Below, in pieces: positions 1-64,000 of a DNA stretch of 64,000 nt (its first letter is position 1; the number at the start of each line of letters is the position of its first letter). The notes beneath the pieces were generated by a model. It had not been told where the DNA came from, ran no database searches, and saw only the letters and a list, made by a program, of their open reading frames with translations. The DNA comes from Methanosarcina barkeri str. Wiesmoor (lineage in GTDB: Archaea > Halobacteriota > Methanosarcinia > Methanosarcinales > Methanosarcinaceae): NCBI RefSeq assembly GCF_000969985.1, contig NZ_CP009526.1:3410001-3474000 (forward strand), written 5' to 3'. The position numbers were made by a program, and so were the translations under genes.

Positions 1-1707
1 TTTCTTTTTTCTCTTGCGCTTGCAGTCGGACTTACACCGCAACTTCTACCCGCAATTATAAGCGTGAACCTTTCTCACGGCGCAAGAGAAATGGCGGAAA
101 ATAAAGTAATTGTCAAGAGGCTGGCCTCTATTGAAAATCTCGGCAGCATGAATCTACTATGTTCCGACAAAACCGGTACTCTGACTGAAGGAGAACTTAA
201 GCTTCATTCTATTCGGGATGTGAAAGGAAGTCAGAGTGAAAAAATCCTTCTTTACGCCAGTCTCAATGCCTATTACCAGAAAGGTTTTAAAAACCCTATC
301 GACCGAGCAATCCTGACACAGAATAGATTCGAGATGGGAGAATATAAGAGCCTGGACGAGGTCCCTTATGATTTCATACGCAAGCGATTAAGCGTTCTTG
401 TCTCAAAAAACGAGAATAACCTGATGATTACTAAAGGCGCGCTCTCGAATATTCTTGAGATCTGCACTCTAGCAGAAGTAGAGCCTGGGAAAATTGTAGA
501 AATTTCAGAGGTCAAGGAAAAAATCGAGCAACAATATAAGGATTTTAGTGAAAAAGAGTTTCGAACACTCGGTGTTGCATATAGAGAAATAAACAGGCAG
601 ACTAAAATCGAAAAAGAACAGGAAAAAGGAATGACCTTTATCGGATTTCTCTTGTTTTTTGACCCACTGAAGCCAGAAATTGCAAAAACGATAGAAAACA
701 TGGAGCAACTTGGCATTTCTCTGAAAATAATTACCGGGGATAACAGGCTTGTGGCTACCAGTATTGGTAAGGAAGTAGGATTTGACGCCTCAAGAATTCT
801 AACCGGAAGCGAAATATATCAGATGACAAGCGAGGCCCTTATAGGAAAAGTAAATGACATTGATATCTTTGCTGAAGTAGAGCCAAACCAGAAAGAACGT
901 ATCATCCTTGCACTCAAGAAGAGAGGGAACGTTGTTGGATATCTGGGAGACGGTATTAATGACGCATCTGCTCTTCATGCAGCCGATGTAGGAATTTCAG
1001 TTGACAGAGCCGCAGATGTCGCCAAAGAAGCTGCACAAATTGTGCTGATGGAAAAGAGTCTTGATTCACTCGTAGAAGGCGTCAAAGGCGGAAGAAAAAC
1101 CTTTGCCAACACCCTAAAGTATGTTTTCATGGCTACCAGCGCCAACTTTGGAAATATGTTCAGCATGGCAGGAGCGTCCCTTTTCCTGCCTTTTCTTCCC
1201 CTGCTGCCCACACAGATCCTGCTAACCAATTTATTGACTGATTTTCCGGAAATGACTATAGCCACGGATACTGTTGACAAGGAACTGGTTGAAGAACCAC
1301 ATCGCTGGGACATAAATTTCATCCGCAAGTTTATGATGGTATTTGGCTTTACCAGTTCGGTCTTCGATTACCTGACCTTCGGGACTCTGCTTCTCCTGCT
1401 ACCGGGTATGATAGAACAATTCAGAACAGGCTGGTTTATAGAATCCGTTATTTCGGCATCAATGATAGTGCTGGTAATCCGAAGCAGAAAGCCTTTCTTC
1501 GAGAGCAGGCCAGGAAAGTACCTGCTGATAGCCACTGTGCTGATCGTAGTCATGACTCTTGTTTTTCCGCTAACTCCTTTTGCAGCACTCTTTGGTTTCA
1601 AACCCCTGCCTTTACAGGTCATTTTAACCCTTGGAGCCATAATAGGGCTTTATATCATTGCGGCTGAGGCAATAAAGAGAATTTTTTATAAAAAAGTAAA
1701 ATTTTAA
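1..1707 (+). CDS. MgtA-like (P3B) Mg2+-type P-type ATPase, 5' truncated by window edge
   Basis: This is the C-terminal 568 codons of an inner-membrane P-type ATPase; the reading frame is open from base 1, so the gene starts outside the window. The first codons read LAVGLTPQLLP, matching the AVGLTPEMLP membrane segment typical of MgtA-type magnesium ATPases. Next come the phosphorylation motif DKTGTLT (Asp codon 166-168), the nucleotide-domain TGDN motif near 730, and the hinge GDGINDASAL near 943-970. About six hydrophobic segments follow, with the SANFGNMFS stretch also seen in MgtA. MgtA proteins import Mg2+ or Ni2+ at the cost of ATP; the exact ion here is inferred. The GTG at 64 is internal. 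The small gene downstream lies on the other strand. Confidence 0.9.
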   Translation, partial: FLFSLALAVGLTPQLLPAIISVNLSHGAREMAENKVIVKRLASIENLGSMNLLCSDKTGTLTEGELKLHSIRDVKGSQSEKILLYASLNAYYQKGFKNPIDRAILTQNRFEMGEYKSLDEVPYDFIRKRLSVLVSKNENNLMITKGALSNILEICTLAEVEPGKIVEISEVKEKIEQQYKDFSEKEFRTLGVAYREINRQTKIEKEQEKGMTFIGFLLFFDPLKPEIAKTIENMEQLGISLKIITGDNRLVATSIGKEVGFDASRILTGSEIYQMTSEALIGKVNDIDIFAEVEPNQKERIILALKKRGNVVGYLGDGINDASALHAADVGISVDRAADVAKEAAQIVLMEKSLDSLVEGVKGGRKTFANTLKYVFMATSANFGNMFSMAGASLFLPFLPLLPTQILLTNLLTDFPEMTIATDTVDKELVEEPHRWDINFIRKFMMVFGFTSSVFDYLTFGTLLLLLPGMIEQFRTGWFIESVISASMIVLVIRSRKPFFESRPGKYLLIATVLIVVMTLVFPLTPFAALFGFKPLPLQVILTLGAIIGLYIIAAEAIKRIFYKKVKF

Positions 1708-1763
1708 GAGCTACCTGTACTGACAAGCCATACTGACAGGAGAAAACCCGGTTTACCTTGAAG

Positions 1764-1976
1764 TTACTTAGGCTTACCTTCATCATAACCTGTCCCATCC
1801 GGCAGAAAAGGAGTGAAGATAACTACCGCAAACAGCAACAAAAAAGTGCCGTACATTTTGATCGTCGTCTCAAACGTAGCATAGAAAATGAAAACCACAA
1901 GCATAACCCAGACAATGAAACTGAGCTGAAGAGCAATTTTTACTCTATATATATTTTCCGCACTTTCGCTCAACAA
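1764..1976 (-). CDS. Small two-helix membrane protein (70 aa), unknown
   Basis: A 70-residue protein with two hydrophobic segments, roughly residues 16-34 and 40-58, and a short charged tail (DEGKPK). I do not recognise a family. The TTG start at 1976 is preceded by GGGGGAT 5-6 bases upstream, a ribosome binding site form that recurs in this window, which favours a real gene over the overlapping plus-strand frame. It lies convergent to the ATPase gene. It is too short to assign a function; a membrane-embedded accessory protein is all the sequence supports. Confidence 0.6.
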   Translation of the reverse strand: MLSESAENIYRVKIALQLSFIVWVMLVVFIFYATFETTIKMYGTFLLLFAVVIFTPFLPDGTGYDEGKPK

Positions 1977-2276
1977 AAATCCCCCTTAAAGAATCCCCTT
2001 CAAAATCCCAAGTAAAAATGATTCTCGATTGGATAAATAGGTGTTTGTCAAAAAGAAAGATCAAAAGACGTCTCAAAAAATCGGAATGAAAAAAAACTCC
2101 CTTTAAAGAACTACCTGATACCCTGGTAATCCTGAGCCGGGTAGTGCTACATGCTGCAAACCTTCAGTATCCAGCATCATGTAGCATGAATATCAAGTAG
2201 CATGAATAATAAATCCAGAAACGCAGGCTGATTCTATAAAAGTATTGAAACTTAATAACTCGAATCCAACAAAGCA
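1977..2276. other. Intergenic stretch with imperfect hairpin
   Basis: No gene is seen. An imperfect inverted repeat, GCTACATGCTG (2146-2156) against CAGCATCATGTAGC (2172-2185), is interrupted by a 3-base bulge. The segment GTAGCATGAATA is also directly repeated nearby. It lies downstream of the minus-strand radical SAM gene and could act as a 3' end structure for it. Confidence 0.4.
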
Positions 2277-3986
2277 TTAAATCTCAATAAACCGGAGCAA
2301 TTTATCTCCTTCACTTACACGCCTGAGAAAGTCTTCTCTGTCGATATAGGGAACTCCGGCAATTATCGAATCCGCAGTTTTCTTGCCAAGTCCGGGAAGT
2401 TCCCGGATAAGATTGGGAGAAGTGGTGTTAATAGGCAGAGGATATGGTATGCCAGTAATCGAGCGCATCCCGTGTCCTGTAACCGTAACGTCAGTAAATT
2501 TCTGCAAAGGCAGAGAAGCAGGAATTCCAACCAGCAATGGGTATGAGCCAAGCTGCCTCCCAAAAGTAATTCCTTTTTCCAGGACCTCACACATTACATC
2601 CCTGAGTACGGTACCTTCAGGCACAACACGCCGCAACATTGGTAAGTCAATATTCTTTCTTACCCGTTCCTTGTAGTTCAGAAAGAGTTTTTTATGCTTC
2701 CTCGCAGCCTCGTCTTTTCCATACATTGGGGTTCCGGGAAAAGCCATGACCTGGCGGATATTGATCCTGCGCAGGAGCAATCCAGAATCGAGCACTTTCT
2801 TCAGAAAATCGTAATTAAGCTGGAAAGTTTTCCTAGATTCGCCCATCAGCCCATGCACGAAGTTGATGCCCGGAAGAATTTCAGGAAGCCCGTTTACTCC
2901 TCGAACTGCCCCAAGCCTGTTAACAAGTTTGATAGCTTCAAAGACCTCTTCAGAGGTTGCCTTAAGGGAATTGGCTTCAATTACTGCCCTGTCGGCACTC
3001 TCCATCCCAAAAGCTGCCACATCCCCTGCCGTATGATACTTAATTATTGTCTTCAGGACCTGTTCAGATTCCTCAGGATAAGTTGCAAGCGTAATCGGGT
3101 TTGCATTGTCCATATGGAGCACAGACAGCTCTGGAGCCGAATTTCGGATTCCTCTATAGAGCCTTTCAATAGCGACTGGATCAGGCTTTGGAACAGGCCC
3201 TCCAGCATCCTTGCCATGATAGGAAAAAAGATCCGGCTGCCTACCGATCCTGAAGTAACGGGCTCCATGGGAGTAGAGGACAGATGCTTCGGAAATTACA
3301 TCGTCTATGGGTCGGTAGTCGGAAGCCCCATAAAAGGGCTCTGTACAGAAAGAACAGTGAACATGCCTGCCACAACCTCTGTAGGTCTCAAGCTCACACA
3401 TGCAGTAAGGATAGTCAGGATGCTGCCTGATCAAAAAAGCTCCCCTGGGTCCCCAGCGCCCAATTTCGGCTGTTGTCCTGAAGCGGTGATCTACAGCTTC
3501 AGGATTTCTGAGCTTCGCAGCAGAACTTCCGGTAACGCCGTCCTTAAAAAGATCATAGACAAAAGCTTCAAGGTCCATTCTGGCAAGCACTGCACCTGAA
3601 AAATTTATCCTGCTTTCAGTACCTTTTGCAGCCCTTCCGCCTTCGCCGCTGAAACCGAGCCTGATAGGCCCGCCTATAACTTTTACCCCTTGTGCAGTCC
3701 GGAAAATTGTCTCAATTTCCCCGAGTGTAATTGGAGAAGCCCGAAGATATTTACCTGGTACCGTCATGCCTGCTATAATGATAACAAGGTCTGCTTTCCC
3801 AGTAAGTTCCCCTGCTCCGGGCGGGTTTTCTCGCAGGGTGTCAATCGTCAGATAGTGAATTTCCTTTTCGGAAAGCCCGCGTTCTCTGAGAGCGCCTGCT
3901 ATATAACGCGGATAAGGAGAAAGGTAAGGAGGAACCCCAAGACAGGCAGGTTCATCCACATAGCCATCTATAATAAGTGCTTTCAT
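2277..3986 (-). CDS. Radical SAM protein with C-terminal helix-hairpin-helix (COG1031-like)
   Basis: About 569 residues from the ATG at 3986; an upstream in-frame ATG at 4004 would add six residues, but MKALIIDGYVDEP is the usual N-terminus as I recall this family. The N-terminal third resembles a cobalamin-binding-like Rossmann region. It is followed by a radical SAM core with an atypical cysteine cluster, C-x5-C-x2-C (GCGRHVHCSFC), instead of C-x3-C-x2-C. The last 60 residues carry a helix-hairpin-helix (LPGLGKKTADSII), suggesting nucleic acid binding. The family is archaeal and uncharacterised as far as I know; a tRNA or DNA modification role is inference only. It is monocistronic here, followed by a hairpin-containing gap. 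Confidence 0.85.
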   Translation of the reverse strand: MKALIIDGYVDEPACLGVPPYLSPYPRYIAGALRERGLSEKEIHYLTIDTLRENPPGAGELTGKADLVIIIAGMTVPGKYLRASPITLGEIETIFRTAQGVKVIGGPIRLGFSGEGGRAAKGTESRINFSGAVLARMDLEAFVYDLFKDGVTGSSAAKLRNPEAVDHRFRTTAEIGRWGPRGAFLIRQHPDYPYCMCELETYRGCGRHVHCSFCTEPFYGASDYRPIDDVISEASVLYSHGARYFRIGRQPDLFSYHGKDAGGPVPKPDPVAIERLYRGIRNSAPELSVLHMDNANPITLATYPEESEQVLKTIIKYHTAGDVAAFGMESADRAVIEANSLKATSEEVFEAIKLVNRLGAVRGVNGLPEILPGINFVHGLMGESRKTFQLNYDFLKKVLDSGLLLRRINIRQVMAFPGTPMYGKDEAARKHKKLFLNYKERVRKNIDLPMLRRVVPEGTVLRDVMCEVLEKGITFGRQLGSYPLLVGIPASLPLQKFTDVTVTGHGMRSITGIPYPLPINTTSPNLIRELPGLGKKTADSIIAGVPYIDREDFLRRVSEGDKLLRFIEI

Positions 3987-4026
3987 GTCAATTCTTGTTT
4001 CCATTTGCTCGATGATCGAAAGTATA

Positions 4027-4080
4027 CAGTCCAGTAAGATATAAGTTACAGATCAGTCCAGTAAGATATAAGTTACAGAT
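4027..4080. repeat. 27-bp perfect tandem duplication
   Basis: Two identical 27-base units (4027-4053 and 4054-4080) followed by a partial third (AAATTACAGAT). They lie just upstream of the radical SAM gene, in its probable promoter or leader region, so copy number could alter promoter spacing. Confidence 0.9.
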
Positions 4081-4204
4081 AAATTACAGATGTTAAAACA
4101 GTTGAAAGATATATATTCAAGTGAATAGAAAAGTAAAAAACACTTCCACAGAAACAAAATAGTCTGTTAAAAGATAAGAGAACAAAAATTTAAAAAATAA
4201 TTAG

Positions 4205-4277
4205 GGCCGGGACCGAGAATCGAACTCGGGTCGTAGCCTCCACAGGGCCACAGGATGGCCTCTACCCTACCCCGGCC
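4205..4277 (-). tRNA. tRNA-His (GTG)
   Basis: It folds as a complete cloverleaf. The acceptor stem is GCCGGGG with an encoded extra G at position -1 (base 4277) facing discriminator C73 (base 4205), the identity hallmark of tRNA-His. The anticodon loop CTGTGGA gives anticodon GTG, with a 5-bp stem TGGCC/GGCTA, and the T arm is CCGAGTTCGATTCTCGG. CCA is not encoded. Confidence 0.96.
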
Positions 4278-4324
4278 ACGGGGATCTGGTACTTCAGATT
4301 GAAGCAAACTATAGAAGGAGTTTT

Positions 4325-4334
4325 TTTATATAAA
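4325..4334 (-). promoter_or_regulatory. TATA box of tRNA-His
   Basis: TTTATATAAA is centred about 52 bp upstream of the tRNA 5' end on the minus strand. Archaeal transcription starts about 25 bp after the TATA centre, so a 5' leader of about 25 nt is predicted. Confidence 0.6.
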
Positions 4335-4440
4335 GTTTTTGCCGGAAAAGGCAGGAGACCCTTCTCAGAAAAAGAAAAGCTTCTGTTTTCCGGCTATCAA
4401 AACGCACAAAATCTGGCTAAAAGTTCTTTCCGGATCGGTA

Positions 4441-5223
4441 TCAGAGTTCCTTAAGCTTTTCAAGGGCAAGTTTTGCAGCCTTTTCTCCCGAGAGAAGCAT
4501 GCCTCCAAAAACTGGGCCCATTCTTGGGGAGCAGGTTGCGGCATTTGCAGCCATGCCCGCAACGATCAGGCCCGGATAAATTTCCTTGGTTGCATCAACA
4601 ACCAGTTGCTCGCCAACCTCTGACCACATAGGTTTTTCTCCGAGCTTTCCGAGGTTTCCGATTTTTGCATTGGGAATTTTCCTGAGAATTGTATTGCATA
4701 CAACAGCTTCATGCCCTGTCCCGTCAATTACGAGTTTTGTTCGGATCATGAGAGGATCAACGTGCAGGCGCTGTACCGTGACCGGCCCCCAGTTGACGAC
4801 GATTCCGGTAACCCTATCGTTTTCCCGAATCATTACATCCTCAAAGCTCACAAGGTTGAAAACCTCAGCTCCAGCTGAAGTTGCTCCTGAAATAAGCTTC
4901 CCAACGGACTCTACGGAATTCGCCACATAGTACCCAGGCTGATACTCTTTATACCTGATCCCGAAGTCGTCAAGGATGCGGCAGGCTTCTTCCTGTACAA
5001 CGATACGCGGAAACATCATGCCTCCAGCCCACATACCGCCCCCGAGCGATAACTTTTGTTCGTAAATGGCAACCTTTGCTCCTGCCTCTGCAAGATACCT
5101 AGCGGCTACCAGGTTTGCAGGCCCTCCTCCTATAAGTGCCACATCAACTTCCGTGTAGTCAAGGAAGGTTTTAGAGTACTCATCAAAAATTGCCCTTGTG
5201 ATTATGACTTCGTCAAGTTCCAT
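4441..5223 (-). CDS. thi4: Thi4-family thiazole synthase, sulfide-dependent type
   Basis: A 260-residue flavoprotein-like enzyme that makes the thiazole moiety of thiamine from NAD and glycine in the cytoplasm. The dinucleotide fold GGGPANLVAARYLAEAG is at residues 32-48, and further Thi4 blocks are GGGMWAGGMMFPR and the C-terminal GPVFGGMLLSG. In yeast Thi4 a cysteine in the CMDP block donates its sulfur and dies after one turnover. Here the same place reads LHVDPL with His154, as in archaeal Thi4 proteins that use free sulfide catalytically. That fits a sulfidic anaerobe. A purine-rich GAGAG lies just before the ATG. No TPP riboswitch consensus was seen upstream. Confidence 0.93.
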   Translation of the reverse strand: MELDEVIITRAIFDEYSKTFLDYTEVDVALIGGGPANLVAARYLAEAGAKVAIYEQKLSLGGGMWAGGMMFPRIVVQEEACRILDDFGIRYKEYQPGYYVANSVESVGKLISGATSAGAEVFNLVSFEDVMIRENDRVTGIVVNWGPVTVQRLHVDPLMIRTKLVIDGTGHEAVVCNTILRKIPNAKIGNLGKLGEKPMWSEVGEQLVVDATKEIYPGLIVAGMAANAATCSPRMGPVFGGMLLSGEKAAKLALEKLKEL

Positions 5224-5573
5224 TTTAATCTCTCGTAAAGCTTCTAAATTAAAAACCGGAAGAATAGCCCGGCCTTATCAGGAACAAACCAGGAATTGTA
5301 AACCCCAATTTGTCGTCATGAAAATTCACATTTTGATTATAGGCATTGCTTTTAAAGTTGTTGGAATCGGTGGAGTCGAAAGGAAAAATAGATGATGAAT
5401 GTACTCGAAGAAAGTTTCCTCGAAACTGAGACGTTTGCGAAGATTTCAGGGAAGGATCAACAGTTGAGATTGAACTACAGTTATGAAGCAGCTGAACTTT
5501 CCCCAAGAAAATCAGAGTTGTGCTGGCGCGCCCTGCAGCAAGCTGCGAGGTATTCAACTGAAATAAGAGAAAT
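5224..5573. other. Intergenic stretch without a convincing gene
   Basis: It contains short open frames on both strands, including a plus-strand frame 5392-5709 (105 codons) with no recognisable family. That frame runs antisense across the pseudogene at 5574-5827. I see no supported gene here. Confidence 0.4.
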
Positions 5574-5827
5574 TTATAACCCGCTCACTATATCAAGAAC
5601 TTCCCAGTATTCAAACAATAGCCCATCAGTTATGGAGACTATGTCTTCATCTGTTATGGTTTCCGGTATTGATTCCTGTATTACTTTGAACCATTCCATT
5701 ACCAGTTGATGGAATTCTGGTTTTTAATCAGCAGGGTGCTTACCAAGTCGTAAAAGTCTGAGGTATTCAAATTTCGCAGGCGTGCCTATAATGAGAATTT
5801 TTTGGATTGTATGCTATTTTTTGCCAC
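5574..5827 (-). pseudogene. Broken small gene, unknown family
   Basis: On the minus strand a GTG start at 5827 with a GGGAG ribosome site begins MAKNSIQ and hits a frame break within about 13 codons. The adjacent frame then reads IIGTPAKFEYLRLLRLGKH, a TAA stop follows PAD, and the same frame continues KPEFHQLVMEWFKVIQES and DEDIVSITDGLLFEYWEV to a final TAA at 5574. The protein-like composition on both sides of the stop indicates one ancestral gene of about 84 codons with a frameshift and a nonsense codon. I do not recognise the family. Confidence 0.5.
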
Positions 5828-5968
5828 AATCAATCTTCTCCCTTTCTTAAGAGTTGGCAGCGCGAATTAATAAAAACCTTATGAGAAAACAGGTCATTTA
5901 GAAAGTAAATTCCTTGAAAGTTATAGTTCTTATAGAGGAGGAATTATTATTATAAAGGGGGATTTATT

Positions 5969-6109
5969 TTGCTAGAAAAAGACAAAGGACCATCTTTCCA
6001 GCCTGAACCGATACCTGAACCTGAGCCTGAACCTGCTCCTCCACCTGAGCCGATACCTCATCCAGAGCCGGAAATTGAGCACGATAAGAAACCAAAGAAA
6101 ATAGAGTAA
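5969..6109 (+). CDS. Short Pro/Glu-rich protein (46 aa)
   Basis: Translation from a TTG at 5969 gives 46 residues. The core alternates Pro, Glu and Ile (PEPIPEPEPEPAPPPEPIP) and the end is lysine-rich. AAAGGGGGAT lies 5-6 bases before the TTG. It ends 21 bases before the TIR-domain gene and is probably co-transcribed with it. The composition predicts an extended, unstructured peptide such as a linker or binding tail. It has no recognisable family; coding status rests on the ribosome site, the codon pattern and the position. Confidence 0.5.
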   Translation: MLEKDKGPSFQPEPIPEPEPEPAPPPEPIPHPEPEIEHDKKPKKIE

Positions 6110-6130
6110 TTTCGGTAAAGTAAGGCAGCT

Positions 6131-6691
6131 ATGATCTCGAAAATTTATATAGCTCACTGCGAGCAGGACGAACCACTTGCTCAAGAACTTGCTAGATCTC
6201 TCTGGGTCGTGGAGCTGGAAAGTTTTTCATCCCTGTACAGGAAAGCTCGAATTCTTTCCCTTAGTGAAAGGATACGTTTTGGTATTCGCCAATCAGATTG
6301 TTTTATCCCGATCCTCACACAGAAAGGTGCAGAATCTCCAGAAGTAAATCAGGAGATTGGCCTTGCAGTCGGAGCCGATCAGCTTATAATTCCGCTGGTA
6401 GAGACGGGAGTTGAATTGCCTATCCTGATACACCATCTTCAGCCCATTGTTTTTTCTCCTGAGGCTTATGAGGATGCTCTGGGTAAACTAATACAGAACC
6501 TGAGAGAACTGACCAGGCTTGACTGGCTGAAGATAAAGTGCCCCTATTGCGGAGAGGAGATGACGCAGTACATCTCACCTCAGGAAGAGGTAGAGAGAGC
6601 TCTTCTAGCAGGGAAGCACCTTGAGACAAGATGTAGTTATTGCCAGAAGAATATTCACATGGACCCAAGAACATTCAGACCTATGCTCTAA
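6131..6691 (+). CDS. TIR-domain protein with C-terminal zinc ribbon
   Basis: 186 residues in two parts. Residues 1-125 have the TIR pattern: beta strand KIYIAHCEQDE, helix LAQELARSL, then FGIRQSDCFIPILTQKG, then SPEVNQEIGLAVGADQLIIPLVE. The Glu of NQEIGLA sits where enzymatic TIR domains keep their catalytic glutamate. Residues about 137-175 hold two C-x2-C knuckles (CPYCGEE, CSYCQK), a zinc ribbon. TIR domains either cleave NAD+ or scaffold signalling, and in prokaryotes many act in anti-phage defence. Activity here is inference. It sits between two unknown small genes on the same strand, with no ThsA-like partner nearby. Confidence 0.8.
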   Translation: MISKIYIAHCEQDEPLAQELARSLWVVELESFSSLYRKARILSLSERIRFGIRQSDCFIPILTQKGAESPEVNQEIGLAVGADQLIIPLVETGVELPILIHHLQPIVFSPEAYEDALGKLIQNLRELTRLDWLKIKCPYCGEEMTQYISPQEEVERALLAGKHLETRCSYCQKNIHMDPRTFRPML

Positions 6692-6735
6692 GTATTGATT
6701 AGCAACCGGATTGAAAATAAGAAAGAGATGAATTG

Positions 6736-7089
6736 ATGGGAAGAAAAGCAACAAATGAAATAAAAGATGAGCCTGGAGAGCCAATGATAGCTCGATCCAA
6801 AATGGGTGAAGCGACTGTAAGTGAGTTAGAGGTCAAAGGAATAGAAAATCTCACTCCGACAGAAAAGAAACACCTGCTTTTACAACTTTCCCGAGATAGA
6901 GTTAAAAACAGTTCTGCCGGCCCATGGGAAATTATTGATGTCTTCAGGGAAAATTGGAGAACCATCAAAGCTACGTTAGCTCAACCCGTAGAAATTGATG
7001 TAAGGGATGTAGGAAAAGATACCCTCTTTCGGGTATCTCTGGATATAACGCAATTAGAAAGAGAACTCGAAACCCAGGAACTGGAATAA
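6736..7089 (+). CDS. Unknown 117-aa protein in TIR cluster
   Basis: A soluble, charged protein starting at ATG 6736 (a TTG lies immediately before it), 44 bases after the TIR gene. No family is recognised. The region PTEKKHLLLQLSRDRVKNS is predicted helical, PWEIIDVFRENWRTIKATL is another helix, and the C-terminus EIDVRDVGKDTLFRVSLDI looks like beta strands. There is no signal peptide or membrane segment. Its position suggests co-expression with the TIR/zinc-ribbon protein. Confidence 0.6.
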   Translation: MGRKATNEIKDEPGEPMIARSKMGEATVSELEVKGIENLTPTEKKHLLLQLSRDRVKNSSAGPWEIIDVFRENWRTIKATLAQPVEIDVRDVGKDTLFRVSLDITQLERELETQELE

Positions 7090-7140
7090 TACCCTTAAAA
7101 TATAGGGCTGCGTCATTTTTAGATTTGATTCATTTTTAAT

Positions 7141-7270
7141 GAGCCTATCCCAAAACCTATTTTATTCTAAATCATCATGAGTTTTCAGGATCATTTGAGT
7201 GATTAGGCATTCAATTGATCGTCCCAAATACGAGATTCAAAAATAAAATTTTGAGTTTCGGGATAGGCTC
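7141..7270. mobile_element. MITE, copy 1 of 4 (130 bp)
   Basis: A non-coding element bounded by inverted ends GAGCCTATCCCAAAAC and TTTCGGGATAGGCTC, with AAT on both outer sides as a 3-bp target duplication. Related copies lie at 31392-31521, 47034-47153 and 47340-47481. It carries no gene. Confidence 0.85.
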
Positions 7271-7346
7271 AATTTATAAACGAGTTTATAGTATTTTCAG
7301 AGCGGCATAAAGGAAAAAATAATAACATACGGCTTGATGCCGAGTA

Positions 7347-7547
7347 TTAATACCTTTTAGGTTTGCGCTTTGCGTAACACTCCCTGCAATAGACCGGCCT
7401 GTCAGGATCCGGTTTGAAAGGCACCTCTGTTTCTGCGCCACAATCTGAGCACTTTGCTTTGTACATCGTTTGTGGCCCTCTACCATAGCCGCGTTCCCTG
7501 CTGGAACCCCGATCCCTATTCTGGGAACCTTTTCTTTCCATTATCAT
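7347..7547 (-). CDS. CxxC-x17-CxxC zinc-binding small protein (TIGR04272-like)
   Basis: 66 residues. A basic, glycine- and arginine-rich N-terminus is followed by KCSDCGAETEVPF and VYCRECYAKRK, two C-x2-C pairs separated by 17 residues that form a zinc ribbon, and a basic tail ending RKPKRY. This arrangement is a recurring small-protein type in Methanosarcina. GGGG precedes two possible ATGs (7547 and 7541) and does not settle which is used. The basic tails suggest RNA or DNA contact; the function is unknown. Confidence 0.75.
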   Translation of the reverse strand: MIMERKGSQNRDRGSSRERGYGRGPQTMYKAKCSDCGAETEVPFKPDPDRPVYCRECYAKRKPKRY

Positions 7548-8320
7548 TTCCCCTATTTGATTTCTCGTTAAAGTTCACACAAAAAGGAGTATCAAATAAT
7601 TCAAAAAGAGCCTCATTTATGAACATGTTATTGTCTGTGTTATTTTCTGGGGGGTCTCGATGAACTAATTGAGTTGCTAATATCTCGTATACTGATGTTT
7701 ATTCTTACTGCATTAAGCTTTACTAAGCTCATTAAACTCAACAATTTCTTGCATTTTGAACCTAATGCTTCGTAATTTATCCCAGTAAACCATACAATTT
7801 ACTTAAATTATTGAAATATTTACCGCATTAAATTCCACTAATATTCGAGTTCGAATTAAACTCCATTAATATTCAAATATTGCATAAATTCCGTCAATAT
7901 TCAAATTTCCAGAAGTAATATTTAAGTAACTAAACTAAAATATGTAACATTATTTTATTTAAAATTAATCTGTTATTCATAAAATGTATTAATATAACTT
8001 TACTTTATAATATGCCATATAACATATTGTATTCTTTACATAGAATATTTACAGTACTTGAACATTAACAGTACTTGAACATTAACAGTACTTGAACATT
8101 AACAGTACTTGAACATTAACAGTACTTGAACACTAACAGTACTTGCTATCCTCGCCAAATTCTAGCACTGAAGTTGTCATAGAAATAGCCCGGAAATCCT
8201 GATCAAATACTGCATTCCGGAGAAAGAAAGGAGGTTTACTAGCCTCCCCTTTCATTTGGATAAAAGAAGAGCCTTTTTTACTCGCTCCCCATTTAATGCC
8301 TTAGTGATTCTAGAGTAGGA
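7548..8320. other. AT-rich intergenic stretch
   Basis: No gene was seen. It contains loosely repeated AT-rich segments (variants of AATATTCAAATTC, about 7810-7910) and the 17-bp tandem array listed separately. The two DUF2795 genes end just beyond it on the minus strand. Confidence 0.6.
8051..8145. repeat. 17-bp tandem array, about 5.6 units
   Basis: The unit ACAGTACTTGAACATTA is repeated five times with one base change in the fifth copy, plus a partial sixth. There are no spacers, so this is a minisatellite and not a CRISPR array. Confidence 0.95.
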
Positions 8321-8509
8321 TTATTTCCCTTGGAATTCCTTGCTGACAGCTGCAGCATTGGTGTACTCCTTCTCAGGAAGATCTTCCAGAACTTCAATTA
8401 CTTCATTGCTAGCATTGTGCTTCTTAGCGTGCGCGATAAGTTGCTTCTTATTTACGGGATAATCTATATTCTTTAAAGCCTTCTGAACTTCAATTGGACT
8501 GGTTTGCAT
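8321..8509 (-). CDS. DUF2795 protein, copy A (62 aa)
   Basis: A 62-residue soluble DUF2795-type protein: QKALKNIDYPVNKKQLIAHAK, then EVIEVLEDLPEKEYTNAAAVS. It differs from the neighbouring copy only at residues 35-36 (Asn-Glu against Ser-Lys). GGGGGGAATTT precedes the ATG. The family is small, helical and uncharacterised, often found singly or in tandem; nothing in the sequence defines its role. It is the downstream member of a pair duplicated with a 207-bp period, including the ribosome binding site. Confidence 0.88.
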   Translation of the reverse strand: MQTSPIEVQKALKNIDYPVNKKQLIAHAKKHNASNEVIEVLEDLPEKEYTNAAAVSKEFQGK

Positions 8510-8527
8510 AAATTCCCCCCTTTGTAT

Positions 8528-8716
8528 TTATTTTCCTTGGAATTCCTTACTGACAGCTGCAGCATTGGTGTACTCCTTCTCAGGAAGGTCTTCCAGAACT
8601 TCAATTACTTTACTGCTAGCATTGTGCTTCTTAGCGTGCGCGATAAGTTGCTTCTTATTTACGGGATAATCTATATTCTTTAAAGCCTTCTGAACTTCAA
8701 TTGGACTGGTTTGCAT
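8528..8716 (-). CDS. DUF2795 protein, copy B (62 aa)
   Basis: Nearly identical in DNA and protein to the copy 207 bp downstream, so the duplication is recent or maintained by gene conversion. The ATG at 8716 follows GGGGGGAATTT. It is probably transcribed with copy A, since the spacer is only 18 bases. A degenerate third relative seems to lie upstream at 8859-9092. Confidence 0.88.
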   Translation of the reverse strand: MQTSPIEVQKALKNIDYPVNKKQLIAHAKKHNASSKVIEVLEDLPEKEYTNAAAVSKEFQGK

Positions 8717-8858
8717 AAATTCCCCCCACTTTCTATAGATTTTATGTAGTTTTCTCGGTTATATTGACTATATGATGTTCAATAACTTGCCTCTTGAAGA
8801 GGGTAAGCCATTATTTGGTACCATCTGGAACTAGAAGGTACTGTTCTAAAACACCTGC

Positions 8859-9092
8859 TTAGTGAATCAGTACTCTTTTGGGTTTGGCGATTTGATACAT
8901 TAGCTTTTCAGAAATTCGATTTCCCTGATAACCTCTCAGGGCTATTATGCTCTGTTTCATGTATATCCTTTCAGAAGATTCAGAATTATTGCTTGCCTGC
9001 TTACCTTCGGCAAACTTTACAAGGTAGTCTCTGCTTGCAGGATAACCTATCCCCCTGCCGGTTATAGATTCTTCAGCCTGGTGTGGATTCCT
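8859..9092 (-). pseudogene. Start-less relic resembling DUF2795
   Basis: A minus-strand frame of 77 codons without a start codon reads GRGIGYPASRDYLVKFAEG and then KQASNNSES. It aligns by eye with NIDYPVNKKQLIAHAKKHNAS of the intact DUF2795 genes just downstream. The C-terminal part does not match and a stop lies immediately upstream. It is best read as a diverged, disabled relative; confidence is low. Confidence 0.35.
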
Positions 9093-9121
9093 TTAGTTTA
9101 CCCCCATGGATTCAGGTAACT

Positions 9122-9236
9122 ATTGTGATTCAGGTAGCTATTGCCTTTCCCAATTAGTTGCTCACCCACCATTTTGATTCAGGTATTGTGATTCAGGTAG
9201 CTATTGCCTTTCCCAATTAGTTGCTCACTCACCATT
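9122..9236. repeat. 52-bp direct repeat, two copies
   Basis: Segments 9122-9173 and 9185-9236 are near identical and separated by 11 bp, giving a 63-bp period. They are non-coding on both strands. The rest of the 8717-9854 stretch, apart from the relic at 8859-9092, shows no gene. Confidence 0.85.
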
Positions 9237-9854
9237 GAGTATTATGTAAAATATAATATAAAAAAGAATTCAACCCAAACGTTTGATAGAAGATGACTAT
9301 TTAGACCTAGCAACTTATATATTTAGTTTAGAATTGAAGACTGGATGTGTCTACAAACCAGGGTTTTTAGTTAGCACCATTGAAAAGTAGACCTCATAAT
9401 AGCTTGGTTTAAAATAGGTGAATTAAAGAAAAGAGCCCTTAAATAGAGTAATCAATAGCAAAAACTACTTCATGAGGAAATAAGTTTGCCACATATCTAG
9501 AAAAACTTTCTTGAAAGCTACTGAAGCTCAGAGTTATCATATGAAAATAAATTGAGATGATTTTAGCTTATAGTTTCGAAAAATAATTTTATAATATAAA
9601 ACTAATGTTAAGTCTATCTGATGAAGACAGGTATTTCAATTTATAATACTGCATAATACTGCCAGAAATCGAGGCTTATCTCTTTCTTATAAAAGCGCCA
9701 GACAAATCATTTGCTTGCTACTGAAAAATCCTCAGTTGCCTGGAATATAGAAAAGATTCGTTTCTTCTTCTAACTGAAAACCTTTAATAGGAGTTTCTAG
9801 ATAAGAGACCAGATCACTATCAGTAAATCCAGGACAAATAGACCAGATGTAATC

Positions 9855-10886
9855 ATGATCGCAGAAAATCTTTTAATCTTTCTACTTGGCCTTGTTCTTT
9901 TGGTCAAAGGTTCAGATTATTTTGTAAAATCAGCTTCAACAATTGCAGAGAAGCTTGGTGTTTCCGAATTTATTATAGGTTTGACACTCGTCGCACTTGG
10001 AACATCAATTCCTGAACTTGCTTCATCAATAGCTGCTTCTCTCCAGCATGCAAGCGGTATCGTAATAGGAAATGTCGTTGGATCAAACATCGCAAATATA
10101 GGGCTTGTTGTAGGGTTGTCTGCAGTTATCTCTCCAGTGAAAACTGAAATAGAGATGCTCAGAAGAGATGGCTATGTCATGCTCTTTGCAGCTGTGCTCT
10201 TCTTTGTTTTTATTCTGAACAGAGAAATCTCAATACTAGAGTCAGCCTTTTTCATACTGATCTTCATTGCGTATGTGTTTTTCCTGTTTGAAGAAAGCGA
10301 GAAATACAAAGGGAAACTGCATTTTAAAGAGTTCATAATATACTTTTTCAAGTTTGAGTATATAAGCAGCGCAAGGCAAAAGTTCAATTGCATAAGAGAT
10401 AGTAACGCTGAAGGCGAAAACTGCCAGTCCAGAGAAGGTTTCACAAAAGACATACTGGTTCTAGTATTAAGTTGTGGAGCAATTATAATCGGGGCAAAGT
10501 ACTTTGTGAACAAATCAATCTTCTTTGCAGAACTCCTTGGAGTTCCTGAAACTATAATAGGTACCACTCTAGTAGCATTTGGCACATCCCTTCCAGAACT
10601 TGTAGTGACACTATCTGCAGCAAAGCAGGGTTTCGGGAGCATAGCCCTTGGCAATATTATAGGCTCAAACATCGCAAACATATTTTTAATTATAGGATTT
10701 TCCGGATTAATCTATCCGATACCTGTCGAGCAGATAAGTCTATTCTTTACGACTCCAGCTATGATTTTGATAAGCGTAACACTCCTCGTGTTTATCAGCA
10801 CAGACTGGGAAATAAAAAGGTGGGAAGGAATAGCTTTGGTAGCCTTTTATGCATCTTTTCTAATAGTGCTACTCAGGATGGGTTAA
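9855..10886 (+). CDS. Calcium/sodium antiporter, CaCA family (YrbG-like)
   Basis: A 343-residue membrane protein with about ten hydrophobic segments arranged as two inverted halves. Each half carries the alpha-repeat signature: GLTLVALGTSIPELASS (about residue 45) followed by GNVVGSNIANIGLVVG, and GTTLVAFGTSLPELVVT followed by GNIIGSNIANIFLIIG. The acidic residues of the two PEL motifs coordinate cations in this family. It exchanges Ca2+ for Na+ or H+ across the cytoplasmic membrane. A charged loop with two cysteines separates the halves. It is monocistronic. Confidence 0.93.
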   Translation: MIAENLLIFLLGLVLLVKGSDYFVKSASTIAEKLGVSEFIIGLTLVALGTSIPELASSIAASLQHASGIVIGNVVGSNIANIGLVVGLSAVISPVKTEIEMLRRDGYVMLFAAVLFFVFILNREISILESAFFILIFIAYVFFLFEESEKYKGKLHFKEFIIYFFKFEYISSARQKFNCIRDSNAEGENCQSREGFTKDILVLVLSCGAIIIGAKYFVNKSIFFAELLGVPETIIGTTLVAFGTSLPELVVTLSAAKQGFGSIALGNIIGSNIANIFLIIGFSGLIYPIPVEQISLFFTTPAMILISVTLLVFISTDWEIKRWEGIALVAFYASFLIVLLRMG

Positions 10887-11031
10887 AGAAATATAGGAAA
10901 AATGGAAAACTGAAAAATTCCCGAAAAACAGATTAGAGCTTAAATCTCTGCCTGTTTTACAGAAAATTCCAAACTTTTAAAAGTAACAAAAAAAATAAAA
11001 ATGAAGAAAAAGCTCAGGTTTGTTCTGGAGA

Positions 11032-11763
11032 TTAATCCACAAGTGTAAAGTACATTCTCCTGTTGCTCTTGCCTTTATTCTGAAGTTTTATGATCTTCAC
11101 GCCTTTTATTTCCTCAGTGTTTTTAACATGGGTCCCTCCACAGGCTTCAATCGTGACTCCTTCGATTTCAACGATGCGCACTTCTTTTATTTCGTCGGAA
11201 AAGCCTTTCGCCAGCGTAGTTAACCGTGAAAGCTTTTCTTCGGCTTCTTTGCGGCTTACAAGGTAGAGATTAACAGGACTTTTTTGGGCTATAAGGTCAT
11301 TGGCAATTTTCTCATATTCGGCAAATTTATCCCTGTCAAAGACTTCAAGACTGAAATCTACCCTGCTCTGGTCCAGACCAAGCTGGTTTCCGGTTATCTG
11401 AGCCCCGGCCTCCTTTTCAATCACGTTTGCGATTACGTGAGTCGCCGTGTGCATACGCATATGCCTGTAACGGCGGTCCCAGTCTATGAATCCTTTTACT
11501 TTGTCCCCTGCTTTTAATCCGTTAGAAACGTTTTCACCGTCTATCTCGTGACTGATATCTCCATTGAACTTTCTCACATACAGGACATTAAATTCAGCCC
11601 CATCGGATTCACGAACTAACTTTCCAGTATCACTAGGCTGACCCCCGCTTTCGGGATAAAAGACAGTACGGTCAAGAACCACAAATTTATCATCTGTAAC
11701 TTTTTCGACAGTTGCTTCGAATTCTTTCATATAACAATCAAGGAAGTAAAGCGCCTCTGTCAT
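11032..11763 (-). CDS. alaX: Alanyl-tRNA editing protein AlaX (AlaX-M type)
   Basis: 243 residues, a free-standing editing domain that hydrolyses Ser (or Gly) mischarged on tRNA-Ala. The N-terminal half matches the beta-barrel of AlaX-M, including the Gly-rich block YPESGGQPSDTG. Zinc ligands are visible: H105 and H109 (MHTATH), then C208 and H212 (CGGTH). It lacks the AlaRS aminoacylation domain. It is cytoplasmic and stands alone on its strand here. Confidence 0.93.
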   Translation of the reverse strand: MTEALYFLDCYMKEFEATVEKVTDDKFVVLDRTVFYPESGGQPSDTGKLVRESDGAEFNVLYVRKFNGDISHEIDGENVSNGLKAGDKVKGFIDWDRRYRHMRMHTATHVIANVIEKEAGAQITGNQLGLDQSRVDFSLEVFDRDKFAEYEKIANDLIAQKSPVNLYLVSRKEAEEKLSRLTTLAKGFSDEIKEVRIVEIEGVTIEACGGTHVKNTEEIKGVKIIKLQNKGKSNRRMYFTLVD

Positions 11764-12083
11764 TTGCCAAACCTCTTTTCTTAAACTTAATTAAAGTAGA
11801 TAATTAAAAGGATAAACACTGTCAGAATACATAAACTATGCAGTTTTGAGTAAAAATCCAGACATTACCAACCGGATAATCCATGAGTGCATAAAAAAAT
11901 AACCATGAAAAATTATTTCAATCACTTTTAATTATTGAAAACGCAACTCAGGATGCTAAACGCGAATACACTGAAATTTCTTTATTCATAAATTAACCCG
12001 CTTGAGCGAAAGAAGTGAGCGAAAAGGACCCGTCCTCCCGAGACGGGACTCGGGTGACGGAACTCAGGAACTACAAATTTACC
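11764..12083. repeat. Intergenic stretch with dispersed REP-like repeat (11997-12069)
   Basis: Bases 11997-12069 hold one copy of a dispersed repeat: CTTGAGCGAA, AGTGAGCGAAAAGG, then the self-complementary CCGTCCTCCCGAGACGGG and ACTCGGGTGACGGAACTC. Related copies lie near 33988-34148, 36846-36895 and 43181-43196. The rest shows nothing recognisable. Confidence 0.75.
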
Positions 12084-13400
12084 TTAATTAACCTCATGCC
12101 GTCTTCCCGAGACAGGACTCGAAAAATTCACATTCAAATCACTATCGATTAAACCAAGACTGACAAGAAGTTTTTCCTTTTGGTGTTCCAGTTCTTCCCT
12201 TAAAGCAGCCAGTTTCTTTTCAGAATCCATAATATCCTCTTCAAGGGCGTGAGTTCTGTTCAAAAGTTCAGCTTCTTTACGTTCGAGTTCAACCAGCTTT
12301 CCGGTATCCGAGCTTTCGAGTTCAGCTTTCTTTGCCTCAAATTCCTGAAGGGCTTCAAGGTACTCTTTTTTCCGCTCTGGAAAGTTTGAGATTGCAGTTT
12401 TGACCTGTAATAGGGCTTTTTCTTTTTTCTGGGCCTGCATATCCAGGGCATTGTCCTCGAATATTTTTTGAAGTTCTGGGAAAAAAGAAGGATTTACGTA
12501 TATAGGAGCTTCAAGACAAATATCGAGCTGTTTCTTTACTTCTGGATTTAAGGTATACCTGCCATTTTCATGAAGTTTCTTAATCCTTGAAAGATGACCC
12601 GAAAGTGGGAGAACAAGAGAACTCAAGCCTGTTTCGGCTTTCCGGAGTTTTTCCCTGGCGGCAATAGATTCTTCCTGAAGGTTCTGTAAACTCTGCCAGA
12701 CAGGCCCTTTTCTGAAGTCTTCGAGAGCCTGACTGGTTTCGGAAGTTTCAACCTTTAAAGTCTGAATTCTTTGGTTTTTGGACTCAAATTCCAGCTCTTC
12801 GGCAGCTATTGAGGCCGAAAGCTCCTGTATTTTATTAGTATCCGAATGAGCTGCTTCTATGGTGTCCATTTCCTTCTTATTTTCCCGAATTACCTCTCCA
12901 AGCTCGTTAAAAATCTTACCCAGGCTGGCAAGGCTGTCACTAACATCTTTTGATTCTTCAGAAAAAACGCCTCTGGTATACCTGAAGCTCTGATTCATAT
13001 GTTCCAGGCAGGTGTTAAGACTCTGCGTAGCCGTCCCATAGAAACTTTCAAGAGCCCTGAAATCCCTGTTTTCCTTCACTTTGATCTTATCTATCAACAT
13101 TGTGACCTGTTTTGTCACATTTTCCCTGTTGCTCTTCGCTCGCTTTACAGCTCTGACATCAAAGTCTCCCTCAACTTTAGCCTCCGCAAGCATTGAGTTA
13201 CTTTCCTTGAGTGCCAGAAGCGAAGCTTCAAGTTCTCTCAAAAGGTCGGATACATCCTTTTCTACCCTGGAAGAGATTTTTTGAGATCTTTTATCCAGCC
13301 ATGCTGGTAGGTCTTCAAAATTAATCTCCTTGAGACCAGTCTCCACATCGGAACTTTCTTTTTTTCCAAAGAGCTTTTTAATCCACTTCAACCTTGACAT
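12084..13400 (-). CDS. Large coiled-coil protein, unknown
   Basis: 438 residues, soluble, almost entirely helical with long heptad-rich stretches (about 35-110, 150-250 and 330-420). A basic N-terminus (MSRLKWIKKLFGKK) could contact membrane or nucleic acid. A central PLSGHLSRIKKLHENGRY segment breaks the coiled coil. It resembles SMC/SbcC-like hinge or coil proteins only in composition, with no Walker motifs. The last residues (SPVSGRRHEVN) are encoded by a fragment of the dispersed repeat, so the original C-terminus was probably altered by repeat insertion. Confidence 0.75.
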   Translation of the reverse strand: MSRLKWIKKLFGKKESSDVETGLKEINFEDLPAWLDKRSQKISSRVEKDVSDLLRELEASLLALKESNSMLAEAKVEGDFDVRAVKRAKSNRENVTKQVTMLIDKIKVKENRDFRALESFYGTATQSLNTCLEHMNQSFRYTRGVFSEESKDVSDSLASLGKIFNELGEVIRENKKEMDTIEAAHSDTNKIQELSASIAAEELEFESKNQRIQTLKVETSETSQALEDFRKGPVWQSLQNLQEESIAAREKLRKAETGLSSLVLPLSGHLSRIKKLHENGRYTLNPEVKKQLDICLEAPIYVNPSFFPELQKIFEDNALDMQAQKKEKALLQVKTAISNFPERKKEYLEALQEFEAKKAELESSDTGKLVELERKEAELLNRTHALEEDIMDSEKKLAALREELEHQKEKLLVSLGLIDSDLNVNFSSPVSGRRHEVN

Positions 13401-13787
13401 TCCCCGAGTTTGATAAAACTATTTAACTTATTTCTTTAGTTCTGCATATTTTTGAAACTTATGATATGAAATATTTATTCTGTAAAAGACTTTCCGGGAA
13501 TAAAAAGACAGAATAAAAGAAAGATAAAATCTACGAACACATAGAGAAATAAAGTGCTTTTTATATTGATGGCTGGAGGATTAGTATTAATCCTGCACTT
13601 TACTTTAGAAGTTTACTATTTATAAGTTCTACTTTTAATAAGTCCTACTCTTCATGAGTTCTATTCTTTATAAGTTCTACTTTTAATAAGTTATATTTTT
13701 AATAAGTTGTACTGTTAATAAGCTATACTAAATAAACTACATGAGAATCTGCTGAGCTTCTCCACGAAGATAAGAAGGAAGGTAAAA
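13401..13787. repeat. Intergenic stretch with degenerate 19-20 bp repeats
   Basis: Bases 13617-13735 carry degenerate direct repeats of a unit like TTATAAGTTCTACTTTTAA, just upstream of the MscS gene. AGAAGGAAGG lies shortly before its ATG. No gene was seen. Confidence 0.7.
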
Positions 13788-14693
13788 ATGAGTTTTGAGA
13801 CAATAATGAAACAGGTAATTCCATATACCGAGATAACGGTATCCAGGCTGATTTTTGCAGTAATAATGCTTTTTATGGGGTTCATTTTATCAAAGTATAT
13901 TATTCTTGTTTTCAGAAGAGGAATACAGAAAACAAAGATTCCGGATCTTACTGTTCAATTTCTCACCCATTTTTTAAGTATCATCCTTTATGTAATTGTT
14001 ATTCTTATTTTCTTGAAGAGTCTGAATTTCGACGTGGATAGTTATATAGTAGGAGTTTCTGCAGCAATAGGCATTGTTCTCGGACTTGGTCTGCAGGATA
14101 CCTTTACAAACCTGACTGCTGGAGTATGTGTTGCCGCAATCAGGCCTATTGACACGGGAGAAATGGTAACCGTAAACGGACAGACCGGAAAAGTAAGATC
14201 TGTAGGGATCATGTCAACCGAGCTCCTGACTCTTGACAACCAGCTCATAACAATCCCTAACAAGCTTGTATGGGGAAGTTCTATTGTTAATATGACACGG
14301 ATGCCTACAAGAAGAGTGTCGGTTGATGTAGGAATAAGTTACTCCTCAAGCCTCGAAAAAGCTACAGAGATAGCACTCAATATAATGAAAACACACCCTC
14401 TTGTCCTTAAGGAACCTGAACCCGCAGTTGTAACCACTGAACTTGCCAACTCCTCGATAAATTTACAGCTCCGGGCCTGGGCAAAAACGGGAGAAATGGT
14501 AACCGTAAAGAATGACCTTGTTGCAGGAATATTTGACGCTTATACGAAAGAAGGAATTGAAATTCCGTTCCCTCAGATGGATATAAATATAAAAGAAATT
14601 AAACCAAAAGAAGGTGGAAAACACACAATGGAACAGGATATGACAGTGCAGGAAGAAAAAATTTTACTTGAAGAGAAGTGCAATGTGGAATGA
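13788..14693 (+). CDS. mscS: MscS-family mechanosensitive channel
   Basis: 301 residues. Three membrane helices occupy residues about 15-110. The pore-lining helix and gate VGVSAAIGIVLGLGLQDT is followed by the MscS beta domain (GEMVTVNGQTGKV, then the loop ELLTLDNQLITIPN) and the mixed C-terminal domain ending around FPQMDI. It opens under membrane tension to release osmolytes. It has a charged tail rich in Glu. It is transcribed alone and is convergent with the Mth938-like gene. Confidence 0.93.
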   Translation: MSFETIMKQVIPYTEITVSRLIFAVIMLFMGFILSKYIILVFRRGIQKTKIPDLTVQFLTHFLSIILYVIVILIFLKSLNFDVDSYIVGVSAAIGIVLGLGLQDTFTNLTAGVCVAAIRPIDTGEMVTVNGQTGKVRSVGIMSTELLTLDNQLITIPNKLVWGSSIVNMTRMPTRRVSVDVGISYSSSLEKATEIALNIMKTHPLVLKEPEPAVVTTELANSSINLQLRAWAKTGEMVTVKNDLVAGIFDAYTKEGIEIPFPQMDINIKEIKPKEGGKHTMEQDMTVQEEKILLEEKCNVE

Positions 14694-14774
14694 CTATATT
14701 AAGCAAAAATCTTTGAAAACTGTCTATACTTCCTGTCCACCATATCTCTTTTCACACCGATAAGTTATATGAAC

Positions 14775-15137
14775 TTAACATGTTATATGGAACATGGCAG
14801 TGACCTTGCCTTCAAGCTCGTTCCAGCGTTCAATTGCCCACGGTGTCGGAAAAAGCTCTACTCCACACCTTTTTTCTGTAAAAAAAGTTTCAGCTTCATC
14901 AGACAGTTTAACAAAACCTGTCTGCCCGGTTCCTATAAGGATTTTTTCTGTCCCTTCCTCATAAATGTGCTTTGCTTCCTCAAGCGAGATTTTATGAGAA
15001 GTTCCGTAGAGCTCCTTTGACAGTCCTTTCTCTCTTTTTTCTACCTGTCCATTGAGGCGAATAAGTATGTCATATTTAAAGGTCTCTCCGTTTACAGTAA
15101 TAGAACCAAAACTCGTGGAATCAATCTTTGGCTTCAT
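14775..15137 (-). CDS. Mth938-like (DUF498/PF04430) protein
   Basis: 120 residues, a single small globular domain: FGSITVNGETFKYDILIRL, then EKILIGTGQTGFVKLSDEA, and WAIERWNELEGKVTAMFHI. The GTGQTG turn is characteristic of the Mth938/NDUFAF3-like fold. GAGGTGAACC lies directly before the ATG. The function in archaea is unknown; eukaryotic relatives help assemble complex I. Confidence 0.85.
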   Translation of the reverse strand: MKPKIDSTSFGSITVNGETFKYDILIRLNGQVEKREKGLSKELYGTSHKISLEEAKHIYEEGTEKILIGTGQTGFVKLSDEAETFFTEKRCGVELFPTPWAIERWNELEGKVTAMFHITC

Positions 15138-15959
15138 GGTTCACCTCTTAAATTGAAACTGAAAACAAGATTTTCTATTTTAGAATAGTTGTATATACTT
15201 CATATAATTAACAGATATGCCCTGAATACATAAATTTTCAAATCATAAACAGATCTGAATATAAAAATTACACATTTACGATTCTTGGCAGGGAAACCTG
15301 GCAAAAATAACATACCTGAGAAAATTTTACACCTTTGAAGAATGAAATCAAGTACATTAGGCATTATGGTCAAACTCTGCCATAAACAGTTAAAGATTAT
15401 CCTATCAACTTTTCAGTTCAACAATAAGCAGATAAATGAGTGAGCGAATAACGAAAATATAACTCTATATGCATCATTTTAGGAGAGCGAATAAGTGTAG
15501 AATTCTGGAATGCGGAAAAATTCTAGAGAGAAAAGTACAAAAGCATGTACAAACGACAGGCCTGCTTTTAAATAAATATAACAAATTCACCGTCTTAGGA
15601 GATAAAGAGACTATAATATCCTGAAATTAAAGAAAAAAAAGTCTAGAGAATACTATTTTTCCACATCGATATTAAATAAAAACAATTATAGGACATAGAC
15701 TCGTCAAAGACCTCATATTGTTATTTTAATGTTTAATAGGTACAGTTATAGATATCAATAGTTTTATAGTCGTCTAATTATTAAGATAAAGCTTTATCAA
15801 GTATTAAGTTCGTTTTTCTATTTTTATTCATAACTAAATAAATAAGTATGTTTATATGATAATATTTTCCAGTGTGCTTCGATTAAAAGTATTCTCGGAT
15901 CAAATGAAACCGCCCCCGAGAAAATAAAACATAATAGGATAAAATACGGAGGAAAAGTA
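15138..15959. other. AT-rich gene-free stretch
   Basis: About 820 bp without a credible frame. AT-rich segments near 15800-15860 may hold the promoter of the cysteine-rich protein gene; the transcription start is not determinable by eye. Confidence 0.5.
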
Positions 15960-16424
15960 ATGCGAAAAATTATGCTTAAGACAATCTGTATTTTCACATT
16001 AGTCTTTTTAGTCCTGTCAATGACAGGAGCAGCAGCATGCAGCAACAGTTGTAATACAAAAACAGATACAATAAATACAGCATGCAGTAACAGTTGTAAT
16101 ACAAAAACAGATGCAATAAATGATTGTTATAGTTTTAACCTTAAAAAATGTCCACATACTGCTTATTGCTTCAGGTATGATACTTTACTTAAGAATGATA
16201 AAGGGTGCAACCTTAAAGTTACAACTACCGGGACTTACAAGACCAAACTGGGCGGACAAGTGACAATATATAGTGACGGTAAATTCTGCTATAAAGCATC
16301 ATCAACATGTTGTTCCAAAAAATGTTGTACTTGCACGGACACTTTCACATACAAGATAAAAGGTAAAGATGGAAAAACCGACTGTGCAACCGCTACGCTG
16401 AAACTCAAATGTCCCACCTGCTAA
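15960..16424 (+). CDS. Secreted cysteine-rich protein (154 aa)
   Basis: The N-terminus is a signal peptide (MRKIMLKTICIFTLVFLV, cleavage likely after Ala-Ala-Ala near residue 26). The mature part contains 17 cysteines in 128 residues, many paired (CCSKKCCTC), and a tandem duplication of a 15-residue ACSNSCNTKTD unit. Residues about 80-150 (GTYKTKLGGQVTIYSDGKF, DTFTYKIKGKDGKT) resemble a VCBS/cadherin-like beta domain. Disulfide-rich and extracellular, it may be a surface or matrix protein. GGAGGAAAAG precedes the ATG. No specific family is recognised. Confidence 0.8.
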   Translation: MRKIMLKTICIFTLVFLVLSMTGAAACSNSCNTKTDTINTACSNSCNTKTDAINDCYSFNLKKCPHTAYCFRYDTLLKNDKGCNLKVTTTGTYKTKLGGQVTIYSDGKFCYKASSTCCSKKCCTCTDTFTYKIKGKDGKTDCATATLKLKCPTC

Positions 16425-16473
16425 AGTACTATTCAGGTACTTACTCCAGTAGGTGCACTTATTATAACTAAAC

Positions 16474-16531
16474 GCATTAAAGGGATAAGGAAGTTTAACT
16501 TCCCGGGATTAAACCCCAAATCCCTTAATGC
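16474..16531 (+). terminator. Imperfect hairpin after the Cys-rich gene
   Basis: GCATTAAAGGGA (16474-16485) pairs with TCCCTTAATGC (16521-16531) with one bulged A, and an inner GGAAGTTTAACTTCC adds a second stem. It lies 50 bases past the stop codon and is likely a 3' end structure. Confidence 0.55.
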
Positions 16532-16611
16532 TTGTCAATATTCGATTTTTGACTTAATTTTGCCAAAACGCGATAGTTCATGCTTATTTTCGTGTTGGAT
16601 TCAGATCAATG

Positions 16612-16709
16612 AATTTTGGTTTTTTAATTTTGATTTTTTAATTTTGGTTTTTTAATTTTGGTTTTTTAATTTTGGTTTTTTAATTTTGGTTTTTTAATTT
16701 TGGTTTTTT
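16612..16709. repeat. 14-bp T-rich tandem array, 7 units
   Basis: The unit AATTTTGGTTTTTT is repeated seven times with one G-to-A variant. It lies just downstream of the minus-strand DUF166 gene. There are no spacers. Confidence 0.95.
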
Positions 16710-16762
16710 AAATTTTGGATTTTAACTAGAATATTTTTAAAAAGCTTTTCAGATAGCACCTA

Positions 16763-17569
16763 TCAGGAGCTAGAACTTGAGATTTCATTCCCGCAAACTG
16801 CGGACAATCGGGCTTTTTCCTTTTTTGCACACTCCATTCCCTCTTCAACAGCTTCCCTGATAATATACCCGGCCTTGTGAAGGATAGTGTCCCCGAGTTG
16901 AGGATCTTTGTCCATGCTGGCAGTACAGGGATAGGAGTGATGAGCACCTGAGATAGTTTCCTTATATTCAACAGTATCAGTCCAGCCGAGCTTTTTTGCC
17001 ACAAACCAGGTGGAACCGCAAGGGGCATCCCTGAGAACGCCTGCTCCGATAAACATCTTACCATCAGGGCTCATTTCGATTCTGAGTACAGGTTTCCCGA
17101 AACCAAGGTCAACAAACGCATCTATAACAGGTTTACCGGTTTTTTCAAGGGCACAGAAAGGCTTTGGACCTTCAAACTCAACTCCAATGGCTTCAAGATC
17201 TTTTTTAATCTGTTCAAGCACCCCTGCAGGAGTTTTCTTCGAGTCTTCAACAGGTGCAATTACAGCTTTTGCTTTTGTTTTCGTCACAACGTCCGGGAGG
17301 GCTGTAAGAAGGTCTGGGTGAATGCCAATAGCAAGTATCAGATCACATTCCGGAAGTTTTTGAGGCATGTACTGCTCGGGCTCTTCTATAAACGTGGGCA
17401 GGTCTTGAGGAAATTCATGAATTCCTACAATCAGGTTCGCATATGATTTCCTGACCTGCCTGCAGTGATTACAGAGTTCTCCGCAGGACACGCAGAAATT
17501 TCCAGAATTGATCAGGTTCTGGATAACTTTTGTTCCAAGTTCGCCTGAGTAGAGTATGAGGATTTTCAT
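16763..17569 (-). CDS. DUF166 family protein
   Basis: 268 residues, single domain. The start is MKILILYSGELGTKVIQNL. A cysteine cluster CVSCGELCNHC at residues 26-36 suggests metal or iron-sulfur binding. Later blocks are ECDLILAIGIHPDLL, GAGVLRDAPCGSTWFVA and the His/Cys segment GAHHSYPCTASM. The family is confined largely to methanogens and relatives and has been misnamed thymidylate synthase in some genomes. The function is unknown; the conserved cysteines argue for redox or metal chemistry. Confidence 0.85.
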   Translation of the reverse strand: MKILILYSGELGTKVIQNLINSGNFCVSCGELCNHCRQVRKSYANLIVGIHEFPQDLPTFIEEPEQYMPQKLPECDLILAIGIHPDLLTALPDVVTKTKAKAVIAPVEDSKKTPAGVLEQIKKDLEAIGVEFEGPKPFCALEKTGKPVIDAFVDLGFGKPVLRIEMSPDGKMFIGAGVLRDAPCGSTWFVAKKLGWTDTVEYKETISGAHHSYPCTASMDKDPQLGDTILHKAGYIIREAVEEGMECAKKEKARLSAVCGNEISSSSS

Positions 17570-18034
17570 AACTTACCCCTATTATTAAAGACTGTAAGAA
17601 TTATTTGTGTCATTTTTCTCTTTCGTTGTAGATAGAAATCCGGATAATTTTTCCCCCTGGAAAGAAAAAAAGAGGGAAAGCAGATCAGCGAGGAGACCTT
17701 TGAGAAAGTAGTTGAGAAACTGCTAATGTTCAGTTCTAATACCCCTCCTTTAATGTTTTATCCGTTATACTATGTGATTTTTGTATGATACATTGTAATT
17801 ATTTGTTTCAATGTATAAATAACAGGAGTTTCGAAATAGAAATTAGTATCCATATCTAAACCTCAATACACAGTTAAGGAAACAAAAGCACTGAAGACGA
17901 GAGAAAACAAAAAAGAACTAAAAGTAAAGGAAAAACTAAGAAAGAAAGGGAAAGGAAAAGGGGGAAAGGAAAAAAGGGGAAAGGAAAATAAACAGATTCT
18001 CACGGAAGTGGTCGCGATTCGGTCTTCCCTTTTT
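17570..18034. other. Intergenic stretch with purine tract
   Basis: Bases 17880-17995 are almost purely A/G on the plus strand. The minus-strand transcript of the homocysteine operon would therefore end in a pyrimidine-rich, U-tract-containing 3' end, the usual archaeal termination signal. No gene was seen. Confidence 0.6.
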
Positions 18035-18421
18035 TCATTCTCCCAGTTTCAAAGCTCCATGCGGGCACATTTTAATACACACGCCGCACTGGATGCATTT
18101 CTTTTCGTCTACCAGGACATTCCAGGAGTCGTCAAAAGAATACACATTCATAGGGCAGACAGAAATACAGGCTCCACACTCAATGCATTCTTCCTCGTCC
18201 CTGTGAATAGGCCTGTCCAGAATGGAAACTATAGCTCCTCTCGATTCCAGAGCATTTTTGATTTTATCGAACTTGAGATCGTTCACGTCAGCTATCAATT
18301 CCCCATAGGTTGAGTCGATATTTGCAACCATTATATTAATCAGGATTCCGGTTTCGACTATAGACTCGGAAATAATAGGGTTATGGATTCTTTCAGTAGG
18401 AATGGTGATTTTGATTTTCAC
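18035..18421 (-). CDS. NIL domain plus 2x[4Fe-4S] ferredoxin, homocysteine biosynthesis partner
   Basis: 128 residues. The N-terminal NIL domain is at residues 1-75. Two ferredoxin motifs follow, CIECGACISVCP and CIQCGVCIKMCP, each C-x2-C-x2-C-x3-C followed by P. It starts with GTG two bases after the stop of the DUF39 gene, so translation is coupled. It is the homologue of M. acetivorans MA1822, which together with MA1821 supports sulfide-dependent conversion of aspartate semialdehyde to homocysteine (family knowledge). It probably delivers electrons for persulfide or thiol reduction. Confidence 0.92.
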   Translation of the reverse strand: MKIKITIPTERIHNPIISESIVETGILINIMVANIDSTYGELIADVNDLKFDKIKNALESRGAIVSILDRPIHRDEEECIECGACISVCPMNVYSFDDSWNVLVDEKKCIQCGVCIKMCPHGALKLGE

Positions 18422-18423
18422 GT

Positions 18424-19926
18424 TCAGTACCTCCTTGCAAGAAGTTTGCTGATATTGTCGCTTGTTATTATTCCGAGAACCTGCCTCTGAGCATCGATCA
18501 CCGGCATTGCAGATACCCCGTATCGATCCAGCCGCCTGGCTGCAAGATCTACAGGCTCATTCGGAGCGCAGGTCAGCACCTTTTTCGTCATAACGCTCTC
18601 CACCGAATCAAAACAATTCTCTGCAACAGCCTTTGAGATGTCCCAGGCAGTCAGGATCCCAACAAGTTCCCCAGAATCAGAAATCACAGTCAGATGGTTG
18701 AAAGAGTTCGCCCAGATTTTTTTTGCAGCATCCTGGACAGTTTGATCTCTTTTGATGGTCACAACAAAACTGGACATCACATCTTTTACGAGAGGTACGA
18801 CCTGAGTCTCTTTCATGGGTTTGGCAGACCCTTCAGCACACAATCTTTCCACGGGCATGCTGACAAAGAATTTTCCATGCTTAACCCATGCCTTTAACTC
18901 ATTTGCAATTTTTCTTGCGTTCTTGAAACTGGAAAGGGAGGAAGTGGGCACGTCTTTTCCATCAATCTGCACCGAGCCTGACCTGAGTTCAGCATAACTT
19001 ACCTCTCTGATAACCGGCTTGTCCCTGCTTCCCACAGCATAGTCCTCGATGGTGGTTACAATATCCTCATCACGAACCGCAGTAGCGGCAGCAAGTTTTT
19101 CGTTGAGAATAGGGATGGGAATTCCAACTCCCATGTAAAGAGTAGCTCCGTATCCGGTAAAGGAAGCAGCTCTCAAATAGTCAGGGTTCATCTCTTTCAG
19201 GTTACCTTTAAGCATGAGAGTTCCAAAACCGGAAGAAGGAGAATGCTGAGTTCCGTTCCCTATAACATAGCCCTGGGTTCCTCCCATGAAAATCCTTGTT
19301 CCCATGCCTATAGTTTCATAGTTTGGGTCATTTGAGAGAGGAGAGAGTACTCCTGCCCCCGAATAGGTTACATTTCCGAGATTGGGCAGAAGCTCACCCA
19401 TATAAGTATGCAGAGTCCTTTTAGAACTGTTAGTTGCTGCTGCATATTTTTGGTAGGCGTTCCTTGGGTTAAGAAGAATGGCTTCATTAAGGTCTTCAAG
19501 AGAAATTATCGTATCAAGTACTTTCCTTGGATAACAATCCGTCCCATACGAAGTAGCGTGAACATCGATCTCTTTACCCCTGAGAAGATCTTCAATAACA
19601 TGAGCTCCACCATACTGAATTCCCCGTGTATCTGAAATCTGGGCAGCTCCCAGGTAAGCATCTACGGCTGCCAGCCCGCTGTATGCTTCTACATTGTTAA
19701 ACCAGATCTTCTGGATTTTTATGGGAGGCTCGGAATGCCCCAGGTTAAGCATCAAACCGGATGAACACATAGCTCCGAATGTGCCTGTAGTAACTACATC
19801 TACTTCTTTTGCAGCCCCTTCAGCGCCAAGCTCCTCAACAATTGTGACCATTTCCTCGGCTGTCACTACATTGACGCTTCCATCTTCAATTTTTCTATTA
19901 ATCTCATGAACTGATTTTTTAACCAT
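18424..19926 (-). CDS. Homocysteine biosynthesis protein, DUF39 plus CBS pair
   Basis: 500 residues. The HcyBio/DUF39 domain is at residues 1-370 and two CBS domains at about 380-500 (VTIKRDQTVQDAAKKIW, VLTCAPNEPVDLAARRLD). Cys54 (GAMCSSG) and Cys131 (GTDCYPRK) fall at the positions I recall as the functionally important cysteines of M. acetivorans MA1821. It acts with the NIL-ferredoxin encoded immediately downstream to make homocysteine from aspartate semialdehyde and sulfide, in a route without O-acetylhomoserine. The CBS pair suggests control by an adenosyl ligand. AGGAG lies before the ATG. Confidence 0.93.
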   Translation of the reverse strand: MVKKSVHEINRKIEDGSVNVVTAEEMVTIVEELGAEGAAKEVDVVTTGTFGAMCSSGLMLNLGHSEPPIKIQKIWFNNVEAYSGLAAVDAYLGAAQISDTRGIQYGGAHVIEDLLRGKEIDVHATSYGTDCYPRKVLDTIISLEDLNEAILLNPRNAYQKYAAATNSSKRTLHTYMGELLPNLGNVTYSGAGVLSPLSNDPNYETIGMGTRIFMGGTQGYVIGNGTQHSPSSGFGTLMLKGNLKEMNPDYLRAASFTGYGATLYMGVGIPIPILNEKLAAATAVRDEDIVTTIEDYAVGSRDKPVIREVSYAELRSGSVQIDGKDVPTSSLSSFKNARKIANELKAWVKHGKFFVSMPVERLCAEGSAKPMKETQVVPLVKDVMSSFVVTIKRDQTVQDAAKKIWANSFNHLTVISDSGELVGILTAWDISKAVAENCFDSVESVMTKKVLTCAPNEPVDLAARRLDRYGVSAMPVIDAQRQVLGIITSDNISKLLARRY

Positions 19927-20288
19927 TGGGGGTCTCCTCTTTTTGCAAATTTATATGAATAGTAATATTTATTGTACTTATATATTATTTATGATAATGT
20001 TAAAGGTAAAAGCCCTGCCTGAAGACGCGAAAAGCTGTGCCTGAATTTGATTTATTTTCAGGTTTTCAGGTTTATGCCCTTAATTCGACAAATAATATTC
20101 ATAATTATGGGCTATATATATTACTTACGATAATTTGAAAATTCTCATACCGTAGAGTCAAACTATAAATAGATATAACAGTTCATGTGGAAACATTTTA
20201 AATAATCAAGAGCTCTTCCCACACTCCAGGAGGTTAATTTCAGTAAGTTTCTTATGCTAAGAAGATATACCCGAGGCCAGGTGATCTG
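19927..20288. promoter_or_regulatory. Divergent intergenic region between homocysteine operon and ribL
   Basis: On the minus strand, AATATATAAG near 19976-19985 is a probable TATA box for the homocysteine operon, with a leader of about 30 nt. On the plus strand, CTATATATATTACTT near 20110-20124 is a candidate TATA box for ribL, though it would imply a long leader. No gene was seen. Confidence 0.45.
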
Positions 20289-20708
20289 TTGACACGTATA
20301 CTTGCTACCGGGACTTTTGACCTTCTACATCCCGGACATATTTATTTTCTGACCCAGGCCCGAGCTCTGGGGGATGAGCTTTTCGTTATTGTTGCTAGAG
20401 ACTCAAATGTGACTCATAAGCCAAAACCAATTGTGTCCGAAGAGCAGCGGCTGGAGATGGTAAATGCGCTCGGGATAGTAGATAAAGCGCTTTTAGGCAG
20501 CGAAAAAGATATGTTTGAACCCCTGAAGCATATCAGACCGGATATAATTGCCCTGGGTTACGACCAGCGTTTTAACGCCGAAAATCTGGAAGAAGAACTT
20601 GCTAAAAGAGGGCTTCCTGCAAATGTGGTAAGGATTCCACTTTCAAAAGAATGCCCACTTTGTAGTACAGGTGCAATCATAAAAGAAGTACTTAAACGGT
20701 ATGGGTAA
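20289..20708 (+). CDS. ribL: FAD synthetase RibL (archaeal FMN adenylyltransferase)
   Basis: 139 residues, a cytidylyltransferase-like fold. The nucleotidyltransferase HxGH motif is HPGH in ATGTFDLLHPGHIYFL (about residues 6-21). The C-terminal part holds the cysteine pair CPLC seen in RibL proteins. It transfers AMP from ATP to FMN to give FAD. The start is TTG at 20289 with AGGTGATC as ribosome site. The genes for the last two riboflavin steps (ribH, ribC) lie 1.3 kb away on the opposite strand, which supports the flavin assignment. Confidence 0.92.
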   Translation: MTRILATGTFDLLHPGHIYFLTQARALGDELFVIVARDSNVTHKPKPIVSEEQRLEMVNALGIVDKALLGSEKDMFEPLKHIRPDIIALGYDQRFNAENLEEELAKRGLPANVVRIPLSKECPLCSTGAIIKEVLKRYG

Positions 20709-20797
20709 ATTTGCCCCTACCGTTTCCCGATTTGATTGATGCCTGTTATTCTTTACTCATACTTTTTTTTTCAGAAAAATAATTGACTGAATTTAAT

Positions 20798-21940
20798 TTA
20801 GGAAAATACCTTTTCAAGTCTTTCAAGAGCTTCCCTGATTCGGTCAATCGATGTTGCATAGGAAATCCTTACGAAATCCTCGCCAGATGAACCAAAAGCA
20901 ATTCCAGGAGTAACTGCCACCTGAGCTTCTTTCAGGAGACGTTCTGCAACCTGAGTCCCGTTTCCATACTCGCTGACATTAGCAAAAGCATAGAAAGCTC
21001 CATCAGGCTTTTTACATTCAAACCCCATCTTGTTCAGACCGTCGATAAGGACATCACGGCGTACCTTGAAACGGTCAACCATTGCTTTAACACTGTCCTG
21101 AGGGCCCTGAAGGGCTTCAAGTCCACCGTACTGAACAAACGTAGTCGCACTGCTTACCGAATGAGACTGAATTTTAAGTAGAAGTTTGAGAATTTCAGGA
21201 GGAGCAGTCAGGTAGCCAAGTCTCCAGCCTGTCATGGCATATGCCTTGGAAAAACCATTTACGGTGATAGTTCTTTCCTGCATTCCATCGAGGCTGCCAA
21301 TGCTGATATGTTCCCTGTCATAGATAATTTTTTCATAAATCTCATCTGAAACCACTATAAGGTCATGGTCAATTGCAAGATCCGCGATACATTGCAAAGT
21401 CTTTTTTCCAAAGACCCCACCTGTAGGATTTCCCGGACTATTTACAACAATGAGCTTGGTTTTATCAGTGATGTACTCTTCAAAATTGTCAGGAATGAAA
21501 CCTTTTTCAGGGACTGTCGGAACCCAGACTGTTTCCGCTCCCGCAAAACGTATGCATGCATCATAAGTTACCCATGCAGGGTTAAACAGGAGAGCCTGGT
21601 CCCCATCATCGAGGACGCTCATCATTACCTCAAAAATTCCCTGTTTCGCTCCAGGGGTGACAAGTACACCTGACTCGGTTACATCGAGGTTGTTTTCCGT
21701 CCTCAATTTTTCGGCAATGGCTGCCCTTAGTTCAGGAATACCTCCAGAAGGAGCATAGTGGGTTTTTCCCTCATACATAGCCTTTGCCGCAGCATCGCAG
21801 ATATTCTTAGGGGTATTGAAATCAGGTTCACCAAGGCTGAAATTGATTACGTCTGTACCCTCTTTAATCATTCTGGTCGCAATATTGGAGATCTTTATCG
21901 TTGCGGATTCTTCTACACGCTTGAGCCTTGCGGATGACAT
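20798..21940 (-). CDS. Class I/II aminotransferase (aspartate aminotransferase type)
   Basis: 380 residues, fold type I PLP enzyme. The pattern is FSLGEPDFNTP near the N-terminus, NSPGNPTGG, VVSDEIYEKI, and the PLP lysine in NGFSKAYAMTGWRLGYL. Arg of VRISYATS near the C-terminus would bind the substrate carboxylate. Such archaeal enzymes use aspartate/2-oxoglutarate or aromatic substrates; specificity cannot be read from the sequence. It is the last gene of a minus-strand run after ribC and ribH with short gaps, so it is probably co-transcribed. Confidence 0.9.
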   Translation of the reverse strand: MSSARLKRVEESATIKISNIATRMIKEGTDVINFSLGEPDFNTPKNICDAAAKAMYEGKTHYAPSGGIPELRAAIAEKLRTENNLDVTESGVLVTPGAKQGIFEVMMSVLDDGDQALLFNPAWVTYDACIRFAGAETVWVPTVPEKGFIPDNFEEYITDKTKLIVVNSPGNPTGGVFGKKTLQCIADLAIDHDLIVVSDEIYEKIIYDREHISIGSLDGMQERTITVNGFSKAYAMTGWRLGYLTAPPEILKLLLKIQSHSVSSATTFVQYGGLEALQGPQDSVKAMVDRFKVRRDVLIDGLNKMGFECKKPDGAFYAFANVSEYGNGTQVAERLLKEAQVAVTPGIAFGSSGEDFVRISYATSIDRIREALERLEKVFS

Positions 21941-21986
21941 AGGAATGGTCCTGGTATTACATTTGCTAATTTAGTTATTATAACAT

Positions 21987-22391
21987 TCACAGCCGCCGCA
22001 CCAGCTTTACTGCAGCTTCAACGGCCCTTTTTGCATAGTCCACACGTTCATGAGCCGCCATGCGAGTCATACCTGGGCCAGGAATACCGAGAGTTACAGG
22101 CTTATTGAACTCAAGAGAAAGATCCATGATTTTCCTTGCAGCGTGCTGCATAACCACCTGGTCATGGTCAGTGTCGCCTTCAATTACAGATCCTATAGTA
22201 ACTACGGCATCGATGTCATCCCTCTGACAAAGCTTCTTGATCGCAAGCGGCATGTCAAATACCCCTGGGACAAGAATAGTCTCTTTAACTGTTGCCCCCA
22301 GGAACTCCGCGTGTTCTCTTCCAAGCAGTTCCATCTGATAGGTCAGATCCCTGTTAAATTCAGCTACAACAAATCCTAGGCTGATAGTCAT
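21987..22391 (-). CDS. ribH: 6,7-dimethyl-8-ribityllumazine synthase
   Basis: 134 residues, the normal length of archaeal RibH. It condenses 5-amino-6-ribitylamino-uracil with dihydroxybutanone phosphate. The motif [14 protein letters not shown] corresponds to the substrate-binding GAVIRGETPH loop of bacterial enzymes, with the conserved His retained, and the C-terminal half keeps [13 protein letters not shown]. It lies 38 bases after ribC on the same strand. Confidence 0.93.
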
Positions 22392-22429
22392 CTGATAAGG
22401 TCTCCAGTCTTGTTTTTACATAAATTGAT

Positions 22430-22924
<495 letters not shown>

Positions 22925-22995
22925 TTATCAGGGCTTTCCTGAAAAGATCTTGTAGATATGTTCTACCTGTCTCTAAGTCTATAACTTTATCCTTT

Positions 22996-24147
22996 TCAGG
23001 CTCTGTCAAGGACCCTGGTTGCGGCTTCTACACCTGCTCCCAGGCGATCAATGTAACCACGCTTATTCAACACGATCTCCAGCTGCTGGATGGTTGAAAG
23101 CACATCCCTTCCGGTCACATTACCCATGCAACCGATCCTGAAAATCTTATTTTTAAGACGTTCCTGCCCACCTGCAATAATTACGCCTCTTGCCTTCATA
23201 TCACTTTTTATATTTTCACCATTAACATCTGCGGGAGCCTTCATAGCAGAGACAGTGTTAGAGTAATGGCTGTATTCGTTAAGCTGAGGGAACATCTCAA
23301 TGTTCAGTTCGGCAACTGCTGCTCTTATAGCTTCAGAAAGGACTCTGTGCCTCTTAATCCTTGCCTCCATTCCCTCCTCTTTTACGATGTGCAGAGCCTC
23401 CTGAAGCGCGTAGAAGAGAGGAATTGCAGGAGTGTAAGGTGTTTCTGCTTTGGGCTTGTCCCCACTCTTTTTATATGCAAGTAGGTCGTTATAGTAAGGT
23501 CTTTTAGTTACATCCTTCATAACCTCAAAAGCCTTTTCACTTACAGAAACGACTGAAAGTCCAGGAGGAGCTGCAAGACACTTCTGTGAGCCTACAACTG
23601 CAATGTCAACTCCCCACTCATCAACCTTTACATCATCTCCTCCGAGGGAGGTCACACCGTCCATAATAAAGAGGGCATCATGCTTTTTAGCAAGTTTGCC
23701 AATTTCTGCTGCCGGGTTGAGAATGCCTGCTGAAGTTTCGTTGTGTACAAGAGTGACTGCTTTTGCCCCTTCTTCGAGTTTTTCCTTGACAACCTCAAGG
23801 TCAACCGGATGACCCCATTCGAATACAACTGGGACAACATCCCCATAGATAGCTGCAATGTCCTTAAACCGCTCTCCAAACTTTCCGTTTTCTATGGCAA
23901 TAACTTTGTCTCCGCTTCCAACCGAAGAACCGATAGCAGCTTCCATTCCTGCCGTTCCCGAACCACTGAGAACGAAAATATCATTTTTTGTCTGGAAAAC
24001 GCTGGAAAGGATTTCCCTGCAATCGGTATAGATTCCAGCAAATTCCGCACTTCGGTGATTGATCATCGGTTTTGACATAGCTCTAAGGACTCTGGGTGTA
24101 ACAGTTACGGGACCAGGCATCATGAGGAGGGTATCTTCCAGATCCAT
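22996..24147 (-). CDS. Class V aminotransferase (alanine/serine-glyoxylate type)
   Basis: 383 residues. The N-terminal block MPGPVTVTPRVLRAMSKP is diagnostic for this group. Others are the SGSGTAGMEAAIGS cofactor-phosphate loop, DGVTSLGGDDVKVDEWGVD, and the PLP lysine in VGSQKCLAAPPGLS. Family members transaminate alanine, serine or phosphonopyruvate-type substrates with glyoxylate or pyruvate. In methanogens the physiological substrate is uncertain. It lies about 100 bp upstream of ribC on the same strand, so it may head the flavin transcript. Confidence 0.88.
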   Translation of the reverse strand: MDLEDTLLMMPGPVTVTPRVLRAMSKPMINHRSAEFAGIYTDCREILSSVFQTKNDIFVLSGSGTAGMEAAIGSSVGSGDKVIAIENGKFGERFKDIAAIYGDVVPVVFEWGHPVDLEVVKEKLEEGAKAVTLVHNETSAGILNPAAEIGKLAKKHDALFIMDGVTSLGGDDVKVDEWGVDIAVVGSQKCLAAPPGLSVVSVSEKAFEVMKDVTKRPYYNDLLAYKKSGDKPKAETPYTPAIPLFYALQEALHIVKEEGMEARIKRHRVLSEAIRAAVAELNIEMFPQLNEYSHYSNTVSAMKAPADVNGENIKSDMKARGVIIAGGQERLKNKIFRIGCMGNVTGRDVLSTIQQLEIVLNKRGYIDRLGAGVEAATRVLDRA

Positions 24148-24603
24148 ATATTATACTCCACATTTTTAAAAATTTAATTCAATATATAATCCAATTTATT
24201 TTTTGATATTATCCAATTTTATTTTTTGATATAATCCGATTTTATATTTTAATCTAATCCAATTTATTTTTTGATTTAGTATAATTATACATTTTATTTA
24301 CAAAGTGGTTTAAATACTTCCATTTTTATCTGTTTCAGAGGTTTGTATCACACCCACAGTATTAAAATACTGCAAATCTGAAATAATTCAGAGTAATATC
24401 ATTGTGATATGGTATACTTAAAAGGCCCTGTAGTATATTATTCCAGGAGTTTGTCACAGGACTTATCGATTAAGTTACTTTGCATGGTTAAGCATTAGTC
24501 CGCTTTAGAGATCAGGTTTAATTGGATTCTAGTATATAATTGATGTGCTTTTCAAACCCTGATCCCGGATATAGCGCTCTATAAAGAAAACGGATTTTGC
24601 TAA
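24148..24603. repeat. AT-rich intergenic stretch with degenerate tandem repeats
   Basis: Bases 24182-24290 contain about four degenerate copies of a 30-34 bp AT-rich unit (ATATAATCCAATTTATTTTT). They lie in the promoter region of the class V aminotransferase gene. No gene was seen. Confidence 0.7.
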
Positions 24604-25164
24604 TTAGCCCTGGAGAAGCGTCATTACATCATGTTTCGTCACGACGCCGATAACTGCTCCTTTTTCTACTACCAGTACGGCCGGATTTCCTTCCAGCATG
24701 TGCGATACGACTGAGATAGAAATACCTGGAGACACTGTTGGGAAGGCCTCTCCCATTATCTCAGAAATTTTCAAATGGGAAATTGATTTTTTCTTACTTT
24801 CGGCCATCAATTTCACTATCATGTCTTCGGAAACACTTCCAACAGGAATGCCCCTATCAAGCACAGGAACCTGTGAAAAACCATACTTCTGCATCAAGTT
24901 TACTACTTCTTCCACAGAATCGCCTGGTGAAACATGAATTACAGGGGAATGCATCAGATCTATTATAATAATCTGCTGTTCCTTTTCAACTTCCTCAAAA
25001 GCGTCAAGGATTTTCCTGACAGTCGAAAGCCTGGGATCTACGTCTCCCGATTCTATACGAGCTATAAGGGGCTGACTTACTCCTGCCCTTTTAGCCAGAT
25101 CGCTCTGGGTAAGCCCGAGTTCATTTCTTCTTTTTTTAAGATCTTCGGGTGTTGGAAGCTGCAT
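24604..25164 (-). CDS. XRE-type HTH regulator with CBS pair
   Basis: 186 residues. The HTH_3 domain is at residues 8-60 (LGLTQSDLAKRAGVSQPLIARIESG). Two CBS domains follow at 65-125 and 135-186 (DSVEEVVNLMQKYGFSQVPVLD, VIGVVTKHDVMTLL). CBS pairs bind AMP, ATP or SAM, so this is a likely ligand-sensing transcription factor. Architectures of this kind are common in Euryarchaeota. Targets are unknown; the neighbouring aminotransferase or cdc48 are possible only by position. Confidence 0.88.
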   Translation of the reverse strand: MQLPTPEDLKKRRNELGLTQSDLAKRAGVSQPLIARIESGDVDPRLSTVRKILDAFEEVEKEQQIIIIDLMHSPVIHVSPGDSVEEVVNLMQKYGFSQVPVLDRGIPVGSVSEDMIVKLMAESKKKSISHLKISEIMGEAFPTVSPGISISVVSHMLEGNPAVLVVEKGAVIGVVTKHDVMTLLQG

Positions 25165-25525
25165 GTATATTACCGATAGTAATTATTATATTTAATATCA
25201 TTGGTTAACATAATTTGTGAAGTTAAAAAAAAGGTGATATTAAATTCAGAAAACTATTCTCGGAAAATTCTATACATAACTGGGTAAAAAAGAGAAATTA
25301 AAAAATACTTGGTTTAAAGATCAGATATAAATATCGTATTAATAAATTTATTAAGTTGTAAAAAAACGCTAAAATTATAAAAAGTTGTAAAGTTGTAAGA
25401 AGAATAAGTAAGTAAAAAACAACATGTGAGCAGGAAATAAAAAGGTAATAAATTAACAGGAAAAGGAGTTACTAAATCAACAGGAAAATGGAAATAAGGC
25501 AAACCTGTGTTTTTAGCGTTTTTGC
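25165..25525. other. AT-rich intergenic stretch
   Basis: No gene was seen. On the minus strand the segment downstream of cdc48 is T-rich, consistent with U-tract termination. Confidence 0.5.
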
Positions 25526-27817
25526 TCAAATATAGGAAGGATTCTCGATTTCCTTAGATTTCCTTGTCCTGAGTTCGCCTTTTATAGCCTCGTAGTATTT
25601 CATTGTATCCGGAGTTACTGAAGGCCCAGTTTCTGTTATTGCTTTAAGGAAGTGTCTCTGCTTAACATTTTTTGCGTGAATATCCTCACGCAGAGCAAGC
25701 CTTCCTGCCTTTTTACATACAGCTGCAATGTCTGCACCTGTGTACTGATCGGTTATAGAAACGAGCTTTTCGATATCAATATCCTCTGCAAGTTCCATTT
25801 TTTCGGTGTGGACTTTGAAGATCTCCCTGCGAGCTCCTTCATCAGGGATCGGAACGAGAATCAGTTCATCAAAACGTCCGGGCCGGATAAGTGCAGGATC
25901 GATAACGTCCGGGCGATTGGTTGCACCAATTACTACTACAGCCCTGAGCTCTTCAAGCCCGTCCATTTCGGAGAGAAGCTGATTAAGGATTCTTGCCGTA
26001 ACCTGAGGCTCACTTATAGAAGCCCCGCGAATGGGCGCAAGCGAGTCAAGTTCGTCCAGAAAAATAATTGAAGGAGCTACCTGCCTTGCCCGTGTAAAGA
26101 CCTCAGCTATCCTTTTTTCTGATTCCCCGTACCATTTGGAAAGCAAATCACTCCCCTTGGCTGTAATAAAATTAGCATCCGATTCATGAGCTATTGCCTT
26201 TGCAAGCAGAGTCTTTCCCGTACCCGGAGGGCCATACAGAAGGACCCCTTTAGGAGCCTCAACCCCAATATCTCTATAAGATTCCGGATTCTTGAGAGGC
26301 CATTCTACTACCTCCTTCAGGAGCCTTTTTACTTCTTCCAGACCGCCTACGTCGTCCCAACCGACAGTTGGCACTTCGATCAGGATTTCCCTTATTGCTG
26401 AAGGCTGGACATCTTTGAGAGCATTTTCAAAATCTTCTCTTATTACCTGGAGGGAATCCAGAATTTCAGCTGGAATTTCAGGTTCATTAAGATTGATTTT
26501 AGGTAAAACCCTCCGCAGGGCACTCATAGCTGCCTCCCTGCATAGGGCAGCAATATCAGCTCCCACAAATCCGTATGTTATTTGAGCAAAATCCATGAGG
26601 TTTACGTTTTCGGCAAGAGGCATTCCCCTGGTATGGATCTGGAAAATTTCTAGCCTTCCATCAGTATCCGGGACTCTAAGTTCAATTTCTCGGTCAAACC
26701 TGCCTGGGCGGCGGAGTGCTACATCCAGGGCTTCGGGACGGTTGGTTGACCCTATAACGATTACATTCTTGCGAGCCTTAAGCCCGTCCATAAGGGAGAG
26801 AAGTTGAGCAACTACTCTTCTTTCGACTTCTCCGGTCACCTCAGCCCTTTTAGGGGCAATGGAATCGATCTCATCCAGGAAGATAATTGCAGGAGCATTC
26901 TTTTCTGCGTCCTCGAAAATTTCCCTTATTGCCCTTTCGGATTCGCCGTAATATTTGGACATAATCTCAGGGCCATTGATAGAAATAAAGTAGGCGTCGG
27001 ATTCGTTGGCGACTGCTTTTGCAAGCAGCGTCTTTCCCGTTCCGGGCGGACCGTGGAGCAGTACCCCTTTCGGAGCATCGATCCCTAGCCTGTCAAAAAG
27101 TTCAGGGTGATTCAAAGGCAACTCTATCATTTCCCTGACTTTCCCAATGGCTTCTTTTAGCCCACCCAGATCTTCATACATAACAGTAGGAATATTCTGT
27201 TCAGGGATTACTTCAGTTGCTTCAGACAAAAGCTCAACCTGCGTTAAGTCTGTAATCTTCACTATCCCCGACGGAGAGGTAGAAACTACCTGCAATTTTA
27301 TTTCTCCAAGTCCGAAAGATGGCTCGAAGCCCTGGCCGAAAAAGTCCTGGAAGAAATCTTCGAACATAACTCCTTTGCCAAAAGTCTCACTTTCCCTCGA
27401 TTTCCTTAAACTTGTAGTGGAAATAAAATCCCCTTTTGAAACCGTACGGTTCATGAATACGGCTTTAAGAGTTTCGCTTGGAGCATAGATCTGCATACCT
27501 CTGGCTACAGGCGCAAATATTACGCTTTTTGCCTCCTTCCAGTCGGCTTTACAAATAGCTACATATTCCCCGATACTGGTTTTTGCATTAGTACGGATAA
27601 ACCCATCCATACGTATAATCTCAAGTCCTGAATCACTCGGGTATGGGCGCCCTATAAGGGCTGAAGTCGATTTCCCCCCTTTGATTTCTATAACATCGAA
27701 AGGCTCAAGACCCAGTTTTTCCCGGAAACTTTCACCTATCCGGACAATGCCTTTCCCAACATCCCGTTGATCGGCTTCTGCAACTTTCAATTTTATCGTT
27801 GTCTTGCTATCAGTCAA
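25526..27817 (-). CDS. cdc48: Cdc48/VAT AAA+ ATPase
   Basis: 763 residues, a hexameric unfoldase. The VAT N-domain (double-psi barrel plus second subdomain) is at residues 1-200, D1 at about 210-440 and D2 at about 485-720. Walker A motifs GPPGTGKT lie at 256-263 and 529-536. Walker B motifs IIFLDEIDS and IIFLDELDS both keep the catalytic Glu, and arginine-finger RRPGRFD / IRPGRFD blocks are present. It unfolds substrates for the proteasome or remodels complexes. It starts with TTG 27817 after GGGGGT. A Phe-rich insert [12 protein letters not shown] at about 153-164 lies in the N-domain. Confidence 0.96.
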
Positions 27818-27895
27818 ATAATACCCCCATTTCCAGCAATAAAAGTGTTCAGGACTTTGTGAAAAGATCAGCAGCTCTTAGATAGGTCAGCATCA

Positions 27896-28546
27896 TCAGT
27901 CGCTTACCTTTTTTGCCTCCTCATCAAGTTTCTTTAAATTGGTAGGGATAGGGTTTTCTTTGAGCAGCTTTGCAAAATATGCCAGATTATGTACCATATA
28001 TCTGGCTGTCCGATTTGTATAGAGATGTCTATCTCCTCCAGCTTCTATGTAACTTGGACCCGGCCCTGCATCACCAACCCAATAACAATCTGCATTTGGA
28101 GGGACAGTGCAGCCCAGATGAATAAGGTTAAAGAGTATAGTTGAACAGACATCGTGTGCCCCATCCTCATTTCCGGTAACTATGACTCCTGCAGCCTTCC
28201 CATAAAGAGGATACTGACCAGTTTCGGGATCCCCTTCCGTATAAGTTCCATCCAGCCTCTCAATTACCATCTTTGCCACCGATGAGAGAACTCCAAACCA
28301 GATGGGAGTTGCTATAACAAGAATATTACAGGCTTTTATTTTTTCAAGGATCAAGGGCCATTCATCTCCTCCTCCTTCATCTGAGGAAATCCCAAAAGCC
28401 ACATTATGATCCACAACCCTTATCACTTCACTTTCAACACCAAGTTTATCGAAGATAGCTACTGCCTTGTCAACAAGAGCGCGAGTATTTGATATCCGAG
28501 GCGATTTTTTTAGAGTGCAGTTTAAAAAAAGTGCCTTAATCACCAT
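27896..28546 (-). CDS. NAD(P)H-dependent FMN reductase / flavodoxin-fold protein
   Basis: 216 residues, flavodoxin-like fold. The FMN phosphate loop is NCTLKKSPRISNT (about residues 9-21), followed by ATPIWFGVLSSVAKMVIERLDG and a GNEDGAHDVCS segment. It lacks the compact cysteine motif of iron-sulfur flavoproteins such as Isf. It probably reduces quinone-like or flavin substrates. It is transcribed alone. Confidence 0.85.
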   Translation of the reverse strand: MVIKALFLNCTLKKSPRISNTRALVDKAVAIFDKLGVESEVIRVVDHNVAFGISSDEGGGDEWPLILEKIKACNILVIATPIWFGVLSSVAKMVIERLDGTYTEGDPETGQYPLYGKAAGVIVTGNEDGAHDVCSTILFNLIHLGCTVPPNADCYWVGDAGPGPSYIEAGGDRHLYTNRTARYMVHNLAYFAKLLKENPIPTNLKKLDEEAKKVSD

Positions 28547-28818
28547 AGTATATATGTTTCCAAACTGCTTTTATTTATACGGGGGCGCATGATAATTTAG
28601 AAATGTTATTTCTGAATTACTCAACAAGCGCTTTATCCTCACCTGATCTTTGAGCTGAGTTTTACATGAGAGTAACTCAAGAAAAAGGATGGACACGGAA
28701 AAAGTTGATTTCAAGCATAATTTTAGGATAGTGAAACATTTCAGGATAGTGAAACTGAAAAATTGAAAATAAGAAAAAGATGGGAAAATTTAATAGAAAG
28801 TAAAAAGATAAAAATCGC

Positions 28819-29046
28819 TTAGAGCTTGAGTTCCTTAGCCATTTCCTGAAAGACTTTTCCTTTGTCAGTAGTGATAAAAAGCCCATTTTCATGTTTGATA
28901 AGCTCTTTTTCTTTCAACATTTCAAGGTATTTCTGAGCGATATTAAAGTTCAAATTTACCTCATATACAATATGAGTTTTCTTGGCCCCGTTCATTGCTA
29001 CTCTTAAAATATCTACTGCGATATCAGTCCTGCTCCTTCTCTTAAT
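28819..29046 (-). CDS. Winged-helix protein (HTH_45-like) with apparent ATT start
   Basis: About 75 residues: KRRSRTDIAVDILRVAMNG, then KKTHIVYEVNLNFNIAQKYLEML and LIKHENGLFITTDKGKVF, a typical small archaeal winged helix in which I would expect a start Met directly before KRRSRT. At that point the codon is ATT (29044-29046), preceded by a strong GGGGGAG five bases upstream. The open frame extends to 29196 but the extra N-terminus looks non-homologous. Either ATT is used as an initiator or the start has been mutated. It is a DNA-binding regulator of unknown target. Confidence 0.75.
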   Translation of the reverse strand: MKRRSRTDIAVDILRVAMNGAKKTHIVYEVNLNFNIAQKYLEMLKEKELIKHENGLFITTDKGKVFQEMAKELKL

Positions 29047-29871
29047 ACTGACTCCCCCACGGTAGTTTACAAATAATCTTTGTAAGTAGTTACGCCTTAA
29101 AAATATTAAAGCATATCTTTTTGTAGGTAACAAAGATTCTAAATCTTTATCGTTCTCCTTTCTATATAACAATTTCAGTACTATATATAATGTCAAGTTA
29201 TAAAGAAAAAAGATTTAAACGGACAAGTTCTCTTTTACGGCTAAAGAAAAAGGGAAATTGCCAGAAAAAAATCGGAAACAGATTTCAGTTAGTCTTTTCA
29301 AATAAAATTAAAGTTAATAAAGAGTACATACTAGACACTAAAATCGTAGAAAACAAAACTGAGAAGTTGCATAAAAAAATGCATTCATACTCTTCAAGAT
29401 ACTGAAGCGACTTGTGCTTCGATTCCAAAATAAATTCCTTATTTATTGGAAAATCTGTGATCGGTGAATATATTAGAAAGTTTCAACATTCAATTGGATG
29501 CAAACAATAACCCAACGGAGTGGCCTAGAAAATACTTTGGTTGGTATGATAATATATTATACAAAAATTAATTAGACGGGCTATGTAAAGTCAAGGCTAT
29601 TCTGGGACAGAACCTGAGTGGAAATTATTCTACTTCTTAATACAGCAGTCAATATTTTTTAAATTATTATGGAAATGAAACATCTGACAATGTAATGAAA
29701 CTTCCAGCTACAAAGAAGTTGCATGAAATCTTTTAATTGATCCCTTTTAATTGGTCCCTTTTAATTGGTCCCAGGTTTCTATGAAGTTTTTACCTTGGTT
29801 ATTATAGTTGTTTCACTTGACTGCAGTGATCAAACTGAAGGCAATGAGGATATTACAAATATATTTGGTGA

Positions 29872-30114
29872 GAATTAAAGCTCACAAAACTTAGGCCAAA
29901 ACCAGAGATATCATATATTTCAGTAAGACTTTCACAATCGAGAGAGAGCATTTCAGGAAAAACTGCTCATATTTTCAAAAAAGAATATAACAGTAAACTT
30001 TTGTATGTAATTTCCTTTGAAAAAGAGCTTAAATGTGAATTTAAAGTTACACAACAAGAAGCAAAATCTAAAATTGAAACAAGAGCTGAAAGATTAGAAA
30101 ATAAAAATCTATAA
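29872..30114 (+). other. Start-less 81-codon frame, possible gene relic
   Basis: The frame opens after a TGA at 29869-29871 without a start codon and reads KLRPKPEISYISVRLSQS, then SKLLYVISFEKELK and a Lys/Glu-rich helix (KSKIETRAERLENK), ending TAA at 30114. The composition looks protein-like, but no family is recognised. The rest of 29047-30148 shows no gene. Confidence 0.25.
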
Positions 30115-30148
30115 AAAATCGAAGGGAAAATAAAGATAATAAAAAGAG

Positions 30149-30222
30149 TGGGCCCGCTGAGATTCGAACTCAGGATCCCCGCCGTGTAAAGGCGATGTCA
30201 TAACCGACTAGACCACGAGCCC
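30149..30222 (-). tRNA. tRNA-Val (TAC)
   Basis: 74 nt. The acceptor stem is GGGCTCG/CGGGCCC with A73. The anticodon stem TCGCC/GGCGG with loop TTTACAC gives anticodon TAC. The T arm is CTGAGTTCGAATCTCAG. CCA is not encoded. Confidence 0.95.
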
Positions 30223-30703
30223 AGTTTGCCGATATTTTCAGAGTCGCTCTAAGAGCAAGACCAAAATGTCACTAGTTATATATATCTCTTTTGTTAGGAG
30301 AAAAACTCAGGACCTATCTGAAAGTTAGTTACTTCACTAAATAAGAATCTTGTTTACCGAATAAAACTCCCGTTGCACTAAATCAGACTAGTATTACGCC
30401 ATATAATATATCTATTGAACTAAATAAAGAAATCTTATTATAATAGATAATATATTAGTAAAAATAACAGATAGGTTATTTTTAAACTAAAGTTTTACTA
30501 TCTCAAATGAGATATTTAGCATAGAAGATTAACCTCATATTTAATTTTTAAATCAAAATATACATATGCACACGTAGAATAAAATTAAGAATATTTTGAT
30601 TTAAAAAATTGAACTTGTTTTATTTATATGCCAGTCTGAGAGAATTTTGAATAGGTAAAAAAGCTAAGCAAAATATATTTATATGAGATAAGCATGAAGT
30701 AAT

Positions 30704-30785
30704 TTATGAGCGGGTCACTATTTTATATGATAACCCCAACACTAAACACCCCAATTCAAACTCCCCAACCCGCTCATCTTATTCT
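30704..30785 (+). ncRNA. Candidate small RNA, hairpin with CCCCAA loops (copy 1)
   Basis: A perfect 10-bp inverted repeat, ATGAGCGGGT (30706-30715) and ACCCGCTCAT (30768-30777), encloses a 52-nt loop containing three CCCCAA motifs. A TATA box (AAATATATTTATATG, centre near 30677) lies 29 bp before the stem, placing the transcription start at the stem base. It resembles the element at 31142-31250 in stem, loop opening and promoter spacing. It contains no credible reading frame. Transcription is inferred. Confidence 0.55.
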
Positions 30786-31141
30786 CATCAAAATAGAAAT
30801 ATATATTTAGGGAAACAATTCAAAAACTCTAAATTATGAGGAAAGGAAAACAGTGTTGGAAAATAGACAAAGATATCTGGCCATGAAAATGGCAACGGAG
30901 ACTCATTTAGAAGACGATTTAATCTGAAGCAAGCATTTAAATTATTAAAAATGAAAACGATTAAGAGAAGGGAATTTACATAGGTTCAGGCATTTTAACC
31001 CCACCCGATGATTATTATAGACTTTTAATCCAAAAGTAGAATTTCTAGCTAAAAGAAAAACTTTTTAATATGAATTATGAATTATATATTAGAGTACATA
31101 GAAATGAAAAGCTATTTATAAGATGAATAAATAGTCATGTC

Positions 31142-31250
31142 GAGTGAGCGGGTCTCTTTTCCATAGTATAACCCCAAAACAATATCCCCCAACTATTTCC
31201 CCCAACTATTCCCCAAACTCTCCAGCCCGCTCACAAACTTTTCTCAATTT
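31142..31250 (+). ncRNA. Candidate small RNA, hairpin with CCCCAA loops (copy 2)
   Basis: A perfect 9-bp inverted repeat, GTGAGCGGG (31144-31152) and CCCGCTCAC (31226-31234), encloses a 73-nt loop with four C-rich motifs (ACCCCAA, ATCCCCCAAC, TCCCCCAAC, TCCCCAA). TATTTATA at 31113-31120 is centred 28 bp before the stem. The outermost pair is G-C here and A-T in copy 1, a compensatory change. A T-rich stretch (CTTTTCTCAATTTGTTTT) follows, suitable for termination. No protein is encoded. Confidence 0.55.
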
Positions 31251-31391
31251 GTTTTAACTATATCCTTCCGTTCAGAAAGCTTTTCTGTCAATTTTAATTA
31301 ACTCACCTAGTGCCATGGCAATTTAATTATTTGGCATAATTTTTTGATAGCTTCTTATCAACAGATAGCGATTCAGAGTAAACATGTGACC

Positions 31392-31521
31392 GAGTCTATC
31401 CCAAAACCTATTTTATTCTAAATCATCCTGAGTTTTCAGGATCATTTTAGTTATTAGGTATTCAACTGACTGTTCTAAATACAAGGTTCACAAATCAAAT
31501 TTTGAGTTTCAGGATAGGCTC
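31392..31521. mobile_element. MITE, copy 2 of 4 (130 bp)
   Basis: Same length and strongly similar to the copy at 7141-7270 along its whole length. Ends are GAGTCTATCCCAAAAC and TTTCAGGATAGGCTC, with ACC on both outer sides as a 3-bp target duplication. It carries no gene. Confidence 0.85.
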
Positions 31522-31711
31522 ACCAATAACTAAATTTTCAAAACACTAGTTTTGCACCTTAATTCCTTCTTATCTATTTTACATACTCTGAAAAATTAAT
31601 ATGGTGAATGTTCAGTAGTTAGAAAAAGTCAGTTAGTCTCTTATTTCATGTGCATTTAACAAAAGGTAAAGAAAACTAAAGGAAATTAAGAAAATAAACA
31701 AGGTTAGAAAA

Positions 31712-33640
31712 TTAGAAGTCGAAAAGCGTTTTTTGTGTTTTCGACTCGACTTTTTTGGGAGTTTCGCTGACTTTGACCTCAGATTTTTCAGAATTATCTG
31801 AAACTTTTTTGATAGCAGGCTCACGGTTTACAGATTTCACGGATCTGGAAAGTTCGGGAGAGATGCTATTTTCTATCGGTTCAGAGTCAGAAAAAGCTTC
31901 CTTCTCAACGGGCCCAGGCAAGGATGAAGAATTCTTAACCTTGAGACTATCGTGTTCAAGTGAAATGGATGTAAGGCTATCAGATTTGATCCCAATATCA
32001 TCAATCTCGGCCTGATCCTGCTCCGGTATAAGAGTGTCAGAAGTAAAACTATCAGGTGTTAAGGTAACAGGTGCAAGGATATCAGGTGCAAGGTTACCAG
32101 GTTTAATGGTATCAGAAGTATTATTTTCCGAATTCTTAGTTTCTGGAGAAATTTCAGGTGGAATATCAAAACCAAAGTTAAGAGTCTTCTGCCCACCCTG
32201 AGAAGTCCTGGAGTTGGGAACTTCGAGCCTCTCAGAATGTTTCCCATCTTTTTCCACAGAATTATTAACTGAGAAAACAGAAAGATCCTCTTTACTATTG
32301 CCTGGGGGAGCAGGAGTCCTGAAAAACTCAGCTCCATCAGATTCTTCATTTCCTTCAAGGAGAAGTTCCTGCGCCCTTTCGTAGATTTTCTGCAGCTTTT
32401 TACTGGCTTTTGTGCTCCCCGAGAGATATATCAGCTCTTCAAGTTCAAGCCCGAGGCCTGCAGTAATTTCGATCGCAGATTCTTCATTCTTTAACATGCG
32501 AGAGTAAAGCTCCAGCAGGTTATTTCTTGAATAACGCATAGACTCGAAGTTGTGTTCTCCAACTTTAGAAGCTATATTATCCCTGAGGTCTCGTTTAGAA
32601 CGTATCTGCCCCATTTTTTTCCAGAGAGAAGGAGGCTGGTACTTGATAAATCCGGGATAGGGCCGTGTCTTTGAGACCGAAGTTCCACAGACCATCAACA
32701 TGCTAGCATACCTCCACATCCTATAGTTCTGGCGTTTTTTTACGCGCCCAAGGTAGAGATCGGCCTTTGAGAGATAACCAAAGCCAGTTTTTATATCCTC
32801 AAGATTTCCATCCTTAGATGCATACTGGAAAGGCAGGTTTTCGTCGATCCAGTGTACAAGGTCTTCAGGGCTCTCATCAAGACCGCGAGCTGCTTCCAGA
32901 GCCTTTTTACAGTCCGTGCTCTTAAAGATTCTCTGCATTGCCTTGAAGATGTTTTCCTTTACATCTCGGCCTGAAGTGCTGAGATCCTCAACTTCCAGCG
33001 TTTTCCTCCCGGTAGCTGCAGCCTGAAGGTCGTTAATTGCACTTCTGAGATCCCCTCCAGCCCCTTCAGCAATTTGCTGGATTGCATCCGGGCTGCATAA
33101 AATATCCTCGCTCTCGCAGACCTTCTTCAAAGCAGGGACCATAGAACGGCTCTGCACTGAGCCGAACTTTATTTCCAGACAGAGGTTCCGGATAGTAGGA
33201 GTCAACCCATAAATATCATTTGCAATTAGCACTATGGGTTGAAGAGTGTTCTTTATAATTCCTGCAATAGCCCGCATTCCGCCCCTGTCTGCAGTCCCGT
33301 GAATATTATCCGCTTCGTCCAGGATAATCAGGCGTTTTCCTCCAAAAAAGGTATTCATTGAAGCTGCCGACCCCGCAACTCTTTCAATAACACCTGCAGT
33401 CCTCTGGTCACTTGCATTGAGTTCGATGACTTCCCAATCCAGATCGCGGGCAAGAGCGTGGGCAGTAGAAGTCTTCCCTACTCCTGCAGGCCCATGAAGG
33501 ACCACTGCCCTTCTATCTGGAATGCCTGAAAGCCACTTCTCAGCCCAGGTCCGCAAATACTGCACCGCCTTCTTGTTCCCTACAATCTCTTTCAGGGTCT
33601 GTGGGCGGTATTTCTCAGCCCATTCAATTGCCAACGTCAT
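31712..33640 (-). CDS. rfcL: Replication factor C large subunit
   Basis: About 642 residues from the ATG at 33640; a TTG at 33655 would add five. It is the clamp-loader large subunit that opens PCNA with RfcS. AAA+ features are Walker A GPAGVGKT (about 50-57), Walker [11 protein letters not shown], and sensor 1 region LIANDIYGL. The C-terminal 190 residues are a long low-complexity linker rich in Ser, Glu, Pro and Thr, with short repeats ([11 protein letters not shown]), ending in QKTLFDF, a PCNA-interacting PIP box at the extreme C-terminus. It is monocistronic. Confidence 0.95.
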
Positions 33641-33987
33641 CTTAAACCATACCAATAAAAAAGGAACTCATTCTTAACTCTATACATTTTAATCTTTTAA
33701 TTATTCAAAAGCTTTTGATATTACAAGCTTCTGCTATCGATTTTTAAATGACAACGCTAAATTTACACTTCGATATGTGTTAAAGTCTTTTTGTTCTCAT
33801 AAAAACAATACCTTCAATCGCCAGAACAAATTTGGGCAGAAAACCCATATTCATATCCCCTTTCATCCCGGCTTCAGATATCTTCCTTAATTTTAGCCCA
33901 CTAGCATATTCTAATCAATCAAGAGTCAGAAAAAACTCAATCCGACTATATTCTTGAGTAAGTTGAAAATATATCTATTCTTACCCA

Positions 33988-34148
33988 TAATTCAGCCCTC
34001 TTGAGCGAACGAAGTGAGTAAAAAGGGCATCATCCTCCCGAGACGGTTAATTACTCTAGCCCATAATTCAGCCCTCTTGAGAAAACGAAGTGAACGAAAA
34101 GGGCACCGTCCTCTCGAGACGGGACTCGGGTGACGGAACTCGGGGGAC
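33988..34148. repeat. Two dispersed REP-like repeats upstream of mtxX
   Basis: Two tandem variants start with CATAATTCAGCCCTCTTGAG and continue through CGAAGTGA and AAAAGGGCA to a self-complementary CCGTCCT..CGAGACGGG hairpin and ACTCGGGTGACGGAACTC. The same family occurs at 11997-12069, and inverted at 36846-36895. The 33641-34212 interval contains no gene; a frame extending into the repeat from 34090 is not the true mtxX start. Confidence 0.8.
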
Positions 34149-34212
34149 AAAATTAATTAATGATCGTGTTTGTACTTCTTTGAACTACTTAAAATCTTAC
34201 ACAACAGTTAGG

Positions 34213-35076
34213 ATGGATATGGAAAAGAATAGCATGGATGCCCTCCTTGAGGCTATCGAAATGAGAGCCAGGGCTAACCGGGCCAGAGTAGCTATGGGAA
34301 TAAGGGACCCGAATTCCAAAATGCTCGAGAGTGCTTGGAAAGCCCAGGAACTGGGATATGCACAGGTCGTCCTGGTGGGGATTAAGAAGGAAATTGATAA
34401 GGTCGGTACAGAACTCGAGGTAGTGGACACAGATGAGCCTGAGAAGACTCTTGCAGAACTTATGATTTCAAGAAAAGTCGATGCAGCGATAAGAGGCACT
34501 GCAAAGGCATCTGGAGCCCTAGCCCAACTCAAAGAAGCTCTAGGAAAGAAAAGAATCTGCCGGCTTGCCCTGCTCCTCACGGTTGATGGAACACCTTTCT
34601 TTCTCGCCCCTGTAGGGATCGACGAAGGAAACACTATTTCAGATAAACTCAGGATGATCAAGCTTGGCGCCGAACATATAAGGAGATTCGGGATAGAGCC
34701 CAGGGTCGGCGTGCTGTCGGGGGGCAGAATTGGAGACATCGGAAGGAATAAACGTGTGGACAGGACTCTTGCAGACGGAGAATTCGTGACAAGGCGGGCT
34801 GTTGAACTCGGGATCAATGCCAAACATTACACGATTCTTATTGAAGATGCCATAAAAGAATCGAACTTTATTGTAGCCCCTGATGGAATTTCGGGAAACC
34901 TCATTTTCAGGACAATTGCTTTCCTGGGTGGGGGTGACGGGCTTGGAGCTTCAGTGCTCATGGATGATTATGTTTTTGTGGATACATCAAGGGTAGGTGG
35001 ACATTTTACGAAAGCCATAATGCTTGCAAGTGCACTGTCTCACCTTAATAAGGAAAGGCAAAAGGTGATTTATTGA
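34213..35076 (+). CDS. mtxX: MtxX, methanogenesis marker 4 / putative methyltransferase subunit
   Basis: About 288 residues from ATG 34213 (ATG 34219 is also possible; AGG sits just before). It resembles phosphate acetyl/butyryltransferase-like folds: RVAMGIRDPNSKMLESAWKA, GTAKASGALAQLKEAL, RVGVLSGGRIGDIGRN and DGISGNLIFRTIAFLGGG. The family is restricted to methanogens. It is the first gene of the mtxXAH set, and its stop overlaps the TTG start of mtxA. Its reaction is not established; its place beside MtrA- and MtrH-like proteins suggests a corrinoid methyl-transfer system. Confidence 0.88.
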   Translation: MDMEKNSMDALLEAIEMRARANRARVAMGIRDPNSKMLESAWKAQELGYAQVVLVGIKKEIDKVGTELEVVDTDEPEKTLAELMISRKVDAAIRGTAKASGALAQLKEALGKKRICRLALLLTVDGTPFFLAPVGIDEGNTISDKLRMIKLGAEHIRRFGIEPRVGVLSGGRIGDIGRNKRVDRTLADGEFVTRRAVELGINAKHYTILIEDAIKESNFIVAPDGISGNLIFRTIAFLGGGDGLGASVLMDDYVFVDTSRVGGHFTKAIMLASALSHLNKERQKVIY

Positions 35077-35666
35077 AAAAGATTGCAGAGGCATGGCCGA
35101 TAGTAAAAGGCGACTACACGGTAGGAAATCCGGAATCCCGGATTGCAGTGGTAACTCTTGCGAGCCAGATAAATTCCTTACCTGAAGCGGCCCTCTGGGG
35201 TAGCTCAAAAACCGAAAATCTGGGAGTCGAAAAAATAATCATAAATACCATCTCAAATTCCAATATAAGGTACATCCTTATCTGCGGAAAGGAATCCAGA
35301 GGACACCTGGCAGGTCATTCCCTGCTCGCAATTCATGCAAACGGGATTGACGAAAAGGGAAGAATTGTTGGTTCTGAGGGGGCTATCCCTTTCATAGAAA
35401 ACATATCAAGAGAGGCAGTAAAACGCTTTCAGCAACAGGTAGTGCTTCTTGACAGGATAGGACTGACAAACCTCGAGGAAATAATGAAAATTGTGAGAGA
35501 ATATAAGGACCAAGGGGAAGTTTACCCGGAGGAACCTCTTGTAGCTATTTCCCAGAAGAAAAGACAATCTACTTTCACGATTCCTCATTCAGGTGATATA
35601 ATAGTTTCCGAAGAATTTGTCATGGACTCAGCTGCAGGAGTCGTCTGCACGACAAATGATTTTTAA
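35073..35666 (+). CDS. mtxA: MtxA, soluble MtrA-like corrinoid protein
   Basis: 197 residues, homologous to MtrA, the corrinoid subunit of methyl-H4MPT:coenzyme M methyltransferase. WPIVKGDYTVGNPESRIAVV at the N-terminus is followed by ILICGKESRGHLAGHSLLA; a His in this block (H78, or H82) is the likely lower cobalt ligand. It lacks the C-terminal membrane anchor of MtrA, so the protein should be cytosolic. TTG start 35073 overlaps the mtxX stop, with GGTGATT as ribosome site. It would accept a methyl group delivered by MtxH. Confidence 0.9.
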   Translation: MKKIAEAWPIVKGDYTVGNPESRIAVVTLASQINSLPEAALWGSSKTENLGVEKIIINTISNSNIRYILICGKESRGHLAGHSLLAIHANGIDEKGRIVGSEGAIPFIENISREAVKRFQQQVVLLDRIGLTNLEEIMKIVREYKDQGEVYPEEPLVAISQKKRQSTFTIPHSGDIIVSEEFVMDSAAGVVCTTNDF

Positions 35667-35780
35667 TTTCCAATTAAGAGATCTACTTCGAGTGCACATT
35701 ATTCGAGTGTACATTATTCGAGTATAAATTACCGCGGTTTGAAACAAAATACTAGCCTGTAGATTTTGAGGGTGTAAAAA

Positions 35781-36713
35781 ATGTTTAAGTTTCAGAAAGA
35801 ACAGGAAATCGTTAACATCGCAGGAGTGAAGATAGGTGGACAGCCAGGAGAGCTTCCGACCGTGCTTGCAGGGACTATCTTTTATGATAAGCATGAAATC
35901 GTAAAAGACGTTGCAAGAGGCCTGTTTGACCGGGATGCTGCCGAAAAACTTATAAATCTGCAGGAATCAAGTGCGGAAGAAACAGGAAACCCGTATATAA
36001 TCCACATTTTCGGTACTACCCCTGAAAGCATTACCCGTTACATTGACTTTGTGGCCGAAATTTCAGAAGCTCCTTTTCTTATCGACTCCCCCGAAGGAAC
36101 CGTGCGTTCCCATGCCGCAGAATATGTTAGCGAAATCGGACTTGCAGACAAAGCAATCTATAACTCCATAAACATGAGCATAAATGCTTCTGAAATTGAA
36201 GCTCTTGCCCTATCCGATATTGACAGCTCGATTATCCTTGGCTTCAATGCAATGGACTCATCCCTGCAGGGAAGGATGGAAATGCTGGAAAACGGGGCAG
36301 GCCTTCTGGAAGAGGGATTACTTTCAATTGCAGACAGATGCGGGATAGTTAACAAGCTTATAGACCCAAGCATTACTCCTATGGGAAACGGAGCAGGTGT
36401 AGCCCTAAAGATGACGATTACCGCAAAAGCAAAATGGGGACACCCCACCGGCTCGGGAATCCACAACGCACCCTCAGCCTGGAACTGGCTGAATAAGAAG
36501 AAAGAGAAAGACCCTGTTCTTTACAAAATCTGTGATGTAGGTTCAACTTGCTTGCAGCAGGCAGCAGCCGGAGATTTCATTCTCTATGGACCCATCGAGT
36601 ATGCCCCATACATATTTCCTATGGCTGCCATGAGCGATATAATGATTTCTGAGGCTGTAGCTGACCTCGGCATAGAGCCTGCTTCCCGGCATCCTTTAAA
36701 CTTGCTTGTATAA
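35781..36713 (+). CDS. mtxH: MtxH, MtrH-like methyltransferase
   Basis: 310 residues, a TIM-barrel methyltransferase of the MtrH family. The start FKFQKEQEIVNIAGVKIGGQ is typical. Later blocks are GTIFYDKHEIVKD, DSPEGTVRSHAAEYVSEIG, NMSINASEIEAL and GHPTGSGIHNAPSAWNW. MtrH transfers the methyl of methyl-tetrahydro(sarcino)pterin to the corrinoid of MtrA; here the partner should be MtxA. A 114-bp gap with three near-copies of ATTCGAGTGTACATT separates it from mtxA, so it may have its own regulation. GAGGGTG precedes the ATG. Confidence 0.92.
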   Translation: MFKFQKEQEIVNIAGVKIGGQPGELPTVLAGTIFYDKHEIVKDVARGLFDRDAAEKLINLQESSAEETGNPYIIHIFGTTPESITRYIDFVAEISEAPFLIDSPEGTVRSHAAEYVSEIGLADKAIYNSINMSINASEIEALALSDIDSSIILGFNAMDSSLQGRMEMLENGAGLLEEGLLSIADRCGIVNKLIDPSITPMGNGAGVALKMTITAKAKWGHPTGSGIHNAPSAWNWLNKKKEKDPVLYKICDVGSTCLQQAAAGDFILYGPIEYAPYIFPMAAMSDIMISEAVADLGIEPASRHPLNLLV

Positions 36714-36845
36714 TTTTCGAGTCCTGCAACCCCTTTGAAAAAACTGCTCGAGCGCAAGCCTTTTTTCAAAAGGCTTGACCGAAAATCCCAGCAACATTTG
36801 AATTTGAGGTCCTTATCCCCAAACCCTACCCGGCGTGACCAACCG

Positions 36846-36895
36846 GCACAACGGTTGCGCTCAAGAGGGCTGAATTATGGGCTAGAGTAACTGAT
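36846..36895. repeat. Inverted copy of dispersed repeat downstream of mtxH
   Basis: Contains CTCAAGAGGGCTGAATTATG and then GGCTAGAGTAAC, the reverse complement of bases about 34046-34081. The mtxXAH operon is therefore bracketed by inverted repeats about 2.8 kb apart. The rest of 36714-37128 shows no gene; GCTCAAGTTAGCTTTCA is directly repeated near 37030. Confidence 0.8.
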
Positions 36896-37128
36896 TTTCA
36901 ACTTGCTCAGAGACTGATTTTCCCAAGTTTCGAAAGTGAAGTAAATTAATACCACTGAAAATGCTGAAAAAAAACAGGAGCAGATTCTTTGGGTGTTTCC
37001 CACATCTTCGGTGGTTGCTACATCTCAAGTTAGCTTTCAGCTCAAGTTAGCTTTCAGTACGGTTTTTTCATGGTTACCGGACTTGGAATAGGTTTAGATA
37101 TTAAGGTCGTATGCTTTCAAAACTGAAG

Positions 37129-37599
37129 TTAACTCGGTGCTCTCGGTTGTTGTGGAGTTTTACTGCTTCTATGCTTTAGCTTTTCGGCAATGTCGACTCC
37201 AAGCCTTTTGCATTCCTGCAGGTCCTTGTCTGTGGGCTTGTGTAGTATCCTGAGTACGGGATCTATGACAGTCATTCCCATGTCTCGCATTTTTTCGGCT
37301 ATCAGTATAGGTGCTTCTCCACTCCATCCGTAAGACCCGAAAGCAGCCCCTAATTTTCCTTTTGGGTTTGTGGAAGCTAGAATTTCATCCATGAATTTTT
37401 CCATGGGCTGAAGCATCCTGTAGTAAAAAGTCGATGAACCGACTGCAATTGCATCTGCTTCGTTAAGATCCTCAAGTTTTACGTCATAAAAGCTAATAGC
37501 TTTTGCATCCACATGTTTCGACTCAATTCCACTAGCTATTGCTTCTGCCATAGCTTTCGTATTCCCCGAGGTACTGAGATAGACTACTATCGCTTTCAA
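37129..37599 (-). CDS. Flavodoxin
   Basis: 156 residues from TTG 37599, chosen because GGGGGAT lies just upstream and LKAIVVYLSTSGNTKAMAEAI is the normal flavodoxin N-terminus. The upstream extension to 37662 is not family-like. The FMN phosphate loop is STSGNTKAM, followed by AVGSSTFYYRML and FGSYGWSGEAP, the isoalloxazine-binding blocks of the FprA-like or short-chain flavodoxin group. It is a cytosolic electron carrier or a domain partner of diiron flavoproteins. It is transcribed alone. Confidence 0.88.
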   Translation of the reverse strand: MKAIVVYLSTSGNTKAMAEAIASGIESKHVDAKAISFYDVKLEDLNEADAIAVGSSTFYYRMLQPMEKFMDEILASTNPKGKLGAAFGSYGWSGEAPILIAEKMRDMGMTVIDPVLRILHKPTDKDLQECKRLGVDIAEKLKHRSSKTPQQPRAPS

Positions 37600-37811
37600 T
37601 CTTATCCCCCATTCTGTGTAAGATCGTACATTAAACGCCAGTAATGGACAAAAAGTGATCAAAACAGGTTTGCATATTTCCTAAAAACCAAAAAACAAGG
37701 CAAGACCTGAAATCTCCTCACTTTTCAATCCTGCATTAGTTATAAAAATTAATTTAAATAAGGATTTCGTCCAGGGTCAGGTTGGCTTCACATATATAAA
37801 AAGGAAAAATG

Positions 37812-39596
37812 TTATCCAAGGTCTGCCGCAATACGAAGAGGAGCTATATAGTTCACTACCTGGAGGGCTACACTTTCAAGAAAATTACGTACGTTCTGTG
37901 GAATCCTGTCTGTAGTATGAGAAGCAAAATTAAGGCTGCCTATAATTTCTCCTCTGTGCTTCATAGGAAGCACGGCTACTGAAGTAATTTTTTCATTTTT
38001 AATTAAATCTGCCATTTCATCTGCAAAAAAATCCATCCTGTAAACCGGCTTTTCAGTCCAGATCTGCCGAGCTTCAGGGGAATCTGCTCTATATATCGAA
38101 ATACTTGCCACGAATTCGGGAGAGAGTCCACGATGTGCAACCAGATTAATCTGATCCAGGAGTTCGTCTTTCAAGTATATTCCTGCGGCATCTATCTCTT
38201 CTATTTTCAGACAGGCATTAAGGATCTGGTTAAGCATGGTCTGAAGATTCCAGGTAGTACTGAGGGCTACTCCCAGCTCTCTCTGGATTTCGAGCATTTT
38301 CTCAGCCTCTTTTTTCCCAGTGACATCGATGATTATTCCCTGAAAATGAGTGACCTTGCCTGTACTGTTTCGCTGGATAAACGTTCGGTCTTCGACCCAG
38401 CGTATACTGCCGTTTCCTGTAATAATTCTATATTCCATCTCGAAGGAATCGTATCCTTCTCTTACTGAGCGTGCCAGACTTTCGACAACAGTATGAATAT
38501 CTTCTCTATGGATTATGTCCCCATAAAGTACTCTTCCGGAGAGAAAGTCTTCTACTGAGTACCCAAACTGCATTACGTTTTCAGAAATATAATCTACAGG
38601 CCAGTTTTCTAAATTTGCAGGCAAGTTTTCTATATTTTTCCTTAGAAAAGCTACTGCCGGACTTTTGTTAATTATACTTTTCAGCATTTCCTGCGTTTTT
38701 AGTGATTTTCTCAGGGCTTTTTCAGTTTTCTTTCTATGGGTTATATCCAGTACTATTCCCTGAAAGCAGGTTACTTTCCCTTCTATATCCCTCTGGATGA
38801 ATGTTCTCTCGTTTACCCACAACATATCTCCGGCTTTTGTAAAAATTCTGTACTCAGAGTTGAAGCTTACCTCCCCGTTCTGAATGCTCCTGTCAAGCTC
38901 CTCTCCCACTCTTTTCAGGTCATCAGAGTGTATGATTCTTCCGTACTGAATTTTCTGTGATAGAAAGTCATCAACCGTGTATCCAAACTGTACAACATTA
39001 TCTGATACAAAAATTGCAGGCCAGTACTTCTCATTTTTCCAGAGAAAGACCACTGCAGGACTATTATTAACTGCTGTAATCAACACTTTCTGCATCTTAA
39101 TAGTTTCTTCCAGTTCTTCTTCACCTTTTTTCCGCCTGGTGATATCGAGCACTACTCCCTGGAAGTGTGTCGCCTCTCCGCTTGTATTTCTCTGGATAAA
39201 GGTCCTTTCGTTTATCCATCGGATATCTCCTGCTTTTGTTATAATCCTGTATTCCAAGCTGAAAGCAGAAACCCCACTTTTTACTTTTTTCTTAAACTCC
39301 TCTTCGACCTCTTTGAGGTCATCGAAATATATTAAATCTTTATATCGCGTCCTGCCAGAAGTGAAATCTTCTACCGAGTATCCAAATTTCCCCACATTTT
39401 CGGAGACAAACTCCACAGGCCAGTTATCTTTATTCTTCCAGAGAAAAAGCACTACATGACTATTATTGATCATCATTCTCAGAGTTTCTTCTTTTTCCAG
39501 GGCTGCGTGAAGAGCTTCTCCTCCTATGTCGTTTTTACTACCTGCGGTCTGGAAGTTCGCATTTAAAGTTTCATAATCCTCCGACACCTCATCCAT
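37812..39596 (-). CDS. PAS-PAS-PAS-GAF sensor protein without kinase domain
   Basis: 594 residues. Three PAS-PAC modules at about 38-160, 170-290 and 305-430 share WPV-x-F/Y-V/I-SENV and EYRIIT-x-G-x-I-RWV-x-RTFIQR blocks. A GAF domain is at about 450-590 (ELGVALSTTWNLQTMLNQIL, VAVLPMKHRGEIIGSLNFAS). No histidine kinase or HATPase block follows: the gene stops right after the GAF domain. No signal peptide or membrane helix is present, so it is cytosolic. It probably senses redox or a small ligand and passes the signal to a separate protein, or it is a truncated kinase. Confidence 0.88.
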   Translation of the reverse strand: MDEVSEDYETLNANFQTAGSKNDIGGEALHAALEKEETLRMMINNSHVVLFLWKNKDNWPVEFVSENVGKFGYSVEDFTSGRTRYKDLIYFDDLKEVEEEFKKKVKSGVSAFSLEYRIITKAGDIRWINERTFIQRNTSGEATHFQGVVLDITRRKKGEEELEETIKMQKVLITAVNNSPAVVFLWKNEKYWPAIFVSDNVVQFGYTVDDFLSQKIQYGRIIHSDDLKRVGEELDRSIQNGEVSFNSEYRIFTKAGDMLWVNERTFIQRDIEGKVTCFQGIVLDITHRKKTEKALRKSLKTQEMLKSIINKSPAVAFLRKNIENLPANLENWPVDYISENVMQFGYSVEDFLSGRVLYGDIIHREDIHTVVESLARSVREGYDSFEMEYRIITGNGSIRWVEDRTFIQRNSTGKVTHFQGIIIDVTGKKEAEKMLEIQRELGVALSTTWNLQTMLNQILNACLKIEEIDAAGIYLKDELLDQINLVAHRGLSPEFVASISIYRADSPEARQIWTEKPVYRMDFFADEMADLIKNEKITSVAVLPMKHRGEIIGSLNFASHTTDRIPQNVRNFLESVALQVVNYIAPLRIAADLG

Positions 39597-39639
39597 CTAT
39601 ACAATCACCTTCACAAAATTCTTTAATATCCCATTCCTG

Positions 39640-39860
39640 TTCTTCTGTGTACTTACTTTATATGTTCTTGCTTTATGTGTACTTACTTTATGTGTACTTA
39701 CTTTATGTGTACTTACTTTATGTGTTTTTACTTTATGTGTACTTACTTTATGTGTTTTTACTTTATATGTTCTTAATTTCTGTGTCCTTGCTTTCTGCGT
39801 TCTTTTTTTCTGTGTTCTTACGTTCTGCGTTCTTGCTTTTTATCTGTATTTCGTTTATAT
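39640..39860. repeat. 15-bp tandem array and decayed continuation
   Basis: The unit ACTTACTTTATGTGT is repeated about eight times (clearest at 39650-39775) with variants (TTTTTACTTTATGTG), then degrades into TTCTGTGTTCTT-type repeats. A plus-strand frame here only encodes the repeat (LLYVYLLYVYLL) and is not a gene. Confidence 0.9.
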
Positions 39861-39862
39861 AA

Positions 39863-41006
39863 TTACATTCCCATCAAATATCAATTTTTTAGTTACAGTA
39901 TGCTAGTTTTTTATAATTATTAATGCTAAAAGCGATAACTATAAATTAATCAGTTTTTTTAGCTCCCCCATACCTAGCTTTATATGTCGAATTCTGTTTT
40001 ATCCCTATAATCGAAAAATATATATAGTAGAATAACGGTAATAAGAATCCGTACTCCTGATTTGTGGAAGTAAGTCTGCAGCTAGAGAAACTTTGGTGTT
40101 ATATTTCCATTATTATACCACCATAGATATAGTCTCAAAATCTGGATGTCTGCCATGAACCCCATTACTAATCCGACATGTAAAATAAAAGATCTCAAAA
40201 AGAGACTTTTATCGGCAAGCGTGAAGCTAAAGTGGATTTCTAAAGGACGATACAGTGATTGAGTAAACCGATAAATCTGGAGTACAATAAAGAAAAATGG
40301 CAAAAACCCTCAAAAATGGCAAAAAGTCTGAAACAACATAAAACCTCCATTAAAGATCTGCAGTAGGGTATGAGGGAGATCCTACTTCAGTTTCTTTATA
40401 CTTATTATATTGCGATCCTGGTTTTGGAGAAATCGGCTATTTCAAAATTGCATTTGGAGAGGTCGAAGATTCCGAAATTACACCTGCTAAGAGTCATTAA
40501 ATAAGTACTCAAATGAAAAAAAGAAAAAACTGTGAACGGACATAAGCCTCTCATGGTTAATTTTTGCATCTTGTTTTTCGGGTGTGATCTTGTAGATGTG
40601 GTCCAGAGCAGGCCCGTTCACTATGCAATTGATACAAAAATCTGATTAATTATATAAATATTTGGATGTTATTATATAATCTTGCCTTTTTGTGAAAACA
40701 TTAGAAACTTTTACGGTTCAAACATAGACTATTATCCAATTATGATATATATTATTAAAATAGAGTTTTTTTCCATAAAATTCTTCACTTAGATTTTCAA
40801 GGCCAGATTTATATTCCAGCAGAATTACAGTTAATTTCATTAATTATCTTATCATCCAGCCCCTTTGTGATTATGCCCCCAAGTTTTCAGTACATTCTTC
40901 TTTCTATTTTACAACTCTTTTCTCCCCAACCTGTTTATACTATGAAGTTTTTTCCTATCTATACATTATACTTAGTTTTTATCATGAAACTTTAAGGAGA
41001 TTTATA
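39863..41006. other. Long intergenic stretch upstream of ilvD
   Basis: No convincing gene is present. A minus-strand frame at 40082-40303 has no ribosome site or recognisable family. Bases 40532-40621 form a hairpin candidate (separate entry). The ilvD start is preceded by AAGGAGATTTATA at 40994-41006. Confidence 0.5.
40532..40621 (+). other. Inverted repeat enclosing 74 nt, possible structured RNA
   Basis: GTGAACGG (40532-40539) pairs with CCGTTCAC (40614-40621). The enclosed segment is G/T-rich with TCTTGTTTTTCGGGTGTGAT. The overall layout recalls the hairpin elements at 30.7 and 31.1 kb, but without the CCCCAA motifs. Strand and transcription are unknown. Confidence 0.3.
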
Positions 41007-42668
41007 ATGAGAAGCGATATCATCAAAGAGGGACCTGAACGTGCTCCCAACCGTTCACTTCTGAAAGCGACAGGAGTCACAGATTCCGAGATGAGGAAAC
41101 CATTCATCGCAGTCGTTAATTCCTGGAACGATATAATTCCTGGCCATATTCACCTGAATAAACTTGCTGAGGCTGTAAAAGCCGGAATCAGGAACGCCGG
41201 AGGAGTTCCTTTTGAATTCCATACTATAGGAGTCTGCGATGGAATTGCAATGGGACATGAAGGTATGAAATATTCCCTTCCCAGCAGAGAAGTTATTGAG
41301 GACACGATAGAACTTATGGTTAAAGCCCATCAGTTTGATGGGATTGTCCTTATTCCCACATGTGACAAGATCGTGCCGGGTCACCTGATGGCAGCAGGCA
41401 GACTTGATATCCCTGCAATTGTCGTAACCGGAGGGCCTATGCTTCCTGGTTATGTCGATGACAAATATACAGACCTGATCTCGGTTTTCGAAGGAGTGGG
41501 TGCTTACAGCACAGGCAAACTCTCAGAACGTGATCTTAAAAGGCTTGAAAATCTTTCCTGTGGAGGAGCCGGATCCTGTGCAGGGATGTTTACCGCAAAC
41601 ACTATGGCCTGTGTAACCGAAGCACTTGGTCTGAGCCTTCCAGGCTGTGCAACTGCTCACGCAGTGGATGCAAAAAAGGCCCGCATTGCCAAGGAATCCG
41701 GTGAGCGTATCGTCGAAATGGTAAAAGAGAACCTGACTCCCAGAAAGATTGTCACTTTTAAGTCTTTTGAAAACGCCATAATGGTAGACATGGCAGTCGG
41801 AGGGAGCACAAATACCACTCTGCACCTTCCTGCCCTTGCCCACGAATTCGGGCTGAATCTTCCTCTTGAAAAATTTGATGAATTGAGCAGAGAAACCCCT
41901 CACCTGATATCGCTTCGCCCTGGCGGCCCTAATTTTATGCTACACTTTGACAGGGCAGGCGGGGTTCAGGCAGTCATGCAGAGGCTTTCCTCCAAACTTC
42001 ACCTGGATCAGCTTACAGTAAATGGCAAGACTATCGGGGAAAACTTGAACGAGTTTGAGATTATTAACCCGAAGCTCAATAAAGAGATAATTGCAACTCT
42101 TGAAAAGCCTATACATGCCGAAGGAGGAATTGCAGTCCTTAAAGGCAACCTTGCCCCTAACGGTTCGGTCGTAAAACAGGCAGCTGTTGACCCTAAAATG
42201 CGCGTTCATACAGGCCCTGCCAAAGTTTATGACTGTGAAGAAGATGCTATGGAAAATATCCTTGCAGGCAATGTAAAACCTGGAGATATTGTAGTTATCC
42301 GCTACGAAGGCCCGAAAGGAGGGCCTGGAATGAGGGAAATGCTTGCGGCTACAGCCGCAATAGGAGGTATGGGCCTGCTGGAGTCAGTTGCTCTGGTAAC
42401 TGACGGACGCTTTTCAGGAGGCACACGTGGGCCATGTATAGGACATATCTCTCCCGAAGCAAGCGAAGGAGGGCCAATTGCCCTGGTAAAAGATGGGGAT
42501 ATGATAGAGATTAATATTCCTGAAAGAGTTCTGAACCTTAAAGTCTCAGAAGAAGAGCTTGAGCAAAGAAAGGCGGCATTCGTACCTCCAAAAAAGGAAG
42601 TTACAGGCTACCTTGCAAGGTACCAGCGTTCCGTTCACTCTGCAAATACAGGCGGAATAGTGGACTGA
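41007..42668 (+). CDS. ilvD: Dihydroxy-acid dehydratase
   Basis: 553 residues, full length. It converts 2,3-dihydroxy-isovalerate (and the isoleucine analogue) to 2-keto acids in branched-chain amino acid synthesis. Iron-sulfur ligands are visible in the three classic blocks: [25 protein letters not shown] and [18 protein letters not shown]. The C-terminal [20 protein letters not shown] is also invariant in the family. It is monocistronic, with a strong AAGGAG site and a hairpin terminator downstream. Confidence 0.96.
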
Positions 42669-42700
42669 GCTTTCTATGGTTATTTAATAACTTTATCTTC

Positions 42701-42727
42701 GGAGGGTTTCGTCCTTCCTCTTTTTTA
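42701..42727 (+). terminator. Hairpin plus T-tract after ilvD
   Basis: GGAGGG (42701-42706) and CCTTCC (42713-42718) form a 6-bp stem with one G-U pair, followed directly by CTTTTTT. It lies 33 bp past the ilvD stop. Confidence 0.65.
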
Positions 42728-43432
42728 ATTTTCTCCAGGCTTTAAATTCACTGTTCTTGAAGAACTCGAAGTTCTATAAGTTCGTTATGTTCTTGAAACT
42801 CTGGAGAATTTGTGAAGGAATTTATGAATATCTTCATTTCGGCTAAACTCTACAACATGCCCTTGTACGTGGAAAACTGCATGTGACCAGCACGGTTCTT
42901 AAAGAGCATATATGCAACAAGTGTGCCAGTAGCAGGACAAGCATCACATCTGACCCTGAAGATATCCGGACATTTAAATGAAAATCATTGAATGAATAAG
43001 TGGAACTCTTTCTAGAAAAAGAGACTACGAAAATAACTATGTAATTCTGCTTTCCGGCAGAACTTCAAACCAGATACAAAACAGAAAAATATAATACCTA
43101 AATTAGTCCTCTTCAACGAACGAAGAATAGTTTCTTTTACCTGCAAATAAGTCACCTTGGCTTAGCTCAAATCTTCTCATAATTCAGCCATCTTGAGCGC
43201 AACCATTACGATGTTGATCTTGTCGTCACTGAGATTTTCGGTCAAGCCTTTTTTCAAAGGGGTTGTGATCACACCGATAAGGTTTGGGGATAAGGGTCTC
43301 AAACCTAACCGTTACTCGGCTTTTCACTCAAGCATTTTTTAAAGACTTGTGAACAACAGTGTATTCAAAAGGCTTGCGGACAACAGTGTATTCAAAAGGC
43401 TTACAGGCAAGCAATTTTTTAAAAGGCTTGAT
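42728..43432. other. Intergenic stretch with repeat fragments
   Basis: Bases 43181-43196 match the dispersed repeat (CATAATTCAGCCATCTTGAG). Bases 43330-43430 hold direct repeats of ACAACAGTGTATTCAAAAGG. A short plus-strand frame around 42850-42980 (RGKLHVTSTVLKEHICNKCA) may be a relic but has no start or family. No gene was seen. Confidence 0.5.
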
Positions 43433-44230
43433 TTATTCATGTGGTATTTGGGTAATCCGAGTAGAATTCCTGAGCAACTCATCAAAAAGCTCACTTCCAA
43501 ACTGAAGAGCTAAAGGCTCGTAACCTATCAGGCTTTCTCTATCGAAATGCTTCTGACTTTTTGGGAATAGGGAAATCATGACAAATCTGTCGGTTACGGT
43601 AAGATTTGCAATCTGGAGTTCTCCTAAGTAGAGGAAAAGCTTCACATTTTTAAAAACCAGCATATTCTGGAGGTCTTCGAGGTAATCCTTAGAATAGTAC
43701 TCAAAAACAGGTCCAGACATAAGAAAAGAAAGCTTGACTCCATCTCTGGCAAGTTCCTGACACATCGAAATGAGCGAGGGATCAAAATAGGCTATACATT
43801 CAAGAATACTACTCGATTTAGAGAGGTTTTCAACAATCTCCGGATCAAGCTCAAACATCCTGTCCAGATCTGGCTGAATCAGTTTACACTTACCGAGTTC
43901 TCCAAGCCGCATTCGGAAAGAAGGAGGAATTCCCTGAAAATTTCTTTCAACCCAATAATCAAAATTGTCCTCAAAGACGTCAATTATGCTGACGAGAGGC
44001 TGCATCTTTTCAACAAGGACCTTCCCTATAAGTGAGAGGCTGTAGTTTTTGTCTTCCTGAACAACCAGGGATTTTTCTTTTAATTTTTTAATCTGAGGTA
44101 AAATGGCAGTGGACGTTACCGCAAGGGCTTCCTTGATCTCATCTATATTTTTCGGCCCGTCTTTCAGAAAGAGCAATAAATGCTTTCGCTTGTCGGAAAG
44201 AAAAATCAACTCTAGAAGTTCTAATTGCAA
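43433..44230 (-). CDS. FilR1-type HTH regulator (DUF1724), copy 1
   Basis: 265 residues. The winged-helix domain is at residues 5-75 (RKHLLLFLKDGPKNIDEIKEAL, STAILPQIKKLKEKSLV). The middle FilR1/DUF1724 domain follows (FDYWVERNFQGIPPSFRMRL, LGKCKLIQPDLDRMFELDPE). The family includes MreA and the Msr regulators of methanol-specific methyltransferases in M. acetivorans. The target is unknown. TTG start 44230 follows GGAGACTGAAGGG. A paralogue is at 52504-53328. Confidence 0.88.
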   Translation of the reverse strand: MQLELLELIFLSDKRKHLLLFLKDGPKNIDEIKEALAVTSTAILPQIKKLKEKSLVVQEDKNYSLSLIGKVLVEKMQPLVSIIDVFEDNFDYWVERNFQGIPPSFRMRLGELGKCKLIQPDLDRMFELDPEIVENLSKSSSILECIAYFDPSLISMCQELARDGVKLSFLMSGPVFEYYSKDYLEDLQNMLVFKNVKLFLYLGELQIANLTVTDRFVMISLFPKSQKHFDRESLIGYEPLALQFGSELFDELLRNSTRITQIPHE

Positions 44231-44496
44231 CCCTTCAGTCTCCTGTTGAATTTTATATAGCTAAAGAGATAAGAGCTGTCAAAGGTATATAAGTTACTAC
44301 TGTTTTCAACTTTATAAGCAAATAACTTTTAAAAGTATTAGTTTATTAACTGTATTGATCAAATAGACTGAAAAAGTTTTCTAAAAAAGTTACCCCTGTT
44401 TCGCCTTAATTCAGAATTAAACAAAAAATAAAGAGTAAATGAAAAACTACCAATTTTATAAAAGTAGTATAAAAGAGATAATAATTAAAAAACATA

Positions 44497-44570
44497 CAGA
44501 GTCTCCCCGCCCTGGAAAGTTCACGCTACTTTCCAGGATCAGGGAACCTATTCAGGCTCCTTAAATTTAA
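44497..44570 (+). ncRNA. Candidate small RNA with strong stem-loop
   Basis: A perfect 10-bp stem, CCTGGAAAGT (44511-44520) and ACTTTCCAGG (44528-44537), with a 7-nt loop is followed by a weaker stem GGAACC/GGCTCC at about 44546-44562. Upstream on the plus strand, AGTATAAAAGAG near 44466-44477 is a TATA box about 25-30 bp before position 44497. The region is intergenic and encodes no protein. It could alternatively be a bidirectional 3' end structure for the DUF1699 gene on the minus strand. Confidence 0.45.
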
Positions 44571-44676
44571 TATTTAAGCCGGAATCTAGATAATAAAGGA
44601 CATTTTCAAAGATTTGAAACTATTTATATGACTTTACCTGCACTCAAGAACCAGAAATTCCTAGTCTGATACTGAT

Positions 44677-45084
44677 TCAGGCAGAAGCTTCTTTGGTCAG
44701 GATATAAGCAACCATCTCAGGATTGAGTTTGCTCTCCCTTGCAACCTTTTCTTCTATTCTTTCAGCAGGTGTCCCCTCAGATTTTAGCTCCCTTATTTTC
44801 TCAATGACTGAGGAAGGAATACTGTAGTATTCGTTAATATCCTTCCTGTGGCCCCAGACGTCGCCTTCGATAAGCTGGATCCTCTGCATCTCAAGGAACA
44901 TTTCTATAGATTTCGAAACCGTGCGCCTATAAGATTTGGGCAACTGAATTACCTCAATTTTCGGACAGGTTTCAACGAGTGCAAAAATATCCTTGTTCGA
45001 AGGCCTGAAGGCCAGATGAACAACACGCTCATTAGGATTGAGAGTAAATATTTCCTCTCTAGAACTAACTACTCTAATCTTCAT
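44677..45084 (-). CDS. DUF1699 family protein
   Basis: 135 residues, soluble: MKIRVVSSREEIFTLNPNE, then HLAFRPSNKDIFALVETCP and IQLPKSYRRTVSKSIEMFL. A C-terminal helical part (VIEKIRELKSEGTPAERIEE) follows. The family is restricted to Methanosarcinales as far as I know and is uncharacterised. GGGGGAATC lies eight bases before the ATG. It may be regulated with the nearby FilR1-type gene, but a 446-bp gap with a hairpin separates them. Confidence 0.85.
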   Translation of the reverse strand: MKIRVVSSREEIFTLNPNERVVHLAFRPSNKDIFALVETCPKIEVIQLPKSYRRTVSKSIEMFLEMQRIQLIEGDVWGHRKDINEYYSIPSSVIEKIRELKSEGTPAERIEEKVARESKLNPEMVAYILTKEASA

Positions 45085-45939
45085 ATATGTGATTCCCCCA
45101 CTATAAAGTTCTTGTTTTTTACCTCAATATAAACTACTTATACTTATTATAAATATTTATCTACCCGCGCTTTTAATTTTTACGTAGTTACCAAGTCTTC
45201 GATATCCGTTTTAGTCCTCATAAAGGCCGGTAAAAGCCTGGAAAGAATAAGACCTGCAAAAATAATCATAACTCAGAAATTTTAGTCCTTGCGAGGATTT
45301 TCTCAGCAAAGAAATAAAAGAAAAAAACAAAAACCTGTTTCTGAAAGTGCTCCCTGAAAATGCTCCCTAAATGTACTCCTGAAAGACTCCAAACACAGAG
45401 ATACTATACTCATGAAGTTTGAGAAATATTCTAGCAATAAAACATTGCGAGTATAACCATCCAGTACCGCAAAATCCGGAAAGAAAAACCACCCTGCTAT
45501 TATATAATACTTGATGTCAGGTCATCTGGCAGCTTCATACTTCATAGGAAGAGCTAGAAATCCAGAAATTAAAAACAAAAACAGGAAATAATTTTGGAAG
45601 AAAGATATTCTTTGAGACATACAATTGCCCCAGAAAAGAAAAAAATAAGGACCGAAGTTACCTCATACTGGAAAAGTAAGGTATCAGCCTACTGCTTATA
45701 TCTTTTTCCGATTACCTATTAGCACAAACTTTACGATAAACTTCTAATTTCTGACCTCCTTTAAATAAAAAATTATTAGGAGATTCGGCATTTGGTCAGT
45801 TGAATATGTTATCACTTTAGAATCCTGAACTAAGAATACGATTTTTCGGACTTTTTTTCCAAAAAGATCGGAGTTTCTATTCCTTACAGACTTTTTTAGC
45901 TCCTGAAAGACACATATAGAGAATTGAAGATAAGAAAGA
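45085..45939. other. AT-rich gene-free stretch
   Basis: No convincing gene. A minus-strand frame at 45744-45956 overlaps the start of the transposase relic antisense and is not supported. The segment near 45890-45940 may contain more decayed transposase (YRELK-like frame). Confidence 0.5.
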
Positions 45940-46470
45940 GTAGGAGTGGCAAGCAATTGACGGTGCTATGACAAAAGCACTATTAGGTGTACCAGGACCG
46001 GAGCTAATCCAGCTAATCATAGCAAAAAAGGTACAAAAAGGAGTATTTTAACAGATGGTAAAGGTATACCACTTTAAATAACTGTTGATGGAGCAAATCG
46101 TCACGATAAAAAGCTTGTAAAAAGGACATTAGATGCCATTATTGTTGAAAGACTTTCTCCAGATGAGGAAATTCAGAATATGTGTATGGATAAAGGATAT
46201 AATTTTCCTGATATCAGAGGATTGGTCAAAGAAGATGGTTATACTGCCTGGTTATAATACCCATATCAAAAGTCGTGGAGAAGAAAACATCAGAATAGAG
46301 ATACCATGTTTTAGGGCAAGAAAGTGGGTTGTAGAAAGGGCACATTCATGGCTAAATAGATTCATAAGACTGCTTATAAGATGGGAAAAGAAAATTGAGA
46401 ATTATCTTGCTATGCTTCATTTCGCATGTGCATGAATAACATTCAGAACAGCAGGATTTTTCGGATAGGT
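45940..46470 (+). pseudogene. IS5-like transposase remnant (C-terminal half)
   Basis: Read across three frames: EWQAIDGAMTKALLGVPGP, then KGIPLGITVDGANRHDKKL (shifted), KRTLDAIIVERLSPDEEIQN, MDKGYNFPDIRGLVKEDGY, and finally SRGEENIRIEIPCFRARKW with VVERAHSWLNRFIRLLIRWE. These are the DDE blocks of the IS5 family. Several frameshifts and the missing N-terminal half show it is dead. The element's right end (TTTTTCGGATAGGTTC, 46454-46469) closely resembles the ends of the four MITEs in this window. Confidence 0.85.
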
Positions 46471-46529
46471 TCTAAGTAAGAAATAATATTTTTGAGAGAA
46501 TATCTTCCAGTAGATATTGGAATTTTTTT

Positions 46530-46958
46530 TCATACTCTTACTTCAGTATTTACGCGAAGTGGGATGATTTCACCTGATTGAGGATCTTCATAGTATAATC
46601 TTATAACTACTGTAGAGAACTGATGAGGTATCTCAATTTTAACTGTATTTTCAATTTGTTTATCGATAATTACTTTAAACATATACTCTTTTTTTTCTCG
46701 AGAGAACTTTAAACTTAAAGGACGAGATCGTACCAAATCACTTTTAGGTTCCAGAGTATACGTCTCATTTATTATTAATTTGTTATGCTGATCAGTTACT
46801 TGAATTTCCACTTCATGACTCTTAACGTCATGATTATGTATACTTAAAAAATGTGCTGGAGGCCCATTAATTATAAACAGAAAAAATATATAAAAAAATA
46901 GAGTAATTATAAAAAGAACTGTCACAATGATAAATTTATTCTTAATTTTAATAGCCAA
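46530..46958 (-). CDS. Unknown protein with one N-terminal membrane helix (142 aa)
   Basis: Residues 8-31 form a hydrophobic segment (FIIVTVLFIITLFFYIFFLF). The rest, about 110 residues, is predicted beta-rich and faces outside (HDVKSHEVEIQVTDQHNKL, NTVKIEIPHQFSTVVIRLYY), like a small Ig-type domain. No cysteines and no known family. It lies between an IS remnant and MITEs and may be strain-specific. Confidence 0.65.
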   Translation of the reverse strand: MAIKIKNKFIIVTVLFIITLFFYIFFLFIINGPPAHFLSIHNHDVKSHEVEIQVTDQHNKLIINETYTLEPKSDLVRSRPLSLKFSREKKEYMFKVIIDKQIENTVKIEIPHQFSTVVIRLYYEDPQSGEIIPLRVNTEVRV

Positions 46959-47033
46959 TTACCTCATCCTCTAGAGTTTCATATTTCTAATAAATACACT
47001 TAGGTTCTAAAGTTTCATATTTCGAGCCTGTCC

Positions 47034-47153
47034 CAAAAGCCACTATATTATCAATAGTTGGGAATTTTCAGAATCGTTTTCATGATCTTGAGCTTGATTG
47101 ATTATTCAAAATACAAGGCTCAAAAAGCAACTTTTAAGTTTTGGGATGAGCTC
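47034..47153. mobile_element. MITE, copy 3 of 4 (120 bp)
   Basis: Ends are GAGCCTGTCCCAAAAG and GTTTTGGGATGAGCTC, with TTC flanking both sides as a 3-bp target duplication. The 22-bp segment ATAAATACACTTAGGTTCTA occurs on both sides (from about 46989 and 47159), so the insertion site has also been duplicated. It carries no gene. Confidence 0.8.
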
Positions 47154-47339
47154 TTCCAATAAATACACTTAGGTTCTAAACAACTAATATTTAGTAACGG
47201 CTTCTAAGCAATTATATTCAATCAATTAAACTTCTTAACAAAAACCCTATTATATTTTAAAGATTTCATGACTTATATTATGAAATCTGAATGCATAAAT
47301 ATTGCTCTTAAATTATTTAATTAAGTAAGAGTAAACAAT

Positions 47340-47481
47340 GAGCTTATCCCAAAACCAGCTTTATACTCAAAATTGATAGAAGTTTCAGAACAATTTCCTG
47401 TGATCAAAACGTGATCAAAAACTTATTGATTATTCTGAATTCCAGATTCGGAAAAGCAGTTTTGAGTTATGGGATAAGCTC
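47340..47481. mobile_element. MITE, copy 4 of 4 (142 bp)
   Basis: Ends are GAGCTTATCCCAAAAC and GAGTTATGGGATAAGCTC, with AAT on both outer sides. The interior differs from the other copies and includes its own short palindrome (GTGATCAAAACGTGATCA). The remaining intergenic sequence of 46959-47650 shows no gene. Confidence 0.8.
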
Positions 47482-47650
47482 AATAAGTAATCTTCAATGC
47501 GCTCAATTGTCTAATCTAAATTAATATTTAGGTGAGTAGAGCCAAATAAATATTTTATATAGTGTGAAAAAATTTAAAAAAATAAATAAGTTAATTAATT
47601 CGATTTTCTTATTTTTAGAAATCTAATTAGATAATGGTCTTACCAGATTT

Positions 47651-48421
47651 TTAGGTTGCGTACACACATCTCACTATGTCATAACCAAAACCATCTTTAC
47701 CTTTAAAAATCCAAACTGGTTTATAGTAAGATTGTTCAGCACCAGTTGTTTCTGAGTAATATCCAATTTCAATCTTGTTAATTTCAATCGGATACTTTTC
47801 AGGTCCTGCTAAATCTTCAATGACCTCGTACTGCTTTAATTTCTCGATCGCAGAGTCTGCATCAATAATTGATATTTCACCGGCTTTTTCGACTTCTCTC
47901 CAAGTCTTAAAGAAATAAACAATCTCCTCTTTTTCTCCAATGCAGACTTCCATTGAGTCCCCAGGTCCAACAACCGGGTACCCATCGAGGTTTCGATTAT
48001 ATGATACTCTCACAAACACAGGTGCCTCTTTTTCAACAATACTTGTGTTTTCATTTATTGTTTTGATAGTATATTCATCCAGATAACTTATGTAAGCTCC
48101 TTCGGGCAAGCAGCTACGTTTCTTAAGGAACTCATTTGCGATTTTGACAGCTTTCTCTTCAGAAGGAAGAGATTCTCTAGGAGTAATCACCTTATCTACG
48201 TTTTCATGGATTTTATCTTCCTTGATCACCTTATAATAAGGAAGAGTTTCTTCCACATCGGGAGCTGAGGCATTGATTATAATTTCATTATACGATCCAC
48301 AAACCTTGTTTTCTACCGTATCAGGGAAAACTTCATTACTTGCCTCTGAATTTGCTACCAAATGAATAGTGCATACCCCTAGAACAAGCATTAGAAATGT
48401 TAATGAGACAATTTTATTCAA
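47651..48421 (-). CDS. Secreted PepSY/YycI-like protein paired with DUF6345
   Basis: 256 residues from TTG 48421, chosen because GGAGGTG lies 5-6 bases upstream and a signal peptide (NKIVSLTFLMLVLGVCTI) begins there; the frame open to 48496 runs into the upstream gene. Residues about 85-250 resemble tandem PepSY/YycI-like domains: SEEKAVKIANEFLKKRS, RVSYNRNLDGYPVVGPGD, SAIEKLKQYEVIEDL and YYKPVWIFKGKDG. PepSY domains often act as protease propeptides or inhibitors. The ribosome site overlaps the stop of the DUF6345 gene, so the two are translationally linked. Confidence 0.75.
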   Translation of the reverse strand: MNKIVSLTFLMLVLGVCTIHLVANSEASNEVFPDTVENKVCGSYNEIIINASAPDVEETLPYYKVIKEDKIHENVDKVITPRESLPSEEKAVKIANEFLKKRSCLPEGAYISYLDEYTIKTINENTSIVEKEAPVFVRVSYNRNLDGYPVVGPGDSMEVCIGEKEEIVYFFKTWREVEKAGEISIIDADSAIEKLKQYEVIEDLAGPEKYPIEINKIEIGYYSETTGAEQSYYKPVWIFKGKDGFGYDIVRCVYAT

Positions 48422-48422
48422 A

Positions 48423-49172
48423 TTAACACCTCCAAGAACCATATGCATACAAAGAATCATCTGGATATTCATCTGGTTGCATGGTACCCTGACCATTTAG
48501 GTGATCATAAACATACTGATTATCGGTATCTGCTATCATAGCAGCTCTTACAGGTGATTCAAATGTTTCCACTGTAGCAAACCACCAAGCATCACAGATT
48601 TCGTCATCATCATCTATTGTATATGTAAAAAATTTATCGACCAGTTCTTCATTTGTGAAGGCTTCTGTAGTAAAACCTAAAATTCCATGTGAATATTCTA
48701 AAGCGCCAGCCCAATCGTTGTAATCATCCAAAATATGGCAACTATGCAGAAGAACCCATTCATTATTATTGTCCCATTTTTTATATACATCTTGAGCTCT
48801 CACGTCATTATAGTTGTATCCTGGAAGCCAATTGTACAAAGCAATTTCTGTTCCAATATCGTCCACTCCATGTCCTAAATGATAGTGAAAATCTGCATCA
48901 TCAAGTCCCTGGTAGCCACTATCAAGTGTCCCAAAATCTGTCTCGTCTACATTAGTTTCACTGTCGTAGAAGTACTCGTTCCATCCCGCAACATCATGTA
49001 GCCAATTTTCGACTATACCATAATTCTCAGTTCCATGTGGAGCCAAACTATTAAGTACACTGTAGTTTTCAATTATCGTTACAGAGTAGGAATATGCACT
49101 TGCAGTTTGTGTTGCAAAGGTACAAATGCATACAAAAATCATAATCTTGCAAACAATTTTGTATCTATCCAA
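48423..49172 (-). CDS. Secreted DUF6345-type protein, caspase-like fold suspected
   Basis: 249 residues with an N-terminal signal peptide (KIMIFVCICTFATQTASA). The mature protein is acidic and aromatic-rich. Block DADFHYHLGHG places His101-Gly after a hydrophobic run, and NNEWVLLHSCHILDD places Cys145 after another, followed by SHGILGFTTEAF. This order (hydrophobic-HG, then hydrophobic-x-C) is that of clan CD cysteine peptidases such as gingipain and caspases. Peptidase activity is inference. TTG start 49172 follows GAGGGAAATAG. It is the first gene of a two-gene unit with the PepSY-like protein. Confidence 0.75.
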   Translation of the reverse strand: MDRYKIVCKIMIFVCICTFATQTASAYSYSVTIIENYSVLNSLAPHGTENYGIVENWLHDVAGWNEYFYDSETNVDETDFGTLDSGYQGLDDADFHYHLGHGVDDIGTEIALYNWLPGYNYNDVRAQDVYKKWDNNNEWVLLHSCHILDDYNDWAGALEYSHGILGFTTEAFTNEELVDKFFTYTIDDDDEICDAWWFATVETFESPVRAAMIADTDNQYVYDHLNGQGTMQPDEYPDDSLYAYGSWRC

Positions 49173-49664
49173 CTATTTCCCTCACTAATTCAATTTAATT
49201 TTTATCTCTTTGTGGAAATCTTCAAAATATTATTATTTTCAATTAAGAAAAACACTATAAAACTATATAAATATTTTTAAAATTGGATAATAAAAATAAT
49301 ACTTTTTTTAAAAAAAATAGCATATACATAGAAAAAAATATTTCATATATATTAATAAAAAATTAGATATTTAAGATGTGGGGTTTGAGAAGTAGATTCT
49401 GAGTTTTAAGATTAGTTCTTAAATACTTAAACATCAAAAACATTAATAAATATTGAAGAAAAATTTTAGTTGTTTTTGGGCTTTTTGGAAACGCTAAAAT
49501 ATCCAAATAAATATTTACCTATCTTAAATACATTTACTGTTCAAGACACTTAATTCCCATTTTTTAGTGAGCTCAAAGATTTTAAATCAAAGAAAATTTC
49601 GATAAATCTCTCTTAGCTTGCACATTAATGAGGGATTTAAATCTCACTAAATTACTTTTAATTT
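49173..49664. other. Very AT-rich intergenic stretch
   Basis: No gene was seen. It separates the DUF6345 pair from an IS5-like remnant whose left end should lie within the last hundred bases, but no clear terminal repeat was identified. Confidence 0.5.
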
Positions 49665-50436
49665 ATGAAAACCTTTGCTGATTTTGCTTTTAAAGAGAAA
49701 TATAAACGCATTAAATTGGTTAGAGATAATCTTTCTGAACTTGAATCCTTAATTGACTGGAAACCTTTTCGTGTGATTTTAGAGCCAATGTATGTAAACA
49801 AAACCACTTCAGATGGCCGGCCTGAAGCTGATGTCATTATAATGTTTAAGATGCTTTTTTTGCAGCAATGGCATGGTCTTTCTGATCCAGAGCTTGAGAA
49901 GCAGTGTATTGACCACCTTTCTTTCAGAAATTTTCTTGGCTTTCCTGATAATATCCCAGACAGTACCACTGTCTGGTCTTTCAGGAAGAGAATTATCGAT
50001 AATAGTAAGGAAGAGGAAATCTGGGGAGAGTTACGAAGTCAACTTGATTTTTGGTTTAAAAATCAAAAAAGGAATGATTCAGGACTCTACTTTTATTCAT
50101 TCAGATCCAGGACATGCTAAAGCTGATAAACCAAGAAGAAATGAAGCAAAAACAAGAAGAAGCAGAGATGGAACATGGACAAAGAAGGGAAATCAGTCAC
50201 ATTTTGGTTACAAACTTCATAGCATAATAGACAGAGATTATGAACTGATCCGACGATTCAAAACAACAACAGCGTTAGTTCATGATTCTCAAGTTGATTT
50301 GTCCAAGGAAAACGAAGTGGTTTAAGTGGTTTATAGAGATAGAGGATACTTTGGAGCAGAAGCAAAAGGTTTTGCCGCAACAATGAAAAGAGCAGTTAGA
50401 GAACATCCTTTGGGAATAAAGGATATAATCCATTGG
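49665..50436 (+). pseudogene. IS5/IS1182-like transposase remnant
   Basis: The first frame (49665 to about 50075) reads MKTFADFAFKEKYKRIKLVR, DGRPEADVIIMFKMLFLQQ and FRNFLGFPDNIPDSTTVWSF. A +1 shift near the A-run at 50069 leads to MIQDSTFIHSDPGHAK and HFGYKLHSIIDRDYELIR. An in-frame TAA (50323-50325) interrupts, and the frame goes on as VYRDRGYFGAEAKGF to REHPLGIKDI. The C-terminus is lost where an IS4-like remnant is inserted at 50448. It is non-functional. Confidence 0.88.
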
Positions 50437-50447
50437 TCATAGGTTAA

Positions 50448-50958
50448 TGATTCATTCCCTTCTCCCGTTTCTTTTTTTTAAATTATATCCAGTTGATTAT
50501 TATTCAAACTATTCTTCTCTAAACTTTTCTCTTTTTACATGTGGATCCAATGCTTGATTTTTATATGCACTCATTGTAGTTTCAAAAGTTCTTTGAATTT
50601 CACATCCATGAAGAATTACAGTCAACAAATCTGCTGCTTTTTCTACGAATATTTTACTCCAACTCAACTGCGTATATCTGAATTTTTTTGGGGGGATGAT
50701 GTATTGAGTTTTGACCAGAGAATAAATTCGCCTGCTAACGATTAAAGTTAGAATCGCTGTCCAGATAAGAGCCTCAATAATATGCACATTCTTTGTTTCA
50801 AGGACATCCATGGCATATCTGCTTTTCAATTTTTTAAACAGTAGTTCGATGCCCCATCTTGCTCCATATAATTTTGCTATATCTTTTGCATTCAAAACAT
50901 CTTTCTGAATAATTGTAATATAACATCTTTCTGAATAATTGTAATATATATACATTGT
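50448..50958 (-). mobile_element. IS4-like transposase remnant inserted in the IS5-like relic
   Basis: The minus-strand frame 50509-50955 encodes the C-terminal part of an IS4-type transposase (DIAKLYGARWGIELLFKKLK, ETKNVHIIEALIWTAILTLI), without the N-terminal catalytic half. The segment is flanked by an 11-bp direct repeat TCATAGGTTAA (50437-50447 and 50959-50969), the size of target duplication made by IS4 elements. A short tandem duplication (CATCTTTCTGAATAATTGTA) lies at its right end. An internal deletion after insertion explains the 511-bp length. Confidence 0.8.
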
Positions 50959-51186
50959 TCATAGGTTAAGGAATTTTCTTAACCTGAAAACTATTGATTT
51001 TGCATTAGAAGCCGACCTTAAATTTTGGCATATTTATATGAAATCGATACTCTGTTCCAGCTCATAACTTATAAATATATTTGGCAAATGTTGAGGAAAT
51101 GGAGACAATTTGTCACGATTCCTCACTTAACCGAAGACACATGGAAACAAATTGCTTTTGAAATTTAAATTGCGCTGAATTATTAC

Positions 51187-51669
51187 TCAGGCAAACGGAT
51201 GGTTTGCTGAATCTTTTTTAGCAAGCGCTTCTTCGACAGTAGGCCTGCCTTCCATAGCTCTTGCTATTGCAAGCTTTGTCGCCTCATAGTTAAATTCGTA
51301 AACTTTGTCCTTATCTTTCGCATCCCACTCAATAAATACGGAAACGATAATAAAAATGTCATCAGCCTGTTCCTCAGGGAGCACTCCATCAGCTACGGAA
51401 TCCATAACTGCCTTTGCGACTGCAGCCTGAGCCGGCCCGAACATAAGAGCAGCTTGCGATACGTTTTTTATCGTTACCTTATTTACGATCAAGGTCGTAG
51501 GTTTGGGCTGAATATTTGGTTCCAGGACTGCAAGAAGTGGGGTATGACCCTGTCTGGGCATTGCAAGCGAATTCATAAACGCTGCTTCAACTGAGCCTCC
51601 TCTAGGTCCAATAACGAGGTCTATGTGTGCAACTTCCGGACCAGAGCCTATGAGAGCTTCTCCTACCAT
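51187..51669 (-). CDS. fae: Formaldehyde-activating enzyme
   Basis: About 160 residues from ATG 51669; the frame stays open to 51762 but homology begins with GEALIGSGPEVAHIDLVIG. It catalyses condensation of formaldehyde with tetrahydromethanopterin (tetrahydrosarcinapterin here). Conserved blocks are AHIDLVIGPRGG with the active-site His, AMPRQGHTPLLAVLEPN, and MFGPAQAAVAKAVMDSVADG. GAGGTG sits too far upstream (about 30 nt) of this ATG to be its normal ribosome site, so a non-ATG start upstream remains possible. It probably detoxifies formaldehyde or feeds C1 units. Confidence 0.93.
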   Translation of the reverse strand: MVGEALIGSGPEVAHIDLVIGPRGGSVEAAFMNSLAMPRQGHTPLLAVLEPNIQPKPTTLIVNKVTIKNVSQAALMFGPAQAAVAKAVMDSVADGVLPEEQADDIFIIVSVFIEWDAKDKDKVYEFNYEATKLAIARAMEGRPTVEEALAKKDSANHPFA

Positions 51670-52034
51670 ACTTTTTAGGATATTTTTTACCAGATTTAAC
51701 ACCTCAGCGTATTTTATAAACAAAAACTTAATACCCAAAATCGCCAGAGAGAAGAGAATCAATTTTCATATCGTCAATAGATAAGATGGCGAATTAGTTA
51801 TTAAGCATAATTACTCCTTAGGGAGAATAATTAACTCTGTTAATACTTATACACATATATAAATAATTTGCCAGTTCTGGATTAAACAGAGCAACGAAAA
51901 CAGGAGTTCAAAATCCAGGCACAAAGAGGAATAAATAAACTACAGAAAAAAATAGAAATGTTTAAACAAAGATTCAAAAAGGAAACCATGCCAATAAAGC
52001 TTTTACATAATGACTGAAACCTTAAAGTCTCGGT
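51670..52034. promoter_or_regulatory. Region upstream of fae
   Basis: On the minus strand a TATA-like AAATTATTTATATATGTG lies near 51849-51866, followed by an inverted repeat TTACTCCTTAGGGAGAATAA (51810-51829). These could be promoter and control site of fae. No gene was seen. Confidence 0.4.
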
Positions 52035-52325
52035 TCAAAAAGAAATACCTGAAAGAATTTCAAGTCTTTTGTTCCAGTGGTCCAGCCCTCTTTTTGCTAC
52101 ATACCAGTCGAAAAAACTGCTTTCTTTATTTATAGTTGGAGTTTCGAGCTTTACCTGGAGTTCAGCAGAACTGAACCCAAATTTTGTTTCGAAATCCCTG
52201 CAGATTGCAGAATAACTTTTGATCTTATACCTGGCAACATGCTTTTCATGCTCAAGAGCCGAGCGGATAGCCTCAGTTACTTCCTGAGGCGAGAAATTAG
52301 TTTCGATATTAAGCGCGAAACTCAT
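52035..52325 (-). CDS. 96-aa paralogous protein, copy A
   Basis: 96 residues, soluble, helical: SPQEVTEAIRSALEHEKHVARYKIK, FETKFGFSSAELQVKLETP and FFDWYVAKRGLDHWNKRLEIL. It shares the whole layout with the protein at 53587-53877 and a relic at about 54952-55110. The composition and the conserved F-DWY-x-KR-LDHW end resemble small archaeal proteins encoded next to toxins, but no toxin gene is adjacent here. GGGGGATAG precedes the ATG. The two intact copies flank a FilR1-type regulator on the same strand. The function is unknown. Confidence 0.78.
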   Translation of the reverse strand: MSFALNIETNFSPQEVTEAIRSALEHEKHVARYKIKSYSAICRDFETKFGFSSAELQVKLETPTINKESSFFDWYVAKRGLDHWNKRLEILSGISF

Positions 52326-52503
52326 AACTATCCCCCACTAATATTAGCTTCTTACTCCATTAAACAGTTATCGAAAGTAAATGGTTATACATACTTACTA
52401 CCTGAAAATCTCTATATTTTAAGCTTTTAGAACTTTTTTACGATAATTTAACTGTTAGATGCTCACTATTATCTGCATTTTTAACTCCAGATAAAGTCAA
52501 ACT

Positions 52504-53328
52504 TCAAAGAATAATTAGATTCGTTTTGACTGAAACAGGAACTGCTTCCTTTTGTAAGTATGAAAAAAGATCGGTACCCCATTTGAGAGCTTGAGGGTCG
52601 AAGCTAAACAGGCTTTCGTTCTCAAAAAACTTAACCCGAGGGAGAATGGTTAGCAGAAAGAACCTATCTGTAACTGTAAAGCCTGCAAGTTTCGAGTTGT
52701 TTGGGAAAAGAGACAGGTTAACATGTTCAAACTGAACCAGAGTTTGGAAACTTTCACTGTAATCGGCTTTAAACCTTTTTAACACAGGCTCGGTCAGTAT
52801 TAAAGAAATCTGGGCTTCTTTTTTTGCGATTTCCAGGTAGAGAGAGATAAGTGCGGGATGAAAATAGGAACTGAAGCCGAGAACCTGCTTTGAAAGAAGA
52901 AGATTTTCCACAAACTCGGGATCCAGTTCGAACATGTGGCTCAGGTCCGGACGGATAAGTTTGCAGTTTTTCAACTCCCTGACTCGACTTTGTAAAACCT
53001 GGGGGATTCCCTCGAAACTCCGTCGTGACCAGTAATCAAAATTATCTTCGAGCACTTCCAGGGTATCCAGAAGAAGCGACATCTTATCTACAATCGCTTT
53101 TCCCATAACGGAGAGTTCATAAGTATGGCCATTCTGTATGACCAGTTCTCTGTCCTTAAGTCTTTTAAGCTGGGGAAGGATAGATACAGAATCTACAGAC
53201 AGGTGTTCCTGAATTTCGTCTATGTATCTGGGCCCATCTTTGAGGAAAATCAGGAGGGTTCTGCGCCTCTCAGACCGAAAGACCAGTTCCATTAACCCGA
53301 TTTTTGTGCTTATCAGAACCACCATCAA
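52504..53328 (-). CDS. FilR1-type HTH regulator (DUF1724), copy 2
   Basis: About 265-274 residues; the exact start is unclear (ATG 53325 has no ribosome site, GGTGG lies just inside). Winged helix: LMELVFRSERRRTLLIFLKD, SVSILPQLKRLKDRELV. DUF1724 domain: FDYWSRRSFEGIPQVLQSRV, KNCKLIRPDLSHMFELDPEF. It is clearly paralogous to 43433-44230. It belongs to the family of methanol and methyl-compound regulators of Methanosarcina. It lies between two copies of a 96-aa protein and 835 bp upstream of fae on the same strand. Confidence 0.86.
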   Translation of the reverse strand: MMVVLISTKIGLMELVFRSERRRTLLIFLKDGPRYIDEIQEHLSVDSVSILPQLKRLKDRELVIQNGHTYELSVMGKAIVDKMSLLLDTLEVLEDNFDYWSRRSFEGIPQVLQSRVRELKNCKLIRPDLSHMFELDPEFVENLLLSKQVLGFSSYFHPALISLYLEIAKKEAQISLILTEPVLKRFKADYSESFQTLVQFEHVNLSLFPNNSKLAGFTVTDRFFLLTILPRVKFFENESLFSFDPQALKWGTDLFSYLQKEAVPVSVKTNLIIL

Positions 53329-53586
53329 AAAAGCTTATTATGAAAAGATGGTACGACAGTTATAAATACATTTCTATTAATTTTAGACACTTGTGTATGG
53401 GTATTATAAACAAAAAAGATCTCTATCGAAATTTAGGGGTTGAATTAATCTCAAAATAACCAGCATACATAATAATTTTAATTACGAAGTTAGACTTTAG
53501 AGAAATCTTGCTCAATTTTTTGAAGAGTAGTCGTCGATTAGTTTTTGGTAAATGTTGAGAAGTTTAGTAATAAGCTTTTAGAGCAG

Positions 53587-53877
53587 TTACATTCTGATGT
53601 TCCTGAGGAGAGAAAGCTTTTTCTTCCAATGGTCCAGTCCTCGCTTTGCAGCATACCACTCAAGATATTTATCCTCAGCGATAAGTTCGCCAGCTTCGAA
53701 TTTTGTTATGAATTCAGTAGAGATCAGGTCGTACCGATCTTCAAATTCATCACAGATCATGGCGTAGCGATCTATCTTGTATTTTGCAAGATGTTTTTCA
53801 TGTTCCAGAGCCGAGCGAATAATCTCGCTTGCTTCCTGAAGCGAGTAATCGGTATCAATCTGCAAGGTTAACTCCAT
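53587..53877 (-). CDS. 96-aa paralogous protein, copy B
   Basis: 96 residues: LQEASEIIRSALEHEKHLAKYKIDR, FEDRYDLISTEFITKFEAG and YLEWYAAKRGLDHWKKKLSLL. It is similar over the full length to copy A at 52035-52325, with conserved SALEHEKH, EF or ETKF, and W-Y-x-AKRGLDHW. It is first in the minus-strand order copy B, regulator, copy A. No known family is recognised with confidence. Confidence 0.78.
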   Translation of the reverse strand: MELTLQIDTDYSLQEASEIIRSALEHEKHLAKYKIDRYAMICDEFEDRYDLISTEFITKFEAGELIAEDKYLEWYAAKRGLDHWKKKLSLLRNIRM

Positions 53878-54322
53878 GTTTATCCCATAGAAAATTATTG
53901 CTGGTACTAAAAAATAATCCTATATTTCTTTTTCTATTTTGTCTTCGAAGCTTATTGGTCAAGATTATTAGTCAGACATTATCTTCTGACCTGAAAAATT
54001 CAACAAATTCCTTTTTTCGTGCCTGAGGCTTATTTGTACCCTACGTTTTCACAATTAATAACCTTTTACCTCTTTTGAGCAGAAAATAGAACTAAAAACT
54101 TTACGTTAGCTACATTTAAAAATCAGGCTCCATTTAAAGTGAAGAAACTGAGGTGAAAAACAACAAAGATATCAAATAACGGCAACAGGTGAAAGGTAAA
54201 AAACAAAGGGTAAAAAAAGGAAAAAGAAAAGGAAAAAGAAAAGGAAAAAGAAAAGGAAAAAGAAAAATTCAGAACAGATAGTTACTATAGAATGTGGTTT
54301 TTAGAGCAAAGCCACACAGTCA
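53878..54322. repeat. Intergenic stretch with A/G microsatellite
   Basis: Bases about 54212-54262 hold a 12-bp tandem repeat (GGAAAAAGAAAA) of about four units. No gene was seen in the interval. Confidence 0.7.
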
Positions 54323-54562
54323 TCAGTTCTCGGCCAAGCTGGGAATTTTCCCGGAATTCTCCAGATTCCTGTAAACGAACGCTGAAGAATAAGCAAGCAG
54401 CATGAATGTAAAACCACCGAGGAAATCGCTCTCGATAAATTTTAAAATCATGCCTACAAAGAACGCAAGCTGTATAGCGCACAGAACCACTCCGGTTACT
54501 GTGAACATTTTTTGACGACTGCTACTATCACTACTGTCTGGATCATCTGAGTCTTCTGACAT
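54323..54562 (-). CDS. Small two-helix membrane protein (79 aa)
   Basis: An acidic, Ser-rich N-terminus (SEDSDDPDSSDSSSRQK) is followed by two hydrophobic segments at about 20-42 and 46-66 (VTGVVLCAIQLAFFVGMIL, GGFTFMLLAYSSAFVY). GAGG lies 12 bases before the ATG at 54562. It has no recognised family. The interval upstream to 54951 shows no gene. Confidence 0.65.
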   Translation of the reverse strand: MSEDSDDPDSSDSSSRQKMFTVTGVVLCAIQLAFFVGMILKFIESDFLGGFTFMLLAYSSAFVYRNLENSGKIPSLAEN

Positions 54563-54951
54563 TTTGTTTCAAGCCTCACAAATAAAGGTACTAAGAGTGC
54601 TCTTTATTTAGCTCGTTTTTGTTTTGTCTTAACTGGTTTTTGTGTTTTAGTCAATCAGACCTTATTGTCGGCAGTTTTCAACTAGCTCAAAAATCAAAGA
54701 TGGTTCTCCGCAAAAGCATATAGACTAGCTCTTATGGGATTCTTAAAATGAGACAAAAAAGCTGAAAACTTCAATGGATGCATCTGAAGGTTCAGTTCTA
54801 CATTGATCCTCTGGTGCAACATTATCTGAAAAAACACGCTCCGAATTAGAGACTTTTATACAGTATCCTTATTTATTGGGGATGGTATATATAACTTGCG
54901 AAGAAGACAGGACATTTCTGAGCTTGATACTGATTTATAGGTGTCAGTTTT

Positions 54952-55110
54952 TAGGTTAATATGTCAATCGTTGGGATAATTTTCAACTTCTTATTCCAGA
55001 TATCAAGTCCCCTTTTTGCTGCATACCAGAAAGTCATTACTGTCTTCAGCTTCTTTGATATATGATTTTTTGCATAAACAAGCATGAGCCCAGAATTTGG
55101 CGGCGAAATA
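54952..55110 (-). pseudogene. Relic of the 96-aa protein family
   Basis: On the minus strand, read in two frames: FWAHACLCKKSYIKEAEDS then NDFLV, and after a shift WYAAKRGLDIWNKKLKIIPT ending in TAA near 54952. It aligns by eye with the C-terminal half of the proteins at 52035-52325 and 53587-53877 (WYAAKRGLDHWKKKL). The N-terminal half is missing. It is a third, dead copy. Confidence 0.75.
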
Positions 55111-55192
55111 AATTAGTGTCAATAGCATCAATAAAGAAGTAAAACAAACTTTTCACTTTGAAATAAGGAAGAGACTTTTCGGGAGGAGGGTT

Positions 55193-55720
55193 ATGAAGAA
55201 AGTTTTAAAAGCCATAGCAATGATCTTTGTCGTCGCTGCTGTCGTCTTTGCAGCCGGCTGTGCGGAAAAGACAGGCAACATGGGAAATGAAGCTCAGGAG
55301 AATGAAACTCAGGGAAATAACGACCAGCTCCAGCCTGTAAATCCTGAAATACCCACAAACGTGACTAACAACACGACTGAAGCTAACGAAATAATAGCAA
55401 AAGGTCAGATAGTAACCGAAGCTGACAGCGGAAAAACCATAAGCCTCAAAAAAGGAGAGAATTTTACTGTTAGCCTTAGAGAAGACCCATCAGCAGGTTA
55501 CTTATGGAAACTTAACCTGAGCAGTGGGCTCAGTATTCTCGACGACGAATATATCGAAGGTCTAAATCCTGAAAACCTTACAGGTGTCCCCGGAACTCAT
55601 TTATGGGTAATTGAATCTACGGCTCCGGGCAGCCAGAAGGTAAATGGCATATATAAGAGGACCTGGGAAAACATAACCGGCACGGAAGAGAAATTTACAT
55701 TAAATGTTGAGGTTGAGTGA
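55193..55720 (+). CDS. Chagasin-like (inhibitor I42) lipoprotein
   Basis: 175 residues. The signal sequence ends in the lipobox AAGC with Cys23, so it is a membrane-anchored lipoprotein. A low-complexity Asn/Glu/Gln linker (24-65) is followed by a chagasin-type beta domain at about 75-175. The three inhibitor loops are recognisable: DPSAGYLW for NPTTGY-x-W, GVPGTHLW for the GxGG loop, and RTWE for RPW. The family inhibits papain-like cysteine peptidases. It acts outside the cell. GGGAGGAGGG precedes the ATG. A putative cysteine peptidase of another clan lies 6 kb away. Confidence 0.88.
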   Translation: MKKVLKAIAMIFVVAAVVFAAGCAEKTGNMGNEAQENETQGNNDQLQPVNPEIPTNVTNNTTEANEIIAKGQIVTEADSGKTISLKKGENFTVSLREDPSAGYLWKLNLSSGLSILDDEYIEGLNPENLTGVPGTHLWVIESTAPGSQKVNGIYKRTWENITGTEEKFTLNVEVE

Positions 55721-55939
55721 GAAGAGTTTTTGATTCTCAGGTTACATTTTCTTTTTTCATTCTGTATGTAGTAAGAAAATCACTGTAGGTAAGCTGAAAA
55801 TTTTAATAAAAATGGGATTTGTGGAGTTGGAAACTTTTCCGGCGGCAAGAGATTTTTAAGATGTTATTTCCATGATGTTTAACTCTCCCAAGCAAGTGAA
55901 GAAACTTGAAATATTCAAGTGATTTATGAATGACATTTC

Positions 55940-56968
55940 TCATTTTTTGGAGATTTTCTTTGTTATTATGGTTACTGTGATACCTCCAACTATTGTAGAA
56001 ATCAGTGGGTTTTCAAATATTAAGGCAAGGATGCTTTTAACTGTTGAGTTTTTCTCGCCATTAGACTTTTCTTCGGAACTAGTCGACTGTTCAGAACTAG
56101 ACTGATCTTCAGAACTAGATTTCACCATCCCGATATTAGTTTGTTCTTTAACCGTTAGTATGAAAGGAGACGATGTGCTGGATTCAAAGTTCTCATCGCC
56201 ACTATATTCTGCTGTGATTGAATGTGAGCCAGACGATAGTGATGAGGTAGTCAAAATTGCCTGCCCAGAATCTAATTCCGCAGTTCCTATGAGGCTAGTT
56301 CCATCCATAAAAGTAACTGTACCAAAAGGTTCGTCGTTTTCATGAGAAGGAATATTTACTTTAGCAATAAACATTATTGATTGCCCTAATGTAGACGAAT
56401 TGGCTAAAGGAGTTACTTCTGTAGTGGTTAAAACTTTATCTTTTACAGTACTATCAGGTTGAGGGTTTGGTGGTTCTAGAGTTTTGGAGCTATTTGGGTC
56501 TACGTTTTCAGAATTTTCGATTGTTTCGTCTAATCTAGTCTGAACATCATCAATTTTGAACCCATCGTCAAAACCCTTCCCATTAGTTACAAGTGTAACC
56601 TTTATTGTGTCTTCGGGGTACCAACTTGTCCAAATGTCTTTTGCATTCGATGTAGCCAGTGGAACCATTGAAGGACCTCCTACAATACCTTCATAAATCG
56701 CAAGTACATTATTATATTTATCTGATAGAATTATTCTATCCCAATTATAATAATTAGGGTCGTCACTAGGGGCAAGTCGAATATATTCAAAATGAAGTTT
56801 CATCTCATCGACCCCAGATCTGTTTATTATCCATGTTTTTTTTTCATTATTAGAATAAGGATGATCAGATTCGATGGGTAAGTCTTTAGCTGATAAAGCA
56901 GGCATACATCCATTAATAATTAGTATGAGAAAACATAAAACAACCTTTATAATCGATATTCTAGACAT
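55940..56968 (-). CDS. Surface protein with CUB-like and Ig-like (Big_3_5) domains
   Basis: About 342 residues from ATG 56968, chosen because GGTGGAGAG precedes it and a signal peptide starts there; the frame opens upstream to 57040. Order: signal peptide 1-27; CUB-like domain at about 30-150 (WIINRSGVDEMKLHFEYI, FDDGFKIDDV); Pro/Ser-rich linker; Ig-like domain at about 180-275 (FGTVTFMDGTSLIGTAEL, GSHSITAEYSGDENFESS); Ser/Glu stalk; C-terminal membrane helix. It is exposed on the cell surface, possibly in adhesion. No enzyme motif is present. Confidence 0.82.
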   Translation of the reverse strand: MSRISIIKVVLCFLILIINGCMPALSAKDLPIESDHPYSNNEKKTWIINRSGVDEMKLHFEYIRLAPSDDPNYYNWDRIILSDKYNNVLAIYEGIVGGPSMVPLATSNAKDIWTSWYPEDTIKVTLVTNGKGFDDGFKIDDVQTRLDETIENSENVDPNSSKTLEPPNPQPDSTVKDKVLTTTEVTPLANSSTLGQSIMFIAKVNIPSHENDEPFGTVTFMDGTSLIGTAELDSGQAILTTSSLSSGSHSITAEYSGDENFESSTSSPFILTVKEQTNIGMVKSSSEDQSSSEQSTSSEEKSNGEKNSTVKSILALIFENPLISTIVGGITVTIITKKISKK

Positions 56969-57301
56969 CTCTCCACCTTTTAAGTCTCTATAAATGGAAT
57001 TGTTTAACAGAATAAATAACGTGAAGAATAAACTATACAAAAACCAAATTTATAAATATTTAAATAGTTTGTAACTTTAATATCAATGATTTTTCGTTTA
57101 AAATGGTTTAAGTGAAAAAATTTTAAATCAGTGTTTTGGTGACGAAAAATCTGAAAATTATCAACTGATAAGTTTATATTACTTAATTGGGTTTAATGCC
57201 TCCTTATAATGAAAATTTAATAAAAGTATTAGATAATACATATAAAAGTCTTTTTAAATATAGCCATATGTTATAATATAATTAGTATATTTGTTGATTT
57301 A

Positions 57302-57501
57302 TCGTTACTATTCAAGTACCTTAAATCAATATCAAAAGCCATAATTTAGAATGTTTGGCATTTACACTATATTTCAGTCGGTTTTGTAGATTGATGCCAG
57401 GTGATGTCATTTTTAATTTTGCTATGAATCCCTTATTAGACAAGTCCCTATGACCAAAATCGGTGTTATTTGACTTATTTAGGGTACCTGAATAGTTACG
57501 A
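57302..57501. mobile_element. 200-bp element with 25-bp inverted ends (MITE-like)
   Basis: The left end 57302-57326 (TCGTTACTATTCAAGTACC, then TTAAAT) matches the reverse complement of the right end 57477-57501 at 22 of 25 positions. The interior encodes nothing. No clear target duplication was seen. The rest of 57041-57838 is AT-rich and gene-free. Confidence 0.65.
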
Positions 57502-57838
57502 GTTATCTTTTAGTTGTGGCAGACCTCTCCGAATTCAATCGAAATAGCCTAAGTTGATATAAGGAGAAAGCCAAAATTTTAATATGTACTAAATTTGAAA
57601 GGGTGAAGACTTTCAAGTGTTAGGAAAGTTCAAGAGTAAATTTATGCTACTCGATAAAATTTTGAAAAATCACTTAAAATTTTAGATAAAGAGTACAGTG
57701 TTAAAAAAGGACAAATGAAGCTTTAAGATTATCATAGTAAAGACAAATTCTCTTCTTCAAAACTACACCTTTAAATCTCATACCTTCCTTTTCTATCCCA
57801 CAATATTACTCTTATAACTTTTATTTGGTGACGCTTTT

Positions 57839-60709
57839 ATGAAGAATAGGCTTTACAAATATTATCCCGAAGATTTTGGGGAACTTACTGTTGACGTTTT
57901 GAATATGGATCTGGTGTTTGACGTTTATGATGACAGGACAAATGTGAAGTCCGTACTCAGGGTAAGGACAAAGGATGCCCCTATTGAGAAGCTGGAATTA
58001 AACTGCAGGGACCTTGAGATTAGAGCTGTAAGCTGCATACAATACGAGGTTTCTTACAGATACCGGAAGGATGACGCGATTCTTGAGATTAACTTCATGG
58101 AAGAGATTCCACCGCATACCGAAGTTGCGGTTGTTACGGATACGGTTTGCAGGCCGACTAAAAATATCCTTGAAGGGCTTTACTACGACGAAACGCCGGC
58201 AGGAGCTCCCCCTCAGCAGATCACACAGTGCCAGCAGTGGGGGTTCCAGAGAATTGTGCCGTGTATTGACGACATGGCCGCAAAATGCACTTACAAAACT
58301 GCCATAATTGCGGATTCGCGGTACACTAACCTCATTACGAACGGGGATGTCGTGGTTGAGAAGCATACTGTAAAGCCGGGACGGGACAAAATCGTATACG
58401 ATAACTCGGTCACGCCGATGGCGACCTATCTCTTTTTCCTGGGGGTCGGGACTTATGCGACCTTTAAAAGGGAGTTTGAGTATCCTGACGGAGGCACTTT
58501 CATGCTGGAACTGCTCGTGCCGCCTGCCTCAGATGCAGTTGCAGCCGAAAAAGCGCTTGATATCCTGCATGATGCGGTTATGTGGGTTTACCTTTTCACA
58601 GGGCCTGAGCAGTTCGATGAGGAGAAGCTGCCTGTCAGGAAGGAGCTCTGGGACCTTGTCCGCATGAGAGAGAAGATGAAACTTGAAGCAAAGCCCGAAT
58701 CCACAATGGAAGAAGACCTTAAAAAGGTTAGGGAAAGGCTTGCCGAGCTTGACAAAACCATCAGTCCCGGATACAGATATACAGGCACCGTCTACAGGGA
58801 AATCGGCATGCAGAACTCGGACTTTGGAGGCATGGAAAACGTCGGGAACACCACGATTACCACAAACCGCATAATGCCGTTCCCGCAGATAACGGACCCG
58901 GCTTTTGAATATATGACCCGGGTAAAAGCTCACGAATATCACCATAACCAGAACGGGTCTGAGGTCACCGGCAGAAGCCCGTTTGAGATCTGGCTGAACG
59001 AAGCCGTGACCGTGCATGTGGAAGAACAGTATCATGCCTTTCTCTTTGGCGAGGACTACGATAGGCTGGACAGAGTGCTTGAACTGCTTGCGCCGGCTTC
59101 GGGAACTTTTGCCCTGGATTCGGGAGCAGCTTCCATGCCGATCATTCCTGACGGTTTCAATGACCCAAATGACCTGATTACCTCAGTCACCTATGTAAAA
59201 GCCCCTGAATACGTGCGCATGGTCGAGTCTCTTATAGGAAAGGAAACTTTTGTCAGAAGTCTGGACAAGTACTTCAAAAAGTTCAAACATTCCAACGCAG
59301 CCACTCATGACTGGATTGAAGCCATGGAAGAAGAAAGTGGACAGCCCTTAAAGGAGATGTCCGAAACCTGGCTGAGACAGATAAAGTTCCCTGTAGTCGA
59401 GGTTTCAGCCGAATATGACCGGGATGCCAGGAAATTCACATTCTTCCTCAAACAAAAAGTCCCAGATGGCGGAAAACCCTGGGAATTCCCGTTCAGGGCA
59501 GCTCTTGTTGACGAACATGGAAATGACCTCGTAGAAATTCTGGAAAGAGTAAGCGGGAAAACCTCAGAGATTGTAATTGAAAACGTGGATATGCCAGCCT
59601 TCCTATCACTTAATAGGGGCTATTCTTTCTATGGGAAACTTGTATACAAAGCAAGCAATGAAGAGCTCATGATGCAGGTAAGGAAAGATAAAGATATCAT
59701 AGGCAGGTTTACGGCTTTCTATACCCTTGTTGACAGGGAAAAACTAAAGCTCCTTAAAAATCCTGAATCAAAGCCCTCTGAAGACTTTATCGAGCTTTAC
59801 TACAGGCTCCTCAATGACCGGCAGCTTCTCGAAAAGGCAGGAGGACAGTTCCTGACCATTTTTGAGTCCGTTGAGGATGAAGAATTTGCCCACAGGTACC
59901 AGGAGCTTTATGAAGTTAGACAGAAACTCCTGAAAGCCATTGCCCGGAAATATGTAAACTCCGTAATTTCCGCCTACCGCTTCTTTGAAGAATCATCGGT
60001 TCCCAGGGACTCAACTCTTGAGGAGACGGCAAGAGTAATCAAGAACCGACAGGCCAAAAATGTCTGTCTTGGCATCCTTGCAACCCTTGATACTTCCGAG
60101 ATTCATTCAATGATAAAACAGCAGTTTGAGACTGCGACCTGTGCAACGGACCGGCTGAGCGCATTTGCCGCATACCTGAACAGCTCGGCGCCCGATAAAG
60201 TTGAGGTCCTCAGAGCCTTTGAAAACGAGTCAAAGAAAAATCTTGTTGCCTGGGAAGCTTTCCTTTCTGTAATCGGAAGCAACAGCAGCGTTGATGCAGT
60301 GGAACTTGTCAGGGAAATGGAAAGGTCAGACGCTTTCAGAATCGAGCAGGCAAATGACCAGCGTGCCCTTTATGGAAGCTTTGCCCGCAACCGGAAAAAA
60401 TCTCTCCAGACCGAGGAAGGCAGGGTTCTCTTTGCAGAAATCCTGAGAAAGCTGGCCCCTGTGAACGAGTACAGCACGGTCAATATGCTCAATGCCTTTG
60501 CAAACATAGACCAGATGGAATCAAAGTATCATGTTCCACTGGTAAAGATCCTGGCAGACCTTCTCGGAGAACTCAACGCTCAGAAATACCCGAGTGTTTA
60601 TAACAGGATTAGAAAACTCCTGCTTGGAGCTCCGAATGCTGTCAAAACATACATTATGGAGCACGGAGAAATTCCAGGACTGCAATCGGGAAATACTGAG
60701 AAAAAATAA
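57839..60709 (+). CDS. M1-family metallopeptidase (aminopeptidase-like)
   Basis: 956 residues, cytosolic (no signal peptide). The N-terminal beta domain is at 1-210 and the catalytic domain contains GGMENVGNTT (about 330-339). The zinc motif HEYHH (H365, H369) is followed by third ligand E388 in WLNEAVTVHVEEQ, spaced as in M1 enzymes. A helical C-terminal domain is at about 620-950. Differences from classical aminopeptidase N are GGMEN for GAMEN and NEAV for NEGF, and a lysine- and glutamate-rich insert at about 260-300. It likely trims peptides after the proteasome. Confidence 0.93.
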   Translation: MKNRLYKYYPEDFGELTVDVLNMDLVFDVYDDRTNVKSVLRVRTKDAPIEKLELNCRDLEIRAVSCIQYEVSYRYRKDDAILEINFMEEIPPHTEVAVVTDTVCRPTKNILEGLYYDETPAGAPPQQITQCQQWGFQRIVPCIDDMAAKCTYKTAIIADSRYTNLITNGDVVVEKHTVKPGRDKIVYDNSVTPMATYLFFLGVGTYATFKREFEYPDGGTFMLELLVPPASDAVAAEKALDILHDAVMWVYLFTGPEQFDEEKLPVRKELWDLVRMREKMKLEAKPESTMEEDLKKVRERLAELDKTISPGYRYTGTVYREIGMQNSDFGGMENVGNTTITTNRIMPFPQITDPAFEYMTRVKAHEYHHNQNGSEVTGRSPFEIWLNEAVTVHVEEQYHAFLFGEDYDRLDRVLELLAPASGTFALDSGAASMPIIPDGFNDPNDLITSVTYVKAPEYVRMVESLIGKETFVRSLDKYFKKFKHSNAATHDWIEAMEEESGQPLKEMSETWLRQIKFPVVEVSAEYDRDARKFTFFLKQKVPDGGKPWEFPFRAALVDEHGNDLVEILERVSGKTSEIVIENVDMPAFLSLNRGYSFYGKLVYKASNEELMMQVRKDKDIIGRFTAFYTLVDREKLKLLKNPESKPSEDFIELYYRLLNDRQLLEKAGGQFLTIFESVEDEEFAHRYQELYEVRQKLLKAIARKYVNSVISAYRFFEESSVPRDSTLEETARVIKNRQAKNVCLGILATLDTSEIHSMIKQQFETATCATDRLSAFAAYLNSSAPDKVEVLRAFENESKKNLVAWEAFLSVIGSNSSVDAVELVREMERSDAFRIEQANDQRALYGSFARNRKKSLQTEEGRVLFAEILRKLAPVNEYSTVNMLNAFANIDQMESKYHVPLVKILADLLGELNAQKYPSVYNRIRKLLLGAPNAVKTYIMEHGEIPGLQSGNTEKK

Positions 60710-61223
60710 ACTTATACATTGACCTTTTTGCTCCGGTGCTATATCGCCGGAACAGAAATTTTTACTGAATTTGTAGTTAAATTCCCCATTATTTCAGATA
60801 GTTAAGCTATATTCAAACATTATTTTACAATCAGGAAAACTAACTTTATGGTGCCACGAAGTTCGGCGTTATGCTCGTCTTTATGATGCCGTGAAGTTCG
60901 CATAGTAAGTTTATGATACAGTATTCTTGTTTTCCTTACTTGAACTTATTAAGTTGAATCCCTGTCCGGGTCTTTTTGCTGTGAGTCGCGAGAGAATGAG
61001 TTTATGGAGTCATTATTTTTTAGGGATATTAAAGAGATACTATTACTGTAAGCCGACGATTAACTGTAAGTCGATAAATAAGACTTTAAAGATCATCTTT
61101 GTACTCAAACTATTTTGAGATGTAATAAAATATACATAAATATTATGCAGTTTAGGTTATATATTTTTTATTCAATATATTATGCTTAACTACTTCAGTA
61201 GTGTTAAAGGGGGGCGCGTATGG
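60710..61223. other. Intergenic stretch with short direct repeats
   Basis: TGCCACGAAGTTCGGCG and TGCCGTGAAGTTCGCAT (about 60850-60905) are imperfect direct repeats. A TATA-like TATATATTTTTT lies near 61158, appropriate for the DUF1259 gene. No gene was seen. Confidence 0.5.
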
Positions 61224-62159
61224 ATGCATGGAAAGGCTATTAAATTTACCAGTGTGTTCATCACTTTATTAATATGTTTGATGATAATTGGAACAGTGTC
61301 CGCAAAAACTTATGATAGTGAAAATGCCAGCACCTTAGAGGATTGGCAGTCTGTGGAAAAAGCTATGGGTGAAAAGGGCAATGTCAGTCCGGATGGTGCC
61401 ATAACGTTTGCAATACCAATGACTTTGAATGTAACACTTGATGGCATAAAACTGAATCCGGCCTCTGAACGCTATCATGAATTTGATTTCATGAGAGCTG
61501 GAGATAAGGCAATGATGGTCGGTGAAATAGGAGTTACGGAAGAGGAAGTGAAAAATGTATCAGATATGGTTCTTCAGTCAGGATTGCAGGTGACTGCGAT
61601 ACATAACCATCTGCTACGCACGTCACCGCATATAATATGGATACACATATACGGTTATGGTGATCCTGCAGATATGGCTAAGAAGATACGCAATATCACA
61701 GATTATGTTAACAGGGGTTCATCTGCCAGTGAAAGTGAGAAGTTCCAGAGTAAGGGAATTAATACCACCGAACTTGATCGGATTATTGGAGATAAAGGCT
61801 CGGCCGAAGGAGGAGATTATAACTACGAGATACCCAGAGCTGATAAAATACAGATGAATGGCTATACGTTGTCTCCGGTTATGGATGTATCAACTCCGAT
61901 AAGTTTCCAGCCTCTTGGCAAGGGTAATGCGGCAGTTATCGGCGAATTCGCACTGGAAGAAAATGAAGTTGAGCCTGTAGTACGCACATTGACAGCCAAT
62001 GGCATTGAAGTTACAGCTCTTCACAGCCACATGATAACCGAGCAGCCACGGCTATTCTACGTACATTGCTGGGCTACAGGAGATGCCGCAGAACTCGCAG
62101 GTATCATGCGTGAAGCTCTTAATGAAACAAATATTAAGATCGGAAGCGAGAGTTCTTAA
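61224..62159 (+). CDS. Secreted protein with two DUF1259 (LppY/LpqO) domains
   Basis: 311 residues from ATG 61224, with GGGGGG upstream; the open frame reaches 61182 but that part is not signal-like. Signal peptide: FTSVFITLLICLMIIGTVSA. Two repeats of about 125 residues follow (49-175 and 190-311): AMGEKGNVSPDGAITFAIPM and ELDRIIGDKGSAEGGDYNYE, each ending in a V-T-A-I/L-H-N/S-H block (LQVTAIHNHLL, IEVTALHSHMI). The paired His suggest metal binding, which is inference. It is extracellular; the family is uncharacterised. Confidence 0.88.
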   Translation: MHGKAIKFTSVFITLLICLMIIGTVSAKTYDSENASTLEDWQSVEKAMGEKGNVSPDGAITFAIPMTLNVTLDGIKLNPASERYHEFDFMRAGDKAMMVGEIGVTEEEVKNVSDMVLQSGLQVTAIHNHLLRTSPHIIWIHIYGYGDPADMAKKIRNITDYVNRGSSASESEKFQSKGINTTELDRIIGDKGSAEGGDYNYEIPRADKIQMNGYTLSPVMDVSTPISFQPLGKGNAAVIGEFALEENEVEPVVRTLTANGIEVTALHSHMITEQPRLFYVHCWATGDAAELAGIMREALNETNIKIGSESS

Positions 62160-62608
62160 ACTACAAATTGTTGAGAATACAAAACGTTTAATCGTGGGTG
62201 CATAACTCACATTCTCTTTTATTTCAAACTGAAGATTTCCTGCGTTATCTGAATATATTACTACGAGTCTATTATCTACTATCTACTTTTGAAACTTGAC
62301 CAAGAAATGAGATTATCCTCTCTCAAGGATAAGTAGGATTATTTGGATTGTGAAAGGCCGAGAAATCAAAGTTGCGCTGACTCCCCATACAAGGAACAGG
62401 ATACTTTACTGAAATAAAACTTTTTTGAGCAAGATATCTTCGAGATAAAAGAGATGTCTTTGGGATAAAATATATTAAGCAAAGAATATATAATTAATAA
62501 AATAAAAATTCCTTGACGAAAATCTCAAAACTTCTTCTGTGTTACACTAAAACTCTAAGTTTTGAGATCGAGGTCTATTTTGAAGCAGAATAATTTGGAA
62601 GGGTAAGA
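62160..62608. other. Intergenic stretch upstream of first DUF1622 gene
   Basis: No gene was seen. It contains a TATA-like AATATATAATTAATAAA near 62485-62501 and the leader hairpin listed separately. Confidence 0.5.
62522..62568 (+). promoter_or_regulatory. 12-bp inverted repeat in the leader of the first DUF1622 gene
   Basis: ATCTCAAAACTT (62522-62533) and AAGTTTTGAGAT (62557-62568) are perfect reverse complements separated by 23 bases, ending 40 bp before the ATG and lying just after the TATA box. In RNA this would be a 12-bp stem in the 5' leader; in DNA it could be an operator. The second DUF1622 gene lacks it. Confidence 0.6.
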
Positions 62609-62941
62609 ATGGTACTGGAACTCACAAATGTGATCCTGGAGATTTTTTTTAGATTCTTCGAGCTTGTGAGTGCACTTCTTGTAATATATGCAGGATTAAA
62701 GGCTGCAACTAAAATCCTGCTTATGGAAGCCTTCAAAAGATCCTACAGATATGAACAAATAAGGAAAGAGTTTACAAATAAAATACTCTTCACTCTTGAA
62801 CTGTTGATAGTTGGCGATATAATCGTAACGGTAAGAAACCCTACAGTAGATGACCTGCTACTTGTTGGAACTATTGTAGTAATCAGGACAGTTCTTGGCT
62901 ACTTCCTGAGTAAAGAAGTTAAAGAATATCAGTTTGACTGA
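62609..62941 (+). CDS. DUF1622 membrane protein, copy A
   Basis: 110 residues, three hydrophobic segments: FFELVSALLVIYAGLKAA, ILFTLELLIVGDIIVTV, and DLLLVGTIVVIRTVLGYFL. Conserved blocks FTNKILFTLELLIVGDI and VVIRTVLGYFLSKEVKEY define DUF1622, a family of unknown function. GGAAGGG precedes the ATG. A paralogue follows after a tandem repeat array. Confidence 0.88.
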   Translation: MVLELTNVILEIFFRFFELVSALLVIYAGLKAATKILLMEAFKRSYRYEQIRKEFTNKILFTLELLIVGDIIVTVRNPTVDDLLLVGTIVVIRTVLGYFLSKEVKEYQFD

Positions 62942-62965
62942 AAGTTCTGACTAAAAGTTTACGCG

Positions 62966-63142
62966 AATTTCAGTAAGCTAAATTCAGTAAGCTAATTTCA
63001 GTAAGCTAATTTCAGTAAGCTAATTTCAGTAAGCTAATTTCAGTAAGCTAATTTCAGTAAGCTAATTTCAGTAAGCTAATTTCAGTAAGCTAATTTCAGT
63101 AAGCTAATTTCAGTAAGCTAATTTCAGTAAGCTAATTACAGT
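62966..63142. repeat. 14-bp tandem array, about 12 units, between DUF1622 genes
   Basis: The unit AATTTCAGTAAGCT is repeated about twelve times with a single variant (AAATTCAGTAAGCT) at the start. It fills the whole spacer between the two paralogous genes and runs right up to the start region of the second. Confidence 0.95.
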
Positions 63143-63502
63143 ATGTATTTCCTGGGGAGTGATAAAAGGTTTTTATCTGGATTGTTTGATAAATTTCTGC
63201 TCTATTTCGAATGGATTTTCGAGGCAATAGGGACAACTATTATTATTTATGGAGGATTAAGGGCAATAATTCAGATTTTTTCCACAGAGGCATTAAAAAA
63301 GTCTCAAAACCTCGAAAAAATAAGAAAGGAACTTACGAATAGAATACTCTTTGGACTTGAGTTTTATATTGTAGTTGCAATTCTTGGAACCCTGAGAAAC
63401 CCGGATATACAGGATCTCACAGTACTGGGTACGATTGTACTGATCAGGACAATTCTTGGATATTTCCTGGGTAAAGAGGTAAAAGAGTATCATTTTGACT
63501 AA
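63143..63502 (+). CDS. DUF1622 membrane protein, copy B
   Basis: Up to 119 residues; paralogous to copy A (EALKKSQNLEKIRKELTNRI, VVAILGTLRNPDIQDLTVLG, IRTILGYFLGKEVKEYHFD). The ATG at 63143 lies at the end of the tandem array with no ribosome site. A TTG at about 63182, after GGGGAGTGATAAAAGG, would give a product closer to copy A in length, so the start is uncertain. Confidence 0.85.
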   Translation: MYFLGSDKRFLSGLFDKFLLYFEWIFEAIGTTIIIYGGLRAIIQIFSTEALKKSQNLEKIRKELTNRILFGLEFYIVVAILGTLRNPDIQDLTVLGTIVLIRTILGYFLGKEVKEYHFD

Positions 63503-64000
63503 AAAAATATTTAATATCTCCGGGAAATTATAGATGGGTTTTGGCCTGCTTTTTAATGTTTTGAGTTACATTAAAATGTGTATAATGTTGACAGTAGTTT
63601 TGCTTTGATTTTATTTATATTCGCTATATGCAGAAGGAACAATTGAGAAAAGTGAGCTTGAACATACATTTTCTGACTATCAAATTCATAACCCATCTTA
63701 AGTTTGATTTTCGGTCCTTAAAGCTGTTTGTTTATAAGAGCAAATAATGCCCGAAACAGTATAATTTAAAAGCAAGTAGAGTATTAAGGATACAAAATAT
63801 TATTAAACTCTAATATTATACTAATTCGAAATCCAGATAATACTGAAGAAATCCAGATAATACTGAATTAAATCTCAGGTTATATTGACTTGGTTATATT
63901 GACTTAAATCTCAGGTTGTACTGACCTGAAACGGGCGCACATAAAAACCCGAAATCTGAACTATTCAAAATTACCATACACAGGAAAATCATCAGAAACA
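63503..64000. other. AT-rich end of window, no gene seen
   Basis: Short direct repeats (AAATCCAGATAATACTGAA twice near 63830-63865; TTATATTGACTT and TAAATCTCAGGTT repeated near 63865-63930). No coding frame is supported. Confidence 0.5.

Follow-up and report, generated by a model that had tools for sequence, protein, structure and literature searches.

A C-rich hairpin small RNA family carried across the class Methanosarcinia

What is encoded by a stretch of archaeal DNA that contains no credible gene, but in which the same hairpin appears twice behind the same promoter? This question is raised by a region of Methanosarcina barkeri str. Wiesmoor that lies within a window of 64,000 nucleotides (contig NZ_CP009526.1, positions 3,410,001 to 3,474,000). 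A preliminary description, made from the sequence alone, proposed two paralogous hairpin elements about 440 bp apart, with matched promoters and C-rich loops, as candidates for a small RNA family under selection at the RNA level. The two elements are indeed present as described, and the analysis reported here shows that they are derived members of a family much larger than the two copies suggested.

Two hairpins between tRNA-Val and rfcL

Both elements lie in a region without a credible open reading frame, between the gene for tRNA-Val (30148-30222, - strand) and an rfcL-like gene ending at 31712 (- strand). Element 1 spans 72 nt (30706-30777) and is closed by a perfect 10-bp stem, while element 2 spans 91 nt (31144-31234) and is closed by a stem of 9-10 bp, in which GTGAGCGGG(T) faces (G)CCCGCTCAC. 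The features of the locus, in window coordinates, are as follows.

30668-30683, + strand: promoter of element 1, with a BRE-like GCAAAA (30668-30673) and the TATA box TATTTATA (30676-30683)
30706-30715, + strand: 5' stem arm of element 1, ATGAGCGGGT
30716-30767, + strand: loop of element 1, with a U-tract (30721-30724) and three C-runs (30734-30737, 30749-30752, 30763-30766), without stable inner pairing
30768-30777, + strand: 3' stem arm of element 1, ACCCGCTCAT
31113-31120, + strand: TATA box TATTTATA of element 2
31144-31153, + strand: 5' stem arm of element 2, GTGAGCGGGT
31154-31224, + strand: loop of element 2, with a U-rich start and four C-runs (31172-31175, 31186-31190, 31199-31203, 31211-31214) and repeated CCCCCAACTATT units
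31225-31234, + strand: 3' stem arm of element 2, GCCCGCTCAC
31235-31257, + strand: G-poor, T-rich stretch after the stem, a possible terminator (inferred)

The elements start 438 bp apart, and C-runs followed by AA number three in one and four in the other. The TATA boxes are centred 26.5 and 27.5 nt before the stems, slightly closer than the 28-29 bp given in the preliminary description; the same box stands at the same distance in orthologues. The outermost pair is A-U in one element and G-C in the other, as had been pointed out, and orthologues show the G-U intermediate. Folding gave z-scores of -4.4 and -4.1 on the + strand, with 0 of 200 shuffles as stable, and weaker values on the - strand. 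Chance is excluded by the homologues described below. A search of Rfam 15 returned only tRNAs in the window; near the elements there were only weak chance hits to snoRNA models, below the gathering score.

Of 60 related genomes, 29 have matches to element 2 and 31 have matches to element 1. Most genomes of the same genus carry both, in the same order and, in most assembled cases, a few hundred bases to about 2 kb apart beside rfcL. Loop length changes freely among these orthologues, with elements of 68-76 nt and 89-93 nt and up to 103 and 160 nt. In the longest case (the genome G016, reverse strand of positions 1415-1574 of the stretch L031), the element 2 orthologue has been expanded by about nine CCCCCAACTATT-type units, a recent repeat expansion inside an RNA loop. 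No reading frame is kept.

A family found in 99 of 100 genomes of the class

A search with a covariance model had been named in advance as the way to test the RNA reading, and the absence of further homologues with stem covariation as an outcome that would count against it. A first model (R1), built mostly from Methanosarcina copies, found a third copy in the host genome (contig C2, 979876-979960, - strand) and at least one hit in 145 of 150 genomes of the order. Inspection of these members revealed an ancestral core of about 55-65 nt, consisting of a stem, a short spacer, a U-tract, ACUAACCCCCACUCCCCA and the returning stem. The stems differ by compensatory changes: GTGAGCGGG/CCCGCTCAC, GTGGGCAGG/CCTGCCCAC, GACGAGCGGG/CCCGCTCGTC and GATAAGCGGG/CCCGCTTATC. 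A fourth host copy at C2:21921-21990 has a different stem (GAACGGGCGAG) but the same loop core. More loosely related are two paralogues near C2:2700579 and C2:2930600 (stretches L319 and L325), with a different closing stem (GGGCATCTGG/CCAGATGCC), an extra inner hairpin AAGGTC..GACCTT and the same U-tract plus CCCCC/CUCCCC loop, which could represent a sister family. Elsewhere in the host (C2:2106198, around position 1501 of the stretch L253), a TTTAAATA box is followed by an intergenic segment with GTGGGG ... CCCCAC complementarity, which looks like another small RNA-like hairpin, G-rich on its 5' side.

A second covariance model (R2) was made of the ancestral core (stem, U-tract, ACUAACCCCCACUCCCC, stem). 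With genomes of at least 85% completeness and a cut-off of E <= 1e-3, it finds members in 99 of 100 genomes of the class (GTDB Methanosarcinia, judged by the named organisms), with 1-8 copies each, and in 0 of 292 genomes from other classes of the phylum. The exception (G153) belongs to a genus (g22) in which the R1 scan also found no member in two further genomes of 1.7-1.8 Mb (G219 and G222). It is the only genus of the class sampled more than once without any member; it lies in the same family and is perhaps Methanimicrococcus, which is an inference. Specificity is good, as on 1.26 Mb of the host the only hits better than E 0.017 are the two window copies and two other members. The window copies have the features of the family, namely an end stem of 8-11 bp, a U-tract, a C-run core next to the 3' arm and a BRE/TATA about 28 nt upstream, and score 43.5 and 28.7 bits (E 6e-9 and 1.2e-4), while the copy at C2:21921-21990 scores 50 bits. 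A pattern scan named the carriers as Methanosarcina, Methanolobus, Methanococcoides, Methanohalophilus, Methanomethylovorans, Candidatus Methanoperedens and ANME-2 archaea. A single non-archaeal pattern hit (stretch L151, labelled as a Geobacter MAG) was not confirmed by the model. No viral or plasmid carriage was found, the one hit on a viral contig being a chance match in GC-rich phage DNA without the hairpin.

The stem covaries strongly. On 77 distinct core members the helix has 107 cells changed on both sides against 44 in shuffles, and a covariation score of 0.324 against 0.173, with 0 of 500 shuffles as high in each case. On 38 diverse members the count was 53 against 16 (0 of 500), and controls in which the stem was slid collapse. 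The alignments were fitted to or chosen for this stem, and relatives are not independent; however, the range of pair types (for example GC, AU, GU and UA at one position) is hard to explain otherwise. Non-Watson-Crick cells are G-U in 16 cases and A-C in 2, which places the RNA on the C-rich strand. In 104 non-redundant upstream regions, a BRE (about -42 to -38) and a TATA box (about -35 to -29, relative to the GC of the stem core) stand out at a fixed distance. A weaker purine preference about 7 nt before the stem may be the start site, and the first 9 nt after the stem are G-depleted and T-rich.

The reading of the elements as paralogous small RNAs under RNA selection is therefore supported by every test that was available, although it was not shown that a transcript exists or that no member equals a described M. 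mazei sRNA, and there were no expression or target data. The probability that this is a real RNA family is about 0.95.

Possible partners of the C-run loop

Neighbouring genes are conserved within genera but differ between them, with none conserved across genera, and the gene downstream in Methanosarcina is on the other strand. A cis leader is thus unlikely and a trans-acting RNA likely. What, then, does the loop bind? The loops hold C-runs separated by A/U spacers and almost no G. In 840 predicted genes of the host, GGGG lies at the ribosome-binding site (RBS) in 122, against 14 in upstream and 28 in coding control windows, and GGGGG in 44 against 3 and 5. It should be kept in mind that gene starts were predicted with an SD-based score, which favors G-rich RBSs. 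The loops bind the RBS window better than control windows, and copy 3 has more very strong RBS pairings than block-permuted loops (28 against 17.7 +- 4.4). Two nearby amidohydrolase-like paralogues (stretch L385, at 13084 and 16898) share a leader with paired G-runs (GGGGGAAATTTCAGATGGGGG) that matches the C-run spacing of element 2, and are candidate targets. However, order-specific RBS pairing was not supported. Permuted loops of equal composition pair with RBSs as well as the natural ones (14 of 40 permutations as good or better for the ancestral core and 36 of 40 for element 2), while the anti-SD positive control is order-specific (0 of 40). The near-invariant order CCCCCACUCCCC over a whole class is not explained by loose RBS pairing. 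Moreover, a perfect complement of the 12-mer tested, TGGGGAGTGGGG, was sought in the host, and the sequence occurs exactly only inside sRNA genes; sites with one mismatch are further members, coding sequence or unrelated intergenic DNA. Complementarity to rRNA was not examined.

The explanation we favor is that of a trans-acting small regulatory RNA. Comparison of genomes shows that the family is carried by essentially all Methanosarcinia, and covariation and folding show that the ends are clamped together so that a nearly G-free loop with a U-tract and several C-runs is displayed single-stranded. The remainder is inferred: transcription from the conserved promoters, an RNA that starts a few nucleotides before the stem and ends just after it, and C-runs that most likely pair with G-run RBSs of many mRNAs and hinder translation initiation, as the RBS-masking sRNAs of M. 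mazei do (PMC5867862; PMC3510493). In this view, extra or expanded copies add C-runs and make binding multivalent. That the U-tract may recruit the Sm-like protein SmAP is speculative. Target repression was not measured, and this mechanism is tentative, with a probability of about 0.4.

Nearly as likely is a protein-binding RNA, in which the loop would be a docking platform or sponge for a C-run-binding protein (KH, TRAM or cold-shock-like) and the stem and U-tract would be part of the RNP. Such an RNA would work like CsrB/RsmZ or Y RNA rather than by antisense pairing. This would fit the class-wide conservation of both the core order (ACUAACCCCCACUCCCC) and the stem sequence, the repeated C-run units, the lack of tuning of RBS pairing to loop order and the lack of a perfect mRNA complement of the tested 12-mer, but no protein partner has been identified, and the G-runs at RBSs of the same genome offer a ready base-pairing target. 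CsrB/RsmZ-type sponges and Y RNAs similarly have a repeated short motif in unpaired positions or a large loop closed by a terminal stem, but here the motif is a C-run and not GGA, and no CsrA or Ro partner has been shown. A DNA-level inverted repeat, mobile miniature element or transcription terminator could account for the perfect inverted repeats, the tandem copies and the T-rich stretch after the stem. It is strongly disfavored by the tolerance of G-U but not A-C, the promoter at fixed distance, the low copy number with orthologous positions within genera, and the variable loop length. Equally improbable is a small leaderless mRNA or dual-function RNA. ATG/GTG opens the stem, some copies read (M/V)SGSLF, element 1 has an in-frame run of 34 codons, and sRNA154 carries a leaderless small ORF (PMC11456600). 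However, the frame breaks between orthologues, with early stops (MSGSLF followed by two stops in the stretch L017) and lengths differing by 1-8 nt, and core-type members do not keep the start or frame.

Relation to described sRNAs

Identity with an RNA already described had been set out beforehand as a finding that would overturn the proposal, with sRNA41, sRNA154 and sRNA162 of M. mazei as the candidates to compare. These three RNAs mask RBSs, and like them the elements are intergenic and likely trans-acting, with their own promoter and a single-stranded region able to pair with RBSs. The elements do not fit sRNA162 (the sRNA162/sRNA171 family), which is 191 nt long with three stem-loops and a 39-nt linker, lies next to MM2441/MM2442 and is known only from Methanosarcina (PMC3510493). 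In contrast, the elements are single hairpins of 72 and 91 nt next to tRNA-Val and rfcL, and the family has one end-closing stem, a C-run loop and a class-wide distribution; this comparison rests on the published description and not on the sequences. Nor do they fit sRNA154, which has two stem-loops, is induced by nitrogen limitation and carries a leaderless 20-aa ORF, as they have a single stem and no conserved ORF; expression was not part of this comparison. For sRNA41, reported to mask several RBSs within polycistronic ACDS mRNAs (PMC5867862), as a short C-rich motif would, sequence identity was not assessed. Its ACDS targets were used as a signature instead, with a mixed result that does not settle the matter: element 2 pairs strongly with the cdhD RBS of the host (-30.1 and -23.4 kcal/mol), but the cdhA and cdhC RBSs pair no better than average. 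That at least one member is an already described M. mazei sRNA seems unlikely, yet it is not ruled out.

Members may also sit unnamed among the hundreds of unexamined intergenic sRNAs listed for M. mazei and Methanolobus. For Methanolobus psychrophilus, nine highly conserved cold-induced sRNAs are reported (PMC5378194), whose sequences were not compared. In the literature searched, no relevant paper, and none on archaea, prints the core sequence, and the papers that print one of the searched strings are unrelated. Outside the archaea, staphylococcal sRNAs with C-rich loops (e.g., IsrR) and other bacterial sRNAs with C-rich seeds have C-runs in loops that can pair with G-rich Shine-Dalgarno sequences, but they come from an unrelated lineage with different promoters and structure, and no homology is claimed. 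On this evidence, the family as such is undescribed.

Few archaeal regulatory RNAs have known functions, and most are confined to one genus; how archaeal sRNAs act is a long-open question, and Methanosarcina is genetically tractable. It is possible, though less likely than not, that this is a near-universal RNA of Methanosarcinia, both methanogens and ANME-2 anaerobic methane oxidizers, with a housekeeping or global role, in which the conserved U-tract/C-run loop binds one conserved partner (a protein or RNP), and that it was lost only in a reduced lineage and not previously recognized as a family. A compact RNA kept in nearly every sampled genome of the class that holds the main acetate-using methanogens and the ANME-2 methane oxidizers is probably important to their physiology.
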